Positions 1 through 64,000 of a DNA stretch of 64,000 nt are shown one piece after another. The stretch's first letter is position 1. Each line of letters begins with the position of its first letter. The notes beneath the pieces are model-generated. The model searched no databases. It was not told where the DNA came from and saw only the letters and a list, made by a program, of their open reading frames with translations. The stretch is from Pirellulales bacterium (GTDB lineage Bacteria; Planctomycetota; Planctomycetia; Pirellulales; PALSA-1355). Made by a program: the position numbers and the translations under genes. The stretch is from the NCBI GenBank assembly GCA_022844125.1, contig JALHMI010000002.1, forward strand, positions 310,001 through 374,000, written 5' to 3'.

Positions 1-820
<820 letters not shown>

Positions 821-980
821 TTGTAAGCATCACCGCACGCCGGACCGAAGCCCAACGCACGGGTTAATAGCCATCAAAACTTCTGAGTTTGGTTTGCCGG
901 GTTACCGCTCTTCGTGAAAAGAAACGGCCCCAGCTAAGCACAGTCTTGTGCTGGCAAAAAAAATTCAGAGGTCACTACCG

Positions 981-996
981 AATTGTCAAAGATCGA
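981..996 (-). promoter_or_regulatory. boxA-like antitermination element of rrn leader
   Basis: The minus strand reads GATCTTTGACAATT, close to the E. coli rrn leader boxA (GCTCTTTAACAATT). It sits about 160 nt before the 16S 5' end and downstream of the proximal promoter, which is the expected place for binding of NusB/S10. It also contains a TTGACA hexamer, but no good -10 follows, so boxA is the better reading. Confidence 0.55.
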
Positions 997-1054
997 ATAA
1001 AAATCCCCGGCCGGCTTAAACTGCCCGCAGGCAGTGCCTTCCAGGGAGCTCATC

Positions 1055-1082
1055 ATTCTAGAGCGATTAAGACTCCTGTCAA
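1055..1082 (-). promoter_or_regulatory. Candidate proximal rrn promoter (TTGACA-N16-TAGAAT)
   Basis: On the minus strand a perfect -35 TTGACA (1082-1077) and a 5/6 -10 TAGAAT (1060-1055) are separated by 16 bp. Transcription would start near 1048 and run through a boxA-like site into 16S. The same 16-bp spacing occurs at the trxA, tRNA-Ile and tatA promoters in this window. Confidence 0.7.
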
Positions 1083-1236
1083 CGGCCTCTCGAAAGATTT
1101 TTCAGAGCAGAAGCTCTGGCTCTCTCGCGGCCGTTCCCAGAGGTTCCCTCCAGAACGGGCGGCAGGTCTCGCACTTGGGCGAGCCCAAGATCTCCGCCTC
1201 CATCTGAATACGTCACCCGTCCCAGATGGTTCATGC

Positions 1237-1264
1237 ATTTTGAAGATTTTCGGCACCCTGTCAA
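1237..1264 (-). promoter_or_regulatory. Candidate distal rrn promoter
   Basis: On the minus strand a perfect TTGACA (1264-1259) is followed after 16 bp by CAAAAT (1242-1237), which matches four of six -10 bases. It lies upstream of a better promoter with the same spacing, giving a possible tandem arrangement as is common for rRNA genes. Sequence inspection only. Confidence 0.4.
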
Positions 1265-1363
1265 TGGGTCTCGCACTGCCATTTTGCGAACCCGACATTT
1301 GGCAAGTTTTTCCGCCGCGCGCCGCCGCTAAGCGCCGCGAACTCTGCGCAAACTCCGCAGAAC

Positions 1364-2383
1364 TCAGTACACCAGCTCGACGATAATCGGACGATGATCC
1401 GAGCCGACTCTCGGCCCCACATGCCGCGATACCACACCGAAATGCGGCGAGACCAGGCAATGATCAATTGGAATTCGCAGCGGCAGCGGAAACCACGGCC
1501 AGGTAGGCTCCACGCCGTATCCATAGCGTGTGTCTCGCAGCCCCGAAGCGCTGATCAAATCGCCAAAATACGGCGACCAGCTCGTGGTGTTCAGATCGCC
1601 TATCAGCACCACCGGCCCCGCGCGTTCTGCCACCCAGTCCGCCACCATCGCCAACTGAATGTTGCGCGCCTCGAACAGCCCCGCCGAGCCTGGGCTCGCT
1701 GGATGCGTACCAACAACCGTCACCGGACCACCGGGAAGATCAATCTCCGCAATGAGCGTCGGCAGATTGATCCCGGGACAGCGTTCGACCTCGAGCTTCG
1801 CGAGCGGATATCGGCTAAACAAGGCCATTCCATCCGTCCGATGGCTGGGCATCACGTGCGCGTGCGGATAGATTGCGTTGAGTGGTTTGAGAGCCTCGGC
1901 CCAATCGGGAGTGATCTCCATCAACAGGATCACATCCGGTTGCTCATCGGCGATCAGGTCGAGCGTCGGTTGAAAGTCGCGATTCAAGAAGTGCACGTTG
2001 AGCGACAGCAGTTTGAGCTCAGGTGTCGCCCCCGAGAGCTCATCGGAACCGAAATAAAGCGGGGCAACGAGGCTCAGGTTCACAAGCGCTAGGAGCCCGG
2101 CAACAGTCCCGCTCAACCAGCGCCGCGCGAGCAGCAGAGTCGCACTCGCGGCGGCTAGCATCCAAAAGTACTGCACGCGGAAGTGCCCCAAGAGCTCCAG
2201 TCTCCAATGGTCCCGGCCGAGAAAGCCGCCGATCGTTGCGAACCCGGCCAGAACGAGTGCCACCATTGCCCCGGCCACGAGGCCCCCGCGGAGAATTCGC
2301 CTCCATGTGGGCCGTGCCGCCGGTGGGGGGGACGTGTTAAGATGTTCCAGCTCGGTCGTGCTCATCCATCGATCCGCGGGCAT
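1364..2383 (-). CDS. Endonuclease/exonuclease/phosphatase (EEP) family membrane protein
   Basis: A 339-aa protein with a hydrophobic N-terminal part (about residues 28-110, three to four membrane segments) and a C-terminal EEP domain (DNase I-like fold). Motifs visible in order: LSLNVHF, the metal-binding Glu in LLMEITPDW, THPASPGS, the catalytic IGDLNTTSW, IPIDHCLV and the closing GSDHRP. This layout matches secreted or membrane-anchored EEP phosphodiesterases found in many Gram-negatives; substrates could be nucleic acid or phospholipid and cannot be told from sequence. An internal ATG at 2365 (residue 7) is an equally good start, since neither has a clear Shine-Dalgarno. It is divergent from the MFS gene, with only 64 bp between the two starts. 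Confidence 0.85.
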   Translation of the reverse strand: MPADRWMSTTELEHLNTSPPPAARPTWRRILRGGLVAGAMVALVLAGFATIGGFLGRDHWRLELLGHFRVQYFWMLAAASATLLLARRWLSGTVAGLLALVNLSLVAPLYFGSDELSGATPELKLLSLNVHFLNRDFQPTLDLIADEQPDVILLMEITPDWAEALKPLNAIYPHAHVMPSHRTDGMALFSRYPLAKLEVERCPGINLPTLIAEIDLPGGPVTVVGTHPASPGSAGLFEARNIQLAMVADWVAERAGPVVLIGDLNTTSWSPYFGDLISASGLRDTRYGYGVEPTWPWFPLPLRIPIDHCLVSPHFGVVSRHVGPRVGSDHRPIIVELVY

Positions 2384-2447
2384 GAACGGGTCGGGCTTGT
2401 ACTACTTTGACGATTGAAACGGACAATTCAGCCGCGGAATTGCACCA

Positions 2448-3788
2448 TTGGCGCGCTCAGATACCAGTCCAATCGTACCTCACGCACGGCGTCGCGCCCT
2501 GGCCTGGGGACATGTCAATGGCGGGCTCTGGGCTGCCGGAAATGCCCTGACAACGGGCTCACTCGTAAGCTACCTGGCGCGCGACTTGGGGGCCGCGGGT
2601 CTGGGATTGAGTCTCGTCCTGGCAGCTCCCAATCTGGCTGGGCTGCTTCGACTGGTGGCTCCGCCAATCATCTATCGCCTAGGCACCGCCCGCCGCGCTG
2701 CCATCGGCCTATTCGGAGTCAGCTACTTGCTGATTGTGGGGCTGCCGATCCTGGCCGGCTTCCCCATAGTAGAACGCACGCGCGCGGTGAGCCTGATGAT
2801 CGGCCTGCTGTTCGCACACCAGTTGTTCGAGTATCTGGCTACCGTGGCTTTGTGGACCTGGTGGGGAGATCTCGTGCCAGAACAAGTGCGGGGACGGTAC
2901 TTCGCACGCCGGCAACGCATCCAGCTTGCTGTGGCGATTCCTACGCTGCTTGCGAGCGGCTATTTCGCAGACATCTGGCGAGCCGCCGCGGCCGACGATC
3001 CGCAGCGACTGCTCATGGCGTATGCCGTGCCAACGGGCATCGGCGCCGTGGTGTTGCTCGCCTCGATCATCCCTCTGCTTCGGATGCCTGCGACCAGAAG
3101 CTACCCGCGACCGGAAGCCGCACTGACGCTGCGCGCCATGACGATGCCCTTTGCCGATCGGCGGTTCCGCGGACTGCTCGTGTTTCGCGGCTGGTTCTCG
3201 CTGGCGAACGGTATCTCGCAGGTCGTGCAGAACGTGTTTTTTCCGAAGGAAGTGCTGGGGCTCGGCGTTGCTCCGCTCGCTGCAATGCGTGTCACTACGC
3301 AGGTCGGCCAGTTTGCGGGAGCTCGAACGGTCGGCGAACTGAGCGATCGCTTCGGCAATCGCCCCGTCATCGTAGCGGGGCAGCTAGGCGTCTCCCTCGC
3401 GCTTGTGTTTTTTCTGGTTGCGCGACCGGAAACATGGTGGCTGCTCTTTGGCGCCTGGGCGCTGTTCGCGGCGTACGTCGCCCACAACATCTGCCTGCCG
3501 AATCTGGCCCTAAAGCTATCGTCCGAAATCGAGCGTCCAGGATACGTGGCAGCTGCCGAGGCTATCGCAAGCATGTTGCACGCCGTCTCTACCGTGGCCG
3601 GCGGGTTAGCGTTTGACTACCTACGTGCCGAATCCCCGCCGTCTTCGGCCGAGTTTTATCGGGCCTGCCTGATCATTCTCGGTCTAGGATTCGCGATGCG
3701 AATGCTGGCCGTGCCGTTAGCCGCGGCGATTCAGGAACCGGGGGCGTGGACCTGGCGCGAGATCATTGCCGGACGGCGCGGACCGTGA
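2448..3788 (+). CDS. Major facilitator superfamily transporter
   Basis: A 446-aa protein composed almost entirely of hydrophobic segments, about twelve in number, with a loop after the sixth (around residues 205-225) as in MFS carriers. The segment with DRFGNRPVIVAGQ after helix 8 resembles the conserved MFS loop between paired helices. The substrate is unknown. The start is taken as TTG because an in-frame stop lies 33 bp upstream and no ATG or GTG occurs before the first membrane helix; no clear Shine-Dalgarno is seen. It is divergent from the EEP gene and convergent with the DUF4432 gene downstream. Confidence 0.82.
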   Translation: MARSDTSPIVPHARRRALAWGHVNGGLWAAGNALTTGSLVSYLARDLGAAGLGLSLVLAAPNLAGLLRLVAPPIIYRLGTARRAAIGLFGVSYLLIVGLPILAGFPIVERTRAVSLMIGLLFAHQLFEYLATVALWTWWGDLVPEQVRGRYFARRQRIQLAVAIPTLLASGYFADIWRAAAADDPQRLLMAYAVPTGIGAVVLLASIIPLLRMPATRSYPRPEAALTLRAMTMPFADRRFRGLLVFRGWFSLANGISQVVQNVFFPKEVLGLGVAPLAAMRVTTQVGQFAGARTVGELSDRFGNRPVIVAGQLGVSLALVFFLVARPETWWLLFGAWALFAAYVAHNICLPNLALKLSSEIERPGYVAAAEAIASMLHAVSTVAGGLAFDYLRAESPPSSAEFYRACLIILGLGFAMRMLAVPLAAAIQEPGAWTWREIIAGRRGP

Positions 3789-3839
3789 AATGCCGCCTTC
3801 CCGGCGAAAGCATTCACCGGGCTTTAACGACATCGGCCG

Positions 3840-5000
3840 TCAGACCTTGGTCCAACCTTTCTGTGGCGTGGAAAATATCTGCGGATTGAGGCCACGCGTC
3901 AACTTGCCAATTTCCACCTCGCATGCGCCGATCCCCTTAGCATCGGTCAAAAGTTCCAATTCGAGTTGAAACGTTACCGACGCTCCCGGTGCGAGCTTCG
4001 CAAATCGCGCCTGCTCTCCCTCAAACGAACGCGGGTTGGGGTAGTTCGTGCCCGGCTCGAGTCCCGTCACATAGCCATCCGCTTCGGCTGCGGTGTTCTT
4101 CCAGAGGGTGAAGCACGGCAACTGCTCGCGGCGGTAACGCAAACAGACGCCCGCCGTTCCGTGCGCGTTCTTGAGCAGCACTGGCACGATGCCGGTTGAG
4201 TCTGCCGCCAGATCGAAAAAGTACACCTGTTCGGTGAAACCCGCCTGCGGCGCCGGATAGTTCTCCCAGCCGTTGATTCCTTCCGCCGCTCGCGAATCGC
4301 GCGGGACGATCGCGTTTACCGGCGCGACCAGTTTGGCGCCGGCATCCAGCACCGGCGGCCCGAAGTTGATGTGATAGAGCATCTGCGATTCGGCCGGAGT
4401 ACCCGAGAGGTTCGTCACCTTGTCGGTAATGCGAATGCGGTTCTCTCCCACCTTGGTGGCGTAGGTCGTCTCCAACCGCAGTTGGTGGAACAGGAAGCGA
4501 GCTTCGTCGACAATGCCGCGAACCGACAGTTCTCCACTCGTTTCGTTCACAGTGACTTCCACGCGGCTGGCTGGCAGGTTGCCGATGCGTCCATGCAATG
4601 GATAGCGGAGCCGGCCATCGGCGTCGAAATCCGGAGCACCATTGCTGATCAGGCCGCAGCGGCATAGCAGTTCGTCGAACCCCTCCAGCCAGCCAAGGCC
4701 GTTGGGATCGAGCACCGGCACATACTGCGGATGGACCGGCCCCTTCACGGCCGAGCGCCAGCCGTATTCGGTCTCCCCGGCCCAGGCTTTCCAAAGCCCC
4801 ATGCCGCGCATTGGCACGACGGCAAACTTCACGGCCCCATTATCAACCTCAATGGTGTCGACACCCTCGCGCACGCCGCCGCGCAGCGTCTGCCGCTTGA
4901 TGGAATAAGTGGCATCTCCTTTGGCCGGCTCGGGCGACTCGAATTCCGCCTCATGAATTCCCTGGTCCGAATCGGTCAGGACCCAAATGCTTTCCGCCAT
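3840..5000 (-). CDS. DUF4432 / aldose-1-epimerase-like protein
   Basis: A 386-aa protein that looks like the DUF4432 branch of the galactose-mutarotase-like beta-sandwich superfamily: an early VDNGAVKFAVVPMRGMGL segment, YPLHGRIGN with the expected His in the middle, YHINFGPP, and a late Glu in GLEPGTNYPNPR. Members bind the closed form of sugars and are presumed epimerases or mutarotases. The ATG at 5000 (MAESIWVL) is preferred over the ATG six codons upstream. It is divergent, across a 271-bp gap, from a run of sugar-isomerase and oxidoreductase genes, so a role in the same carbohydrate pathway is likely (inference). Confidence 0.75.
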   Translation of the reverse strand: MAESIWVLTDSDQGIHEAEFESPEPAKGDATYSIKRQTLRGGVREGVDTIEVDNGAVKFAVVPMRGMGLWKAWAGETEYGWRSAVKGPVHPQYVPVLDPNGLGWLEGFDELLCRCGLISNGAPDFDADGRLRYPLHGRIGNLPASRVEVTVNETSGELSVRGIVDEARFLFHQLRLETTYATKVGENRIRITDKVTNLSGTPAESQMLYHINFGPPVLDAGAKLVAPVNAIVPRDSRAAEGINGWENYPAPQAGFTEQVYFFDLAADSTGIVPVLLKNAHGTAGVCLRYRREQLPCFTLWKNTAAEADGYVTGLEPGTNYPNPRSFEGEQARFAKLAPGASVTFQLELELLTDAKGIGACEVEIGKLTRGLNPQIFSTPQKGWTKV

Positions 5001-5271
5001 GATTTGTCGACTCCGCAAGCCGTGGTGACTCTGATGATCGTGACACCCCTGGCCGGGGTGCGAAGCGGTGCAATTTACGCTGCCAGCGAGCGCATTGCCA
5101 GCCGCAGTGTGGCCGCTTGCCAGTGGCTCAGCAAGCGCTTAAAACTGAGCGTTCCGGCCAGCCGGCAAGCGTGCCCGTCTGGCGACGGAAACGTGGCGAT
5201 CGAGCTTCCGCATGCAAGTTCTGAAGGCGGCCGCCACTTCACCCACCGCTTTCCATCCCTGCGATTATTCA

Positions 5272-6519
5272 ATGGCTACTGCGACTCCCCTGAAACGTGA
5301 CAACGTCGGCAAGGCTCTTTCGGCGGCGCTTGATGCCGGTCAAGGCCTCCTGCGGCTTACGCCCACCTGGGTGCCGCGCAGCTTCTTGCATCCCGGCAAG
5401 CGTATCAAGCTCGCGCCTGGCGACTGGTATGCGTACGGTGCACACCGCGGCGGCATCGACGAACGCTGGTTCGCGAGCACGACCGAAGCCGCCAACGAAG
5501 GCCGCCTGCACGACGAAGGGCTGAGCTACGTCTCGCATGGCGGGCAGCGGTTCACTCTCGCCGACGCCGTGGCCGAAAGCGGTGCCAAGCTGATCGGCAA
5601 GACGATGTTCGACAAGTACGACCGCTGGCCGGTCTACTCCAAGTTCTTCGACAACATGGGCCCGATCCCGCATCACATGCACCAGGGCTTCAAGCACGCT
5701 GCCCTCACCGGACAGCAGGGCAAGCCTGAGAGCTACTACTTTCCGCCGCAGTACAACAACGTCGACAATAACTTCGCCTATACGTTCATGGGCCTCGAGC
5801 CGGGCACCACGAAGGCCCAGCTTCGCAAGTGCCTGGAGAACTGGCACAAGGGCGATAACGGCATTCTCGACCTCTCGAAGGCCTATCGACTTCAACGCGG
5901 CACCGGCTGGCTGATTCCGCCCGGCGTGCTGCATGCCCCCGGTTCGCTCTGCACCTACGAGCCACAGTGGGGCTCGGACGTGTTCGGCATGTTCCAATCA
6001 CTCGTCGAAGGCCGCGAAGTCCCCTGGTCGCTCTTGGTGAAGGACGTCCCGCAGGATAAGCACCAGGATCTCGACTTCATCATCGAGCAGCTCGATTGGG
6101 AAAAGAACGTCGACACGCACTTCAAGAAGAACAACTACCTGGAACCGATCGTCGACCAGGCCCAGAGCGGCAATGGCTACACCGACCGCTGGATTGTCTA
6201 CGGCACGGTCGACGGCGAGCAGCTCTTCAGCGCCAAAGAACTCACGCTCGAGCCGGGCGCCAAGATGACACTCAAAGACCCCGGCGCCAGCGGCTGGATT
6301 ACTGTGCAAGGCCGCGGCCGGATCGGCAAGCTTGCCCTGCAAACGCCAGCCATGATTCACTTCGGCCAGGAAACCGAAGACGAAGTGTTCATCACGCACG
6401 AAGCCGCCAATGCGGGCGTCGAGGTGGAGAACACCGGTAGCGAACCGCTCGTTTCGCTCCGCTACTTCGGACCCAACACGCACAAGAGCCTGCCGGACGT
6501 GGGCGACTACTTGAAGTAG
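5272..6519 (+). CDS. Cupin protein, phosphomannose-isomerase-like
   Basis: A 415-aa protein from ATG 5272 (an ORF extends 20 codons further up but without a sensible start). It carries a metal-site signature typical of type I phosphomannose-isomerase cupins: PHHMHQ at 133-138 followed by GKPESYYF around 150-157, and a third His near 221 (GVLHAPG). The N-terminal part holds [10 protein letters not shown] and the C-terminal part a second small cupin-like barrel ([15 protein letters not shown]). It probably binds a divalent metal and acts on an open-chain sugar or sugar phosphate. It leads a co-directional group of isomerase and oxidoreductase genes, with 64 bp to the next. Confidence 0.75.
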
Positions 6520-6583
6520 TAGTCCGGGTCTTTGCCATCCAATCGCTTGCGCCGTTTGCAGGCTTCAACCAGGATACCAATCC

Positions 6584-7630
<1,047 letters not shown>

Positions 7631-7711
7631 CCAAGCATCCCAATGAGCCCCAAATTCGCTGGGGCCTCGCAGTATCGAATCAGAGCGCACCCCCCCAAGG
7701 ATCAACTTGCA

Positions 7712-8869
7712 ATGTCCAAGCCCCTCAACATCGGCATGATCGGCTACGGCTTCATGGGCCGGGCCCACTCGAACGCATATCGGCAGGTGAGCCAGTTCTT
7801 TAGGCGCGAGTATCGCCCCGTGCTGAAGGCGTGCTGCGCCCGCAAGGAAGACCAGATCAAGGCCTTCGCCGAGAATTGGGGCTACGAGTCCTACGAAACC
7901 GACTGGCGGAAGCTGATCGAGCGGAAGGACATCGACGTAATTGACGTCGGTTCGCCGAACAACACGCACAAAGAAATTGTGCTGGCCGCGGCCAAGGCCG
8001 GCAAGATGATCGTCTGCGAAAAGCCGCTAGCGATGAACATCGCCGAGGCGGAAGAGATGTGTGAGGCGGTCGAAAAGGCCGGCGTCGCCAACATGGTCTG
8101 GTTCAATTATCGCCGCGTGCCAGCCATTTCGCTGGCCAAGCAAGTTGTCGACGAAGGCCGCATCGGCCGCCCGTTTCACTATCGGGCGACATACTTGCAA
8201 GACTGGACGATCGCGACCGACGTGCCGCAAGGTGGCGCGGGGCTGTGGCGACTCGACGCCAGCGTGGCCGGTTCTGGGGTGACCGGCGACTTGCTCGCAC
8301 ACTCGATTGACACCGCTGAATGGCTGAACGGCCCGATCGCCCGCGTGTCGGCCGCCACCGAGACGTTCGTCAAGGAACGCGTCCATGCTGAGACCGGCAA
8401 GAAGCAGCCTGTGGGCATCGACGACGCGTGCATGTTCCTGGCGGTGTTCAAGAACGGTTCCATGGGCACGTTCGAAAGCACGCGTTATGCCCGCGGCCGC
8501 AAGAACTATAACACGTTTGAACTGAACGGCGAGGCCGGCAGCGTGTTCTTCGACCTGGAAGATCCGCAGTACTTGCAATACTTCAAGTACTCCGATCCTG
8601 AGACCGGCAAGAAGATCGAAAGCCACCTGACTGGCTGGCAGAAAATTCACGTTACGAATCCCGAGCACCCGTACATGAAGCACTGGTGGGTGCCTGGCTG
8701 CACGATCGGCTACGAGCACACGTTTACCAACGCCCTGGCCGACTTCCTCGAGTCGCTTGAGACCAAGAGGCCGGTGCAGCCCGACTTCCGCAGCGGCCTC
8801 CGCACGCAGAAGGTCTGCGATGCGGTGCTCGATAGCGCGAAGAGCGGCCGTTGGGTCGAGATTTCGTAA
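7712..8869 (+). CDS. Gfo/Idh/MocA family oxidoreductase
   Basis: A 385-aa NAD(P)-dependent sugar or inositol-type dehydrogenase. The N-terminal Rossmann fold shows GYGFMG (residues 11-16) and the family's catalytic CEKPLAMN with Lys104. The C-terminal alpha/beta domain includes [14 protein letters not shown], which supplies the usual Asp/His. The start is ATG 7712 (MSKPLNIG); the ORF extends upstream but the glycine-rich loop must be close to the N terminus. It follows the TIM-barrel isomerase by 81 bp. Planctomycetes carry many paralogues of this family, so the exact substrate cannot be assigned. Confidence 0.9.
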
Positions 8870-8945
8870 GCCAGTTGTCGGTGGCATCAACGGTTCACGC
8901 AATCATGCGATTGCAGCACAACAGCGCAACCGGCAAGGCGCGCGC

Positions 8946-9593
8946 ATGAACTACTTTGCCCACGGCCGACGTTTCATCGACGATCCGTACTTTCTGGCCG
9001 GCACGGCGCTGCCCGACTGGCTGAATGTGGTGGACCGCCGGCTGCGCGTGCGTTCTAAGCAGGCGGCCATGTTTGTGGACAACGCGGATAAGACGATTTC
9101 CCGACTCGCAGCAGGCGTCATGCAGCACCACGCCGACGATGCCCGGTTCCACGTGACACCGGTGTTCGCCCAGCTCTCACTCGATTTTGCCCGCCGCGTG
9201 CGCGAGTCGCTACCGGCCGACGACGGATTTCGTCCGCACTTTCTGGGGCACATTCTGGTTGAGCTTTTGCTCGACGCGGGTTTGATCGAACAGGATCCGA
9301 GCAGCTTGGAAGCCTACTATAAAGCGATGGATTCGCTTGACGGCGAACGGGTTGCCGCCGCAGTTAACACGATTGCTCCACGCCCGGCCGAAAACCTCGC
9401 GACGTTCGTGGCTATGTTTTCCCGCGAGCGGTTCTTGTTCGATTACCTGGACGATGGCAAACTGTTGTTTCGCCTGAACCAGGTGATGCGCCGCGTGGGC
9501 TTGCCCGTACTGCCGGCCAGCTTTGCAGATCTATTGGCTGAGCTGAGGCGTGACGTCCGACATCGACAGCGGGATTTGCTCGCAGTTCACTAG
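8946..9593 (+). CDS. Hypothetical protein with AcpH (DUF479)-like layout
   Basis: A 215-aa soluble protein starting at ATG 8946 (MNYFAHGRRF). The arrangement resembles the acyl-carrier-protein phosphodiesterase AcpH: an N-terminal MNYFAH, then GTALPDWL in place of GNLLADF, then QHHADDARFH where AcpH has a His-rich RRID region, then RPHFLGHILVELLLD where AcpH has DHFL..HW. These are the places where the family binds metal with His and Asp. The similarity is by eye and partial, so the function remains open. It lies between two sugar-metabolism genes, 76 bp after the oxidoreductase and 36 bp before an epimerase, and may simply share their transcript. Confidence 0.6.
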   Translation: MNYFAHGRRFIDDPYFLAGTALPDWLNVVDRRLRVRSKQAAMFVDNADKTISRLAAGVMQHHADDARFHVTPVFAQLSLDFARRVRESLPADDGFRPHFLGHILVELLLDAGLIEQDPSSLEAYYKAMDSLDGERVAAAVNTIAPRPAENLATFVAMFSRERFLFDYLDDGKLLFRLNQVMRRVGLPVLPASFADLLAELRRDVRHRQRDLLAVH

Positions 9594-9629
9594 GCCACCA
9601 CCACCAACTTAGACTCCCCGGAGTTATCG

Positions 9630-10469
9630 ATGAAATACGGCATGAACCTTCTGTTGTGGTCCGGCGACATCACGGACGAGCATTTGCCGGTGCTCGAAAG
9701 CCTGAAGAAGATGGGCTACGACGGCGTCGAGGTGCCGATGTTCGCACCCGATCCGGAGAAGTTCGCCAAACTTGGCAAGCGGTTGGATGAACTGGGCCTC
9801 GAGCGCAGCGCCGTGACGGTTCGCAACGCGGCGGACAATCCCATCAGCCCCGATGCGAAGATCCGCGCCGCGGGCGTGGAAGCCAATAAGCTGACGCTCG
9901 AGTCGTGCCAGGCCTTGGGCGCCCACGCGCTGGTCGGCCCGTACCACTCGGCGATCGGTGAGTTCACGGGTTCCGGCCGGACCGAGGATGAATGGAAGTG
10001 GGGCGTCGACAGCATGCGGCAGGTGGCCGAGCATGCGGCCCAGTGCGGCGTCACGCTGGGCGTCGAATACCTCAATCGGTTCGAGTGCTACTTCCTGAAC
10101 ACTGCGGCCGACGCGCTCAAGTTCGTGGAAGCGGTCGGACATCCGAACTGCAAGACGATGTACGACACGTTCCACGCCAACATCGAAGAGAAGGATCCGG
10201 TCGGAGTCATCCAGGCGATTAGGCCGCACGCCGCCTTGATCCACATTTCCGAGAACGACCGCAGCACCCCGGGCCAGGGCAATATTCCCTGGACCGAGAC
10301 GTTCCAGGCCATCCGCGAGTCGGGCTACGACGGCTGGCTAGTCATCGAGGCCTTCGGGCTCTCACTCCCGGAACTGGCGGCCGCGACGAAGATCTGGCGC
10401 AAAATGTACCAGAGCGAAGAGCAACTCGCTCGCGAAGGACTGGCTTTCATGAAGCAGCACACCGCCTAA
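9630..10469 (+). CDS. D-psicose/D-tagatose 3-epimerase-like sugar isomerase
   Basis: A 279-aa TIM-barrel protein matching ketose 3-epimerases. Four metal-site residues can be placed: Glu146 (GVEYLNRFE), Asp179 (YDTFHANIEE), His205 (LIHISENDR) and Glu240 (VIEAFG). These have the same mutual spacing as in D-tagatose 3-epimerase (152, 185, 211, 246). The LNRFE and HANIEEKD segments are typical of this branch. It probably interconverts C3 epimers of a ketose such as fructose/psicose. The start has an upstream CCCCGGAG (Shine-Dalgarno-like). It closes the sugar cluster that begins at 5272. Confidence 0.85.
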   Translation: MKYGMNLLLWSGDITDEHLPVLESLKKMGYDGVEVPMFAPDPEKFAKLGKRLDELGLERSAVTVRNAADNPISPDAKIRAAGVEANKLTLESCQALGAHALVGPYHSAIGEFTGSGRTEDEWKWGVDSMRQVAEHAAQCGVTLGVEYLNRFECYFLNTAADALKFVEAVGHPNCKTMYDTFHANIEEKDPVGVIQAIRPHAALIHISENDRSTPGQGNIPWTETFQAIRESGYDGWLVIEAFGLSLPELAAATKIWRKMYQSEEQLAREGLAFMKQHTA

Positions 10470-10535
10470 ACGAATGGCATGCGATGGCACGCCCGAATCC
10501 GCTTGCCGGCCAGTGCCGGGCGCGCTTATAGTGCG

Positions 10536-11273
10536 ATGATGACTGCCAAAGCTCAATCCGTTCCGCCCGTCGCCGGACTTCCGGCCGTGGTACGCGAATC
10601 GGATTCGGCGGGGCTGGCGCTCGACGAGCTGAGCCAGACGCTAGCTGGCATGATCGTGCGCGGCGCCGACCCGTACGTTGCGTTGCCGCCGGAGGCGGTC
10701 GAAAGTGAACCGCTACCAATTGCGTCAGCACCAACTGAGGAAGCCTGCGAAGTTACGCCGCGATCGATTCTGGAGGCCCTGCTCTTTGTTGGAAGTCCGA
10801 CGAACGAGCCGTTGTCCAGTCGCTATGTAGCGTCTCTGATGCGTGGCGTAAGGACGGCGGAAATCGACGCGTTGGTCCAGGACCTCAATGCCGAGTACCA
10901 GCGGCGCAATTGCCCCTACCAGGTTCTCGAAGAGGCCGGCGGCTATCGGCTCACGCTTCGCGAGGAATACGACCGACTGCGCGAGAAGTTCTTTGGCCGC
11001 ACGCGCCAGGCCAGGCTGTCGCCGGCCGCCATTGAAGTGCTCGCGGCAGTCGCTTACAACGAGCCGGTAACTGCCGAGGAAGTCGGCAAACTTCGCGGCG
11101 CCGCGTGCGGGCACATCTTGGCCCAACTTGTACGCCGACAATTAGTGCGGCTTGAGCGCACCGAGACAAAGCCGCGCAAAACCGTCTACTGGACGACCGA
11201 CAGGTTCCTGGTTCTGTTTGGGCTGGAAAGTCTCGGAGACTTGCCTCGCGGCGAGGATTCCGTTCCCACATGA
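10536..11273 (+). CDS. scpB: Segregation and condensation protein B
   Basis: A 245-aa protein whose C-terminal two thirds match ScpB: two winged-helix domains with SILEALLFVGSPTNEPLSS at the start of the first and LSPAAIEVLAAVAYNEPVTAEEVGKLRG in the second, closing with a strand pair and FLVLFGLESLGDLP. ScpB forms the SMC-ScpA-ScpB condensin complex. The first about 75 residues are a poorly conserved extension, longer than in classical ScpB. ATG 10536 or the adjacent ATG 10539 is the likely start. No scpA or smc lies beside it. Confidence 0.9.
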   Translation: MMTAKAQSVPPVAGLPAVVRESDSAGLALDELSQTLAGMIVRGADPYVALPPEAVESEPLPIASAPTEEACEVTPRSILEALLFVGSPTNEPLSSRYVASLMRGVRTAEIDALVQDLNAEYQRRNCPYQVLEEAGGYRLTLREEYDRLREKFFGRTRQARLSPAAIEVLAAVAYNEPVTAEEVGKLRGAACGHILAQLVRRQLVRLERTETKPRKTVYWTTDRFLVLFGLESLGDLPRGEDSVPT

Positions 11274-11477
11274 GCTCGCTGCGGTCCGCTTAAGTCCATT
11301 GCCAGCAGCGACTTGCTGTCATGGCCCAGGAACTTGCGCAGGCGCGGCCTGCCCTCATTGCTAGAATACTCCACTGGTTTGACGAACGTCCGCAAGGGTT
11401 GCGGATGCACCGCGACGCTCAAGCGGCCTCGTGGAATTCGCCAGCCAAGGTGAGGCACCACCGTGTGCCGCGCTCCC

Positions 11478-12266
11478 ATGGATACTCCGCTAGCCGGCGG
11501 TGCTCAACAGGTTTCAAGCAGTGCGTTCCCACTCGTGGTAGACACGCCTTCCCAATCTTCCCGACCTCGGTACGAGTCTCTGCGCGCCGAAGGTCCGGCC
11601 GTTGTCCCTTCGCTACTGCTGTGCGATTTTGGGCACTTAGCCGACGAGGTGAAGCGGCTGGAGGACGCAGGGGTCCGAGCCCTGCATCTCGACGTGATGG
11701 ACGGGATCTTTGTCCCGAACATCACCTACGGACTGCCGATTGTCGAAGCCGTTCGCCGATCGACCGAGTTACCCATTGAAACGCACCTGATGATTGCCGA
11801 ACCTGCGAAATACCTGCGGCAATTTCGCGAGGCCGGTGCCGATGCGATGACATTCCATTTTGAAGCGGCCCCTGACGCCCGACCGCTGCTCGAGCAGATC
11901 CGCGCGATGGGTGGCGAGGCCGGCTTGGCCATCAATCCCGCGACTCCTGTCGCGGCAATTGAACCAGTCCTGGACGCCTGCGACATTCTGCTAGTGATGA
12001 GCGTCTCTCCAGGTTTCGGCGGACAAAGCTTCGAGCCGTTGGCACTTGAGAAACTTTCGCGACTGCGGGATTTGACTACAAGCGAACAGATTCTGGAGGT
12101 CGATGGCGGTGTGAATGCCAAGACAATCGCTTCGTGCGTTGCCGCAGGCGCGCACTCGCTAATCGTGGGGTCCGCGATCTTCGGACATTCCAATTACTCT
12201 CAGGCGCTCGACGCCCTGGCCGTGGCCATGCGGGTCAGGCCGAACTCGCAGCGCACAACAAGATAA
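11478..12266 (+). CDS. rpe: Ribulose-phosphate 3-epimerase
   Basis: A 262-aa TIM-barrel enzyme of the pentose phosphate and Calvin pathways. Clear family motifs: VPSLLLCDFGHLADEV, the metal-binding HLDVMDGIFVPNITYG, THLMI, MSVSPGFGGQSF (phosphate grip) and VDGGV. The N-terminal about 45 residues before VPSLL are extra compared with the usual 220-230 aa enzyme. ATG 11478 is chosen over a GTG five codons earlier. It is preceded by a 204-bp gap and followed after 26 bp by the phosphatase-fold gene. Confidence 0.93.
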   Translation: MDTPLAGGAQQVSSSAFPLVVDTPSQSSRPRYESLRAEGPAVVPSLLLCDFGHLADEVKRLEDAGVRALHLDVMDGIFVPNITYGLPIVEAVRRSTELPIETHLMIAEPAKYLRQFREAGADAMTFHFEAAPDARPLLEQIRAMGGEAGLAINPATPVAAIEPVLDACDILLVMSVSPGFGGQSFEPLALEKLSRLRDLTTSEQILEVDGGVNAKTIASCVAAGAHSLIVGSAIFGHSNYSQALDALAVAMRVRPNSQRTTR

Positions 12267-12292
12267 GCTTCCCTAAGAGTTAATCACGAAAT

Positions 12293-12877
12293 ATGGTTCA
12301 GATCGTACTGATTCGCCCCGCCGCCACCGACTACGACGAACAGGGGCGGATCGTCGGCGGGCTCGACATTCCGCTTAGCGAACAAGGCGCCCGTGACGTT
12401 GAGCGGATGATCGAGGAACTTCGTCCATTGGGAATTACCGCGATCTACACCGGCCCCTGCAAAAGTGCCTGCCAGACGGCCGAAGGTCTCGCCGACGCAC
12501 TGGATGTGAAGCTGAAGAAGCTCGACGACTTGCGAAATATCGATCATGGGCTGTGGGAAGGCATGCTGATCGAGGACGTCAAACGAAAGCAACCCAAAGT
12601 CTATCGCCAATGGCAGGAGCAGCCGGACATCATTTGCCCTCCCGAGGGTGAAATGTTAGGCGAGGCTCGGGAGCGAGTTCAGGGGGTTCTGGCAAAGCTA
12701 CTCAAAAAGAACACCGTAGGGACTGTGGCCTTGGTGATTCCGGACCCTCTCGCGGGGGTCGTCCAGTGCGAGTTGCTTCGACAGGACATCGGGGTATTCT
12801 GGAAGACGCGTTCCGCCTGCGGAAAATGGGAAGTTATTAACGGCCAGTCGCAAGACGTGGCTGGAGTACATCACTAG
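12293..12877 (+). CDS. Histidine-phosphatase-fold protein with catalytic residues lost
   Basis: A 194-aa protein with the overall order of phosphoglycerate-mutase-like histidine phosphatases: an N-terminal strand, IPLSEQGARD, a QTAEGLA helix, GLWEG and a C-terminal strand. Yet the defining residues are changed. The RHG motif reads R8-P9-A10, so the phospho-accepting His is Pro9; the second His (usually in VSHG) is Asp151 in VIPDP; the second conserved Arg before the QTAE helix is Ser58; and the acidic residue of LREID is Asn82 or Asn-shifted (LRNIDHG). Only Arg8 remains. It is therefore unlikely to be a phosphatase and could bind a ligand or partner. It lies 26 bp after rpe and 108 bp before accD. 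Confidence 0.85.
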   Translation: MVQIVLIRPAATDYDEQGRIVGGLDIPLSEQGARDVERMIEELRPLGITAIYTGPCKSACQTAEGLADALDVKLKKLDDLRNIDHGLWEGMLIEDVKRKQPKVYRQWQEQPDIICPPEGEMLGEARERVQGVLAKLLKKNTVGTVALVIPDPLAGVVQCELLRQDIGVFWKTRSACGKWEVINGQSQDVAGVHH

Positions 12878-12985
12878 AAACTGACTAAATTGCAGCCGTC
12901 GGCGTCTAAGGATTGCCGATGGTGTTTTAAGCACGAAATCGATCCCGGCGCCCCATCACCTTTTTTCGCCGGAAACCTAAGAACT

Positions 12986-13846
12986 ATGTCGACCAGTCCG
13001 ATCGAAACCAACCTGCAAGTCCCTGGCACCCGGCGACCCAAGCGAGGCGTGCCCGAGGGTCTCTGGCAGCGCTGTCCAGGTTGTCAGCAGACAATTTTCC
13101 GCAAGCAGGCCGAGCGTGCCCTGGGTGTTTGCCCGGAGTGCGATTACCACTGGTATGTCTCGGCCCGCGACCGAATCGCCCAAGTGCTCGACGAGGGCAC
13201 CTTTGAAGAGTGGGACGCCGGATTGATGCCGGCCGATCCGCTCGGATTCGTCGACAAGAGCGCTTACGCCGAAAAGCTCAAGAACGAGCAATCACGAACC
13301 GGACTGAATGAAGCTGCGGTGGTCGGTACAGGTATGATCCGCGCCCGCCGTGTGGCGTTTGGCGTCACCGATTCGGCGTTCATCATGGGCAGCATGGGAT
13401 CGGTCGTCGGTGAAAAGCTGACCCGACTGACCGAGCGGGCCACTGCCGATCGCTTGCCGCTGATCATCATCAGTGCTTCGGGCGGCGGCGCCCGGATGCA
13501 CGAGGGGATTCTCTCTCTGATGCAGATGGCAAAGGTTTCTGCGGCGCTTGCCCGTTATGACGCGGCCGGTGGTCTGTTTATCTCGGTTCTTACCAACCCG
13601 ACCATGGGTGGTGTGGCGGCCAGCTTCGCGTCGCTGGGCGACATCATCTTTGCCGAGCCCAAGGCCCTGATCGGATTTGCCGGTCCGCGCACGATTCAAG
13701 CCACGATCAGAATCGAACTTCCCAAGGGTTTTCAGACCAGCGAGTTCCTGCTCGAACACGGTTACATCGACCGGATCGTGCGCCGCTGCGATCTGAAAAG
13801 CGAGATCGCCCGGTCGATCGACTACTGCGGCAAGATGCCACGCTAG
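12986..13846 (+). CDS. accD: Acetyl-CoA carboxylase carboxyltransferase subunit beta
   Basis: A 286-aa protein of fatty-acid synthesis that transfers the carboxyl group from biotin to acetyl-CoA together with AccA. The zinc ribbon is complete (Cys30, Cys33, Cys49, Cys52), followed by the crotonase-like carboxyltransferase core with [37 protein letters not shown] and [16 protein letters not shown], all typical. ATG 12986 gives the usual length; the reading frame runs further up without good starts. accA is not nearby, which is common outside a few lineages. Confidence 0.95.
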
Positions 13847-13971
13847 TTCGTCTGAGTCGTCCTAACGCTTGCCCGCTTGCGCGCGCCGGCCTACAGTAGC
13901 GCTAGAGGGCCGTCGCTTCAAGTCGCCCCTCAACTTCTCGCAGTTCGCACCGGAACGAGGCGCCACTTCTC

Positions 13972-14832
13972 ATGGGGCTGTTCGATAAGCTCTTCAAGGG
14001 CTCGAAAACGAATCTCAAGACACGTTTTGAGCTGTTACGCGAAGCGATTTCGGGCACGATGTCCACGTTTCACATGGCGCGCGATCGCCACACCAAGCAG
14101 ATCGTGGGCCTCAAGATTCTCGATCGCGAAAAGACCGCGCAACTGGAATCTCGCTTTGTGGGCGTCGACAAACCGAAGGAAGGCGAGATCGCCGTTACAT
14201 TTGAGCATCCGCACATCGTCAAGACGCTCGAGCACGGCATCTCGACAGATAATCAGCAGTTCCTGGTCATGGAATTCCTCGATGGTCCGGGCCTCAATTC
14301 GTTGATCGTGGGTCGCAGCGAGAAGCTCGAAGGCCGACGGATCGAGTTACTCCGCCAGGCGGCCGAGGCTCTCGCCACGGTCCATCGCGCGGGCTACATT
14401 CATCGTGACGTTTGCCCACGAAATTTCGTCGCCAATAAAGACTGCGCGTCGCTGAAGCTGATCGATTTCGGCCTCACTGTCCCGAACAATCCCCCATTCA
14501 CCTCGCCCGGCAACCGCACCGGCACCCCGAATTACATGGCGCCAGAGGTCGTGCGGCGCCGGCCGACGAGCACAAAGCTCGATGTCTTCGCCTTTGGGGT
14601 GACGGCCTTCGAGCTGTGCGCGTTCGAACTCCCGTGGCCGCGTGGGCGGGGTGAAGCAGCAATGACTCACGGCTCGATGGAGCCGGCCGAGTTGCGGAAG
14701 TTCTGTCCGAAGATCGATCCGCGGCTCGAAAAGGTGATTTATGACTGTATCGACGCCGACCCGGACAAACGACCCTCGCTCGATGATTTCTTGAAGGCGA
14801 TCAAAGGCTTGAAGCACGAATTTACCGGCTGA
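13972..14832 (+). CDS. Serine/threonine protein kinase, cytoplasmic, degenerate P-loop
   Basis: A 286-aa Hanks-type kinase without transmembrane segment or sensor domain. Lys48 (VGLKILD), the catalytic loop HRDVCPRNF (Asp146, Asn151), Asp165 of DFG and the APE motif (MAPEV) are present, so catalysis is plausible. The glycine-rich loop is eroded: the segment around residues 24-38 has a single Gly where GxGxxG is expected. The activation loop includes GNRTGTPNYMAPE with Thr residues suitable for phosphorylation. The protein ends right after the kinase domain. The target is unknown; the neighbours accD and an LRR-like lipoprotein give no firm hint. Confidence 0.9.
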   Translation: MGLFDKLFKGSKTNLKTRFELLREAISGTMSTFHMARDRHTKQIVGLKILDREKTAQLESRFVGVDKPKEGEIAVTFEHPHIVKTLEHGISTDNQQFLVMEFLDGPGLNSLIVGRSEKLEGRRIELLRQAAEALATVHRAGYIHRDVCPRNFVANKDCASLKLIDFGLTVPNNPPFTSPGNRTGTPNYMAPEVVRRRPTSTKLDVFAFGVTAFELCAFELPWPRGRGEAAMTHGSMEPAELRKFCPKIDPRLEKVIYDCIDADPDKRPSLDDFLKAIKGLKHEFTG

Positions 14833-14907
14833 ACTGGCGACTCGATGGCCGGCATCCGTAAGCTAGGCTTTTCGACGGGAAGAGCTTCTAACCCGCGGAG
14901 AGAACTA

Positions 14908-15498
14908 ATGCGCCGGTTTGCCCAGCTTGCTGTGATCGTCTGCGTCCTCCTGACTCTCGGCTGTAAAGCTACACCTGAGGAGCAGGCACTCGAGCTCGTG
15001 GCCGCGTACGGCGGAGAAGTTCGGACCGACGCCGGCGGTCAGGTGACGGCCGTCGATCTAAGCGATACGCCCGCCGGAGACGATGTGATTGCCGCGCTGG
15101 GAGTATTTCCCACGATCCGGACGCTCAACTGCACGAACGCTGGGCGAATTTCCGGTCAGGGCTTTTCAGCTTGGTCTTCCGATGCATCAATCGAGTCTCT
15201 ATATCTCGTCAGTACCGCGCTGGACGACGCCGGACTGCATCAGATCGGTCGATTCAGCTCTCTCAAGACGCTCCAACTGGGGCACACTAAGATCACCGAC
15301 GCCGGTCTACCCGCCGTAGATCACCTCTCGAATCTCGAAACCCTTTCGCTGAGCAATACAGCTGTGACCGACGCCGGCCTCATTTCGTTACGTGACTTGC
15401 GCAAGCTCTCGACCCTGATGATTCGCGATACGGGTGCCAGCCCGCGGGGAGTACTGGAACTGCGGCGAATGCTGCCGGAGGCCCGGATCCTGAAGTAG
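14908..15498 (+). CDS. LRR-like lipoprotein
   Basis: A 196-aa exported lipoprotein. The N terminus (MRRFAQLAVIVCVLLTLGC) is a signal peptide with the lipobox LTLGC. After a short linker come leucine-rich-like repeats of about 24 residues: IESLYLVSTALDDAGL, LKTLQLGHTKITDAGL, LETLSLSNTAVTDAGL and LSTLMIRDTG. The repeated TDAGL is typical of planctomycete LRR proteins, which probably mediate protein contacts in the periplasm. ATG 14908 has an upstream CGGAGAG; the longer frame starting 21 codons earlier would bury the signal peptide. It follows the kinase by 75 bp. Confidence 0.8.
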   Translation: MRRFAQLAVIVCVLLTLGCKATPEEQALELVAAYGGEVRTDAGGQVTAVDLSDTPAGDDVIAALGVFPTIRTLNCTNAGRISGQGFSAWSSDASIESLYLVSTALDDAGLHQIGRFSSLKTLQLGHTKITDAGLPAVDHLSNLETLSLSNTAVTDAGLISLRDLRKLSTLMIRDTGASPRGVLELRRMLPEARILK

Positions 15499-15549
15499 CT
15501 GGCCCCCCAAGGCGTCCGGGGGCGAAGAAAACTGACCTCAATTCGTCGC

Positions 15550-15578
15550 TTGCTGGCCTTGGGGACGAGGCTTATACT
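15550..15578 (+). promoter_or_regulatory. Candidate promoter upstream of small basic protein gene
   Basis: TTGCTG (15550-15555) and TATACT (15573-15578) are spaced 17 bp apart, about 150 bp before the ATG at 15729. The -10 matches five of six bases and the -35 three. The long leader is plausible but unproven. Confidence 0.4.
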
Positions 15579-15728
15579 GGCGTTCTTCCACGCTTCCCGA
15601 GACGCCCCCCGGGGTCTTGCTCGCGGTTGCGTGCCGGGCCACGGCGCGCGAGTCAGTAGCCGGCCCGAATCACCGCACACATTTGCCGCGACCTGTATGG
15701 TCTGCAGCTCAGATGAGGTAATTCGAAC

Positions 15729-15968
15729 ATGACGATGGACAAGAGTCTCCGCGTTCGCCGCGGAATGGTACGAAGCCGAAGCGTGCTTACCCGTGCCGAG
15801 CGTCTCGCTCGCCTGCAGGAAGCCGACAAGTGGCAAGAAGGCGGAAGCCCCCTGGGTCTGCCTAAAGTGCGCGTCTACAAGCTTGCCATGAAGAAGAAAA
15901 AGAAGCGCAAGGAAGAAGAAGACGGCGCTACCCCGGACGCGAAGAAGGCCGACGCGAAGAAGAAGTAA
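15729..15968 (+). CDS. PVC small basic protein
   Basis: A 79-aa, strongly basic protein with MDKSLRVRRGMVRSRSVLTR near the N terminus, a conserved GLPKVRVYK in the middle and a Lys-rich tail (KKKKKRKEEE, then AKKADAKKK). I recognise it as the small basic protein family found across Planctomycetes, Verrucomicrobia and Chlamydiae; its biochemical role is unknown, and the charge suggests RNA or ribosome binding. It stands alone between two larger genes with its own candidate promoter, in line with a highly expressed housekeeping protein. Start ATG 15729 is followed by another ATG at codon 3. Confidence 0.85.
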   Translation: MTMDKSLRVRRGMVRSRSVLTRAERLARLQEADKWQEGGSPLGLPKVRVYKLAMKKKKKRKEEEDGATPDAKKADAKKK

Positions 15969-16070
15969 TTGGCAGTGCCCCCGGTCGAATGCGCTATGCC
16001 CAGCGTTTGGTGCGGCACAAGCGACGCGCCGGATTCTCAAGTTGCTCATTGCGCAAACGGTTGAGCCACA

Positions 16071-17342
16071 ATGCGAGTCCGCCTGGAGTATGGCCGCGAC
16101 GGACTCGATGTCGAACTTCCCGACGACCGGGTCGTCCGCTCGCTGGCTTACAAGAACGCTCCGCCGCTGGCCGATCCCGTCGACGAACTCGAGCGACTGC
16201 TCGTTTCTCCAATCGGCGCGATCCCTCTGAGCGAACTGGCTCGCGACCGTCGCGATGTTTGTATTGCGATCTGCGACATCACGCGGCCCGTGCCCAACGA
16301 GTTAATCCTGCGGCCGGTGCTGCGAACGCTTGAAGTCGCGGGTATCGCCCGCGAGAAAATCACGATTCTGGTTGCTACCGGTCTGCACCGGGAAAGCAAG
16401 CCCCACGAGATCGTCGAGATGGTCGGCGCGGAAATCGCCGCGCGCTATCGGATCGAGGATCATCGTGGGCAGGAGATCGACGAACACACCTACCTCGGCG
16501 AAAGTCCGCGCGGTGTACCGATCTGGATCGACTCGCGATACGTGCGAGCGGACCTGAAGATTACGATCGGCTTGATCGAACCGCACCTGATGGCCGGCTT
16601 CTCTGGTGGACGGAAGCTAATCTGTCCCGGGCTGGCCGGACTCGAAACCGTCAAGATCTGGCACGGTCCGGAATTCATCGAGCACCCCTTGGCCGATTGC
16701 GGGCAACTCGACGGCAATCCGGTGCACGAAGAGAACACCTGGATCGCCCGCCGCGCGGGTTGCGATTTCATTGTGAACGTGGTGATCGATGCCCAACGGC
16801 GACCGCTCAAGTTCGTGGCAGGCGACATGGAGCAGGCATTCCTCGAAGGAGTCGAGTTCGTGCGCGGCGTGGTGACTGACACCGTCTCTGAGCCGGTCGA
16901 CGTCGTCGTTACAAGCGCGGCCGGATATCCGCTCGACACGACTTTTTATCAATCGATTAAGGGGATGACCGGTGCGTTGCCGATCGTCAAGCAGGGCGGC
17001 ACAATCGTCGTCGCCGCCAGTTTGACCGAGGGCATCGGCAGCCCCGAGTTTCAGAACCTGTTCGTCGAGCACGCAAGTCTGGAGTCGTTTGTCGCGCGTA
17101 TCCTCGGCAAGGACTACTTCGTTCTCGATCAGTGGCAGCTCGAAGAACTGGCCAAGGTGCGTCGCAAAGCCAAAGTGAAGGTGGTCAGCGATGGGCTGTC
17201 TGCCGAGACACTCAACGGGCTTTTTGTGGAGAGCGCCCCGAGCGTCGAGCTGGCCGTGGCCGATTCGCTGGCAGAATACGGCCCCGACGCGACGATCGCA
17301 GTCATTCCCAAAGGACCGTACGTACTGCCGCGCGTGGAGTAG
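16071..17342 (+). CDS. larA: Nickel-pincer lactate racemase family protein (LarA)
   Basis: A 423-aa LarA homologue. The residues that hold the nickel pincer cofactor in Lactobacillus LarA (His108, His174, Lys184, His200) are all found at a constant offset of two: His106 (ATGLHR), His172 and Lys182 ([13 protein letters not shown]) and His198 (KIWHGP). The enzyme should therefore be able to carry the NPN cofactor. LarA relatives racemise or epimerise many 2-hydroxy acids, including sugar acids, so lactate is not certain. The cofactor genes larB, larC and larE are not in the window. It ends exactly against the convergent FG-GAP gene. Confidence 0.88.
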
Positions 17343-18587
17343 TTAATTCTGCGGCTTCGGCTGAGCCTGCTGCCATTCCTCTGCGGTGACAACGCGTTTC
17401 TGGTGCACGAGCACGTGGCCGCCTTTCATGCCGCCCACGACGATATCAGGCAGCTTGTCGCCGTTCACGTCCGTCACGGTCACCTGTCGGCCGATCCCGG
17501 TCTCGGCCGCCGCCAGTTGCGGCACCCAGTCAACTCCCTCTTCGCCACGGACCAGCTTGAACCAGTACACCACGGCGCCTGAATCCCACATAGGACTCTT
17601 GGTGTGATGCGACCAGTAAGTCTTGCCGGTCACAATGTCGCGCAGACCATCTCCGTCGATGTCGACGAGGTTCACGGAATGCGGCTCGCTGAACACGAGC
17701 CCATACCGATTCTCGTCCGGCTTGCTGCCCATGATCAAGTGTTCGCGAAAGCTGACTTTCTCGCCGTCGCGAACTTGCTCGTGCCAGGACAGCCCAAACT
17801 CGTGCGCCGCGAGGCTCGTGATCACATCGCTATCGCCGTCCCCGTCGACGTCGTAGGCGTACATCTCGGCTCCGCCAGGACCTGCGAAGGCGACCTCGTG
17901 CAGCTTCCACTTCGCTTCGCCCGGCGACGCGGGCTGCTCGAACCAGCCATCCTTAGTGATGATGTCGATGCGGCCGTCACCGTTTATGTCACCGGCCCCC
18001 AAACCGTGCCCGAATGGCCGCGGGGCATTGCGCTCCGAGATGTTGTGGAAGGTCCATTTGCTGAGCGGTTTCGACCAGTCGACCGTCGCATAGCCGAAAT
18101 AGCCATCGTGCGTGCAAATAAACTCGGGACGTTCATCCCCCAGAATATCCAGGAGCTGGGGCGATTCGTTGCACACCGAGTCGAGCACCTCATGGCGCTT
18201 CCATAGCTCGTCGAGCTTGCCAGGCTCGGGATTCTCATAGATATAAGCCGGCGTGCCGGGGAAGCCGGCCGTCAGGATGTCATTTCGACCGTCGCCGTTG
18301 AAATCGTATACCCAGGCGAAGAAGCGGTCTGCATACGCTTCGCGCGGTTGAGCGACGGGCTGATAGATCTTGTGCCGCTCTTGAAACTCAGGACCTTTGA
18401 ACCAATACGGTCCATACACCGCGTCGACGACGCCATCTCCGTCGATGTCGCCAGCGCCAGCCCCTTCGGAGTAGTACACGTCGGTGAGCGGGATGACTTG
18501 AAATTCGTGGAGCGTGTATTCAGCAGAAATTGCGGTTTGCGCGAAGCTCACTCCAACCAAAAGCGCTGCCACGGGGAAACGTTTCAT
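17343..18587 (-). CDS. Secreted FG-GAP/VCBS-repeat protein
   Basis: A 414-aa exported protein with a signal peptide (residues 1-22, ending ISA). The rest is a beta-propeller of repeats with calcium-binding loops of the FG-GAP/VCBS type: GDIDGDGVVDAVYG, YDFNGDGRNDILTA, GDINGDGRIDIITK, YDVDGDGDSDVIT, VDIDGDGLRDIVTG and TDVNGDKLPDIVVGG. Such proteins are abundant in planctomycetes and are thought to bind carbohydrate or other proteins outside the cytoplasm. Its last base abuts the end of larA, so the two genes converge with no space. Confidence 0.85.
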   Translation of the reverse strand: MKRFPVAALLVGVSFAQTAISAEYTLHEFQVIPLTDVYYSEGAGAGDIDGDGVVDAVYGPYWFKGPEFQERHKIYQPVAQPREAYADRFFAWVYDFNGDGRNDILTAGFPGTPAYIYENPEPGKLDELWKRHEVLDSVCNESPQLLDILGDERPEFICTHDGYFGYATVDWSKPLSKWTFHNISERNAPRPFGHGLGAGDINGDGRIDIITKDGWFEQPASPGEAKWKLHEVAFAGPGGAEMYAYDVDGDGDSDVITSLAAHEFGLSWHEQVRDGEKVSFREHLIMGSKPDENRYGLVFSEPHSVNLVDIDGDGLRDIVTGKTYWSHHTKSPMWDSGAVVYWFKLVRGEEGVDWVPQLAAAETGIGRQVTVTDVNGDKLPDIVVGGMKGGHVLVHQKRVVTAEEWQQAQPKPQN

Positions 18588-18743
18588 CTCGCTATGCTCC
18601 TGGGTTCGCGTTGGGGTGCGTCCACTCTGTCACGACCGGCGGCCGCTGTCAAAGCGGAGGGCGAAATCCTGGCCTTTTCTGGCTCAGACGCGTTTGACTG
18701 CCGGTCGCGGCAACCTAAGTTTGCCAGGAGCAGTGCGCTTACG

Positions 18744-19721
18744 ATGATCCCCGTCCGCCCCCAGTTTCTGCCATTAGTTGTCGCCCTGCTGTTTGCTGCT
18801 GCGCTCACGGGGGCGGCCAGTGAGCTGCAAGACGGCCAGCGCTACCAAGTGGCCGCAAGATCGTATCAGCAAGCCGACGCTGCCGGCAAGCGGCGGTTCC
18901 TCGAAGACCTGTTGTCCCGCTCCGACGCCGCGATGGCCATTACGGCTAGCGGAGCTCAACTGGAGCGTCTGCGAGACCGCAACCGGGCAATCCTCGACCG
19001 CGCGACCCAAGGACGCGAACTTTCCGACGGTGGGCTCCTGGTACTACTGGCCGAGGTCGACGATCAAGAGCAACGGGCGATCGCCAGGCTGCGGCGCGAC
19101 TTCGCGTTTTCCACGGCCCAGGCGTTCCACGACGATCGCTTCGAGTTCGACAAGTGGCATGATGCCTGGGAGCGAATCGAAGATCGCTATCAACAGGATG
19201 GGCGTCCCTTGGCGTGGCAAAAGCGGATGATCGACTGGCTGGCCCTGGCTTCCGCGCGACAAGCCCAGGTCAGCATTGCCAAGTTGCATCCCGGCAATAG
19301 GACACCCGGCGTGCTGCCACAGAAAGTTCCGCCGCGCGGCGGGGCGACTATCCGGCACTCGGAACTCGAGTCGCGAATCGCCGGCTACAACCTCGCGGTC
19401 TCGCGGCTCTTTTCCGAGTTACATACGAAAGGGGCGTGGAAGGTCGACGGCCTGGGACGCGCGGCCGCCGAGCTCGCAGATCTCTCTACGACGCGCCACG
19501 ACCTGACCCTCTACTGGAAACTCTTGCCGCGCGACGCGCAAGCCCGGCAAACACCACTGCGGTCGCTGGATGACGTGATTCCGCTCCTAGCCCGCAGGAC
19601 GGCCGAACGGCGGCGTGAACTGGAGAAGACCGCCGCCGATTCACCACGGGCGGCCTGGGAACTGCGCCGGCTGGACGAGGTCTCACGCAGGCTGGCAACG
19701 CTAGCTACTCCTCGCAGCTAG
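18744..19721 (+). CDS. Exported protein of unknown function
   Basis: A 325-aa protein starting with a signal peptide (MIPVRPQFLPLVVALLFAAA, cleavage likely after TGAAS). The mature part is rich in Arg, Glu, Leu and Ala, with long predicted helices such as the stretch around RLRRDFAFSTAQAFHDDRFEFDKW and a C-terminal helix full of ARRTAERRRELEK. I recognise no domain. The frame runs 132 codons further upstream, antisense to the FG-GAP gene, but the signal peptide and the gap place the start at ATG 18744. It shares a 156-bp region with the divergent FG-GAP gene. Confidence 0.65.
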   Translation: MIPVRPQFLPLVVALLFAAALTGAASELQDGQRYQVAARSYQQADAAGKRRFLEDLLSRSDAAMAITASGAQLERLRDRNRAILDRATQGRELSDGGLLVLLAEVDDQEQRAIARLRRDFAFSTAQAFHDDRFEFDKWHDAWERIEDRYQQDGRPLAWQKRMIDWLALASARQAQVSIAKLHPGNRTPGVLPQKVPPRGGATIRHSELESRIAGYNLAVSRLFSELHTKGAWKVDGLGRAAAELADLSTTRHDLTLYWKLLPRDAQARQTPLRSLDDVIPLLARRTAERRRELEKTAADSPRAAWELRRLDEVSRRLATLATPRS

Positions 19722-19912
19722 TTTTGATGATTGCATCTGCCGAACGCGAAGTGCCCTTCCCCGCGATCGCGAAGTTTGCTACTTACACCGCCCACTCCGA
19801 GCGGTAGCGCGCTCGGGGCGAGCACGTCTACTCTCAGCTCGACACAACGGCAAGTGATGCCGGACATGTCGCCCAGAGCTCTTTCCAGCACTCGTTCGCG
19901 GACGCAACGAAC

Positions 19913-22081
19913 ATGAAACGCACCGTCTTTGGCGTCTTGGTCATGAGCAGCCTCGTCGGGCTGGGCACCTTTGGCGTTTACTACGCTCAGGGCAAATTGG
20001 CCCCCAAGGCCGCTGCCGAAGCCACGGCGAAAGCCGAACCCACAGGCAAGCAGCCGCAGCCGATTCCGGTTGCCCGGCAACTTCCGGCTAGTGCCGATCC
20101 CTATGCCGCCGAGCCCATCAGCCAGACCAGTGCGGACCGGTATCAATCCGACGACTATGCCGCCGCGCAGCAGGCCGACGGACTGGCACCTGAAGCTCAG
20201 CCGGCAGATTTCGCCGAAGAGATTATCGATCAACCGCTTGAGAGTGACATTCCTGACGCCGAGCCCGCGAACACCGAACAGCTTGCCGCCGCACCCCCCA
20301 GCGGAAATCCGTTCGCAACTCGTCAGGCTCCCACGGCTGCCCCTGATGCTCAATACGCCGAGCAACCGGCGGCGGCAGAAGTAGCCGAAGAGTCCGCGCA
20401 GCAGGCCCAGAACGCCTTTGCCGCGCAACCCGGCGGCGTACCACAACCCTTGGAGGCTGGAGCACCAACGGGCGCAGGAAATCCGCTGCGCGGCGCAGCC
20501 GCTCCGCTGGCCGCCGGCGCCGAGGCCGCTGCTCCCACCGCGGATGAGACATATGGCGCGTCGAACCCCTACCAGGCCGCTCCCGCTGAACTGCCCACCG
20601 CCGAGCCACTTGTTGGCGGCGCCGCTGGAGCAGCGGCGCTTGACGCAGAGGCCGATTCCGCCGAACCCCTGAGCGAAGGTACCGGCCGTCCCGGCGATCC
20701 TCAGCTCAATGGCACGCAGGCCCAGACGCTGACGATCGAGAAATCCGCCCCGCCGGAGATTCAGATTGGTAAGCCGGCCAAGTTCACGATCAAGGTGCGC
20801 AACGCCGGCACCGCGACGGCACATGGCGTTGAGGTCCACGATACCGTGCCGCAAGGCACGCAGCTCATCGATTCAGCGCCGCCGGCCGGCCGCAATCCTG
20901 ACGGCCAGCTTGTCTGGGAGCTCGGCACAATGAAGCCGAACGAAGAACAAACCATCGAATTGCAGCTCATGCCGACCGCCGAAGGCGAGATCGGCAGTGT
21001 CGCTACCGTAACGTTCCAAGCGCACGCTTCTGTACGAACCGTCGCTACGAAACCAATGCTGAACATTGAAGTCCTCGGCCCCTCGAAAGTCCACAAGGGC
21101 GAACAGCTCACACTGCGGATCAAACTCTCGAATCCCGGCAGCGGCGTCGCCCAGGGAGTTGTGATCAGCGAAACCGTGCCTGATGGCCTCACCCATGCCG
21201 CCGGACGCGAACTGGAGTTTGAACTCGGCGCACTCAAGCCGGGCGAAGTCCGCGAGCTCGACCTTACGCTCACGGCGGCATCGCCCGGCGAACTCGTGAA
21301 CATCATCCGGGCCGAAGGCGAAGCCGGATTGTCGAGTGAAGCCCAAACTGCGATCGAAGTCGTCGCCCCGCAGCTCGAGGTTGCCCTCGCCGGACCCAAG
21401 TTGCGTTACTTGGAGCGAAACGCGACGCACAGCATCTCGATTAAGAACCCCGGCACTGCCCCGGCCAAGAACGTGGACCTGGTGGCGGTGCTGCCGCGGA
21501 ACCTGAAATTCGTCGAAGCCAACAACGGCGGACAGTTCGACGAGGCGACTCATGCGGTTTACTGGAACCTCGAAGAACTGCCGCCGCAGGAAACAGGCGT
21601 CGTGAAACTGACGACGCTGCCGCTCGAGGCGGGCGAAGCTCGCGTCGTGATTCGCAGCGTCTCGGCCGAAAGCGGCCTGAAAGATGAACGCGAAGAAGTC
21701 GTGCAGATCGAAGGCCTCGCCGCGATCAACTTTCAGCTTTCCGACCTCAAGGATCCGATCGAAGTCGGCGGCGAAACGTCCTACGAGATTCGGGTCACGA
21801 ATCAAGGCACCAAGGCATCCGGCAACGTGCACCTGGCAGCGCTCATGCCGACAGGCATGAAACCGCTCTCGGCCGAGGGCCCGGTACGCTACAAGATCGA
21901 GGGCCAGCGCATCATCTTCGAACCGCTCAGGCAACTGGCCGCCAAGGCCGAAACGGTGTTCACCATCAAGGTCCAGGCCACCGGCGTGGGCGATCAACGA
22001 ATCGCGGTGCAACTGGCGACCGACGAGATTCGTGATCCGATCTCGAAAGAAGAGAGCACGCACGTCTACAGCAGCGAATAG
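19913..22081 (+). CDS. Exported DUF11-repeat protein
   Basis: A 722-aa protein with an N-terminal signal or anchor helix (VFGVLVMSSLVGLGTFGVYYA). Residues 25-260 are a low-complexity Ala/Pro/Glu/Gln-rich stretch. The C-terminal half holds about four immunoglobulin-like DUF11 repeats, marked by VRNAGTATAHGVEVHDTVP, LSNPGSGVAQGVVISETVP, IKNPGTAPAKNVDLVAVLP and VTNQGTKASGNVHLAALMP, each followed by LKPGE-type strands. DUF11 proteins are cell-surface or envelope proteins in planctomycetes; a structural role is likely. The start is ATG 19913 immediately after ACGAAC, without a strong Shine-Dalgarno. Confidence 0.85.
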   Translation: MKRTVFGVLVMSSLVGLGTFGVYYAQGKLAPKAAAEATAKAEPTGKQPQPIPVARQLPASADPYAAEPISQTSADRYQSDDYAAAQQADGLAPEAQPADFAEEIIDQPLESDIPDAEPANTEQLAAAPPSGNPFATRQAPTAAPDAQYAEQPAAAEVAEESAQQAQNAFAAQPGGVPQPLEAGAPTGAGNPLRGAAAPLAAGAEAAAPTADETYGASNPYQAAPAELPTAEPLVGGAAGAAALDAEADSAEPLSEGTGRPGDPQLNGTQAQTLTIEKSAPPEIQIGKPAKFTIKVRNAGTATAHGVEVHDTVPQGTQLIDSAPPAGRNPDGQLVWELGTMKPNEEQTIELQLMPTAEGEIGSVATVTFQAHASVRTVATKPMLNIEVLGPSKVHKGEQLTLRIKLSNPGSGVAQGVVISETVPDGLTHAAGRELEFELGALKPGEVRELDLTLTAASPGELVNIIRAEGEAGLSSEAQTAIEVVAPQLEVALAGPKLRYLERNATHSISIKNPGTAPAKNVDLVAVLPRNLKFVEANNGGQFDEATHAVYWNLEELPPQETGVVKLTTLPLEAGEARVVIRSVSAESGLKDEREEVVQIEGLAAINFQLSDLKDPIEVGGETSYEIRVTNQGTKASGNVHLAALMPTGMKPLSAEGPVRYKIEGQRIIFEPLRQLAAKAETVFTIKVQATGVGDQRIAVQLATDEIRDPISKEESTHVYSSE

Positions 22082-22114
22082 GTACCGCCGCGAAGCGTTC
22101 TGGCGCCGCGCGAT

Positions 22115-23743
22115 CTACCGCTTGGTGTCGGTACTGTCGGGGCCAAAACGAAGCTCCTTCGTCGAGTGACCGGCAAACGTGTCTCCCCACAGTCCGCGAA
22201 CCAGGGCGTACTCGCCGGCAACAACGAGTATCGTTCCGACTGCCACGCTCACCGCGGCCGACTTCAAGAGGTTGGCGTAGGCAGGTGTCGGATCGCTCGC
22301 CATCACAATGCGTGACCGCGGCAACAAGAGCGCCATCAGCGTGCACAGGCACGCGTTTAGGTGGATCGTCCCTTCGGTCACCAGCCGCTGCTCGGCGAAG
22401 GGTACTGTGCGGGAGAGGTTTCCCAGCACGATCCACCAGAGAAACACAGTGTAGAAGAGTTGTCCCTTGCCTAGTGTCGACGAAGGCAGAATCTCGAGCG
22501 ACCGGCCGCGAGAATACATCAGCAGCGGCAGCCCGATCGTCAGTGCGAGGGCGGCGTACGCCAGGTAGAACCAGGTATAGGACGAGATTCCCCACAAGGT
22601 GTCAGCCAGCGTGCGAGGGTCTTTGGTCCACACCGCTTCAACGTTCTTAACGATGTTCACATAGCTGATCACTACCAGCACGAAAAAGACGCATATCGGC
22701 TCCGACCAGCGTCTTAGCGCCGAGCTGTCTTCCAGCTTCGGGCCGCGCGTCGACCAATAGCCCATCACCACCGCGACACCCAGCCCGGCGATGAAACCAA
22801 ACGTCTGTTCGAGCACACTGTGCCAGTTGATTTCGATTGCCCGGCCGAAGAAGCGATCCTGAAAGCCTGGGTGTACCAGGACAAGTTTGAGTGTCGTCGA
22901 ACCGGTGAACGCCAAGCCGCCGAAAAAGCCGACCACCAGCGTGGACCACAGCACCTCCCATTCGCGGCTGTAGTACAGAAACACGATCACGGCAGCAGTC
23001 ATCCCGAGCGCGCCGGCCCAATTGTCGCCGCGTGGTGGCGTCATTCGCAATCCCAGCGCCAGGGTCAGCAGGCTAAAGCCCAGCCACCAACCCGCGCACA
23101 TCACGAGCCCGAGTTGCGTGCCCCAATCGAAACGCCGCCGGGCGAGCCCCAGCACGACGAGTACAACGGCCGCCACGGCCACGCCCAGCCAGTCGGTGTC
23201 ATTCCAGTTCAGCCAGGCGAGTTGCGATTCCATTTGCTCGGCCGAGAGCGTGCCCGCGCGAACCTGCTCATTGAGCCCCGCTTCGAGCACGCTCAAGTAG
23301 ATGTCCTGCAGAAACCACGCTGCGAACACCGCCAGCGCCGGAATGAGCATCTCGGTCAATCGGCCGCGGCTGAAAAACGCCGGTATCGAAGTGCCCGTGC
23401 CGCCGAGCGCTCCCCAAATGAAACCAATCACGAACAGGCACGCCAATCCGTAAGCGACACTCGGCGCATGGCCCGAGTGCGTGTAGGCGATCACTTTCAT
23501 GTAGGAGATCGCGCCACCGAACGACCAGCCGACGGCGCCAAAGAAAGCGAAGAACGGGATTCGCCGCCGCCAATCGTCGCGTCCACTAACGAGCACAGCA
23601 GCCATCGCGGCCAGTGCGCCGGGAATCATCGCGCCAAACTCGTGTCCCCAATTGCCGCGTACGCCCCAGCCGATCGACAACGACAAGGCGACAAATAGCA
23701 CCGCCAGTGGAGTACGCAGCGGCGCGGACGGACTCTCGTTCAT
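22115..23743 (-). CDS. Multispanning membrane protein of unknown function
   Basis: A 542-aa protein with about twelve hydrophobic segments spread along its length, for example LAVLFVALSLSIGWGVRG near the N terminus and TWFYLAYAALALTIGLPLLM late in the protein. The early GNWGHEFGAMIPGALAAMA and YGLACLFVIGFIWGALGGTGTSIPAFF segments contain small-residue-rich helices. It does not show motifs of a transporter family I know. Similar proteins seem common in planctomycetes (impression only). It is convergent with the DUF11 gene (34 bp) and lies 44 bp downstream of the carboxypeptidase gene on the same strand, so these two may be co-transcribed. Confidence 0.75.
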   Translation of the reverse strand: MNESPSAPLRTPLAVLFVALSLSIGWGVRGNWGHEFGAMIPGALAAMAAVLVSGRDDWRRRIPFFAFFGAVGWSFGGAISYMKVIAYTHSGHAPSVAYGLACLFVIGFIWGALGGTGTSIPAFFSRGRLTEMLIPALAVFAAWFLQDIYLSVLEAGLNEQVRAGTLSAEQMESQLAWLNWNDTDWLGVAVAAVVLVVLGLARRRFDWGTQLGLVMCAGWWLGFSLLTLALGLRMTPPRGDNWAGALGMTAAVIVFLYYSREWEVLWSTLVVGFFGGLAFTGSTTLKLVLVHPGFQDRFFGRAIEINWHSVLEQTFGFIAGLGVAVVMGYWSTRGPKLEDSSALRRWSEPICVFFVLVVISYVNIVKNVEAVWTKDPRTLADTLWGISSYTWFYLAYAALALTIGLPLLMYSRGRSLEILPSSTLGKGQLFYTVFLWWIVLGNLSRTVPFAEQRLVTEGTIHLNACLCTLMALLLPRSRIVMASDPTPAYANLLKSAAVSVAVGTILVVAGEYALVRGLWGDTFAGHSTKELRFGPDSTDTKR

Positions 23744-23787
23744 GGCACTCTTTCAGCAGGTAGGACATACGCCTGTCGCCGCCGAAG

Positions 23788-25308
23788 TTAATTTAATCCG
23801 TAGAGCGGAGCAAGTTTTCCGCGCAAGTGCGCGATCAAGTGATCGTGCGAGAGCGGTTTTCCCGTGATTTTCTGCACCAGGTCGGAGGCCGAGTAGCACT
23901 GGCCGTGCTGGTGGATATTCTTGTTCAGCCACTCGCGAAGCGGCGCGAACTCGCCGCGAGCGAATTGTGGCCCCAGCGCTCCCAGGTCCTTTTCGGCCTG
24001 CACGAAGAACTGCGATGCGTACAGATTCCCCAGCGCGTATGTCGGGAAGTAACCCACGAGGCCTGCGCTCCAGTGCACATCCTGCAGCACTCCGTCCGCA
24101 TCGCTGTGTGACCGAATGCCCAGGTACTCCTCGTACTTGTCGTTCCACGCTGCCGGAACGTCGGCAATCGGAATCTCGTCGGCGAGCATGGCCTGTTCGA
24201 GTTCGAAGCGGATCAGAATGTGCAGGTTGTAGGTCGCTTCGTCCGCTTCGACCCGAACGAGCGATGGCCGCACGTCATTGATTGCGAAGTAGAACTCTTC
24301 GAGAGTCGTCTGGCCCAGCGCCGCTGGAAATGCCTTCTGCGCGTCAGGGTACAAATGCTGCCAGAACGCCCGGCTGCGGCCCACCAGGTTCTCCCACAGC
24401 CGCGATTGCGATTCGTGGATCCCCAGCGAGACGGCTTCGCCCGGCGGCAGGCCGTACCACTCGGCAGGCAATCCTTGTTCGTAGATCCCGTGTCCCGCTT
24501 CGTGCAGCACGCCGAAAAACGCGCTGCTGAAAAAACGCTCGTCATACCGCGTCGTGATGCGACAATCCTTGGGGCCGAGCGTGGTGCAAAACGGATGCGC
24601 CGTGACGTCGAGCCGCCCGCGTTCGAAGCTGAAGCCGATCGCCTCGGCTCCACGCCTGGCAAGTGTCTCTTGCGCAGGTAAGGAAAACTCACGCTGAAGG
24701 ATCGAAATGTCGGGCTTCTTCTTGCTCGCCGCGATCTCGGCCACCAACGGCACGAGGGCTTCCCGAAGGGACGCCAGCACGCGAGCGACGTTCGCCGTCC
24801 GTTCCCCAGGCTCGTAGTCGTCGAGTAACGCGTCGTAGCGTGCGGCTTGATACCCCAGCGCGTCGGCCTCGGCCCGCTTAAGCTCGAAGGTTTTCGCCAA
24901 CAGAGGTGCGAACGTGCCGTAGTCGTCCTTCGCACGAGCCTGCTCCCACGCATGCTGCCCCAGCGAAGCAGTCCGCGCAAGTTCCTCGACTAGCGACTGC
25001 GGCAGCTTCAGGCGTCGCTCGTACTGCCGCTGGAGCTCGCGAATCACCGTGCCCGAAGGGTCGTGCAGATTCGCCGCCAGCGGGCTGTCTCCAAGAATCG
25101 CCAGCCACTCGCCGATTCGCTTGTCGGTGCGCCGTGCATGCAGCATGCCAGCCAATAGTGTAAGCTGCTCGGAACGAAACTCGGCCGCAGCAGGCGGCAG
25201 CATCGTGCGCTCGTCCCAGGCCAGTGCGCTTTCAGCCGCGGCCAACAGCGCCGTTTCACGCGTGTGCCGGCACAGGTCGTCGAACGCGGTTTCATGATCC
25301 TTCTTCAT
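23788..25308 (-). CDS. Carboxypeptidase Taq (M32 metallopeptidase)
   Basis: A 506-aa protein, the usual length of M32 carboxypeptidases. The zinc motif HEAGH is at residues 269-273 and the third ligand Glu299 is in GIHESQSRLWEN. Other family segments include AWDERTMLPP near the N terminus, TTRYDERFF just before the zinc site, and DVHWSAGLVGYFPTYALGNLYA near the C terminus. It removes C-terminal residues from peptides in the cytoplasm; no signal peptide is seen. It is divergent from the ricT-like gene across 209 bp. Confidence 0.95.
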   Translation of the reverse strand: MKKDHETAFDDLCRHTRETALLAAAESALAWDERTMLPPAAAEFRSEQLTLLAGMLHARRTDKRIGEWLAILGDSPLAANLHDPSGTVIRELQRQYERRLKLPQSLVEELARTASLGQHAWEQARAKDDYGTFAPLLAKTFELKRAEADALGYQAARYDALLDDYEPGERTANVARVLASLREALVPLVAEIAASKKKPDISILQREFSLPAQETLARRGAEAIGFSFERGRLDVTAHPFCTTLGPKDCRITTRYDERFFSSAFFGVLHEAGHGIYEQGLPAEWYGLPPGEAVSLGIHESQSRLWENLVGRSRAFWQHLYPDAQKAFPAALGQTTLEEFYFAINDVRPSLVRVEADEATYNLHILIRFELEQAMLADEIPIADVPAAWNDKYEEYLGIRSHSDADGVLQDVHWSAGLVGYFPTYALGNLYASQFFVQAEKDLGALGPQFARGEFAPLREWLNKNIHQHGQCYSASDLVQKITGKPLSHDHLIAHLRGKLAPLYGLN

Positions 25309-25423
25309 CGCGGCCTCGCGGGGGGCTGGTGCTCAGGTCGTTCCGTGCGTTTGTTTTAACGTCGCTGGCGACGAATGTCAGCGTGAAATCGTCTGCCGCG
25401 GCATCCCTGCCGAACTGCCTGCC

Positions 25424-25453
25424 TTGGCGGCCTGCGGTCCCCACGGGTATACT
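25424..25453 (+). promoter_or_regulatory. Candidate promoter of ricT-like gene
   Basis: TTGGCG (25424-25429) and TATACT (25448-25453) are separated by 18 bp and lie about 65 bp before the ATG at 25518. The -10 matches five of six bases. Confidence 0.45.
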
Positions 25454-25517
25454 GGCGACGCAGCAACTCCACCGCGACACGCACCGCACTTCCCACCGCC
25501 ACACGCGCCCGATCGCC

Positions 25518-26348
25518 ATGCCCAAATACGTCGTGCGAACTGGTGTGATGCGGGCGCTGGGAGTGTTCTCGCCCACGCGCGACGAAACTTACCTGCGCAG
25601 CGCTCAGGTGATCGTTCGCACCGAACGCGGCCTGGAGTCGGGTGAAGTGCTGTGTGAAGCCACCGACGCGGCACTGGCCCAGTTGACCCCGGCCGGAACG
25701 GGGCAAATCGTGCGCGAGATGTCGGCAGACGACATCAACCAACGCTGGCGGCTTCTCGACCTTGCGCGTCAGGAGTTCCAAACCTGCCAGAGGTTGATCG
25801 CGCAAGAGAATCTGGAAATGAAGCTCGTGGATGTGGAGCACATTTTTGGCGGCGAGCGGATCATCGTGTACTACCTGGCCGAAAACCGGGTCGATTTTCG
25901 CGAGCTGGTGAAACTGCTGGCCGCGGAATTTCAAACCAGGATCGAGATGCGGCAGATCGGCGTCCGCGACGAAGCCAAACTTTTGGCCGACTACGGCGAC
26001 TGCGGCAAACCGGTCTGCTGCAACACGCATCTCTCGGAAATGCCGCCCGTTTCCATGAAAATGGCTAAGATCCAGAAGGCCACGCTCGACCCCACCAAGA
26101 TTTCCGGCCGCTGCGGGCGGTTGAAATGTTGTCTGCGCTATGAATACGATACCTATGAGACCCTGCAGAAGGAGCTGCCGCCGCTGGGCTCGGATATCGT
26201 GACCGCGCGCGGCCGAGCCCGAGTCCTCGCGCAGGAAATCCTGGCCGGCCAACTCCTGGTTGAAACCGAGGATCACCGCCGTGTGATGATCGGCGCCGAC
26301 GAGGTGCTCACCGTGCTCAAACGCGGCGGGCGAAAGAACACCGACTGA
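25518..26348 (+). CDS. ricT: PSP1 domain protein, RicT/YaaT-like
   Basis: A 276-aa protein of the PSP1 C-terminal domain family. The signature region is clear: MKLVDVEHIFGGERIIVYYLAENRVDFRELVK, then DCGKPVCCNTHL and SGRCGRLKCCLRYEYD, whose cysteines bind an iron-sulfur cluster in RicT. In Bacillus, RicT works with RicA and RicF to control RNA maturation by RNase Y; partners are not seen here. ATG 25518 (MPKYVVRTG) is preferred to earlier in-frame starts that lie antisense to the peptidase gene. The Minf_1886 family gene follows after 41 bp. Confidence 0.88.
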   Translation: MPKYVVRTGVMRALGVFSPTRDETYLRSAQVIVRTERGLESGEVLCEATDAALAQLTPAGTGQIVREMSADDINQRWRLLDLARQEFQTCQRLIAQENLEMKLVDVEHIFGGERIIVYYLAENRVDFRELVKLLAAEFQTRIEMRQIGVRDEAKLLADYGDCGKPVCCNTHLSEMPPVSMKMAKIQKATLDPTKISGRCGRLKCCLRYEYDTYETLQKELPPLGSDIVTARGRARVLAQEILAGQLLVETEDHRRVMIGADEVLTVLKRGGRKNTD

Positions 26349-26389
26349 CCGACCCTCAACGAAGCACACCGCAGACGCACTGACTCGCC

Positions 26390-26821
26390 ATGCTCGATCC
26401 TTCACACCCGATCGCCAAATTGCTCAAGGAAGACCGCCGCTATAAGATCGACGCTTACGCGTTCGTCTTCGAGGCGCTTAACTATGCCCACAACCGGCTT
26501 GGCATGGGCACCGATCGACCCGCCGAGGCGGAAGAAGAACCCGAAGAGGGCTCCGGACGCGAGACCGAACGCCACCTGACGGGCCAGCAGCTGTGCGAGG
26601 CGATCCGGCTCTATGCTCTGGAACAATACGGCTACATGGCCAAGACCGTGCTCAACAGTTGGGGCGTCACCAAAACCGGCGACTTCGGCGAGATCGTGTT
26701 TAACCTGATCGGCATCGGCCAGATGCGCAAAACGCCGGACGATCGCCGCGAGGACTTTAACGACGTATTCGACTTCAACACCGATCTGCAGGAACGGTTC
26801 AAGATTTCGCTGCCTGAGTAG
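26390..26821 (+). CDS. Minf_1886 family protein
   Basis: A 143-aa soluble protein recognised by DRRYKIDAYAFVFEALNYA at the N terminus, HLTGQQLCEAIRLYALEQYG in the middle, and VLNSWGVTKTGDFGEIVFNLI towards the end, all features of the Minf_1886 family. The family is found in planctomycetes, verrucomicrobia and some other phyla and has no known function. It sits between the ricT-like gene and a small membrane protein, in the same direction with short spacing, so one transcript is likely. Confidence 0.85.
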   Translation: MLDPSHPIAKLLKEDRRYKIDAYAFVFEALNYAHNRLGMGTDRPAEAEEEPEEGSGRETERHLTGQQLCEAIRLYALEQYGYMAKTVLNSWGVTKTGDFGEIVFNLIGIGQMRKTPDDRREDFNDVFDFNTDLQERFKISLPE

Positions 26822-26850
26822 CCATTCACGAGTTCATAAACGGGATACTG

Positions 26851-27021
26851 ATGGCACGCACGGGAGTGAAGAAACCTGACGCAAGCGAGGCGCTCAGGGC
26901 TGCCCCGGAAGAGTTGCCGCCGGTCGTACCGATGCGCAAGCGTCCGTGGCTCTTGGCAATTGCAGTCGTTTGTTTCACCGGCTGGCTGCTGTTCCTGGTG
27001 GCTATGGCGTTTCAGCCGTAG
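26851..27021 (+). CDS. Small membrane protein (56 aa)
   Basis: A short open frame, ATG 26851 to TAG 27021, encodes 56 residues. The first 33 are polar and Pro/Glu/Lys-rich; then comes one hydrophobic helix (WLLAIAVVCFTGWLLFLVAM), flanked on its N side by MRKRP, and the chain stops soon after at FQP. The positive residues before the helix suggest an N-in orientation. It begins 29 bp after the Minf_1886 gene in the same direction, with CGGGATACTG in front as a weak Shine-Dalgarno. This looks like a real tail-anchored protein; function unknown. Confidence 0.6.
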   Translation: MARTGVKKPDASEALRAAPEELPPVVPMRKRPWLLAIAVVCFTGWLLFLVAMAFQP

Positions 27022-27161
27022 CGCTCGCCTGCCGTGGCGAACATTTCACCGCGCGGCCAAAATTTTGCCACCCGCTCCGGCGATTGCTGAGATTACTTGT
27101 CGCTTAGCCCGCCGGGTGTAACAATTCCCCATGGCAGGCGGCCTTGCTCGCGCCGCGCAAT

Positions 27162-27199
27162 CCCATCCCGCAATGGAAGGCCCATCCCGCAATGGAAGG
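27162..27199 (+). repeat. 19-bp perfect tandem duplication over a ribosome-binding site
   Basis: CCCATCCCGCAATGGAAGG occurs twice without a gap (27162-27180 and 27181-27199). The second copy supplies the GGAAGGA Shine-Dalgarno of the gene starting at 27210; the first copy carries an identical GGAAGG. Confidence 0.95.
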
Positions 27200-27209
27200 A
27201 CGACTCTTG

Positions 27210-28331
27210 ATGAACCGCACGCGCTGGACTGCCACCGTTGTGGCTGTGACGTGTTTGAGCTTCGCCGCAAAGCCGCCGGCCGCAGTTGCAGCCGATGACA
27301 AGGAGACTGCCCGGCAGTATCAGGAAGTCGTCGCCAAGGCGATCCAGTTCTGTGAAACGGCGCAGGCTCCGGACGGATCGTTCAGCGCTGATGCCGGCCC
27401 GGCCGTCACAGCCATTGTCGCGGCGGGGCTGCTCAAGAATGGCCGGACGGCGGATGACCCGCTCGTGGCGAAGAGCCTCAAGTATATTGAAAAGTTTGTC
27501 CGGCCCGATGGCGGTATCTATGCCGAGGGTTCGTCGCACGGCAACTATGAAACGTGCATCGCGATTCAGGCCCTCGAAGCCGCGAACTCTGATGGACGAT
27601 ACGCGAAGCTGCTCGAAGGCGCAAATAAGTATGTCCGCGGCATCCAGTGGGACACCGAAGACGGTATCGACAAGTCGAGTCCCAAATTCGGTGGCGCCGG
27701 CTACGGTCGCAGCCGGCGGCCTGATCTTTCCAACACCTCGTTCTTGCTGGACGCGCTGAAGAGCCTGGGCGCCAGTGCCGATGACGAAGCCGTGCAGAAG
27801 GCACTGGTGTTTGTCTCGCGCACCCAGAATCTCGAGAGCGAGGCGAATACCACGCCCTTCGCCGCCAAGATCAACGACGGTGGCTTCTACTACACGCCGG
27901 CGGCTGGTGGTTCGAGTCAGGCAGGCAACACGCCTGACGGCGGGCTGCGCAGCTACGGCTCGATGACCTACACGGGGCTCAAGAGCTTGATTTACGCTGG
28001 GCTCACGAGCGATGATCCGCGCGTGAAAGCTGCCACCGAGTGGATCAGAAAGCACTACACGCTCGAAGAGAATCCCGGCATGCAGGCCAACGGGCTATAC
28101 TACTACTACCAGTCGTTTGCCAAGGCGATGGCGGCTCTCGGAGTCGATGAGTTCACCGACGCCTCCGGCCACAAGCACGACTGGCGGGCGGAGTTGGTGG
28201 CCGAGCTCGCCAAACGGCAGCAGCCCAATGGTTCCTGGTTAAATGAGACGCCGCGGTGGCTCGAAGGCAATCCCAACCTGGTGACCGGGTACGTGCTGCT
28301 GGCACTCAGCAGCGCCAAGCCCAAGCAGTAG
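27210..28331 (+). CDS. Secreted prenyltransferase/squalene-cyclase-repeat protein
   Basis: A 373-aa protein with a signal peptide (about residues 1-27, ending AVAA) and repeats of the alpha/alpha toroid found in terpene cyclases and protein prenyltransferases. QW-like repeat marks can be seen: TAQAPDGSF, VRPDGGIYAEG, SRTQNLES, and QQPNGSW near the C terminus. No DxDD cyclase motif is visible, so catalysis of cyclisation is unlikely; planctomycetes encode many such secreted proteins without known function. ATG 27210 follows GGAAGGACGACTCTTG, a good Shine-Dalgarno within a 19-bp tandem repeat. A related toroid is fused to membrane segments at 60451. Confidence 0.82.
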   Translation: MNRTRWTATVVAVTCLSFAAKPPAAVAADDKETARQYQEVVAKAIQFCETAQAPDGSFSADAGPAVTAIVAAGLLKNGRTADDPLVAKSLKYIEKFVRPDGGIYAEGSSHGNYETCIAIQALEAANSDGRYAKLLEGANKYVRGIQWDTEDGIDKSSPKFGGAGYGRSRRPDLSNTSFLLDALKSLGASADDEAVQKALVFVSRTQNLESEANTTPFAAKINDGGFYYTPAAGGSSQAGNTPDGGLRSYGSMTYTGLKSLIYAGLTSDDPRVKAATEWIRKHYTLEENPGMQANGLYYYYQSFAKAMAALGVDEFTDASGHKHDWRAELVAELAKRQQPNGSWLNETPRWLEGNPNLVTGYVLLALSSAKPKQ

Positions 28332-28387
28332 CCGTCGCTCGCTCGCGAGGAGCCCGCTCGACTAAATCGCTGTATCTGCCCACACCT

Positions 28388-28918
28388 GTGGATTTCAAGC
28401 CGCACTCACTGGAGCGCGGTTTTTTTGCGCGCCCAGCCCTGACCGTGGCGCGTGAACTCATCGGCAAAGTCCTCTGCCGGCGGATTGGTCGCGAAGTGCT
28501 GGCCGAGGTGATCAACGAGACCGAAGCTTACATCGGCCCGCAAGATCTGGCGGCCCACGGCAGCAAGGGACGCACGGCGCGGACCGAGGTCATGTTTGGC
28601 CCGGCGGGTAACTGGTATGTGTACTTCATCTACGGCATCCACTGGATGCTCAACGCCGTGACCGACGACATCGACCATCCGGCGGCGGTGCTAATCCGCG
28701 GCGCGGGCCCCTGGACCGGTCCGGCGAAACTCACCAAGGCGATGTCGATCGACAAGAGTTTCAACACGCTGCCGATCGCTCCGGCGACCGAACTGTGGAT
28801 TGAAGATCGCGGGCTGGTCATTCGGCCACGCCACATTCGGCGAACGCCGCGAATCGGCGTGGACTATGCCGGCGACTGGGCGAAAAAACCTTATCGGTTT
28901 GTGGTGGAGCATGCGTGA
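28388..28918 (+). CDS. DNA-3-methyladenine glycosylase (AAG/MPG family)
   Basis: A 176-aa base-excision repair enzyme that removes alkylated purines. Typical parts are GFFARPALTVARELIGKVLCR, the catalytic Glu in INETEAYIGPQDLAAHGSKG, FGPAGNWYVYFIYGIHWMLN, AVLIRGAGP and a C-terminal RPRHIRRTPRIGVDYA. The start is uncertain: GTG 28388 is chosen because it gives the normal distance to the first conserved helix; upstream the frame runs into the previous gene. The last 8 bp overlap the next gene, implying translational coupling. Confidence 0.88.
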   Translation: MDFKPHSLERGFFARPALTVARELIGKVLCRRIGREVLAEVINETEAYIGPQDLAAHGSKGRTARTEVMFGPAGNWYVYFIYGIHWMLNAVTDDIDHPAAVLIRGAGPWTGPAKLTKAMSIDKSFNTLPIAPATELWIEDRGLVIRPRHIRRTPRIGVDYAGDWAKKPYRFVVEHA

Positions 28919-29585
28919 CCTCTGGCGACCACTGTTGGTCATCTGCCTGGCCTTGCTCGTGCCGATCGTGCCGTTCATTGGCTGCGGCGATGCGATCGAC
29001 GAGCAAGTGGGCAAATGGCTCGATCCGCCGCCACCACCGCTGACGATCGCTTTGGGCACGATCGCCATCCTGTCCACGGATGTCTTCCTGCCGATTCCGT
29101 CGAGCGCGGTCAGCACTGTAGCCGGGGCGCAGCTTGGGATCGCTGGCGCCACGGCCGCCTCGTGGCTGGGGCTTACGATGGGCGCTGTCATTGGATTCAC
29201 CTTGGCACGTGTGTTCGGCCGGCCGCTGGCCGAGCGCTTTGCGAAGCCGGACGACCTCGACCGCATGGACCTGGTGGCCCAGCGCTACGGGTCGCGAATC
29301 CTGATTGCCGCTCGCGCCCTCCCCGTGCTGGCCGAGGCTTCGGTACTGCTGCTTGGCACCACGCGGCTTGCGTGGCGAAAGTTTCTGCCCGCCGTGATGC
29401 TGAGCAATCTGGGAATCGCGCTGGCGTATGCCGTACTAGGTCACTTCGCCCGTAGCCAGGGCGAACTGCCACTCGCTCTCGCGGCCTCGATTGCACTTCC
29501 GGTGCTGGCGGCGACAATGGCTCGCTGGTTGCTGCCGCGGCAAGTAGAAAACCTCGACGCGCCGTCGGCGATGCCTCCGGACTAA
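28911..29585 (+). CDS. DedA/VTT-like membrane protein
   Basis: A 224-aa protein with about five hydrophobic segments. Features of VTT (SNARE-associated/DedA) proteins are visible: a re-entrant-like [19 protein letters not shown], a small-residue-rich [24 protein letters not shown], and the cytoplasmic segment with [30 protein letters not shown], which contains the Arg seen in this family. Members flip phospholipids or support proton-motive-force homeostasis. It overlaps the glycosylase gene by 8 bp and is followed after 22 bp by the dehydratase gene. Confidence 0.75.
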
Positions 29586-29607
29586 ACATCGCATCGAAGT
29601 CCTCGCC

Positions 29608-31620
29608 ATGAACTCATTCCGTACCACCGTGGACGCTCGCAGCGTGCTCGAATCGAGCGATGCCCGAATTTACGACGTCATCACGAGCGCCCCCGGGCCC
29701 ACCGGTTCGCTGCCGCTCGACGATGACATGCTCCGCAACTGGCCCAGCGGCGATTTGTTCGGTCTCTCGCAGAACGCCGGCATGGGCTGGGACCCGGCGG
29801 CGATGACCGGCCCGCAGTTTCTGCTGCTTAGCACCCAGGGCGGCATTCGCGGGGAAGATGGCACTCCAATCGCGCTCGGCTATCACACGGGGCACTGGGA
29901 AGTCGGCCTGCTGGTGGCCGAAGCGGCACGCACGCTGAAGGCTGCGGGCGCCGTGCCGTTTGCGGCGTACTGTTCCGATCCCTGCGACGGTCGCACGCAA
30001 GGCACCATCGGTATGTTCGATAGCCTGCCTTACCGTAACGATGCGGCCATCGTGTTCCGCCGTTTGATCCGCTCGCTGCCCCGACGACGTGGCGTACTGG
30101 GCGTGGCGACCTGCGATAAGGGCCTGCCCGCGATGATGCTCGCGCTGGCCGGCTCGCGCGACTTGCCATGCGTGCTGGTGCCTGGCGGAGTGACGCTGCC
30201 GCCAAGCGCTGGGGAAGACGCCGGCAAAGTGCAGTCGATTGGCGCCCGCTACGTGCACGGCGAAATCACGCTCGAAGAGGCCGCAGCCGCAGGTTGTAGT
30301 GCATGCGCTTCGCCCGGGGGCGGTTGCCAGTTCCTCGGGACTGCCGCCACGGCGCAAGTCATCGGCGAAGCCTTGGGACTCACGCTACCGCATGCGGCGC
30401 TCGCCCCGAGCGGACAACCCATCTGGCTCGACATGGCCCGCCGCAGTGCCACGGCACTAATGGACCTGAACACTCGCGGGGTGAAGACCTCGGATATTCT
30501 CACCGACGCCGCGGTTCACAACGCAATGGTGGTGCACGCGGCCTTCGGCGGATCCACGAACCTGCTGCTGCACATCCCCGCGATCGCCCACCAGGCCGGC
30601 CTCCGTCGTCCAACCGTCGATGATTGGGAATCCGTGAACGCCCAAGTCCCGCGGTTCGTCGACGCACTGCCGAACGGCCCGGTGGGCCATCCGACGGTAC
30701 AGGTATTCATGGCCGGAGGTGTGCCCGAGGTAATGCTGCATCTCCGCGAGTTGGGGCTGCTCGAACTTGACGTGCTCACGGCGAGCGGCTGCCGGCTTGG
30801 CGACGTACTCGATTGGTGGGAGAAGTCCGAAAGGCGACGAGCGCTACGCGATGTATTGAAAAAGAAGGACAGCATCGATGCGGACAACGTCATTATGCCC
30901 CCTGCTCTGGCACGCCAGCGAGGGCTGACCGCCACCGTCTGTTTCCCGCGTGGAAATCTCGCGCCCGAGGGCTCGGTAATCAAGAGCACGTCGATCGATC
31001 CACGCGCTGTCGATGCCGACGGCGTGTATCGCAAGACCGGCATCGCGCGCGTGTTCACGAGTGAGCGCGACGCGATTACCGCGATCAAGGGCCAAGGAGC
31101 AAAGCAAATTGTGCCCGGCGAGATTATTGTGCTCATCGGCCGCGGTCCGACCGGTTCGGGCATGGAAGAGACCTACCAGCTCACTTCGGCCCTCAAGTAC
31201 CTGGATTGGGGGCGCGAAGTGGCAGTCATCACCGACGCGCGCTTCTCAGGCGTAAGCACAGGCGCGTGCATCGGGCACGTGGGACCGGAAGCGTTAGCCG
31301 GTGGTCCGATTGGCAAAGTGCGCGACGGCGATCGGATTCGCATCGTCGTCGACCGCGTGCAACTCAAAGGCTCGATCGACCTGGTCGGCGACGCGAGCGG
31401 GGAGTTCGACGCCGAACAAGGGGCGCAGGTCCTCGCCGCTCGAACTCAGCGCGAAGACTTGCTGCCAGACGCTCGCCTGCCGGAGGACACGCGGCTGTGG
31501 GCAGCACTCCAGCGAGCCAGCGGCGGCACATGGGGCGGCTGCGTGTACGACGTCGAGCGGATCGAAAAGCTGCTGGCAGCCGGCGAACGGGCACTTCGCG
31601 ACGAGCCCGACGCAAACTGA
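29608..31620 (+). CDS. yjhG: YjhG/YagF family D-xylonate-type dehydratase
   Basis: A 670-aa member of the IlvD/Edd dehydratase superfamily, of the YjhG/YagF branch by length and by the N-terminal [19 protein letters not shown]. Iron-sulfur and metal ligands are in [22 protein letters not shown] and [16 protein letters not shown]. The C-terminal domain holds [20 protein letters not shown] and [22 protein letters not shown]. Family members dehydrate D-xylonate or related aldonic acids to 2-keto-3-deoxy acids. It is at the end of a co-directional group after the VTT-like gene, but has no other sugar gene beside it. Confidence 0.9.
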
Positions 31621-31657
31621 GATCCCGGCAAGTCGGGGCTGGGAGTTTCCTGGGAAG

Positions 31658-31924
31658 CTACTCTTCCTCGTCGCCACCGGACTCTTTTTCGGCCCGTTCG
31701 ATTTGCAGATCGTCGTAGTTGTCGATGATCTCGCGCGCCCTTGCCTCGCTTTCGCGGGCCACAAGCACATCCGGGGCGGCAATGGTCAGCCCGGCCAGGG
31801 GCTCGTTTTCCTCGGAGACGAACGCCTCGATCCCCTCGTCCAGCAGCAGGTTCATGACCAGGTGGGCCTCGGTCGGATTGGCCGCCTTATAGACCGAGAC
31901 GAGTTCTTTCGGATCATGGCTCAT
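31658..31924 (-). CDS. DUF2007 domain protein
   Basis: An 88-aa soluble protein with the DUF2007 pattern: LVSVYKAANPTEAHLVMNLLLDEGIEAFV, then a short hairpin and PDVLVARESEARAREIIDNYD, followed by an acidic tail (ESGGDEEE). The fold resembles PII-like signal-transducing proteins and is often found with an acidic or zinc-ribbon tail; the ligand is unknown. Start ATG 31924 has AGGAG 14 nt upstream, at the long end of usual spacing. It converges with the dehydratase gene and diverges from groES. Confidence 0.8.
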   Translation of the reverse strand: MSHDPKELVSVYKAANPTEAHLVMNLLLDEGIEAFVSEENEPLAGLTIAAPDVLVARESEARAREIIDNYDDLQIERAEKESGGDEEE

Positions 31925-32327
31925 GGCGTGGGGAACTCCTGTTAAGGTCTCGGGGATCGGGCCGCTATCAACCGGCTTGCGCGTGGCGCTTCTGAGCGAT
32001 TATACCCCTTTGCAGCGTTACATGCGGGGTCTGTCAAACTGGCAGGCTGGGTCTGAGCCTCACCGACGAGCAGGTCGCTGATGGCAGCCCCGCGCATTCG
32101 GCGCAAAAGACCAATTTCGGCCCCAAAGTATTACTCCGATACGGTTTATCAGACGAACTTGACGGTTGGCGCGGCACTTGCATTTCCACCCCGCCACAGG
32201 GCGCTTCGCGCGCCAGGTTTGGCAGTCAACCGCCGGCCCAGCCCCTTCCAAAGGCCGCTGATGCCGGTAGACCCCCATAAACCAGCCACACAGACCACCA
32301 TTTAGCGATTTGCGGAGGCAAACACCT
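31925..32327. other. Divergent control region between DUF2007 gene and groES
   Basis: A 403-bp gap with no gene. A perfect TATAAT lies on the minus strand at 32004-31999, about 75 bp before the DUF2007 start, but its best upstream TTGACA (32037-32032) is 27 bp away, too far for a normal promoter. For groES, TTGCGC (31977-31982) and TATACC (32001-32006) with 18 bp spacing is a weak candidate. No CIRCE repeat (TTAGCACTC-N9-GAGTGCTAA) is visible, so HrcA control is not supported. Confidence 0.5.
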
Positions 32328-32651
32328 ATGTCGACAGCGACCAAGGCCAAAAAGAAGAGCGACGTGAAGATCCAGCCGCTGGGCGACCGCGTCGTCGTCG
32401 AACGAGAAGCATCGGAATCGAAAACTGCCGGCGGCATCGTTCTGCCGGACTCGGCCAAGGACAAGCCCTCGCGAGGCAAGGTGATCGCCATCGGTGATGG
32501 TCGGCTGCTGGACGACGGATCGCGGTCGAAGTTGCAGGTGAAGGTGGGCGACAACGTCCTGTTCACCAGCTATGCCCCCGAAGTGATCAAGATCAACGAC
32601 GAAGAACTGCTTCTGATGCGTGAAGACGACATCCTCGCGGTGATCGAGTAA
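32328..32651 (+). CDS. groES: Co-chaperonin GroES
   Basis: A 107-aa protein that caps the GroEL ring. The core is typical: [33 protein letters not shown], then [45 protein letters not shown]. An N-terminal basic extension ([13 protein letters not shown]) is about ten residues longer than in E. coli. ATG 32328 is preceded by GCGGAGG at a good distance. It is followed by groEL after 85 bp, the usual operon. Confidence 0.96.
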
Positions 32652-32697
32652 GCAGTCCGGATCCCCAAATACTACTAACGCTTTCGCCCTGCTGTGA

Positions 32698-34362
<1,665 letters not shown>

Positions 34363-34436
34363 ACCCCCCGCACCAGGGGTCACAACCTCGAGAGTTTTCG
34401 CCCTCGGACGAGCCCTCTCGAGCTGATTCGCCTGCC

Positions 34437-34477
34437 AGCCCGTCGAACCTGCCTACGGTTCGACGGGCTGTTTTTTT
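34437..34477 (+). terminator. Rho-independent terminator after groEL
   Basis: A perfect 13-bp stem, AGCCCGTCGAACC (34437-34449) and GGTTCGACGGGCT (34457-34469), with a 7-nt loop, is followed by G and seven T. It lies 75 bp past the groEL stop. Confidence 0.93.
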
Positions 34478-34634
34478 GCCCCGCCTGGATCCGACATAGC
34501 TTGCGCGAATTAACTTGGCAATTCCCCTGTCTGGCGACTATTCTGGAAGGGGTCTGCGGCGCAGCGATATTTCGTCTTGCGCGGCGGCAAATCAATCGGA
34601 ACAGTCTTGCTCGAACTTGCTGGAGGTTCTCCCC

Positions 34635-35447
34635 GTGTACGCCGTAAACTCGTGGGTGGCTCGCTTTGCTTCGATTGCACTTTCGCTGGCGACTCCTGTG
34701 GTCGTCCTGGCCGCCGATGACGGGGTGAAGAATCTGGGCGCCCCCAGCCAGAAGAACGCCACAGTCGAGATGTTCGCCGCCATGCAGAATGGCGATATCG
34801 ACGTGAAGTTCATTCCCAAGGATGCAACGGAAGCGCGCGTCCTCATCAAGAACAACACTAAGCAGCCGCTCAATGTGAAGCTGCCCGATGCGTTTGCTGG
34901 TCGTCCCATCTTGGCGCAGGGGGGGCGCGTCGGCGGTGGCGGCGGCGGCGGTAACAGCGGCGGCGGCAACCAATCCATGGGCGGCGGAATGGGTGGTATG
35001 GGCGGCGGAATGATGGGTGGCGGCATGGGTATGATGAGCGTTCCGCCCGAGCAGTTGGGCCAATTCAAAGTGCCGACCGTCTGTCTTGAACATGGGAAGA
35101 AGGATCCGCGACCGCAGATTCCCTACGAGATCGTGCCGCTCGACAAGGTCACCAAGGATCCGGCCGTCGAGGAATTGTTAACCGCGTTCGGCAAGGAAAA
35201 ACTCGACCAGCGGGTGACGCAGGCAGCGGCCTGGCACCTCGCTAACGACATGAGTTGGGAAGAACTCGCCGGCAAGCGGATCGAGCATCTGAATGGCACG
35301 AGTGAGCTTTGGTTCAACCCACACGAGATTCAGGCCGGCATGCACGTGGCCAGTGCGGCGATGGCATCCGCTGTCGCCGAGAAGGCGAAGAACCTGGTGC
35401 AGACGCCTGAAGAGGGCACTAAGTTCACACCGGCTGTCGAAGAGTAA
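34635..35447 (+). CDS. Exported Gly/Met-rich protein, unknown function
   Basis: A 270-aa protein starting at GTG 34635, which has GGAGG eight bases upstream; the frame reaches further up without a Shine-Dalgarno. Residues 1-28 form a signal peptide (SIALSLATPVVVLAA). After a domain with ATEARVLIKNNTKQPLNVKLPDAFAG comes a run of Gly followed by GGG-Met repeats (about residues 98-137), then a C-terminal domain with a conserved CLEHGKKDPRP and a helix with LDQRVTQAAAWHLANDMSWEEL. No family recognised. The Met/Gly run could be a flexible linker or bind copper (speculation). It follows the groEL terminator. Confidence 0.75.
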   Translation: MYAVNSWVARFASIALSLATPVVVLAADDGVKNLGAPSQKNATVEMFAAMQNGDIDVKFIPKDATEARVLIKNNTKQPLNVKLPDAFAGRPILAQGGRVGGGGGGGNSGGGNQSMGGGMGGMGGGMMGGGMGMMSVPPEQLGQFKVPTVCLEHGKKDPRPQIPYEIVPLDKVTKDPAVEELLTAFGKEKLDQRVTQAAAWHLANDMSWEELAGKRIEHLNGTSELWFNPHEIQAGMHVASAAMASAVAEKAKNLVQTPEEGTKFTPAVEE

Positions 35448-35488
35448 CAGAGTAACTGGCTGGCTTCTCGACGCCAGTTGCCAAGCTG

Positions 35489-36733
35489 TCAAGCTGCAGA
35501 GGCGTTTTGCCGCGAACCGCCATGGCGCAGCATCTTGCGCAGTTCCTGTTCCAGACGAAAGCGCTCGATTTGCCATTGCGATCGTTCGTTTTCGATCGCC
35601 TGCCGGCGTTCTTCGACCTGCCGCTCGCGTTCGGCCAGTTGACCCGAAAGCTGCTCGAAATCACGTAGCCGCGTGGCCTGCCAGTGCTGCAGTTGCTCCC
35701 GCTTTTCGGACACCAGGCGATGCTGGCTCGCAACCTGTTCGGCAAGTTGCTTGATTGTGGCACGTTCGCCGGCCAGATCCGCCTTTGCGAGTCGGAATTC
35801 CTCGGTCAATCGCAAGCGAATCTGGCCGAGCGTCTGCGCCAGGGCCGCCGGCGGCGCTTCGTTGCTCAATTGCGTCCAGAGCTCCTCGGTGGCCAATCGC
35901 ATTTCCAGGTCGTCCTGCTGTCGACGGACAACCTCGGCGCGTAGAGCCTCGAGGGCCCCCTGGCGATTGGCCAACTCCGTCTGTTGCCGCCGGAGTTCAC
36001 GCTCATCCTGTTGATGGGCTTCGCCCCAACGTCGGCGATCATCGGCAAGCTTCTTGCGCTCTGTCTCGACAAAGCGCGCGAAGGCAGCCCGCTGCTCGGC
36101 CAACTCGCGAAACTTCTCCTGCCATTGGACCTGAGCCGTCGCTAGCAGCTTTTCAGAATGCTCGAGCTGGGCGCGATAGGCTTCGAGCGCTTCCAGGCCA
36201 TTCTTGGCTTCTCCCATGCCGAATCGTTCGGAAAGCCGACGGCCGGCGGCGTCAAGTTCCGCGGCCCGGCGGTCTAGCTCCTCGGCGCGCAAGCGCAAAG
36301 CGTCGTCGCCGAAAGGAACTCGTCGATCTTTGTTCGCTGCGTCGTTCGTGCGTGTAGTCGTGCCGTTCTGCTGGCGCCGCTCGAGCTCCATTTCTCGCGA
36401 GGCTAGTTCCACCTGCTGCTCTTCGAGCCACAGCCGAGCCGCGCGAATCTGATTCTCCATCGCCGCCACCCGGGCGTTGAGTTCGCTTTCGCGATGATCG
36501 ATGGATTGCTGCTGGCGCTGTAAGCTCGAGGCCAGCTGAGATGCCTGCATACGCACCTGATCAGCTGTCGTGTCCGGCGCAACGCCTAGCAGAGTGGGTT
36601 CGTAAACTACCGGCTGACGCGCCTCCAGAGCAGATGATTCGGAGCTGGCTACGTGCGCGCTATCGATGCGCAGCGACTCGTCCGCTCGCGCGGCGTCGCT
36701 CGCTCGCACATTCTCCGTTCGCTCGCTGGTCAT
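35489..36733 (-). CDS. Long coiled-coil protein
   Basis: A 414-aa cytoplasmic protein without signal peptide. From about residue 65 to the end it is almost wholly helical, with heptad-like runs rich in Glu, Arg, Gln and Leu (for example RRQQTELANRQGALEALRAE and SQLASSLQRQQQSIDHRESE). An N-terminal 60 residues are polar and Ser/Ala-rich. No enzyme motif is seen; a scaffold or structural role is likely but unproven. It is convergent with the Gly/Met-rich protein gene (41 bp) and followed upstream by a 221-bp region that holds the trxA terminator. Confidence 0.75.
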   Translation of the reverse strand: MTSERTENVRASDAARADESLRIDSAHVASSESSALEARQPVVYEPTLLGVAPDTTADQVRMQASQLASSLQRQQQSIDHRESELNARVAAMENQIRAARLWLEEQQVELASREMELERRQQNGTTTRTNDAANKDRRVPFGDDALRLRAEELDRRAAELDAAGRRLSERFGMGEAKNGLEALEAYRAQLEHSEKLLATAQVQWQEKFRELAEQRAAFARFVETERKKLADDRRRWGEAHQQDERELRRQQTELANRQGALEALRAEVVRRQQDDLEMRLATEELWTQLSNEAPPAALAQTLGQIRLRLTEEFRLAKADLAGERATIKQLAEQVASQHRLVSEKREQLQHWQATRLRDFEQLSGQLAERERQVEERRQAIENERSQWQIERFRLEQELRKMLRHGGSRQNASAA

Positions 36734-36887
36734 GGAACTTGAGCCCGTGCGCTGTGGGCTACCCGACGCATGCCTGGTCGGGCTGGAAAAGCCGGCAAAG
36801 TTTACCTATTCGGTTTCATCGGCCTGAGCGCCGGTAGAAGTTGAGCGAATGCCCTTCTGCGCGCGGGTGGCAGCAGCGCCAGCAGAG

Positions 36888-36930
36888 CAAAAAACAAAGC
36901 TCCCGGAGACCGTTTCGTCGCCGGGAGCTT
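36888..36930 (-). terminator. Rho-independent terminator of trxA
   Basis: Read on the minus strand, arms AGCTCCCGG (36929-36921) and CCGGGAGCT (36906-36898) enclose a 14-nt loop and are followed by TTTGTTTTTT. It lies 25 bp beyond the trxA stop. Confidence 0.85.
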
Positions 36931-36954
36931 GAGATCAGCTCGGATCATTGCCGC

Positions 36955-37281
36955 TTAGGCCTTGGCGGCATCGAGTGCCTGCTGCAGCTTCGACTTGGGC
37001 TGCACGCCCACAAACCGGTCCACCACTTCTCCCTTATGGAACAGGAGCAACGTGGGGATGTTCATAACGTTGTAGGCCTGGGCCGGGCCGGGATTGTCGT
37101 CGATGTTGACCTTTCCAACCTTGACCGAACCGCTGTACTCGCTGGCCAGCTCTTCGATCACGGGACCAATCATGCGACAGGGACCGCACCACGGAGCCCA
37201 GAAGTCCACCAATACGGGTTCGGTAGACTGCAAAACTTCCTGCTCGAAGTTTGCTTCGGTAAACTCGCTGGCATTGCCCAT
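36955..37281 (-). CDS. trxA: Thioredoxin
   Basis: A 108-aa classical thioredoxin with the active site WCGPC (Cys32, Cys35), the buried Asp in VLVDFWAPW, and the cis-Pro segment NIPTLLLF. It reduces disulfides in the cytoplasm. ATG 37281 has AGGAGAC at seven bases and gives the normal length; the frame extends 23 codons upstream without another good start. A consensus promoter (37422-37395) and a terminator frame it as a single-gene unit. Confidence 0.96.
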   Translation of the reverse strand: MGNASEFTEANFEQEVLQSTEPVLVDFWAPWCGPCRMIGPVIEELASEYSGSVKVGKVNIDDNPGPAQAYNVMNIPTLLLFHKGEVVDRFVGVQPKSKLQQALDAAKA

Positions 37282-37593
37282 GATGGTCTCCTGACGATAG
37301 TTGATTCGCACTGGCGAGGCGGTCGGCGGGAGCGCCCCTGCTGCTTCCATCGGCCTTCAGCCCATGGCGGGTTGAAACGGCTGACTCGACGGAAATTATA
37401 GGGGGGTGATAGCAAGTGTCAACGAACGCGGACCTTGTCGCTGCGAGGGTCGCGGGTTCGCACGTATCCGCCCTGCTTGACCGCGGCAAAGCGGCCCCCT
37501 ACGATCAACCACACCTTCCCCCTGGCGGCCGTTTCACGCTCGATCCTTCTCGCAGTAGTTCCCCCGACGAACCATCGGGGGCTGGGTACCATC
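37282..37593. other. Intergenic region between trxA and PQQ-propeller gene
   Basis: A 312-bp divergent gap. It holds the strong trxA promoter on the minus strand at 37422-37395 and a trxA leader of about 107 nt. On the plus side, before ATG 37594, I see no clear promoter. CCCCCGACGAACCATCGGGGG (37561-37581 region) forms a short inverted repeat (CCCCCGA/TCGGGGG) just upstream of the start and could act as an operator or hairpin. Confidence 0.5.
37395..37422 (-). promoter_or_regulatory. Consensus trxA promoter (TTGACA-N16-TATAAT)
   Basis: Perfect -35 TTGACA (37422-37417) and perfect -10 TATAAT (37400-37395), separated by 16 bp whose last six bases are C. Initiation is expected near 37388. This is the best housekeeping-sigma promoter in the window. 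Confidence 0.88.
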
Positions 37594-38928
37594 ATGAAGA
37601 CTCGCTCGCTCCTTTCGAGCACGATGCTGCTTGCTTGTTCTTTGATTGCACAGGCCGGTGCTCAGGATAACTGGCCGCAGTTCCGTGGCGCAGAGTCCCT
37701 CGGCGTCGCCGAAGGGTCGAACCTGCCGGACAAATGGACGGCCACTGAGAACGTCGCCTGGAAGACCGACATCCGCGGTCGCGGTTGGTCCAGCCCGATC
37801 GTCTGGGGAGACAAGATCTTCGTAACCAGCGTCGTCAACCTGGGTGACGAGCCGGAGGCGAAGAAGGGGCTGTATTTCGGCGGCGAGCAGAAAGAGCTCC
37901 CCAAGGATGAACACGAGTGGAACGTGGTCTGCCTCGACCTGAATGACGGCAAAATCCTTTGGGAGAAGCCCGTCCATAAAGGTGTTCCCGCCACGACGAT
38001 TCATATTAAGAACAGTTATGCCTCGGAAACGCCCGTGACCGACGGCGAACGCGTGTATGCCTACTTCGGCAACGTCGGCGTGTTCTGCTTCGATCTGGAT
38101 GGCAACCCGCTTTGGGAGAAGCGAATCGAACCGCACAAGACTCGCTATGGCTGGGGCACGGCAGCTTCGCCTACGCTGTACGACGGGCGGCTGTACATCG
38201 TCAACGATAACGACGAAGAGTCGTACCTGATGGCTCTCGACGCAAAGACTGGCGAGCAGGTGTTCCGGGTCGAGCGCGACGAAAAGAGTAACTGGGCGAC
38301 GCCTTACGTCTGGAAAAACAGCCAGCGTACCGAGCTCATCGTGCCCGGCACGGGCAAAATTCGCTCGTACGACCTCGAAGGGCGACTGCTCTGGGAACTT
38401 GGCGGAATGTCCAGCATTACGATCGCCCTGCCCTATTCGCGCGGCGACATGCTCTACGTCAGTTCAGGCTATGTGCTAGACAAGCAGAAGCCGATCTATG
38501 CGATTCGGCCAGGCGCCTCGGGCGACATCTCGCTCGAGGGCGATGCGACGACGAACGACTACATCGCCTGGACCCAGAAGATGGGCGGACCCTATAACCC
38601 GTCTTCGCTCCTCTATGGCGACAAGATCTATGTGCTCTACGACCAGGGATTCTTTGCGGCGTTCGACGCACTGACCGGCGCAGAAGTCTATCCCAAGAAA
38701 CGCATCCCCGATGGTAAGGCATTTACGGCTTCTCCCTGGGCTTACAATGAGAAGATATTCTGTCTCAACGAGGACGGGATCACCTTCGTAATTGCAGCGG
38801 GCGATGAGTTCGAGATCCTGCACACCAATCCGCTCGCCGAGGACGACATGGGCATGGCCACGCCGGCCATCGTGGGCGACAAGCTGCTGATCCGTACCTC
38901 GAAGCGGCTGTATTGCATCGCGAAGTAG
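37594..38928 (+). CDS. Exported PQQ-binding-like beta-propeller protein
   Basis: A 444-aa protein with a signal peptide (residues 1-23: MKTRSLLSSTMLLACSLIAQ, then AGA). The mature part begins with DNWPQFRGAESLGVAEGSNLPDKW, the typical opening of planctomycete PQQ-like propellers, followed by blades such as VCLDLNDGKILWE, VFCFDLDGNPLWE and LMALDAKTGEQVF. These are BamB/PQQ-like repeats; no cofactor site can be shown. It is probably a periplasmic protein that binds proteins or quinone. ATG 37594 precedes the signal peptide directly; the ORF extends upstream but only through the intergenic region. Confidence 0.85.
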   Translation: MKTRSLLSSTMLLACSLIAQAGAQDNWPQFRGAESLGVAEGSNLPDKWTATENVAWKTDIRGRGWSSPIVWGDKIFVTSVVNLGDEPEAKKGLYFGGEQKELPKDEHEWNVVCLDLNDGKILWEKPVHKGVPATTIHIKNSYASETPVTDGERVYAYFGNVGVFCFDLDGNPLWEKRIEPHKTRYGWGTAASPTLYDGRLYIVNDNDEESYLMALDAKTGEQVFRVERDEKSNWATPYVWKNSQRTELIVPGTGKIRSYDLEGRLLWELGGMSSITIALPYSRGDMLYVSSGYVLDKQKPIYAIRPGASGDISLEGDATTNDYIAWTQKMGGPYNPSSLLYGDKIYVLYDQGFFAAFDALTGAEVYPKKRIPDGKAFTASPWAYNEKIFCLNEDGITFVIAAGDEFEILHTNPLAEDDMGMATPAIVGDKLLIRTSKRLYCIAK

Positions 38929-39026
38929 TAGTTCCACGCGGCCGCCCCTTTCGCTAGGGCCCCGACCCGGCTAACATCCTGGGTCGCACTTTCTCGCGCA
39001 CCTTCACGGACGGCCCGGCCGATTCG

Positions 39027-41072
39027 ATGGCTCACGGATTGAATCCAGCTCAGCATGAAGCGGTACACACGCTGCGCGGGCCGCTGCTAGTGCTGGCCGG
39101 CGCCGGAACCGGCAAAACACGTGTCGTCACGTATCGCATTGCCCATCTCATCAAACACGGCACGCGACCCAGCCAAATCCTGGCGGTAACGTTTACGAAC
39201 AAGGCCGCCGCGGAAATGCAAGAGCGTGCGGCCGGTCTGCTCGGTAAAAAGCCGACCGAGAGGCCCGAGATCTCGACGTTTCACTCACTCTGCGTGCGCA
39301 TCCTGCGGCGACACGCCCCGCGGCTGGGCTACCCGGCGCAGTTCGCGATCTACGATCGCGGAGATCAGGAAAGCGTTGCCCGCGCCGCGCTGCGCGAGAT
39401 TCGCGTTCCGGACGAGGCCCTGCGACCGGGCGACTTGATCAACTTCATCAGTCGTTGGAAGACGCATTCCGTCCGGCCTGACAAAGCCGCCACGCTCGCG
39501 ACCACCGACAAAGAGCATCTGGCATCAATGGCGTACCGGAGGTACCAAGCGGGGCTTAAGCAGGCTGGCGCGGTCGACTTTGACGATCTGCTGATGTGCA
39601 CCGAGGAGCTGTTCGGTCAGTTTGCCGATGTGCGGGCTGCCGAAGCCGAGCGTTTCCGCCATCTGTTGATTGACGAGTATCAGGATACGAACGCCAGCCA
39701 GTACCGCATCATCAGCGCTCTCGCTGAAACACATCGCAACTTGTGCGTTGTGGGCGACGATGATCAATCGATCTATGGCTGGCGCGGAGCGGAGGTCGCG
39801 CATATTCTCCGCTTCAAAACCGACTGGCCCGACGCGAAGGTCGTCCGGCTGGAGGAGAATTACCGCTCGACTGAAGCGATCCTCACGCTGGCCAATCGGC
39901 TGATTCGCTTTAATTCGCTGCGCCACGACAAAGTGCTCCGCCCCGCCCGCACCGGCGGCGACAAGCCTCAGATTCTGCAATGCCCGGATGAGGAAAAGGA
40001 GGCGGAGACCGTCGTCGGCGATATTGCCGCCCAGCTTGCCACCGGACGCGTGCATCCCCGCGAGTTCGCAATCCTGTTTCGGACCAACGAACAGCCGCGC
40101 GCTTTCGAAGCAGAGCTACGCAAAGCCAAACTCCCCTACGTGCTCGTCGGCGGCATGTCCTTTTATGATCGCAAGGAAGTTCGCGATGTCCTCGCGTACC
40201 TTAAACTGCTCGTAACGCCCAGCGATGAAATCTCGCTCCGCCGGGTAATCAACGTGCCGGCTCGCGCGATCGGCAGCAAAGCCCAGGAGGCCTTGGTCGA
40301 GCGCGCCGTGTCCGAAGGGAAATCTCTCTGGGACGTGCTGACAGATGCCAAGCGGATCGCGGGCCTCACCGCACCGGCTATCGAATCGATGGGCAAGTTC
40401 CGCAGACTGGTCGAGCACTTTCGCGAGCGACTTGATAAGGGGCCAATCGTCGACGTGGTGACCACCCTGATACGCGAGATCGGTTATCAAGACGAGATCG
40501 CGCGTCTCTATAAGGAACCTGCCGATCAGCAGGCTCGTTGGGCAGCGGTCGAGGAAGTCGTCAACTCGCTCGGCTCCTATTGCAAACGAGCCAGGAAACC
40601 GACGCTGGCCGGCTTCCTGGACGATGTCGCCCTGGGTGATCGCGACACGAGCGACGAGAAGGAAACTCAGCTCAAGCGAAACGCCATCGCCCTGATGACC
40701 CTGCACAGTGCCAAGGGACTGGAATTCCCGCAGGTCTACCTGGTCGGTATGGAAGAGGGCCTCCTGCCGCACCGGCGGTCGGTCGAAATCGAAGGGGATG
40801 CGATCGACGAAGAACGGCGGCTGTGCTACGTGGGGATTACGCGCGCTCAAGACCGACTGACGATGTCGCTGGCCCTGTCACGCATGAAATGGGGTAAGGC
40901 CCGCGATACCATCCCCAGCCGGTTTCTGTTCGAAGTCACGGGCCAGGCGGAATCCGCCGCTGCCTCGCGAGCGGCTGTTCAACCCAAGGGACCGCATTCG
41001 CGAAGGTCGGGCAAACACGGCCAGCATCCCCCTGCCAAGGGCAAAGGTGCCGATACCCGACGGACACGCTAG
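39027..41072 (+). CDS. UvrD/Rep/PcrA-family ATP-dependent DNA helicase
   Basis: A 681-aa superfamily 1 helicase. Motifs in order: Walker A AGAGTGKTR (I), VTFTNKAAAEM (Ia), STFHSLCVRILRRH, DEYQDTN (II), VGDDDQSIYGWRGAE (III), LEENYRSTEAIL (IV), LMTLHSAKGLEFPQVYLVGMEEGLLPH (V) and EERRLCYVGITRAQDRL (VI). It translocates 3'-5' on single-stranded DNA in repair or replication restart. The tail after residue 635 is basic and low-complexity (RRSGKHGQHPPAKGKG), common in PcrA-type enzymes. It is shorter than E. coli UvrD (720) and near Rep and PcrA in length. The SbcD-like/YhaN-like genes follow in the same direction after 132 bp. Confidence 0.94.
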   Translation: MAHGLNPAQHEAVHTLRGPLLVLAGAGTGKTRVVTYRIAHLIKHGTRPSQILAVTFTNKAAAEMQERAAGLLGKKPTERPEISTFHSLCVRILRRHAPRLGYPAQFAIYDRGDQESVARAALREIRVPDEALRPGDLINFISRWKTHSVRPDKAATLATTDKEHLASMAYRRYQAGLKQAGAVDFDDLLMCTEELFGQFADVRAAEAERFRHLLIDEYQDTNASQYRIISALAETHRNLCVVGDDDQSIYGWRGAEVAHILRFKTDWPDAKVVRLEENYRSTEAILTLANRLIRFNSLRHDKVLRPARTGGDKPQILQCPDEEKEAETVVGDIAAQLATGRVHPREFAILFRTNEQPRAFEAELRKAKLPYVLVGGMSFYDRKEVRDVLAYLKLLVTPSDEISLRRVINVPARAIGSKAQEALVERAVSEGKSLWDVLTDAKRIAGLTAPAIESMGKFRRLVEHFRERLDKGPIVDVVTTLIREIGYQDEIARLYKEPADQQARWAAVEEVVNSLGSYCKRARKPTLAGFLDDVALGDRDTSDEKETQLKRNAIALMTLHSAKGLEFPQVYLVGMEEGLLPHRRSVEIEGDAIDEERRLCYVGITRAQDRLTMSLALSRMKWGKARDTIPSRFLFEVTGQAESAAASRAAVQPKGPHSRRSGKHGQHPPAKGKGADTRRTR

Positions 41073-41204
41073 GCCGAAGCAAATTCTGCCCGACGACCTT
41101 GGCGATTGGGCAAAGTCGGGTAGCCGGTTTTGCCCGGCTTGGTTAAACTTCCAAGTCGAGCTGGCCACTCGATCTTTGTCGACTCTAGCGCTGGAAGGGC
41201 TGCG

Positions 41205-42425
41205 ATGGATCCGACCTTTCGATTCCTGCACGTGAGCGATCTGCACCTCGATGGTGTCGCGGGAGGCTTGGCTGAAGTTCCCGACCGCTTGCGAGGGCCG
41301 CTCACCGACGCGGCCTATCGGGCCGCCGAGCGCGTGTTCGACGCCGCCCTGAAGCATCGCGTCGACTTCGTCCTCCTGGCAGGTGATGTGATTGATCCGC
41401 CGGCCGCAGGCGCTCGCGGGATCGTATTCCTGAACGAGCAGTTTGTTAAGTTGGCCGAAGCCGGCATTCGCGTCTATTGGGCCGGCAGTCTGACCGATGA
41501 TCTTGAGCGCTGGACCGACGCTTGGCCGCTCGCGGACAGTGTTCACCGCTTCGCCACCGACCGCGTCGAACGACTCACACACCACCGGGCCGGCGAGCCG
41601 CTGGTGGAGATCGTGGGCACGAGCCGAGTTCGCGATAGTCGTGTCCCTTGGGACGAGTTTCACGCAGACACGGAGCTCTTCACGGTCGCAGTGGTTCACG
41701 GCGAGGTCGAGGGCGAGCGACTCGCACGGCGAACCATCGGTTACTGGGCTTTAGGCGGTGAGCACGCACGCCGCACCATACTGGGCGGAACCGTGACTGC
41801 ACACTACAGCGGAACCCCACAGGGACGCTCGCCGCAAGAAACGGGTCCGCATGGCTGCACGTTGGTTCAGGTCGACGACACTCGTCGCGTGCGGACAACG
41901 TTCGTCCCTACGGATGCGGTACGTTACTGCGCTGAACGGATCGTCGTGGACGAATCCGCATCGCGCGAGTCGCTACTGCCGCTATTCGAAGAACGGATGG
42001 CGGAGTTGCTGATCGATCCATTCGGCCCCGAGCTGATTGTGCACTGGCGGGTTGCCGCCGATGCACGCGTAACCCGCGAGCTGCGCTCCGGAAAAAACTC
42101 TGAGATACTCGGGCACTTGCGTACGGTTTACGGGGCTAAGAATCCCGCGGCCTGGGCGACAGCGATCGATGCCGGCGCGGCCGTGGTTCCGGGCGAGCGG
42201 TTCGAAGAAGAAACGCTGCTCGGTGAATACCTGCGCAGCACCCAACACTATCGTGAACATGCCGAAGAGTTGCTTCGCCTGGAACCATATCTTGCGGAGC
42301 ATCATCTGGTTGGCAATTTGTCACCGCTGGCCGAACTGCGCGATCCGGTTGTCCGCGAGCGAGTGCTGGCCGAGGCCGCGGCCCTGGGCTTCGAACTCTT
42401 GAGCCCAGCGGAGACCCGGTCATGA
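41205..42425 (+). CDS. SbcD/YhaO-like metallophosphoesterase with altered active site
   Basis: A 406-aa protein whose N-terminal domain is calcineurin-like: HVSDLHLDG (Asp12, His14) and LLAGDVIDP (Asp61, Asp64), with a later VVHGE (His165). Two family motifs are eroded. The GNHD box reads AGSLTD (93-98), losing both the metal-ligand Asn and the catalytic His, and the ALGHxH box reads ALGGEH (183-187), losing one His. The C-terminal region (about 230-406) is mixed helical, as in YhaO/SbcD cappers. Nuclease activity is doubtful. ATG 41205 has CTGGAAGGG upstream. The stop overlaps the ATG of the next gene by four bases, typical of SbcD-SbcC-like pairs. Confidence 0.82.
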   Translation: MDPTFRFLHVSDLHLDGVAGGLAEVPDRLRGPLTDAAYRAAERVFDAALKHRVDFVLLAGDVIDPPAAGARGIVFLNEQFVKLAEAGIRVYWAGSLTDDLERWTDAWPLADSVHRFATDRVERLTHHRAGEPLVEIVGTSRVRDSRVPWDEFHADTELFTVAVVHGEVEGERLARRTIGYWALGGEHARRTILGGTVTAHYSGTPQGRSPQETGPHGCTLVQVDDTRRVRTTFVPTDAVRYCAERIVVDESASRESLLPLFEERMAELLIDPFGPELIVHWRVAADARVTRELRSGKNSEILGHLRTVYGAKNPAAWATAIDAGAAVVPGERFEEETLLGEYLRSTQHYREHAEELLRLEPYLAEHHLVGNLSPLAELRDPVVRERVLAEAAALGFELLSPAETRS

Positions 42426-45400
42426 AAATCACCGATATCTCCGTCAATGGATTCGGTGCGTGGAGCGGCCTGGAGCTGCGCTCGCTCTCCGAGGGACTGA
42501 ACGTATTCTATGGTCCCAACGAAGCCGGCAAGACCACGTTGATGCATTTCGTGCGGGCGGTCTTCTTCGGTTTTTCGGCTGAGCGGACAGCCCGCTACCT
42601 GCCGCCGCTCTCCGGAGGCCGTCCGGGCGGGTCGTTGCAGCTCGCGTCGGGCGACATCTCTTACGTCGCCAGCCGGTTTGCCGACGAAGGCTCTCATTCC
42701 GGAGGATTGACCGTCTTTCGTGGCGACCGGCAGCTTCCCGACGGTAAGGAAACACTGTCGGCCTTACTCGGCGAGGTCGACGAACCTACGTTCAACAACG
42801 TGTTCGTGTTCGGGCTCGATGAGATTCAGGAACTCGCCACCCTTGGTGACACCCGTGCGGCAGAGGAGCTGTACGGTCTGGCCCTGGGACTCGATCGCGT
42901 ATCGCTGGTCGACGTGGTCAAGGAGCTGGAATCGTCGCGCGAGCGATTACTCGCGACGGATGAGCGCCCGTCGCTCATCGGTCAACTGCACGGACAACGA
43001 GAGCGACTACAAACCGAAATCGCCGAGCTCCATCATTCCGCCTCGAGATACCTGTCCTTGTTTGCCGAACGGTCGCGCCTCGATGCGGAAATGTCGGCGC
43101 TTGAAGCCGAGCACGCTCGCTGGGAGGAACAATCCCGCCGGATCGCCCTGGCTCGCGCTCTGGGCGAACGATGGCAGCGGCGAATGCTGCTGGCCAATCG
43201 GCTCGAAACGCTGGCTTCGGCGGATGCTTTCCCCGCCGATGGTCTGGAGCGATTCGAGCGAATCGAGGCTCGGCTCGCCCTGGGTGCGAAACGGGCCCGC
43301 ATTCTCAAACGCAAACGAGCCAAACTGCGCGAGCAAATCGCTGAGCTCAAGATAAACGACGCCCTGCGGCGGCACGCGTTGCGGGTCGAAGCTCTAGCCG
43401 AGCAGCAACCCTGGATCACGGCCCTGTACAAGCGCATCCAGGAACTCGAGAACGAGCTCTTGGAACTTGAAACTTCGCACGAAGAAGCTCGCGCTCAATG
43501 GGCCGCAGGCAGCAAGCATACCCTGACCCTTTCTTCCAAAGCCATCGACGAGCTCCGTCGGGCCGCGCGAGAGATGCAGGCCGCCCGGCGTGAGGCCGAA
43601 GCATTACACCAGCAATCCGCCGCCGCCGAACAGCAGGCCGAAGAAGTTCGCCGCCGCGTCGAGCAATCCCTGGGAAATACGAAGAACAAGGGTTTGACCG
43701 ACGCCCTGGCCGAGGCGGGCGAACTCGTTTCGATGCTTCGCAAACGAGTGCAGCTCGACGAACGCATCACGCAAATGTCTGCGCGTCAGTCGGACCTCGA
43801 ACTACAGGCCCAGGAGCATGCCGAGAACCAGATGCTCTCGACCTGGGCGCTCGCCGGCGTGGGAAGCGCATTCATCCTGGGCTGTGCGCTGGTGCTGCTT
43901 TACGTGTTTGGAAAGCTGCTACCGGGCACCCTCGGCGACTCCCTCGGCTGGCCCGTGCTCGTCGGGGGCTTCGGCTCGATGATCGCTTCGTGGGCCTTTA
44001 AGGCATACCTCGAGCGTTCCGGCGAAACCCGCCTCGACAAGTGCCACCAGCAACTCATGCTGCTCAACGATCAGATCAAGCAAGCTCAAGAAGAGCGCGA
44101 CGAACTCGACGAGCTGTTGCCGCGCGGCGGCGGTCCGCTGGTGTCTCGCCTGCAGGCTGCCGAGAGGTCGCTTGCCCGGCTCGAAGAGATCGTGCCGCTG
44201 CAAGGCGAAGCCGAATCGGTAAACGCCGCGGCGGCTGGGGCCCGCGACCAATCGACCAAGATTCGCGACCGCTGCCGCGACACGCGACAACGCTACAAAC
44301 GCCTGCTCGCCGAGCATGGCCTGCCGACCGACTTGCCCCCCAAGCAGCTCAAAACGTATGCCCGCGGTCGTCAACACACCGCGAGCCTCGATGCCGCGGT
44401 GGTCGAGAAGCGCTCCGAGCTGAACCGCAATCGCATCGAATTCGACTCTCTCACCGGCCGCATCACGCAGCTCGTAGGGCAAGTCGGTATCCGTCCGCGC
44501 AGCGAGCGACCGCTCGAGCAACTGCAGCAGTGCATTTCCGAGCTGGCCGAACAGCACTCGCTCGACAAACAGCGCAAGGAGACACTCCGCCAGATCGCGA
44601 AACTGAAACCTCGCTGGCTGGAACTGGCAAAGACACGAGGTCGACTGCGACGCGCTCGTGCGGCACTCCTGCGAAAGGCAGGAACGTTTGACGAGGTTGA
44701 GTTTCGTCGCTTGGCCGCTTTACAGGCCGATGCTCTGCGGATGCGGGGCGAACATGCCCAGCTCGAACGGGAGATCGCCTCCGCGTTGCACGGTGATCAG
44801 AACCTGCCCGTCGGCGAGTGGCTCGCGGAGGGGGAAGACCTGGATCGGCTCGATCTACATGCTCAGGAAGCACGCCGGGCAGCAGGAGCCCGTCTGAGCG
44901 AGGCCACCGAGCGTCGCGGCGAACTCAATCACCGGCTTAAACTCCTGGCCGAGGACCGCCAGCTTGCGGAGAAGCAACTCGAACTGGAAATTGTTGAGCA
45001 GCGGTTGGTCGAAGCCCTCGAGCGCTGGAGAGTGCTGGCCGTAACAAATCTGTTGCTGGTGGCGGTCCGCGAGTTCTACGAGCGCGAACACCAGCCGCAG
45101 GTCCTCCGCGACGCTTCGACGTACCTCAAAAAACTCACCGGCGGCAGGTACTCGCGGGTTTGGACTCCGCTAGGCGCACACGAACTTCGGATCGACGAAC
45201 TCGACGGACGCAGTCTGCGCGTGGAAATGCTTTCCAGTGGCACCCGCGAACAATTGTTTTTGGCGCTGCGGCTGGCGCTGGCCAGCGCCTTCGCCCGACG
45301 AGGGATCGACTTGCCGCTAGTGCTGGATGACGTTCTGGTGAACTTCGACGTGATTCGCTCGCGCGCCGCCGCGCTCGTGCTTCGCGATTTCGCCAAGCGA

Positions 45401-45898
45401 GGCCATCAAGTGTTGCTGTTCACCTGCCACGAACACATCGCCAAGCTGTTCCGCAATGTAAAGGCCGACGTCCGCAATCTGCCGGATCGTACCGGAGCGG
45501 TCGAAGCGCCGCCGCCGCGAGAAGTAGAAGAGCCCGCGCCGGCGGAAGCGAAGGCTTCGCCGGAACCGATTGTAGAGGTCGTACCCGAACCTGTGATCGC
45601 GCCCGTCCTTGAAGTGCCCATCGTATACGAGACGGAGTTCGTCGAAGAGGCTGAGATTGAAGTCGTGGCGGTGCCGGTGATCGAAGTCGTTGCACCTCCA
45701 CCTCCACCGCCCGAGCCGGTCGTCCCGCGGCCCGCCCCTACCCCGCGCAAGAGACGCCGCCGAGTGCTCCAGCGACTTGAGCGTCAGCGCTGGTCCGCCG
45801 AGGAGTTCGACGGCGAACTGCAGGATCGCGTGCGGCGCGATCTGTGGGTTGATGAGGACGGCGAACTTGTCGAGGCCAGCGACGAACACGCTGCGTAG
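42422..45898 (+). CDS. YhaN/SbcC-like membrane-associated SMC-type ATPase
   Basis: A 1158-aa ATPase. Walker A is GPNEAGKTT (residues 31-39); the C-terminal half-site has LSSGTREQLFLALRLALA (signature) and LPLVLDDVLVNFD (Walker B), then a His switch near FTCHEHI. Long coiled coils lie between. Unlike SbcC or Rad50 there are two hydrophobic segments in the middle (about residues 476-540, with WALAGVGSAFILGCALVLLYVF and WPVLVGGFGSMIASWAFKAYL), as in YhaN-type proteins, which would tether it to the membrane. After the ATPase comes a tail of about 140 residues rich in Glu, Pro and Val ending in a basic RRRVLQRLERQRW and an acidic end. It overlaps its partner by 4 bp (ATGA). Confidence 0.88.
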   Translation: MKITDISVNGFGAWSGLELRSLSEGLNVFYGPNEAGKTTLMHFVRAVFFGFSAERTARYLPPLSGGRPGGSLQLASGDISYVASRFADEGSHSGGLTVFRGDRQLPDGKETLSALLGEVDEPTFNNVFVFGLDEIQELATLGDTRAAEELYGLALGLDRVSLVDVVKELESSRERLLATDERPSLIGQLHGQRERLQTEIAELHHSASRYLSLFAERSRLDAEMSALEAEHARWEEQSRRIALARALGERWQRRMLLANRLETLASADAFPADGLERFERIEARLALGAKRARILKRKRAKLREQIAELKINDALRRHALRVEALAEQQPWITALYKRIQELENELLELETSHEEARAQWAAGSKHTLTLSSKAIDELRRAAREMQAARREAEALHQQSAAAEQQAEEVRRRVEQSLGNTKNKGLTDALAEAGELVSMLRKRVQLDERITQMSARQSDLELQAQEHAENQMLSTWALAGVGSAFILGCALVLLYVFGKLLPGTLGDSLGWPVLVGGFGSMIASWAFKAYLERSGETRLDKCHQQLMLLNDQIKQAQEERDELDELLPRGGGPLVSRLQAAERSLARLEEIVPLQGEAESVNAAAAGARDQSTKIRDRCRDTRQRYKRLLAEHGLPTDLPPKQLKTYARGRQHTASLDAAVVEKRSELNRNRIEFDSLTGRITQLVGQVGIRPRSERPLEQLQQCISELAEQHSLDKQRKETLRQIAKLKPRWLELAKTRGRLRRARAALLRKAGTFDEVEFRRLAALQADALRMRGEHAQLEREIASALHGDQNLPVGEWLAEGEDLDRLDLHAQEARRAAGARLSEATERRGELNHRLKLLAEDRQLAEKQLELEIVEQRLVEALERWRVLAVTNLLLVAVREFYEREHQPQVLRDASTYLKKLTGGRYSRVWTPLGAHELRIDELDGRSLRVEMLSSGTREQLFLALRLALASAFARRGIDLPLVLDDVLVNFDVIRSRAAALVLRDFAKRGHQVLLFTCHEHIAKLFRNVKADVRNLPDRTGAVEAPPPREVEEPAPAEAKASPEPIVEVVPEPVIAPVLEVPIVYETEFVEEAEIEVVAVPVIEVVAPPPPPPEPVVPRPAPTPRKRRRRVLQRLERQRWSAEEFDGELQDRVRRDLWVDEDGELVEASDEHAA

Positions 45899-45907
45899 CG
45901 CGGCACC

Positions 45908-47014
45908 TCAAGACAAGTGCGTTTCCAGCCATTCGTACACGCGGCGCTCTGCCAATGGCGGAATCGTGTGCCCCTCTCGGTGATTAAACAGCCCCACGCG
46001 TCGCGGTTCGCCGTAGAAACTGTAGACCGGCATCACCGACTCGATGAACGGCCAGCTGCGAGCGCCATCGGCCGAGTCGCCGCCGATCAGCAGAAACGCC
46101 CGCGGCGCGACCATTGCCAGGAGTTCGTGGTGGTTGCGGCCCAGGTACTCGTCGTCCCCCCAGTACCAGGGCGCTTCCCAATTGGAGTACTGCAGGCCGA
46201 TCCCGCCTTCGCTGCTCACGGTAGCCTTGATGCGATCATCGAATGCGGCCAGGTACAGGGCCTCCTTCCCACCGAGTGAGTGCCCCGCGCAACCAATCCG
46301 TTTGGGATCGACTTCATTCATCGTCACGAGCACGTCGACGGCCTTCTGTCCGTCATGCAGCATTTTGGCGATGCCGCGCGAGGCGGGATGCCGCCGCTTG
46401 AACTGCTCGACCTGTCTCTTGAAACTGGTACGGGGGAAATCGTCCCACAAGAAACAGCGCGGGCAGATGACAACCATGCCCCGCCGGGCCAGCTCCAGGC
46501 CCCAGGCGGCTTCCTTTCGTTCCGTGAGGCCGGCTCCCTGGCGGTTCGTTTCATCGGTCGTGGAGTGAAACACCACCACAGCGGGCAGCCGTTGGTTGGG
46601 CTTGCGCGGCATGAGCAGGTAGGCGTCCGTGTCGACGCCACGCTCCGACTCATAAGTAATCCGCCGCCGCATAATGCCGTCAATCAAGTCCGATTCGCGA
46701 ATCTCGAACGTGGGCGGCGGCCCCACTCGCAGTTCTTCGAGCGCACCAATCAATTCCATCCACTGCCGGCGCTGGTAGTCGCGATGCTGCTCCCAATGCT
46801 GCACTGTGCGAATTGGGTTGCGGCCTGGATCAACCAACAGCGGCACCAAGGAGGGCGTTCCCTCAGGCACCACGGCCGGCGGAGTCTGCACCTCCTTCAG
46901 CCAGGGAACCGTGCGGGCATTGGGAAGCGGCTCGGCATCGACCTGCGTTCCCGCAACCGCACCGCCGATTGCGGCCAACGATGCTTTGCCGAATTCGCGT
47001 CGCGAGAGCGTCAT
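45908..47014 (-). CDS. Tat-exported alpha/beta hydrolase (acetyl-xylan-esterase-like)
   Basis: A 368-aa hydrolase. The N terminus TLSRREFGKASLAAIGGAVAG is a twin-arginine signal (SRREFGK box plus hydrophobic helix). The mature domain has the nucleophile elbow GHSLGG (Ser246), Asp313 or Asp316 in GGDSADGA, and His in NHREGHTIPP (His345/His349), with a preceding VVVFHSTTDE oxyanion region. This is the dienelactone-hydrolase/acetyl-xylan-esterase type common in planctomycete carbohydrate degradation. The ATG at 47014 is used, as it puts the Tat motif at the right place. It lies 20 bp downstream of the cytochrome gene on the same strand; the two are likely one operon. Confidence 0.85.
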   Translation of the reverse strand: MTLSRREFGKASLAAIGGAVAGTQVDAEPLPNARTVPWLKEVQTPPAVVPEGTPSLVPLLVDPGRNPIRTVQHWEQHRDYQRRQWMELIGALEELRVGPPPTFEIRESDLIDGIMRRRITYESERGVDTDAYLLMPRKPNQRLPAVVVFHSTTDETNRQGAGLTERKEAAWGLELARRGMVVICPRCFLWDDFPRTSFKRQVEQFKRRHPASRGIAKMLHDGQKAVDVLVTMNEVDPKRIGCAGHSLGGKEALYLAAFDDRIKATVSSEGGIGLQYSNWEAPWYWGDDEYLGRNHHELLAMVAPRAFLLIGGDSADGARSWPFIESVMPVYSFYGEPRRVGLFNHREGHTIPPLAERRVYEWLETHLS

Positions 47015-47034
47015 CCTTCTGTCCTCTGCGATGT

Positions 47035-50004
47035 CTATTTGTCGCCGGATGCGCCGAGCGTACCGGGAATTCGCTCTTCCAGGTAACGCCAATTCTTGAC
47101 GAATCCGATCAGGTCGGCGAGTTGCTGATGCGACAGATGCTTTTCGAAGCCTTCGGGCATCAGCGAGACGCCGCTGGAACGCAGCGACTCAATATCGGCT
47201 CGGAGCAGTGTCAGCGTCTTATTCTCCGGTTGCCGCAGCGTCACCGACGACGAGGTTTCGGCGGCAATCAACCCGGCATGCACGTTTCCGTCGCTCATCA
47301 CGACGACGTAACTCACGTAGTTGTTGTCGATGGCCTGATTGGGATTCAGAATATCCGTGAGCAGTTGGGCTGCCGACTTGACCCGCGAATCAGAGATATC
47401 CGGCGCCACGTCGACACCGACGTCGCCAATATGATGGCAAGTGGCACAGTGCTGGCGGAACAGCGCTTTGCCAGCCAAGACGTTGGGCGTCAAGGTTAGC
47501 GCTCGCTGATATTCGGCCAGCACCGACTTGCGCTCGGCAGGAATCTCCGCGGTAAGGACTTTTGACGCCAGGTCGCGCACTGTTGCATCACGGTGCTTGA
47601 GAAGTCGAGTCTCGACGCCGACTCCCAGTTCGCCGCGCGGAATGGCTTTCTCCTCCACCGCCTGCAACAGCGCCGCAGCAGCCCCTGGCTGCCAACAGAG
47701 AGTTTCTCGAATTGCGGCGCGAACCGACGGAGTCTGCTCGGGGTAAGTCGCCAGCAAATCCCCCGGCAACTCGTCGTCCGACTGGCCAATAAGCGATCTG
47801 GCAGCTTGCATGCGTAACGCTTGCGAACCGCTCGATCGCAACACAGCAAGACACGCTTTCTTGCTATTCGGGTCGCGTGCGTGCGCAAGCATCTCGAGCG
47901 CCAACTGGCGGTCGGCCTCCAGAAGAGAGTCATCACCGGCCATGAGCGAGCATTGCTCGAATGCAAAGCTCAGGAGTTGTTTCGCCGAGCCCGCCTCGGG
48001 TGGCGTTTCCAAGAAATCGAGGATCGGCTGACCGCGACTTGCGCAACCATCGGCTACGCCGCAGACAACTGCCAAACTCGCAACCGTAAGTTGCTCGCTT
48101 GGTTGAGGACCCAGACCTCGACGGAAGTCGGCCAGATCGCGGCGTGCGCCAACAACCTCCGCGAGTTGACGGATCGCAATCACATCGGCGTCGTTCGCAT
48201 GCCGACCCAAGAGATCGTCGGCCAGCAGCATCTGGTGAATGACAAGATGCATTGCCCCAGGATCGGCCAGACTCACCGCGGCACGCGTCCACAGATCGGA
48301 GGCATCCCGCAGGCAAATCCTAGCAAGGGATTCCGCAACTTCAGTAGATTCCCCGTCTAAACTCAACGCCACCTGAAACCGCAGGCGGGCGTCGGCATCT
48401 TCGGCCAGGGCGATGACCTTCTCGCGCAGCCCATCATCGGCCTGCCGAAAACCCTCGCTCAACAAGACGGCATACTCACGTACACGGGCGCTGCAATCAT
48501 CAAGTGCGGTTGACAGCACCTCTACTGACAATTCATCCAGGCCTGAAATAGCGGCCAGAGCAGCCACCTTACTCGCTGGAGAAACGTCTGCTCGCAACAC
48601 ACCCGCCAGGGGTTCAATCGCTGCCTTGTCCCCACGCTCATAGAGCAGCCGGGCCGCGGTCTCTCGCTGCCAGGCATGCTCCTGCTTCAGCCGCGCGACA
48701 AGTTCGGGCGTCGTGGCCGTTGATAGCGTTGCGGCGGACTGAGCTTTGAAGCCCTTCGGCACGATCCGATAGATCCGCCCGCGATCCTCGCCCAACCGTT
48801 GATCTGGACGATGCTGAAGTTCCTCGGGCATGTACTGCGGGTGCTCGATCACCGCGCGATACATATCCACGACGTACAGCGCGCCGTCCGGTCCCCACTC
48901 GAGATTCACTGGCCGGAACCAGGAATCTCGCGACGCGAGAAACTCTCGGCCGGGAGTGGCAGGTTCCGCCTTGAACGAGGCTCCATTTGGTGAGAGCCGT
49001 TCGCGGTGCACGAGGCTGCCCGTCGGTTCGCAGGTGAAACTGCAGCCGCGATAGCCGGGGCCCAGAGCGCTCCCCCGGTCGATTTCAATGCCGCAGGCGG
49101 CCGTGAACTGACCGGCGTGCAGATTCGACGTGGTCCAAGCCCTGGTCAGTGGATAAACGTGCGACTGTTCACCCGCGGCGACAACCGGCTGCAGCACTGC
49201 GGGAATCCCGGCGAGTGGATTGCGCTCCAGATAGCGGTTTTCGAGCACCACATGGTCGAGCGGCTGTCGATTGCTGCAAACGAAACGCCGGCCGAACTCG
49301 TCGCTCGTATTGCCAAACTGACCGTTTCCGCTGATGGCCTCGCAAGCTCCCTCACGCGGCTCGAAGCGAAAATCACGCCCGCTGATCTCAACCGGCTTTT
49401 CATTGGCCTGCCGTAGATTCTCGACAACACCCCCCATGAGGCCGTTGGCGATCGAGACCCGGTTGTCCAGGCCGAACCGCGGATGGTTGGCGCGAAGCTG
49501 TGGATTGCCTTCCGTGAAGCCGCGATACCACGTTTCATGCAGGTCCGCCCGGCCGTCACCGTCGGTGTCTTTGAGATAGGCGACTTCGCCGGCCAGCGTG
49601 ACGATCAGTCCGCCTTGCCAGGGCTGGACGCCATTCGCAAACAGCAAATTGTCCGCAAACACTTGCGATGTCTCGTAACGGCCGTCTCGGTCGGTATCCG
49701 AGAGCAGGCGAATTTGCGACTGTGGCCCCTTTCCTTCGGCTGGACCATTGGGATAGTCGCGCATTTCCACGACCCACAAGCGGCCGTCCTCGTCGAAGCG
49801 TATCGCCACCGGATCGATGACTTCCGGCTCGGCGGCGATGAGTTGGATCTCGAGACCTTCGTCGAGCTGAAAAAAGCCCAACGATTCCTCAGGCGAAATG
49901 GGACTTACCAGATCGGCAGCCGCAACAGACGACGCTATTCCAACCAGCAGGCAAATTGCCCCAATTGTCTGACGCAATCGACTTCGTTCGCAGGCGGCAT
50001 CCAT
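47035..50004 (-). CDS. Large PVC-type haem-binding protein (dehydrogenase propeller, HEAT-like, cytochrome c)
   Basis: A 989-aa exported protein. Signal peptide at residues 1-30 (GAICLLVGIASSVAAA). An N-terminal beta-propeller-like domain includes VAIRFDEDGRLWVVEMRDYPNG, DTDGDGRADLHETWY and VNLEWGPDGALYVVDMYRA, typical of PVC 'membrane-bound dehydrogenase' proteins. The middle third is helical repeats of HEAT type (AWQRETAARLLYERGDKAA and similar). The C-terminal cytochrome c domain has CATCH (Cys853, Cys856, His857) and a possible Met ligand in LMPEGFEKHL. Such proteins are abundant in planctomycetes and probably oxidise sugars or alcohols in the periplasm. ATG 50004 is preferred over one 26 codons upstream. 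The Tat esterase follows after 20 bp. Confidence 0.88.
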   Translation of the reverse strand: MDAACERSRLRQTIGAICLLVGIASSVAAADLVSPISPEESLGFFQLDEGLEIQLIAAEPEVIDPVAIRFDEDGRLWVVEMRDYPNGPAEGKGPQSQIRLLSDTDRDGRYETSQVFADNLLFANGVQPWQGGLIVTLAGEVAYLKDTDGDGRADLHETWYRGFTEGNPQLRANHPRFGLDNRVSIANGLMGGVVENLRQANEKPVEISGRDFRFEPREGACEAISGNGQFGNTSDEFGRRFVCSNRQPLDHVVLENRYLERNPLAGIPAVLQPVVAAGEQSHVYPLTRAWTTSNLHAGQFTAACGIEIDRGSALGPGYRGCSFTCEPTGSLVHRERLSPNGASFKAEPATPGREFLASRDSWFRPVNLEWGPDGALYVVDMYRAVIEHPQYMPEELQHRPDQRLGEDRGRIYRIVPKGFKAQSAATLSTATTPELVARLKQEHAWQRETAARLLYERGDKAAIEPLAGVLRADVSPASKVAALAAISGLDELSVEVLSTALDDCSARVREYAVLLSEGFRQADDGLREKVIALAEDADARLRFQVALSLDGESTEVAESLARICLRDASDLWTRAAVSLADPGAMHLVIHQMLLADDLLGRHANDADVIAIRQLAEVVGARRDLADFRRGLGPQPSEQLTVASLAVVCGVADGCASRGQPILDFLETPPEAGSAKQLLSFAFEQCSLMAGDDSLLEADRQLALEMLAHARDPNSKKACLAVLRSSGSQALRMQAARSLIGQSDDELPGDLLATYPEQTPSVRAAIRETLCWQPGAAAALLQAVEEKAIPRGELGVGVETRLLKHRDATVRDLASKVLTAEIPAERKSVLAEYQRALTLTPNVLAGKALFRQHCATCHHIGDVGVDVAPDISDSRVKSAAQLLTDILNPNQAIDNNYVSYVVVMSDGNVHAGLIAAETSSSVTLRQPENKTLTLLRADIESLRSSGVSLMPEGFEKHLSHQQLADLIGFVKNWRYLEERIPGTLGASGDK

Positions 50005-50082
50005 GGAGGGCTCACGGCTGTCCACAGGTCCAATTGTTCTCGATTGGCCATCTTGGTCCGCGCCGCCGTGCCCGTCAACCAC

Positions 50083-50467
50083 GCGTGATTCCGGGATATT
50101 TCACGCCCCAAATTGCCCGGCATTACCAGTGACCAATCATCCGATTCGAAACCGGTGGGCTGATGGACTCCAGTATGCGTGACAACGGAGTCGACGCGGA
50201 GCCGAACGGGGCGGCTATTCAGTCTGTCAGGGCGAACCGCAGCCGGCGGACCTGCATCTCGAACTGAAGCGCGAGGTCGCCGGATCCGGAGACTTTAAGC
50301 GCGAGGTCCGCGTCGCGGCCGCCCGCGAGCCGGGACTGTATCCGTCGGCTTGACAACGCCGCTGAGAACGGTTAATTCCAGCGTCGAACGAAGAGAATCC
50401 ACAGCAGACGGCTGCAGATTCCAGCATAGAGCGGAGCGAAAGGCCCCAAACCTCAGAGCGAGAAAAG
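50083..50467. other. Non-coding stretch between cytochrome gene and tRNA-Ala
   Basis: A 385-bp region without a convincing gene. It contains a short direct repeat (AAGCGCGAGGTC at about 50268 and 50299) and a lone TTGACA at 50350-50355 with no good -10. It is not 23S rRNA, so the tRNA pair is not part of an rRNA operon on this side. Confidence 0.55.
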
Positions 50468-50540
50468 TGGAGACGAAGGGGATCGAACCCTCAACCCCCG
50501 GCTTGCAAAGCCGGTGCTCTCCCAATTGAGCTACGTCCCC
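50468..50540 (-). tRNA. tRNA-Ala (anticodon TGC)
   Basis: The minus strand folds as a cloverleaf: acceptor GGGGACG with CGTCTCC (one G-U), D arm GCTCAATTGGGAGAGC, anticodon loop CTTTGCAAG giving TGC, and T arm GAGGGTTCGATCCCCTT. CCA is not encoded. It lies 100 bp downstream of tRNA-Ile, in the order found in many 16S-23S spacers. Confidence 0.96.
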
Positions 50541-50640
50541 AAAGTGTGCCGCGCGGCTGAGGCCGCAACGGCTGAAGAGGCTGCCCGCTGCCATGCTGGC
50601 TGATCGCCCCCTCAAGTTCCCTCGCCAGCGGTCGAAAAAA

Positions 50641-50714
50641 TGGGCGCACGAAGATTCGAACTTCGGACCTCGTCCTTATCAGGGACGCGCTCTAACCAAC
50701 TGAGCTATGCGCCC
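50641..50714 (-). tRNA. tRNA-Ile (anticodon GAT)
   Basis: The minus strand folds as a cloverleaf: acceptor GGGCGCA with TGCGCCC, D arm GCTCAGTTGGTTAGAGC, anticodon loop CTGATAAG giving GAT, and T arm GAAGTTCGAATCTTC. CCA is not encoded. A TTGACA-N16-TAAAAT promoter lies just upstream. Confidence 0.96.
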
Positions 50715-51042
50715 GGGGCGTAAGGGTTTGCCCCTTGGGAATTTCGTATTTTAGGTACCCCGTGCTGGCTGTCAATTCGTACCAGTATACCACCGCCGAC
50801 AAACAGCGACGGCGATCCCCCTCCGCCCCGCCGGTTCACCCGTATTTTCGTGTAAAATCCTCGATCCCTGCGGTAGGATGCAAGCCGCTGCTGGCGCCCC
50901 TCGAACCGCGCCAGACGCCACAGGCGGATCAGTTTCACTTTTGCTCATGCATCAGCCGAAGATAGACTGCGCCTATCTGTTCGAACCCGGGTCGCGCTCC
51001 ACTGGCTAGCGCCGCTATCTGACCGAGGGAGGAATCACGTCG
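50715..51042. other. Intergenic region between tRNA-Ile and thioredoxin-like gene
   Basis: A 328-bp divergent gap. The left part holds the tRNA promoter on the minus strand. For the plus gene at 51043, TAAAAT at 50853 is an isolated -10-like hexamer without a fitting -35; GAGGGAGGAATC (51023 region) provides a strong Shine-Dalgarno. Nothing else is seen. Confidence 0.5.
50748..50775 (-). promoter_or_regulatory. Promoter of tRNA-Ile/tRNA-Ala (TTGACA-N16-TAAAAT)
   Basis: Perfect -35 (50775-50770) and 5/6 -10 TAAAAT (50753-50748) with 16 bp between, about 27 bp before the predicted start near 50741 to the tRNA-Ile 5' end at 50714. Confidence 0.8.
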
Positions 51043-52914
51043 ATGACCATCACGCTTCGCAAAACCCAACTGGTGGCCTCGCTGGCCTTATCGCTCGCGT
51101 GCGGCCGGGCAGCACTGGCCGCCGCAGGCCCCACCGCGATCGATGCACTCTCGTTGCAACCCATGCAGAAGGACGTCGAGATTGAACGTCCCACGGCCGA
51201 GGAAGCAAAGAAGTGCACCATTAAAGCCGAGGGCAAGAAAGGCTGGGTGGTTCGCGACGCCGGCGGCCAGATCCTGCGTACGTTCAGCGACACAAATGGT
51301 GACAACATTGTCGACCAGTGGTGCTACTACAAGGACGGCGTCGAGGTTTATCGCGATATCGATACAAACTTCAATCGAAAGGCCGACCAATGCCGCTGGA
51401 TGAATACCGGCGGTTCGCGGTGGGGCGTCGATCGCGACGAGAACGGCAAAATTGACTTTTGGAAAACCATTTCGCCCGAGGAGGCCACGGCCGAGCTCGT
51501 CGCCGCCATGCGCGATGGCGACCGGGAGCGGTTCGAGAGAATTCTGCTCAATGCTAACGAACTCAAAACGCTTGGTGTCAGTCCTGAAAAGGCCGACGCC
51601 CTGTCGAAGAAGATTCAAATGGCGCCCGCTAGCTTCGCCAAGCTAGCAACGACCCAGAAAGTTATCGGCCCCAACTCGAAATGGGTCTCCTTCGGCGGTA
51701 TGCAGCCAGGCCTGGTGCCCGCCGGCACCGACGGTTCCACCAACGACCTGACCGTCTATGAGAACGTGATGGCGATGGTCGAGACCGACGGCAAGGCCGC
51801 GCCGCTTTCGGTCGGCACCCTCGTACGCGTAGGCGATACCTGGCGGCTCATCGATTTGCCCACTACGTCTGAACAGGGTACCGAGCCGTTCTTTTTCCCA
51901 ATGCCCAAACCGCAAATGCAGGATGGGGCCCCGCTAGCTGGCAATGGTCAGCCCTCCGAAAACATGCAGAAGATCATGGAAGAGCTGCAAAAGCTGCCAG
52001 ATCTTGCTAGCAGCACTCCGGCCGACCACGCCAAACGCGTGGAATTGACCAAACAGGCGGCGGTCGAGGATCCCGAAAACCGCACGCAGTGGTACCACCA
52101 GATCGCCGATACCCTGAGTGCCGCGGTGCAGACCGGCGGCTACGAAGAAGGCATTATCAAACTTCGTGAACTGACGGACGAACTGGCCAAGGATCCGAAG
52201 GACGAAGAGCTGGCGTTCTACTATGAGTGGCGCTGGATGACTGCTCAACACGGCAGCGAACTAGCGAAGCCGGGCACCGATTTCCCCAAGATTCAGGAGC
52301 GATGGATCGGCGACCTGACGGCCTTCGTCGACAAGTCAAAAAAGTATCCCCTCTCGGCCGAAGCCCTGATGGAACTTGGCATCTCGCATGAATTCGGCGG
52401 CGATGAGGCCAAAGCCCTCGAAGCCTACAGTTCCCTCGTGAAGGACTTCCCCAGTTCGCCGATGTACACCAAAGCACTCGGAGCAAAGACTCGTCTCGAG
52501 GCGCCCGGCAAATCGATCGGGCTGAAGGGTAAAGTCGTCGGCAGCGGCCAGGCTTTCGATCTGGCCAGCCGTCAGGGCAAGGCCGTGCTGATCCAGTACT
52601 GGGCCACCTGGAGCGACCTCTCCAAGGCCGACATGCCGCTACTTAAGGAGTTGCGGACCAAGTACAAGGATCTCGAGGTGGTCGGCGTATGCCTCGACAA
52701 CGATCCGCAAGCAATGATGGCGTACCTAAAGCAGAACGATCCCCGCTGGCCGCAGCTCTTCGAAGAGGGTGGCCTGGAAAGTAGCCGCTATGCAGTCGAA
52801 CTCGGCATTCAGATCGTGCCGACCATGATCCTGGTCGACAAGCAAGGCAAGGTCGTCAACCGGAACATCCGAGCCGACGAGCTCGAAGCCGAGTTGCAGC
52901 GGATCTTGAAGTAA
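51043..52914 (+). CDS. Exported TlpA-like thioredoxin-fold protein lacking CxxC, with EF-hand-like loops
   Basis: A 623-aa protein with signal peptide (residues 1-28, ending AALAAA). Residues 83-140 carry three EF-hand-like loops (DTNGDNIVD, DIDTNFNRKAD, DRDENGKID), which may bind calcium. A helical central region (about 320-480) has TPR-like character. The C-terminal about 120 residues are a TlpA/AhpC-type thioredoxin fold with QYWATWSDLSKADMP, where the redox motif WCxxC has become WS524-D-L-S527; a cis-Pro segment (IQIVPTMILVD) is kept. So the fold is present but disulfide chemistry is lost. Strong Shine-Dalgarno GGGAGGAA; a terminator-like hairpin follows at 52973. Confidence 0.85.
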   Translation: MTITLRKTQLVASLALSLACGRAALAAAGPTAIDALSLQPMQKDVEIERPTAEEAKKCTIKAEGKKGWVVRDAGGQILRTFSDTNGDNIVDQWCYYKDGVEVYRDIDTNFNRKADQCRWMNTGGSRWGVDRDENGKIDFWKTISPEEATAELVAAMRDGDRERFERILLNANELKTLGVSPEKADALSKKIQMAPASFAKLATTQKVIGPNSKWVSFGGMQPGLVPAGTDGSTNDLTVYENVMAMVETDGKAAPLSVGTLVRVGDTWRLIDLPTTSEQGTEPFFFPMPKPQMQDGAPLAGNGQPSENMQKIMEELQKLPDLASSTPADHAKRVELTKQAAVEDPENRTQWYHQIADTLSAAVQTGGYEEGIIKLRELTDELAKDPKDEELAFYYEWRWMTAQHGSELAKPGTDFPKIQERWIGDLTAFVDKSKKYPLSAEALMELGISHEFGGDEAKALEAYSSLVKDFPSSPMYTKALGAKTRLEAPGKSIGLKGKVVGSGQAFDLASRQGKAVLIQYWATWSDLSKADMPLLKELRTKYKDLEVVGVCLDNDPQAMMAYLKQNDPRWPQLFEEGGLESSRYAVELGIQIVPTMILVDKQGKVVNRNIRADELEAELQRILK

Positions 52915-52972
52915 CCCTGGTTGCAGCAGCAAGCCCCGTGGAACGCAAGTTGCGAGGGGCTAAACGCAAAAG

Positions 52973-53001
52973 GCCGCGCTTTCGCGCGGCTTTGCTGTTT
53001 T
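52973..53001 (+). terminator. Probable terminator after thioredoxin-like gene
   Basis: Stem GCCGCGC (52973-52979) and GCGCGGC (52984-52990) with loop TTTC, followed by TTTGCTGTTTT. It lies 58 bp past the stop codon. Confidence 0.65.
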
Positions 53002-53061
53002 CCTGGGGGAGATTAGTTTTCGCGCCCGGTCTCTGTTAGCCCGGCTGCTAGCAATTCCGGC

Positions 53062-53247
53062 TTACCAGCCCCAATGCTTATTGCGGCGTTGGTGGACACC
53101 ACCGATATTGCCCGGTCCAGCTCCCGGCCGCTTCTTCTTGTTGTACTTGGTGGCGCGGGTGGCCCGGGGCGTATTCTCACGCGTATCGGGCGTCTTGCGG
53201 ATGCGGCGGAAGTCGTGTTCGTCCCCATTCAGGTCTTCGGCGGTCAT
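53062..53247 (-). CDS. Small basic protein (61 aa), planctomycete-type
   Basis: A 61-aa protein from ATG 53247, preceded by GAGGAGATC as Shine-Dalgarno. The first 14 residues are acidic (TAEDLNGDEHD), the rest strongly basic: RKTPDTRENTPRATRATK, then KKKRPGAGPGNIGG, ending HQRRNKHWGW. The C-terminal sequence is compact and aromatic, which argues for a conserved real protein, possibly nucleic-acid binding. I do not know a named family. It stands alone in a gene-poor stretch and faces the previous gene's terminator. Confidence 0.65.
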   Translation of the reverse strand: MTAEDLNGDEHDFRRIRKTPDTRENTPRATRATKYNKKKRPGAGPGNIGGVHQRRNKHWGW

Positions 53248-53900
53248 TGGCGATCTCCTCACGTTTTGGGTGAAAACTGCGGCCTACCAGGGCCGGCGAA
53301 ACCCTATTTGGCAATCGGCGTGCCAGCACCGGTTTCGCGAGGTCCAGCGGCATCGTGTGGTGCCAGCCGACTCGGCCGTAACAATCGCGACAACGCGCAA
53401 TTTCAAGCACTTACATCCGAAATGACGCACTTCTCCGGTTCTGGAAAAAATTTCTCAGCTCGCGTTTTCCAGCCCGCGCGGACCCTCTGGAAACTCCCTA
53501 ATTCAGTGAGGTTTCACTATTTTGGTGAAACGCCCCAGGCCCCCGATTCAAGCGCGCAAAACCACTTAGAAAGGTCGGAACTCGCACCCTCGAAGGCGCT
53601 CGGGTAGCGCCCGCGCAGGCTTGAGTAAAGCCTTGCACTTTCTGCAAAATTGCACCCCGAACGAGCCCCCCGGAAACGGGCGGATCGACGCTGGCGCACG
53701 GCGATTTCTGAGTCCGTAAAGACCTATCTCATAAGCACTTCCAAAGGATGCCCTGAACGATCACCCGACGGTCTGGCAGACCATGGCATGAAAGTCGCTA
53801 TTTGTCGCCGTGCGCCCGGCGTCTGGATTCAGGATGAAGCCAGCGGCGGTGCGAGCGGCGCGTAATGTCAGACGAAGGGATTCGTAGGAGACTAAAGCGA
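53248..53900. other. Long gene-free stretch with small inverted repeats
   Basis: A 653-bp region without a convincing protein gene. It contains a perfect inverted repeat GTTTCAC-TATTTTG-GTGAAAC (53511-53531), which could be an operator or RNA hairpin, and a cluster TTGCAC...TGCAA...TTGCAC near 53630-53655. Open frames on both strands lack Shine-Dalgarno sites and family features. Confidence 0.5.
53511..53531. repeat. 7-bp inverted repeat with 7-nt spacer
   Basis: GTTTCAC (53511-53517) and GTGAAAC (53525-53531) flank TATTTTG. No T-run follows, so it is not a standard terminator; a protein-binding site is possible. Confidence 0.6.
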
Positions 53901-54179
53901 ATGGCGTACCTTGAATCGTCCGTGCTCGGATCGGCCCTGGCCCTGCTGCAAATAGTCGGGCTTTTGAGCGCCTGGTTGGCCAGGCTGAGCGAGGGCTCGA
54001 CCCAACAGGCATGGTGCCACTGGCTTTTCGTTGGTTGCCTGGCAGTAATCGGATTGGCCACGATGGTCTTCGTGGCCGCTGGTACGAAGCACTGGCTCCC
54101 TTCAGGCGCCACGCTATCGGTGATGGTGCTTGCAGCCGTCTGGGACTTCCGGGCCCACGCGACCCCTTCTGGACGATAG
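53901..54179 (+). CDS. Small membrane protein (92 aa), unknown function
   Basis: A 92-aa protein from ATG 53901, which has TAGGAG ten bases upstream; an in-frame ATG 12 codons earlier (53865) is possible but has no such site. It is made of about three hydrophobic helices (SALALLQIVGLLSAWLA, WLFVGCLAVIGLATMVFVAAG and a weaker ATLSVMVLAAVWDF), with short polar loops. No family is recognised. It is isolated from its neighbours by gene-free regions on both sides, so it probably has its own promoter. Confidence 0.55.
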   Translation: MAYLESSVLGSALALLQIVGLLSAWLARLSEGSTQQAWCHWLFVGCLAVIGLATMVFVAAGTKHWLPSGATLSVMVLAAVWDFRAHATPSGR

Positions 54180-54484
54180 GGCAGCCGACTAGTCGACTGT
54201 CTCCTCCGTTCGTTTAGCCCGCCCCCATGGCTAAAGGGGCTGCTAGCAGCGCGATTGCTTGCGCGCGCCTTTCTTTTCGAAAAACCGGCATCGCCGGAAA
54301 AAAGCTCCCCTTCGCTACAACCGGCAACCGACACCTATAGTCAGGTGTTACTGCCTGCCGGCCGTGCGCTGGCCTCCGCAGACACCTCAAACCGGTCTTA
54401 CTGCGAAATAACGGAGCTTGCCGCTTCGCTGGGCAGGTTCCATTCAACGGATGCAAGTGCAGCATTCACTCATGGAGGGGGGAC
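54180..54484. other. Intergenic region before BON-domain gene
   Basis: A 305-bp gap. It holds GC-rich palindromic stretches near 54218-54275 (for example TTGCGCGCGCC before a short T-run) that may end the upstream transcript, and a very strong Shine-Dalgarno (GGAGGGGGG) directly before ATG 54485. No further feature seen. Confidence 0.45.
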
Positions 54485-55276
54485 ATGCGACGGACTTTGT
54501 TTAGCCTGGCGATCGCGATCATCGCCATCACCGCGGTCGCGGCGCGAGCCGACGATCAGCAAGATCAGGCGGTTGCTCAGCAAATCGCCCAGATCCTCCG
54601 CGACAGCGGAGAAATGCGCGACTACAGCGTCGGCGTGAAGTACAAGGAAGGCACCGTGTGGCTCACCGGTCGCGTGTCCAGCAACCAGCAGATGCAGGCC
54701 GCCCTCTCCGTCGTCAGCGACATCGAGGGGATCAGCCAGATCGTCAACAACATGAGCGTCGCCAAGGGTAAGGCTGGCCTCAAGCAACCGGCTGCAGCCC
54801 GCCGAGTCTCGGCCACCAGCGCCGATTTGGCGATGCCAGGCCAGGCTGCCCAGCAGATGCCCCAGATGTCGCCGCAGCAGATGCAGCAAATGCAGATGCA
54901 AATGCAGCAGATGCACCAACTGCCCCCCGGTGAGGCTCCCGGGGCTGGCGGAGTGGCGCCTGCCGGTTACAACCATCTGGCCCGCAAAGCAGCTCGGCAC
55001 GCTTGCCCTCCGGGCATGTACGCTCCGGCAGGTGGCGGTGGCGGAAATCCGCCGGCTTACGACCAGCCACACATGCCGAACTATGCCTGGCCGAGCTACG
55101 CAGCTTCTCCGAATTACGCGGCGTTGACCTATCCTCAGCAATATTCGCCGACCGCGTGGCCGTATATCGGTCCGTTCTATCCCTATCCGCAGGTGCCACT
55201 CGGCTGGCGCAAAGTCGCTTTGGAATGGGACGACGGCTGGTGGTTCCTCGACTTCTACGATCGCAGCCACCACTAG
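54485..55276 (+). CDS. Exported BON-domain protein with Gln/Met-rich and Tyr/Pro-rich regions
   Basis: A 263-aa protein with signal peptide (residues 1-22, ending AARA). Residues 25-100 form one BON domain: IAQILRDSGEMRDYSVGVKYKEGTVWLTGRVSS with SVVSDIEGISQIVNNM at its end. BON domains bind membranes or pores in the envelope. The rest is low-complexity: a QQMQQMQMQMQQM run, a Gly run, then Tyr/Pro-rich PSYAASPNYAALTYPQQY. The C terminus (WDDGWWFLDFYDRS) is aromatic. Very strong Shine-Dalgarno and a strong terminator suggest a highly expressed single gene. Confidence 0.82.
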   Translation: MRRTLFSLAIAIIAITAVAARADDQQDQAVAQQIAQILRDSGEMRDYSVGVKYKEGTVWLTGRVSSNQQMQAALSVVSDIEGISQIVNNMSVAKGKAGLKQPAAARRVSATSADLAMPGQAAQQMPQMSPQQMQQMQMQMQQMHQLPPGEAPGAGGVAPAGYNHLARKAARHACPPGMYAPAGGGGGNPPAYDQPHMPNYAWPSYAASPNYAALTYPQQYSPTAWPYIGPFYPYPQVPLGWRKVALEWDDGWWFLDFYDRSHH

Positions 55277-55311
55277 TTGAACGGCTAGCAGGTAGCAACC
55301 GAAAGGCAATC

Positions 55312-55355
55312 GGTCCCGCGCTGACAGCATGCTGCAGCGCGGGACCTCTGTTTTT
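55312..55355 (+). terminator. Rho-independent terminator after BON-domain gene
   Basis: Perfect 12-bp stem GGTCCCGCGCTG (55312-55323) and CAGCGCGGGACC (55335-55346) with an 11-nt loop, followed by TCTGTTTTT. It lies 36 bp past the stop codon. Confidence 0.9.
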
Positions 55356-55529
55356 GACGTTGCCCAAATTGCTTCGCGTTGCGATCGCGGCGTGTGAACG
55401 GTGAAAGAATCCTAAATTTCGGCGCAACCGGAAAAACCCGCAAGTTTCTCCCAGCCCCACTCGATAACTAGGGCTACAGGTCGGAGGGCGCACCTCCGGA
55501 ACCCACGAGTGTTTGAAGGAAACCGAGTC

Positions 55530-56099
55530 ATGGCAAGCAAGTCTTCCGGCAAGATGGCAACGATGCTCGTGGGCCTGGCCCTGGCAACCGCCAGTGGGTG
55601 CGGGGGAGTGGCCGGTCCGAACCTGGGCGTGTTCGGCGTGCCGATTCCGGTGAGCCCCTACTTCATGGACAAGAAAGAGGACGAGTGGTGGATGAAGGAA
55701 CGCTATGAGCGGGTCCCCATCCTCGGTCCCTTGACGCAGGGCGGACCCGTGCAGGCACTCGATCCCCCCAGCGATGATGAGGTGATGCGAGCCCTGGAAC
55801 GGGCCCATCCGGTCGAAGGTGGTTTGCCGATGATGCACGAAGTGCAGCGTAACAACGTGCGAATCATCAAGGAGAAGATCGCCGACTACATCGATCCGCC
55901 ACGATTTTATCCGCTGATCGGTCCGGCTCAGCAGCACCACGCTCACTATAAGTGCACGGTTTACTACACCGAAGTCACGCGAGTCGGCTGGCCGCTGCCG
56001 TATACCACTCGCAATGAAGACGCTCGCGAAGTTATCTATGTCGACCACAACCACTTCCACATGGTTGGCAACGTGGAAACCGGCTCGGTCGACTACTAA
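55530..56099 (+). CDS. Exported lipoprotein-like protein, unknown function
   Basis: A 189-aa protein from ATG 55530 with TTGAAGGAAAC upstream. The N terminus has a hydrophobic segment ending in a lipobox-like ATASGCGG, so Cys about position 25 may be lipidated. The mature part contains a conserved-looking DKKEDEWWMKERYERVPILGP, a helix with PSDDEVMRALERAHP, a His-rich AQQHHAHYKCTVYY and a C-terminal YVDHNHFHMVG. His clusters suggest possible metal binding (speculation). No named family. It is framed by terminators on both sides, so it is a single-gene unit. Confidence 0.75.
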   Translation: MASKSSGKMATMLVGLALATASGCGGVAGPNLGVFGVPIPVSPYFMDKKEDEWWMKERYERVPILGPLTQGGPVQALDPPSDDEVMRALERAHPVEGGLPMMHEVQRNNVRIIKEKIADYIDPPRFYPLIGPAQQHHAHYKCTVYYTEVTRVGWPLPYTTRNEDAREVIYVDHNHFHMVGNVETGSVDY

Positions 56100-56140
56100 C
56101 GATCTGCCAGCAAGGCTAGCGAGCTCAACACGAAGAACAG

Positions 56141-56180
56141 AGAGCCCCGATCCTCACACCAGAGGGTCGGGGCTCTTTCT
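56141..56180 (+). terminator. Rho-independent terminator after lipoprotein gene
   Basis: Stem of 15 bp, AGAGCCCCGATCCTC (56141-56155) and GAGGGTCGGGGCTCT (56162-56176) with one G-U pair, loop ACACCA, followed by TTCT. It lies 42 bp past the stop codon. Confidence 0.85.
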
Positions 56181-56261
56181 ATTGCGCGTCGCGAAGTGCG
56201 AGTAAGTTCAGAACCGCCCTTGCAGTTGAACCGTCGCCGCGGCTACGATTCCCGCCGCAAA

Positions 56262-59102
56262 ATGGGGATATTATCCATCTTCGCGGCGAGAGAAATTGTG
56301 ACTCGGTTCATTATTCCAACATTGCTGTTGTTGCTGGCCGGTGTCGTACCGTGTGCGGTCGCGGCCGATCCTGACGCACAGTTCGCGGCAGCCGCCGAAC
56401 AATACCAGCAAGGTCAGTGGCAAGCCGCGGCCGACGGCTTCGCGGCACTTGTCGCGGCCGACCCAAGCTTCGCCCGCGCGGCCGACGCGCACTTCTTTTG
56501 CGGCGAGGCTCTCGTCCAACTGCAAAAGTGGGAGGAAGCCCGACCGCACTTCGACGGCGCGCTAACAGCCGATCCCACCGGCAGGCACGCCAGACAGTGC
56601 CAGTTTCGTAGCGGCGAAGCCGCGTTCATGTTGGGCGACGATCAGTCCGCACTTCCTCAACTAGCTGCGTTCGTGCGCGATCATCCCACCGATGAACTTA
56701 ACTCGTTCGCGCTCGTCTATCTCGGCGATCTCGAATTGCTCGGTGGGCGACCGGCAGCGGCTGAACAGCATTACCAGCGGGCGCTCGCCAACTACCCGAA
56801 TGGCCCGATGGCCGCGGAGACGCACTTTGGTCTCGCACAATGTCATCATCAAGCGCGGCGGTTGCCACAGGCGCGGGACGCCTACCGGCAGGCGGTCGGA
56901 CTCGGTGGCGACGTGGCCGAACCGGCACTCGTGCAACTCGGCCTTGTCGAGAACTCGCTGGGAAACTTTGCCGCGGCGCAGCAGGCCTCGGAACAGCTGC
57001 TGGCCAACTATCCCCAAAGCGAGTTCCGCGATCGCGCACAGTTGGGTCGCGGCTATGCCCTCTACAAGCAAGGTCAACTTCCCGAGGCAATCGCGTCGTT
57101 CACCGAACTGGTCGCGCGACCGGGCGTCGAGATCGATGCAGCCTACCTGCTGGGACTCGCCCAGTCCGCGACCGGCGATTGGACCGCCGCCGCGGAAACT
57201 CTGAAAGGCATTCAGCTCGACGACTCGCATGCGCTGGCCGCGGCCGTCGCCTATCACTCGGGCGACGCCTTGCTCCGTACAGGAAAGCTCGACGAAGCCG
57301 CGGCAGCCTTCGATCGTGTCGTTCAGCAACATGGCGCCTCGGCATGGGCCGACGACAGCCTGATGGGCAAAGCTCGCGTCGCAATCGAGCAAAAAGACGC
57401 CGCCACCAGCCTCGAACTCGCGGACGCGCTATTGGCCCAATTTCCGGACAGTCCGCTGGCGCAGCAGGCCCGCCTGGCAAAGGGCCAGGCTCTGGCCGCG
57501 CTTGAAAAACCTGATGAAGCGATCGCCGTTCTCGAACCACTTTTGAACGACACGGCCGCGGGCCAACAAGCCACAGAGCTGCGTGATCGAGCGCAGTCAA
57601 TCGTGGCCCTTGGCCAAGCCAAGCTCGGCGAGTTTGACGAGGCCCGGAAGGCCGTCGAAGAGCTGGCGCAAGACCCGGCCGCCTCGCAGTTGGCCGACGA
57701 ACTCAAGCTGCGTGTCGGCGAGATGGCGCAAGCGGCTGGGAAGTCCGACGTGGCGAACGACCTGTTGGCCGGCGTCTCGGAAAGCTCGACCCAACTGGCC
57801 GACCGGGCGAAACAAGGTCTTGGCTGGAACCACTTCGAAGCCGGGCGCTGGGAAGAAGCGGCCGCGGCCTTCGACGAAGTGCTGAAGAGCGGCGTAACCG
57901 GGCCAGCAGCCGCGGAAGCCTCGCTGCTCAAAGCTCGCGCGCTCGAACACTTGCAAAAAGCCGATGACGCCCTGGCGATGTACCAAGAGGTCGCCGAGAA
58001 ATACGCCGACACGCCGCGTGCAGCCGAGGCGCTCCATCGCGCGGCCCATCTACTCGAAGGCCAAGGCGCTGCGGACCAGGCGACCTCGCTCTACGCGCAA
58101 CTTCTCGAAAAGTTCCCGGACTATGCGGCCCTGGATGAAGTCCTGTTTCGCGAGGCCTGGCTATCGCGCGACAAGGATCCCAAGTTTGCCAGCCAGCTGC
58201 TCGAGCGAATTCACGCAGAATATGCCACGAGCCGCGTCGCGCCCGAGGCGACACTGCAGCTTTCGGAGTTGCTCGTCGGTGAAGGACAACTCGACCGCGC
58301 CGCCGAGCTTCTGCGCGAGGTGACCAGGCCGGATGCACCTGCGGAAGTTCGGCCGCGGGCGTTGTACCTGGAGGGTCAGCTTGAGCTGGCGCGGCACAAC
58401 CTTGATGGCGCACTCAGGCCGCTCGAGCAGCTCTTGCGAGAGCATCCCGAGAGCGCCGAGGCCTTGGCCGCGGAATATCTGCGCGGCGAAGTCGCCTTTC
58501 GAAAGGGCGACTATCAACAGGCCGTAACACTGCTGTCGCGGGTCGGCGAAAAGGCCCGAGGTCGAACCGACGCCTGGCTGCCAACGGCGGAGCTGCGCAG
58601 GGCGCAAGCCTTGGCGCAATCAAAACAGTGGGCCGAGGCAGCCGAGGCAGCCAAGAGTATTGCCGGCCAGTTCCCCGACTTCACCGAGCAATACGAGGCA
58701 GACTATCTGGTAGGCCGCGCGGCTGCCGCTCAGGCAGAGTTTGACGAAGCGCGAAACTGGTACGCCAAGACAATTGCCGCACCGGCGGCCGCGGGCACCG
58801 AAACGGCCGCCATGGCCCAGTGGATGACAGGCGAAAGCTATTTCCACCAGCAACAATATGCCTCCGCGCTCGACGAATACCTGAAAGTAGGGAGCGAGCA
58901 CGCCCGATGGCACGCCGCGGCCCTGCTGCAAGCCGCCAAGTCGCATGAAGCGCTGGGCCGCTGGCAAGACGCCGCCGCCGCCTATGGCGAGCTCACCCAG
59001 CAGTATCCGGATAGCCCGCTGGCGGCCGAAGCCTCGCAGCGGCTTACGGCGGCGCGGGCTCGTGCGGCGGCGCCTCCGAATCCGCCCAGCACGCAGCAAT
59101 AA
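56262..59102 (+). CDS. Exported TPR protein preceding ExbB/ExbD
   Basis: A 946-aa protein with signal peptide (IVTRFIIPTLLLLLAGVVPC, cleavage near AVAA). The mature chain is a long array of tetratricopeptide repeats of about 34-37 residues with phrases such as YQQGQWQAAADGFAALVAADP, KLDEAAAAFDRVVQQHG and GRWEEAAAAFDEVLKSG, more than fifteen by eye. It resembles the YbgF/CpoB and other periplasmic TPR proteins that accompany Tol/Ton energy systems. The start could be ATG 56262 or GTG 56298; neither has a strong Shine-Dalgarno. It is first in the run TPR, exbB, exbD, toroid protein. Confidence 0.85.
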   Translation: MGILSIFAAREIVTRFIIPTLLLLLAGVVPCAVAADPDAQFAAAAEQYQQGQWQAAADGFAALVAADPSFARAADAHFFCGEALVQLQKWEEARPHFDGALTADPTGRHARQCQFRSGEAAFMLGDDQSALPQLAAFVRDHPTDELNSFALVYLGDLELLGGRPAAAEQHYQRALANYPNGPMAAETHFGLAQCHHQARRLPQARDAYRQAVGLGGDVAEPALVQLGLVENSLGNFAAAQQASEQLLANYPQSEFRDRAQLGRGYALYKQGQLPEAIASFTELVARPGVEIDAAYLLGLAQSATGDWTAAAETLKGIQLDDSHALAAAVAYHSGDALLRTGKLDEAAAAFDRVVQQHGASAWADDSLMGKARVAIEQKDAATSLELADALLAQFPDSPLAQQARLAKGQALAALEKPDEAIAVLEPLLNDTAAGQQATELRDRAQSIVALGQAKLGEFDEARKAVEELAQDPAASQLADELKLRVGEMAQAAGKSDVANDLLAGVSESSTQLADRAKQGLGWNHFEAGRWEEAAAAFDEVLKSGVTGPAAAEASLLKARALEHLQKADDALAMYQEVAEKYADTPRAAEALHRAAHLLEGQGAADQATSLYAQLLEKFPDYAALDEVLFREAWLSRDKDPKFASQLLERIHAEYATSRVAPEATLQLSELLVGEGQLDRAAELLREVTRPDAPAEVRPRALYLEGQLELARHNLDGALRPLEQLLREHPESAEALAAEYLRGEVAFRKGDYQQAVTLLSRVGEKARGRTDAWLPTAELRRAQALAQSKQWAEAAEAAKSIAGQFPDFTEQYEADYLVGRAAAAQAEFDEARNWYAKTIAAPAAAGTETAAMAQWMTGESYFHQQQYASALDEYLKVGSEHARWHAAALLQAAKSHEALGRWQDAAAAYGELTQQYPDSPLAAEASQRLTAARARAAAPPNPPSTQQ

Positions 59103-59126
59103 GCAGTTAACCGAATTTTTCGAGGC

Positions 59127-59969
59127 ATGGATGCTATGAGTTCCCTCCGATCGATCCGCTATTGGGGACTGCGAATCGCAGCGATCGTCGCACTTCTCGC
59201 CGTAGTTCGCGGAGCATCCTGGGCGCAGGATGCGGTGCCCGCTGAGCCAACCGCCGCAGCTACGGACAATGCTGGCATTGGCACGGTGACTTCCCAGAAA
59301 AGTCTGTTCCAGATCATGCAGAGTGGCGGGGTGATGATGATCCCGCTGCTCGTGTGCTCGTTCATAACGCTCGTATTCCTGTTCGAACGCGCGGTGAGCC
59401 TCCGCAACGGCAGGATCATTCCCCGACCCTACGTGAAGCGATTTTTGCACCAGGTGCGCGAGGGGAAACTTGACCGCGACGGAGCCGTGGCCCTGTGCGG
59501 CGAAAGCAACAGTCCGATTGCCGAAGTGTTCGAAGCCGTGGCCAAAAAATGGGGCCGCCCCTCGGTCGAGATCGAACAAACGATCATCGATGCCGAAGAT
59601 CGCATCACGCCTGACCTGCGCAAGTACACGCGGCTCTTCAGCGCCGTCGTGACCATCAGCCCTCTCTTGGGGCTCTTGGGAACGGTGATCGGCATGATCC
59701 GGCTCTTCGACGCGATCTCCGGAGCCGACGCGATGGGTCGCACCGAGCTGCTGGCCGCTGGGATCAGCGAGGCGCTACTCACCACCGCGGCCGGGCTGTT
59801 GCTGGCGATACCCGCGCTCTGCATCCACCTGTACTTCATTGGCCGAATCGAGCGGCTGCTGATGACGATCGATGACCTGTCCCAGGAGTTGGCCGGCATG
59901 ATCTCGGCCGAAGCGCTTGCCGACGACCGGCGCGGGCGCACAAAGTCTCGTCCCACAACCGCGGCATAG
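59127..59969 (+). CDS. exbB: MotA/TolQ/ExbB proton-channel protein
   Basis: A 280-aa ExbB-type protein. It has an N-terminal signal-like helix and a linker (about residues 10-65), not found in E. coli ExbB but common in planctomycete members. Then come the three channel helices: GGVMMIPLLVCSFITLVFLFERA, LFSAVVTISPLLGLLGTVIGMIRLFDAI, and GISEALLTTAAGLLLAIPALCIHLYF, with the conserved GTV and TTAAGL motifs. It forms the proton channel with ExbD. It is 24 bp downstream of the TPR gene and 63 bp upstream of exbD. Confidence 0.93.
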   Translation: MDAMSSLRSIRYWGLRIAAIVALLAVVRGASWAQDAVPAEPTAAATDNAGIGTVTSQKSLFQIMQSGGVMMIPLLVCSFITLVFLFERAVSLRNGRIIPRPYVKRFLHQVREGKLDRDGAVALCGESNSPIAEVFEAVAKKWGRPSVEIEQTIIDAEDRITPDLRKYTRLFSAVVTISPLLGLLGTVIGMIRLFDAISGADAMGRTELLAAGISEALLTTAAGLLLAIPALCIHLYFIGRIERLLMTIDDLSQELAGMISAEALADDRRGRTKSRPTTAA

Positions 59970-60032
59970 GACGCGCGCCGTTTCCACGCCCCCCTACTCT
60001 TGTTCCAGTGGCGATTGCCCGCGAGAACGACC

Positions 60033-60464
60033 ATGGCCCTTCGCACGCACGTCGAAGAGATTCCGCAGCTCAACCTGACGTCAATGATCGACGTGCTGTT
60101 CCTGCTGATCATCTTCTTCGTAGTTGGCACCGAGTTCATCAAGGCCGAACGGCAGATCGAGCTGCAATTGCCGCAGGTTTCCAAGAACGAAGCACTTTCC
60201 GCCGCGCCCGAGAAGAAAGTGATCAACATCTATCGCGATGGGCAGATCACTTACGAGCGGCAGGAAGTCAGCCTCGAACAACTTCAGGCACAACTCAAAA
60301 CCGCGCGCGAAAAGTATCTCGGCCTGGGCGTTCTCGTACGAGGCGATGCCTCGGTCCCCTTCGAGCGCGTGGCCAACGTTCTCAGCACGTGCAAGCAAGC
60401 GGGCATCCAGGATCTGGCCATCTCCGTCGAACTCGCGCAAACGGCCAAGCATGCAGTTCGTTAG
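60033..60464 (+). CDS. exbD: ExbD/TolR biopolymer transport protein
   Basis: A 143-aa protein with a short cytoplasmic N terminus, one transmembrane helix with the essential Asp20 (SMIDVLFLLIIFFVVGTEF), and a periplasmic domain with the ExbD pattern INIYRDGQITYERQEVSLEQL and LVRGDASVPFERVANVLSTCKQAGIQDLAISVE. It pairs with ExbB to use the proton gradient. ATG 60033 (MALRTHVEEIPQLNLT) is the usual family start. The last 14 bp overlap the start of the toroid protein gene, indicating coupled translation. Confidence 0.93.
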   Translation: MALRTHVEEIPQLNLTSMIDVLFLLIIFFVVGTEFIKAERQIELQLPQVSKNEALSAAPEKKVINIYRDGQITYERQEVSLEQLQAQLKTAREKYLGLGVLVRGDASVPFERVANVLSTCKQAGIQDLAISVELAQTAKHAVR

Positions 60465-62262
60465 CTCCCTACTCCCCGACGGCTGGCACGATCCGCAGCT
60501 CGCAAGATGGGCGGTGTGGGGCGGTCTCGGCGTGCTCACGCTGGCACTGTTGGTGCTGATTGGCACTCGCTGGGGCCAAAAGCCACTCGGCAAGTGCATC
60601 GCCCTGTCGCTGCTCGCGCACGTCCTACTGGCAATCTACATCTCGACGGTCAACATCGTGAGCGGGCCGCCGGAAGGGCGCAAGAGCGACGGTGTCCAGG
60701 TCACGTTCGAAGATGGCACGCTGCTCGTCGAGTCTGACTCGGCAGCGGCTGAGCAGGCAGAGAGTCCTGAGCAGAACTGGGACGCCATCCAGGGCGACCA
60801 GGCGCCTAAGCTCACGGCCCCCAAGCTGGATGCCTCGTCCGATCCACCGCCGCTGGTTCCCTTGGCGGAGCCCGAGCGAGATCCCTCGCTCGTCGAAGCC
60901 GCGCCGCCCCTGGCGGCCCTGCCGGATCTGCCGCGTACGGAAGAGGCCCCGCCGCAACTGATCGCCAAGAACGAGCCGATCGTGCGACCGGTAACCAGCC
61001 GCGCCGAGGCGAGTAAGCTTCCCGAGGGGCATACGAGCGAAGCCCCGCTGGTTCCACCGCCTGAGCGACCGCCGGTGAAAGAGTCCTCAGGCGCGACCGT
61101 CCAGAAACCTGACAACCCTCCTGCCACCGGCGAACTCGCCGGCGCAGCGGCAGGGGTGGCCGCGGCAGCGCTTCCCAAGGTACTCGAAGGCCGTGCAGGC
61201 AATCACTTGGCCGGCGGCCGAGCTCACGGAGCGACGGCCGAGTCCGAAGCCGCGGTGCAGGCAGCCCTGCGCTGGCTCGCCGCAAACCAAAGCCCGAATG
61301 GCCGCTGGGATCCCCGTCGCTTGGACGCCGGAATTGGCCTGGCCGCCGACGGAGAGGAACGCCAATTCGCCGGAGCGCACGCTGACACCGGGCTGACCGG
61401 TCTCGCGCTGCTCTCGTTTCTGGCCTCGGGGCACACACACCTTTCAGGCGAGTATCGCGACAACGTCCGCCGCGGGCTGGAGTTTCTGCTCGCCTCGCAG
61501 GACGCCTCCGGCAGCATCGGAGCGACGAACAACATCTACGAGCGAATGTATTGCCACGCGATGGCCACGTGCGCTCTGAGCGAAGCGTATGCGATGACGC
61601 GCGACAGGCGGATCCTGCCGGGCTTGCAGGCCGCGATCAACTTCACGATCCGCACGCAGGACCGCGCCAGCGGCAGTTGGCGCTATCTTCTCGGCCAATC
61701 CGGCGACACCAGCCAGCTCGGTTGGCACGTGATGTCGCTCAAGAGTGCCGAACTAGGTGGGCTGCCCATGCCGCCGGAAACCCGCGCGGGCATGCTGCGA
61801 TTCCTCGGGACCGTGTCTTCCGGTCGCAGCGGCGGCTTAGCGTGCTATCAGCCGGCGCGTCCGCTTCCCACCCGCTCGATGACGGCCGAGGCGCTCGCCT
61901 GCCGGAAGTTTTTGGGCGTTTCCACTTCGCCGGACCTTGTGCAGGAAGCAAGTAACTACATCCTGCAAGAACCGCCCGGCGTCGGCATGACGAACCACTA
62001 CTACTGGTACTACGCCACGCTCGCACTGCACCAGACACAAGGCGAAGCCTGGCGGCGCTGGAACGAAGCCCTGCAGACGAAGCTCTTGGCCACGCAGCGG
62101 CACGACGGCTCCTGGGCCGGCAGCTGGGATCCCGACCCGGTTTGGGGACGCTGCGGTGGCCGGGTCTACAGCACCTCGCTGTGCACGCTGTGCCTGGAGG
62201 TGTACTACCGCTACCTGCCGCTATACGAGACGGCGAGCATCGAGGGCGGACCGATTCGGTAG
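60451..62262 (+). CDS. Membrane protein with Pro-rich linker and squalene-cyclase-like toroid (TonB position)
   Basis: A 603-aa protein. Two hydrophobic segments (about 19-39 and 49-67, the latter ALSLLAHVLLAIYIST) are followed by a Pro/Glu/Ala-rich linker (about 100-235) and a C-terminal domain (about 260-590) with QW-type repeats of the alpha/alpha toroid: AANQSPNGRWDPR, LASQDASGSIG, RTQDRASGSWRY and ATQRHDGSWAGSWDP. No DxDD cyclase motif is seen. The order membrane segment, Pro-rich linker, globular domain next to exbBD recalls TonB or TolA, but the TonB C-terminal domain is absent. ATG 60451 overlaps exbD by 14 bp. Confidence 0.85.
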   Translation: MQFVSSLLPDGWHDPQLARWAVWGGLGVLTLALLVLIGTRWGQKPLGKCIALSLLAHVLLAIYISTVNIVSGPPEGRKSDGVQVTFEDGTLLVESDSAAAEQAESPEQNWDAIQGDQAPKLTAPKLDASSDPPPLVPLAEPERDPSLVEAAPPLAALPDLPRTEEAPPQLIAKNEPIVRPVTSRAEASKLPEGHTSEAPLVPPPERPPVKESSGATVQKPDNPPATGELAGAAAGVAAAALPKVLEGRAGNHLAGGRAHGATAESEAAVQAALRWLAANQSPNGRWDPRRLDAGIGLAADGEERQFAGAHADTGLTGLALLSFLASGHTHLSGEYRDNVRRGLEFLLASQDASGSIGATNNIYERMYCHAMATCALSEAYAMTRDRRILPGLQAAINFTIRTQDRASGSWRYLLGQSGDTSQLGWHVMSLKSAELGGLPMPPETRAGMLRFLGTVSSGRSGGLACYQPARPLPTRSMTAEALACRKFLGVSTSPDLVQEASNYILQEPPGVGMTNHYYWYYATLALHQTQGEAWRRWNEALQTKLLATQRHDGSWAGSWDPDPVWGRCGGRVYSTSLCTLCLEVYYRYLPLYETASIEGGPIR

Positions 62263-62380
62263 CTGTGCCCCGGCGCTTGCCCGGGCGGCCGAGTCGTTTC
62301 GGAAACTACCGGTCTAATCGTTGCAGATTCCCTGTTCGAACGCCCCTTCAGTGAGGGAGCGGCTGACCGTTCACGGCGGT

Positions 62381-62408
62381 TTGACACGGGCTTTCTGGCC
62401 AGTAAAAT
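62381..62408 (+). promoter_or_regulatory. Promoter of tatA pair (TTGACA-N16-TAAAAT)
   Basis: Perfect -35 (62381-62386) and 5/6 -10 (62403-62408) with 16 bp spacing, about 120 bp before ATG 62530. It separates the tat genes from the exbBD operon. Confidence 0.78.
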
Positions 62409-62529
62409 TGAAGGTACGGTTGATTCACCGCATCTGCGTCCGGACGCTGCGCTGAAACGACACGAAGCTTCCAGCCGTATAATCCTTCTGGCTTCGGTCC
62501 TTCCCACCCCACACATGCAGGGCGCTACT

Positions 62530-62745
62530 ATGTTCGGAATTGGAAACGCGGCCCCCCAACTGTTCGCCTTCCTGGGCGGTATCGGCACGACCGAACTGCT
62601 CATCATTGGCTTCATCATCCTGATTCTGTTCGGCAGCCGGCTACCCAGCGTCATGCGTTCGCTGGGTCAGGGTGTCACCGAATTCAAGAAGGGTGTGCAA
62701 GGCATCGAAGACGAAAAGGACGAGCGGACCAGCGAGAAGGTCTAG
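62530..62745 (+). CDS. tatA: Twin-arginine translocase TatA-type protein
   Basis: A 71-aa protein of the Tat pore. It has a longer N-terminal lead (MFGIGNAAPQLFAFLGGIG) than E. coli TatA, then the helix GTTELLIIGFIILILFG, the hinge SRLPSVMRSLGQGVTEFKKGVQGIE with the conserved FG...LP...LG...FKKG pattern, and a short acidic tail. ATG 62530 is chosen; an ATG five codons earlier is possible. A second TatA-type gene follows after 97 bp. The Tat-signal esterase at 45908 is one probable client. Confidence 0.92.
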   Translation: MFGIGNAAPQLFAFLGGIGTTELLIIGFIILILFGSRLPSVMRSLGQGVTEFKKGVQGIEDEKDERTSEKV

Positions 62746-62842
62746 CGAGCAACCCTGGTAATCGCCCGACCAGTTGGCCGATGGATGCTGTCGGCCTGGG
62801 ATAGTTCTCAGTCAAGTTCAGAGAAGCGTGGGAGAAAGTGCC

Positions 62843-63139
62843 ATGCCATTCGGAATCGGTCCGGCAGAGATGATGATCCTGCTGGTAATCGGCGTGCTGC
62901 TGTTCGGTAAGAATCTACCCACCGTCGGCAAGCAGCTCGGCCGCAGCCTGATGGAATTCAAAAAGGGCCTCAGCGACATTCAGAGCGAGGTTAATGCCGC
63001 GGCCTACAGCGACCCCGTCAAACCGAGCAAGCCACAGCGCTACGCGGCCGAAGAGTACGACGAACCCACGGCCCCCAAGTTCGAACCGCCGACGCAGGCC
63101 CCCACCGAAACCACCGCCACGCCTTCCAGCACGGCCTGA
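62843..63139 (+). CDS. tatA: Second TatA/B-type translocase protein
   Basis: A 98-aa protein with MPFGIGPAEMMILLVIGVLLFGKNLPTVGKQL at its start, followed by LGRSLMEFKKGLSDIQSEVN and a polar Pro/Thr/Glu-rich tail of about 45 residues. The FG-x-LP-x-GKxLG-x-FKKG signature is of TatA type; the longer tail is closer to TatB in length but lacks an extended amphipathic helix, so the role as A or B is open. Shine-Dalgarno GGGAGAAAG is well placed. tatC is not in the window. Confidence 0.9.
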   Translation: MPFGIGPAEMMILLVIGVLLFGKNLPTVGKQLGRSLMEFKKGLSDIQSEVNAAAYSDPVKPSKPQRYAAEEYDEPTAPKFEPPTQAPTETTATPSSTA

Positions 63140-63291
63140 GCTTCAAACTCTGCCGCCCGCGCGATAAGATCGTGCGACTGGGATGATTCGGGCCCTGCTT
63201 TCTGCTGGAGATCGGTTCTCCGTCGCAGATCTTTCATCTCAATCGGTGCGGCATACGCCGCGTTCGGGCCGCAAGGAATGCGGGAATCGCA

Positions 63292-64000
63292 ATGGGCGAA
63301 GCCAAGAGTTCGGTCGAAGAAATCCGCCGCCGATTTGATGCCGATGTGGAGCGGTTCTCGAATCTTAATACCGGCCAGTCCGCCACGGTCGATGCGCCCC
63401 TCGCGATGTCCCTGATCGCCGAAGCGGCCGCGAGCGTCACGCCTAAAGCGCGTCACATCCTGGATGTCGGCTGCGGTGCTGGCAATTACACGCTGAAACT
63501 GCTCGAGCGTCTGCCGAACCTCGACGTCACGCTCATCGACCTGAGCGCTCCGATGCTCGAGCGGGCGATAGAGCGAGTCCAGCCGGTCACGACCGGCGTC
63601 ATCACCGCGCGGCAGAGCGACATCCGCGAAATGGACTTGCCGGAGAGCGGCTATGACATCATCCTGGCCGCGGCCGTGCTGCACCACTTGCGCACGGACG
63701 GCGAGTGGTGGGACACGTTCAAGGCGTTTCAGCGGGCGCTGCGGAAGGGTGGTTCACTGTGGATCTTCGACCTGGTCGAAAGCTCGCAGCCGGCGATTGA
63801 AGTGCTGATGCGGCAGCGCTACGGCGCGTACCTCGTCAGCCTGAAGGACGAAGCCTATCGCGACGCGGTGTTTGCCTACGTCGCCAAGGAAGACACACCG
63901 CGCCCGCTCGTCGAACAGCTCGACCTCTTACGTGCCGTGGGCTTCAGCCAGGTGGACGTACTGCACAAGAACGGTTGCTTCGCGGCGTATGGCGCGGTGA
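63292..64000 (+). CDS. Class I SAM-dependent methyltransferase (runs off window end)
   Basis: About 236 residues are visible from ATG 63292 to the window edge with no stop. The N terminus is MGEAKSSVEEIRRRFDADVE; the SAM-binding motif I is ILDVGCGAGNYTLKL, followed by LIDLSAPMLERA (motif II), ILAAAVLHHL and LRKGGSLWIFDLVE. This is a Methyltransf_25/11-type enzyme acting on a small molecule or tRNA; the substrate is unknown. The C-terminal part (VGFSQVDVLHKNGCFAAYGAV) looks close to the natural end of such proteins. The Shine-Dalgarno (GCAAGGAA) lies about 16 bp upstream, a little far. Confidence 0.85.
   Translation, partial: MGEAKSSVEEIRRRFDADVERFSNLNTGQSATVDAPLAMSLIAEAAASVTPKARHILDVGCGAGNYTLKLLERLPNLDVTLIDLSAPMLERAIERVQPVTTGVITARQSDIREMDLPESGYDIILAAAVLHHLRTDGEWWDTFKAFQRALRKGGSLWIFDLVESSQPAIEVLMRQRYGAYLVSLKDEAYRDAVFAYVAKEDTPRPLVEQLDLLRAVGFSQVDVLHKNGCFAAYGAV

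Follow-up and report, generated by a model that had tools for sequence, protein, structure and literature searches.

A gene at 12293–12877 on the forward strand of the window, the whole 64,000-nucleotide stretch of Pirellulales DNA that was analysed, encodes a protein that by homology and predicted fold belongs to the histidine phosphatase (HP) superfamily and that, by the defining catalytic residues in its sequence, is not an active member of it. The label X is used here for this gene and for its orthologues linked to rpe and/or accD. With a probability of roughly 0.7, X is a dead HP that was inactivated once and is retained as a binding or regulatory protein without catalysis; that it is non-catalytic as a phosphatase is, from the residues present, nearly certain.

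A histidine phosphatase fold with replaced catalytic residues

The frame of X starts with an ATG and runs uninterrupted to give a product of 194 aa. The protein matches Pfam His_Phos_1 (PF00300) with an E-value of 7.6e-34 and a score of 117.5 bits against a family cut-off of 21.7, placing it by homology in branch 1 of the HP superfamily, and scores about 116 (116.4) bits, below the cut-off of 350, against the NCBIfam PspA equivalog NF045917. The best relative with a solved structure is PspA from Hydrogenobacter thermophilus (4ij5/4ij6; E about 5e-28, 31–34% identity). An AlphaFold2 model of X (pLDDT 88.4, pTM 0.85) predicts the HP fold, and its best structural matches are PspA 4ij6 (Z 25.4, 2.2 A, 189 residues) and HFP, the riboflavin-pathway phosphatase of Aquifex (PDB 9mmh, Z 25.1), which also resembles X in its insert regions (PMC12051542). 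Both the HP fold and the intact frame between rpe and accD had been proposed in the preliminary description of this DNA, and both were borne out.

Residues are numbered as in PspA, which is colinear with X and HFP. In the alignment to PspA, the catalytic set R8-H9-R58-E82-H151 reads R8-P9-S58-N82-D151 in the window copy, and X lacks the nucleophilic His, the second pocket His, the second pocket Arg (Arg58) and the acid/base Glu82 of an active HP. The former RHG motif (codons 8–12; 12314–12328, forward strand) reads R-P-A-A-T, with the family form being R-P-G-x-T and Ala10 a local variant of the R-P-G consensus, and codon 58 (12464–12466, forward) encodes Ser where the second catalytic Arg would be, at a position that is variable in the family. 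Codons 81–120 (12533–12652, forward), among the most conserved regions of the X orthologues, contain Asn82 instead of the acid/base Glu, the segment GLWEG and a conserved cap (PKVYRQWQEQP..CPPEGE), a cap insert like that described for HFP (PMC12051542). The second-His motif (codons 149–154; 12737–12754, forward) reads I-P-D-P-L-A, with V-P-E-P-L-A as the family form, and Asp151 of the window copy is a minority form relative to the consensus E151. The phosphate pocket of HFP is composed of R8, H9, R58, H149, N15 and E82 and, unlike that of X, is complete (PMC12051542); N15 of HFP is Asp15 in the window copy. The preliminary description had every catalytic position replaced, which holds for H9, R58, E82 and H151, including the specific changes to Pro, Ser and Asp and an altered acid/base position (Asn82), and fails for Arg8, which is retained.

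Conservation of the replacements

A strong orthologue of X was present in 53 of the 57 genomes of the same family and order, and 30 aligned orthologues from these genomes have the identical replacement pattern. Amongst 81 Pirellulales sequences (the best 80 of 257 relatives from a scan of named genomes, plus the window copy), there is no His at position 9 (0/81) or at position 151 (0/81) and the substituted residues are nearly fixed, with Pro (76/81) or Thr (5/81) at position 9, Asn at position 82 (80/81), and Glu or Asp at position 151 (79/81) followed by an invariant Pro152 (81/81), whereas position 58 is variable and is Arg in a single sequence (1/81). As the same replacements occur in the cultured Blastopirellula marina DSM 3645 (L225) and Botrimarina colliarenosi Pla108 (L242), both part of this set, the pattern is no metagenome artefact. 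Pairwise dN/dS is about 0.03–0.17 for the closer pairs with measurable dS, dS being high or saturated in many pairs, and these values indicate purifying selection.

The catalytic residues of X are gone, their loss is conserved and the sequence is under purifying selection, the pattern expected of a pseudoenzyme. It had been proposed from the window alone that X is a maintained pseudoenzyme, a proposal that close homologues with an intact RHG and second His would have overturned; no such homologue occurs in the 81 sequences, and the common replacements, the purifying selection and the single old group of inactivated copies described below all lend the proposal support.

The five sequences with Thr9 (L185, L230, L231, L237 and L248), one of which also has Ser151 (L230), possibly represent a sub-lineage whose pocket differs. 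One record under the name Candidatus Nealsonbacteria (L211) possesses a Pirellulales-type X and is probably mislabelled or part of a mixed metagenome bin.

The rpe and accD neighbourhood

Upstream of X is rpe, encoding ribulose-phosphate 3-epimerase (11463–12266, forward; start codon as listed mechanically), and downstream is accD, encoding the beta subunit of the acetyl-CoA carboxylase carboxyltransferase (12986–13846, forward; start taken at an ATG within a longer mechanical ORF). Of 80 named loci, 76 have rpe upstream of X and 71 have accD downstream of it; contig ends account for part of the remainder. The gap between rpe and X is 26 nt in the window and has a median of 13 nt in the orthologous loci, where the two genes sometimes overlap, and these short or overlapping junctions suggest that rpe, X and accD are cotranscribed. 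The gene order rpe-X-accD is shared by the families f21, f99 and f101 of the Planctomycetia and several distant families of the Planctomycetota. Further downstream in the window is a Ser/Thr protein kinase with recognizable HRD and DFG catalytic motifs (13972–14832, forward), a frequent accD neighbour. It lies 3' of accD in the window and in many relatives, among them genomes of family f100 that lack X.

At 60 accD loci from other members of the phylum, most of those showing rpe have it directly upstream of accD with no X between, and a sensitive profile search for a hidden X beside accD in these loci, some of which end soon after accD, recovered one more copy (L138). X is absent from family f100 of the Planctomycetia and from the genomes G044, G054 and G335, all of which keep accD, and in the X-less genomes that were checked rpe and accD occupy different contigs or are separated by 2 Mb. 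Conversely, X occurs with rpe alone (L174, L205, L242 and G019) or with accD alone (L179, L182 and L216). As accD persists without X and X is found with a single neighbour in some genomes, neither enzyme strictly requires X.

In the single-contig genome G019 (L067 and L168), accD is located far from the rpe-X pair and X stays beside rpe. Two draft genomes from family f10 (G029 and G051, estimated 97% and 93% complete) yielded neither a match to accD or rpe nor a strong X, which may reflect an assembly gap in the drafts or the loss of the whole cluster. A plasmid search for X returned only distant HPs with <60% identity.

Dead and active copies within the phylum

Gene order separates dead from active HP copies without exception in the sample compared, 42 copies beside rpe and/or accD and 37 HP paralogues located elsewhere in genomes of the same phylum. 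Both histidines are missing from all 42 linked copies and Arg58 from all but one, such that none has intact catalysis, while all 37 unlinked paralogues possess RH at positions 8–9, Arg58 and an acid at position 82, with His151 in each paralogue that covers the position (L267 ends at a contig end). Arg8 is missing from three of the linked members (L009, L030 and L032).

In a maximum-likelihood tree built with the catalytic columns removed, the linked copies are separated from the unlinked ones by a single branch (bootstrap 100, SH-aLRT 96). Because the linked copies remain one group with those columns excluded, a single ancient inactivation is the simplest reading of the sequences, with catalysis most simply lost once, early in the Planctomycetota, and X then retained for a non-catalytic task. 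Outside the Planctomycetia the linked copies mostly possess Glu82 (one has Gly), with other residues at positions 9 and 151, and the retention of Glu82 suggests that both histidines and Arg58 were lost first and that E82N followed later in the Planctomycetia. On a tree of AccD and Rpe, the genomes with X are not a single clade and the distribution of X requires 9 gains or losses compared to about 31 with shuffled labels, row L168 being scored as X-less though its genome has X elsewhere. This history fits an early origin with repeated loss, and transfer of the cassette is possible. The fastest-evolving member seen is a linked copy (L259, genome G297) with a branch length of 1.98 and changed pocket residues.

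Constraint on the former pocket and alternative explanations

Conservation is concentrated in the former active site. The fraction of Pirellulales orthologues sharing the majority residue is 0.85 at residues 6–12 (the former RHG), 0.75 at 14–24, 0.79 at 81–120 and 0.80 at 147–154, compared to 0.54–0.59 in the rest of the protein. The HFP inserts at 14–24 and 85–120 are thought to determine substrate specificity (PMC12051542). That the pocket is the most constrained part of X although its catalytic residues are gone points to a retained binding role, with the caveat that pocket conservation is expected in active HPs too and shows constraint, not the reason for it. A binding or regulatory role for X is consistent with this concentration, and re-use of the pocket for binding is probable; the remodelled pocket and the 81–120 cap would bind either a ligand or the surface of a protein.

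The same constraint could be read as a neofunctionalised enzyme that performs a new, non-phosphohistidine chemistry, for example with N82, E151, R8, R19, C115 and E120, since the replacements are nearly fixed, not random, and share the pocket loops with other polar residues that are strongly conserved. This is improbable: no known alternative motif was seen in X, Arg8 has been lost from the three linked members noted above, and the distant linked copies differ at positions 9 and 151 and mostly keep E82, from which it follows that there is no single new catalytic set family-wide.

PspA, the nearest solved relative of X, forms an active PspA/PspB heterodimer in Hydrogenobacter, and X could by analogy be an inactive heterodimer partner that tunes an active HP paralogue. 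Such a partnership is quite unlikely given that X is the sole HP match in five Pirellulales genomes estimated to be 92–99% complete (G020, G024, G036, G045 and G053), in a single-sequence search that may miss distant HPs, and that the one other HP match in the window genome is a distant active-looking paralogue located elsewhere, with 30% identity.

The very short or overlapping rpe-X junctions, and the absence of X from checked genomes in which rpe and accD are separated, would also be expected if X acted in cis as a spacer or translational-coupling element of the rpe-accD transcript and its protein had little role, but purifying selection at the amino-acid level, the conserved pocket and the retention of X with a single neighbour in some genomes make this very improbable. 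Though the window copy has lost the usual residue at four of its five catalytic positions, a decaying gene or a sequencing or assembly error can be dismissed for practical purposes, as the same replacements are common to 81 sequences, cultured species included, with low dN/dS and intact frames, which rule out sequencing error, local decay and a frameshift.

A probable retained pseudophosphatase and its possible partners

For a dead HP retained for binding or regulation, the conserved neighbours offer candidate partners, and X may serve the metabolism to which rpe and accD belong, as an accessory or regulatory subunit. Based on sequence distances at 63 loci, with kinship ignored and only the genes of the locus included, X has a partial correlation of 0.61 with AccD compared to 0.35 with Rpe (Rpe-AccD, 0.18), and under the same limits the X-AccD correlation exceeded X-Rpe in 99.6% of half-samples. 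This coupling is suggestive only; it would make AccD the likelier partner, with acetyl-CoA carboxylase a tentative candidate as the target of X and Rpe an unlikely one. A more specific proposal, in which the acetyl-CoA carboxylase of the Planctomycetota has an accessory or regulatory subunit in X, a dead phosphoserine-phosphatase-like protein with a remodelled pocket that grips AccD or senses a metabolite, is doubtful. Because X is sometimes found with rpe alone or accD alone and accD persists without X, we commit only to X being a binding or regulatory protein that is not a catalyst.

Amongst characterized proteins, PspA is like X in its colinear numbering, the same cap region, the DHG-W-G motif and overall fold (Z 25), and differs in possessing R8-H9-R58-E82 and the second His, of which X keeps only R8. 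The PhoE/YhfR and CobC-type phosphatases (1h2e and 6e4b; 18–21% identity) share the branch-1 HP fold but, unlike X, are active. A precedent for a pseudophosphatase within the HP superfamily is Cf60 of Dictyostelium, which has an HP-like structure and no phosphatase activity and is a regulatory component of a complex (PMC7926622), although, unlike X, it is a secreted, eukaryotic protein of branch 2 and is unrelated in context. No published description of the X family was found in a search limited to open-licence papers, which is weak evidence, and the main text of an essential-gene study of Planctopirus limnophila makes no mention of phosphatases or accD (PMC10632474). A bacterial, syntenic and phylum-spanning family of pseudophosphatases in the HP superfamily appears to be new.

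Bacterial pseudophosphatases are little described, and for this family a label of 'histidine phosphatase' would mislead. X extends across much of the Planctomycetia and scattered lineages of the phylum, in association with genes for fatty-acid synthesis and for the pentose-phosphate pathway, and the family provides a clean system for asking why dead enzymes persist.
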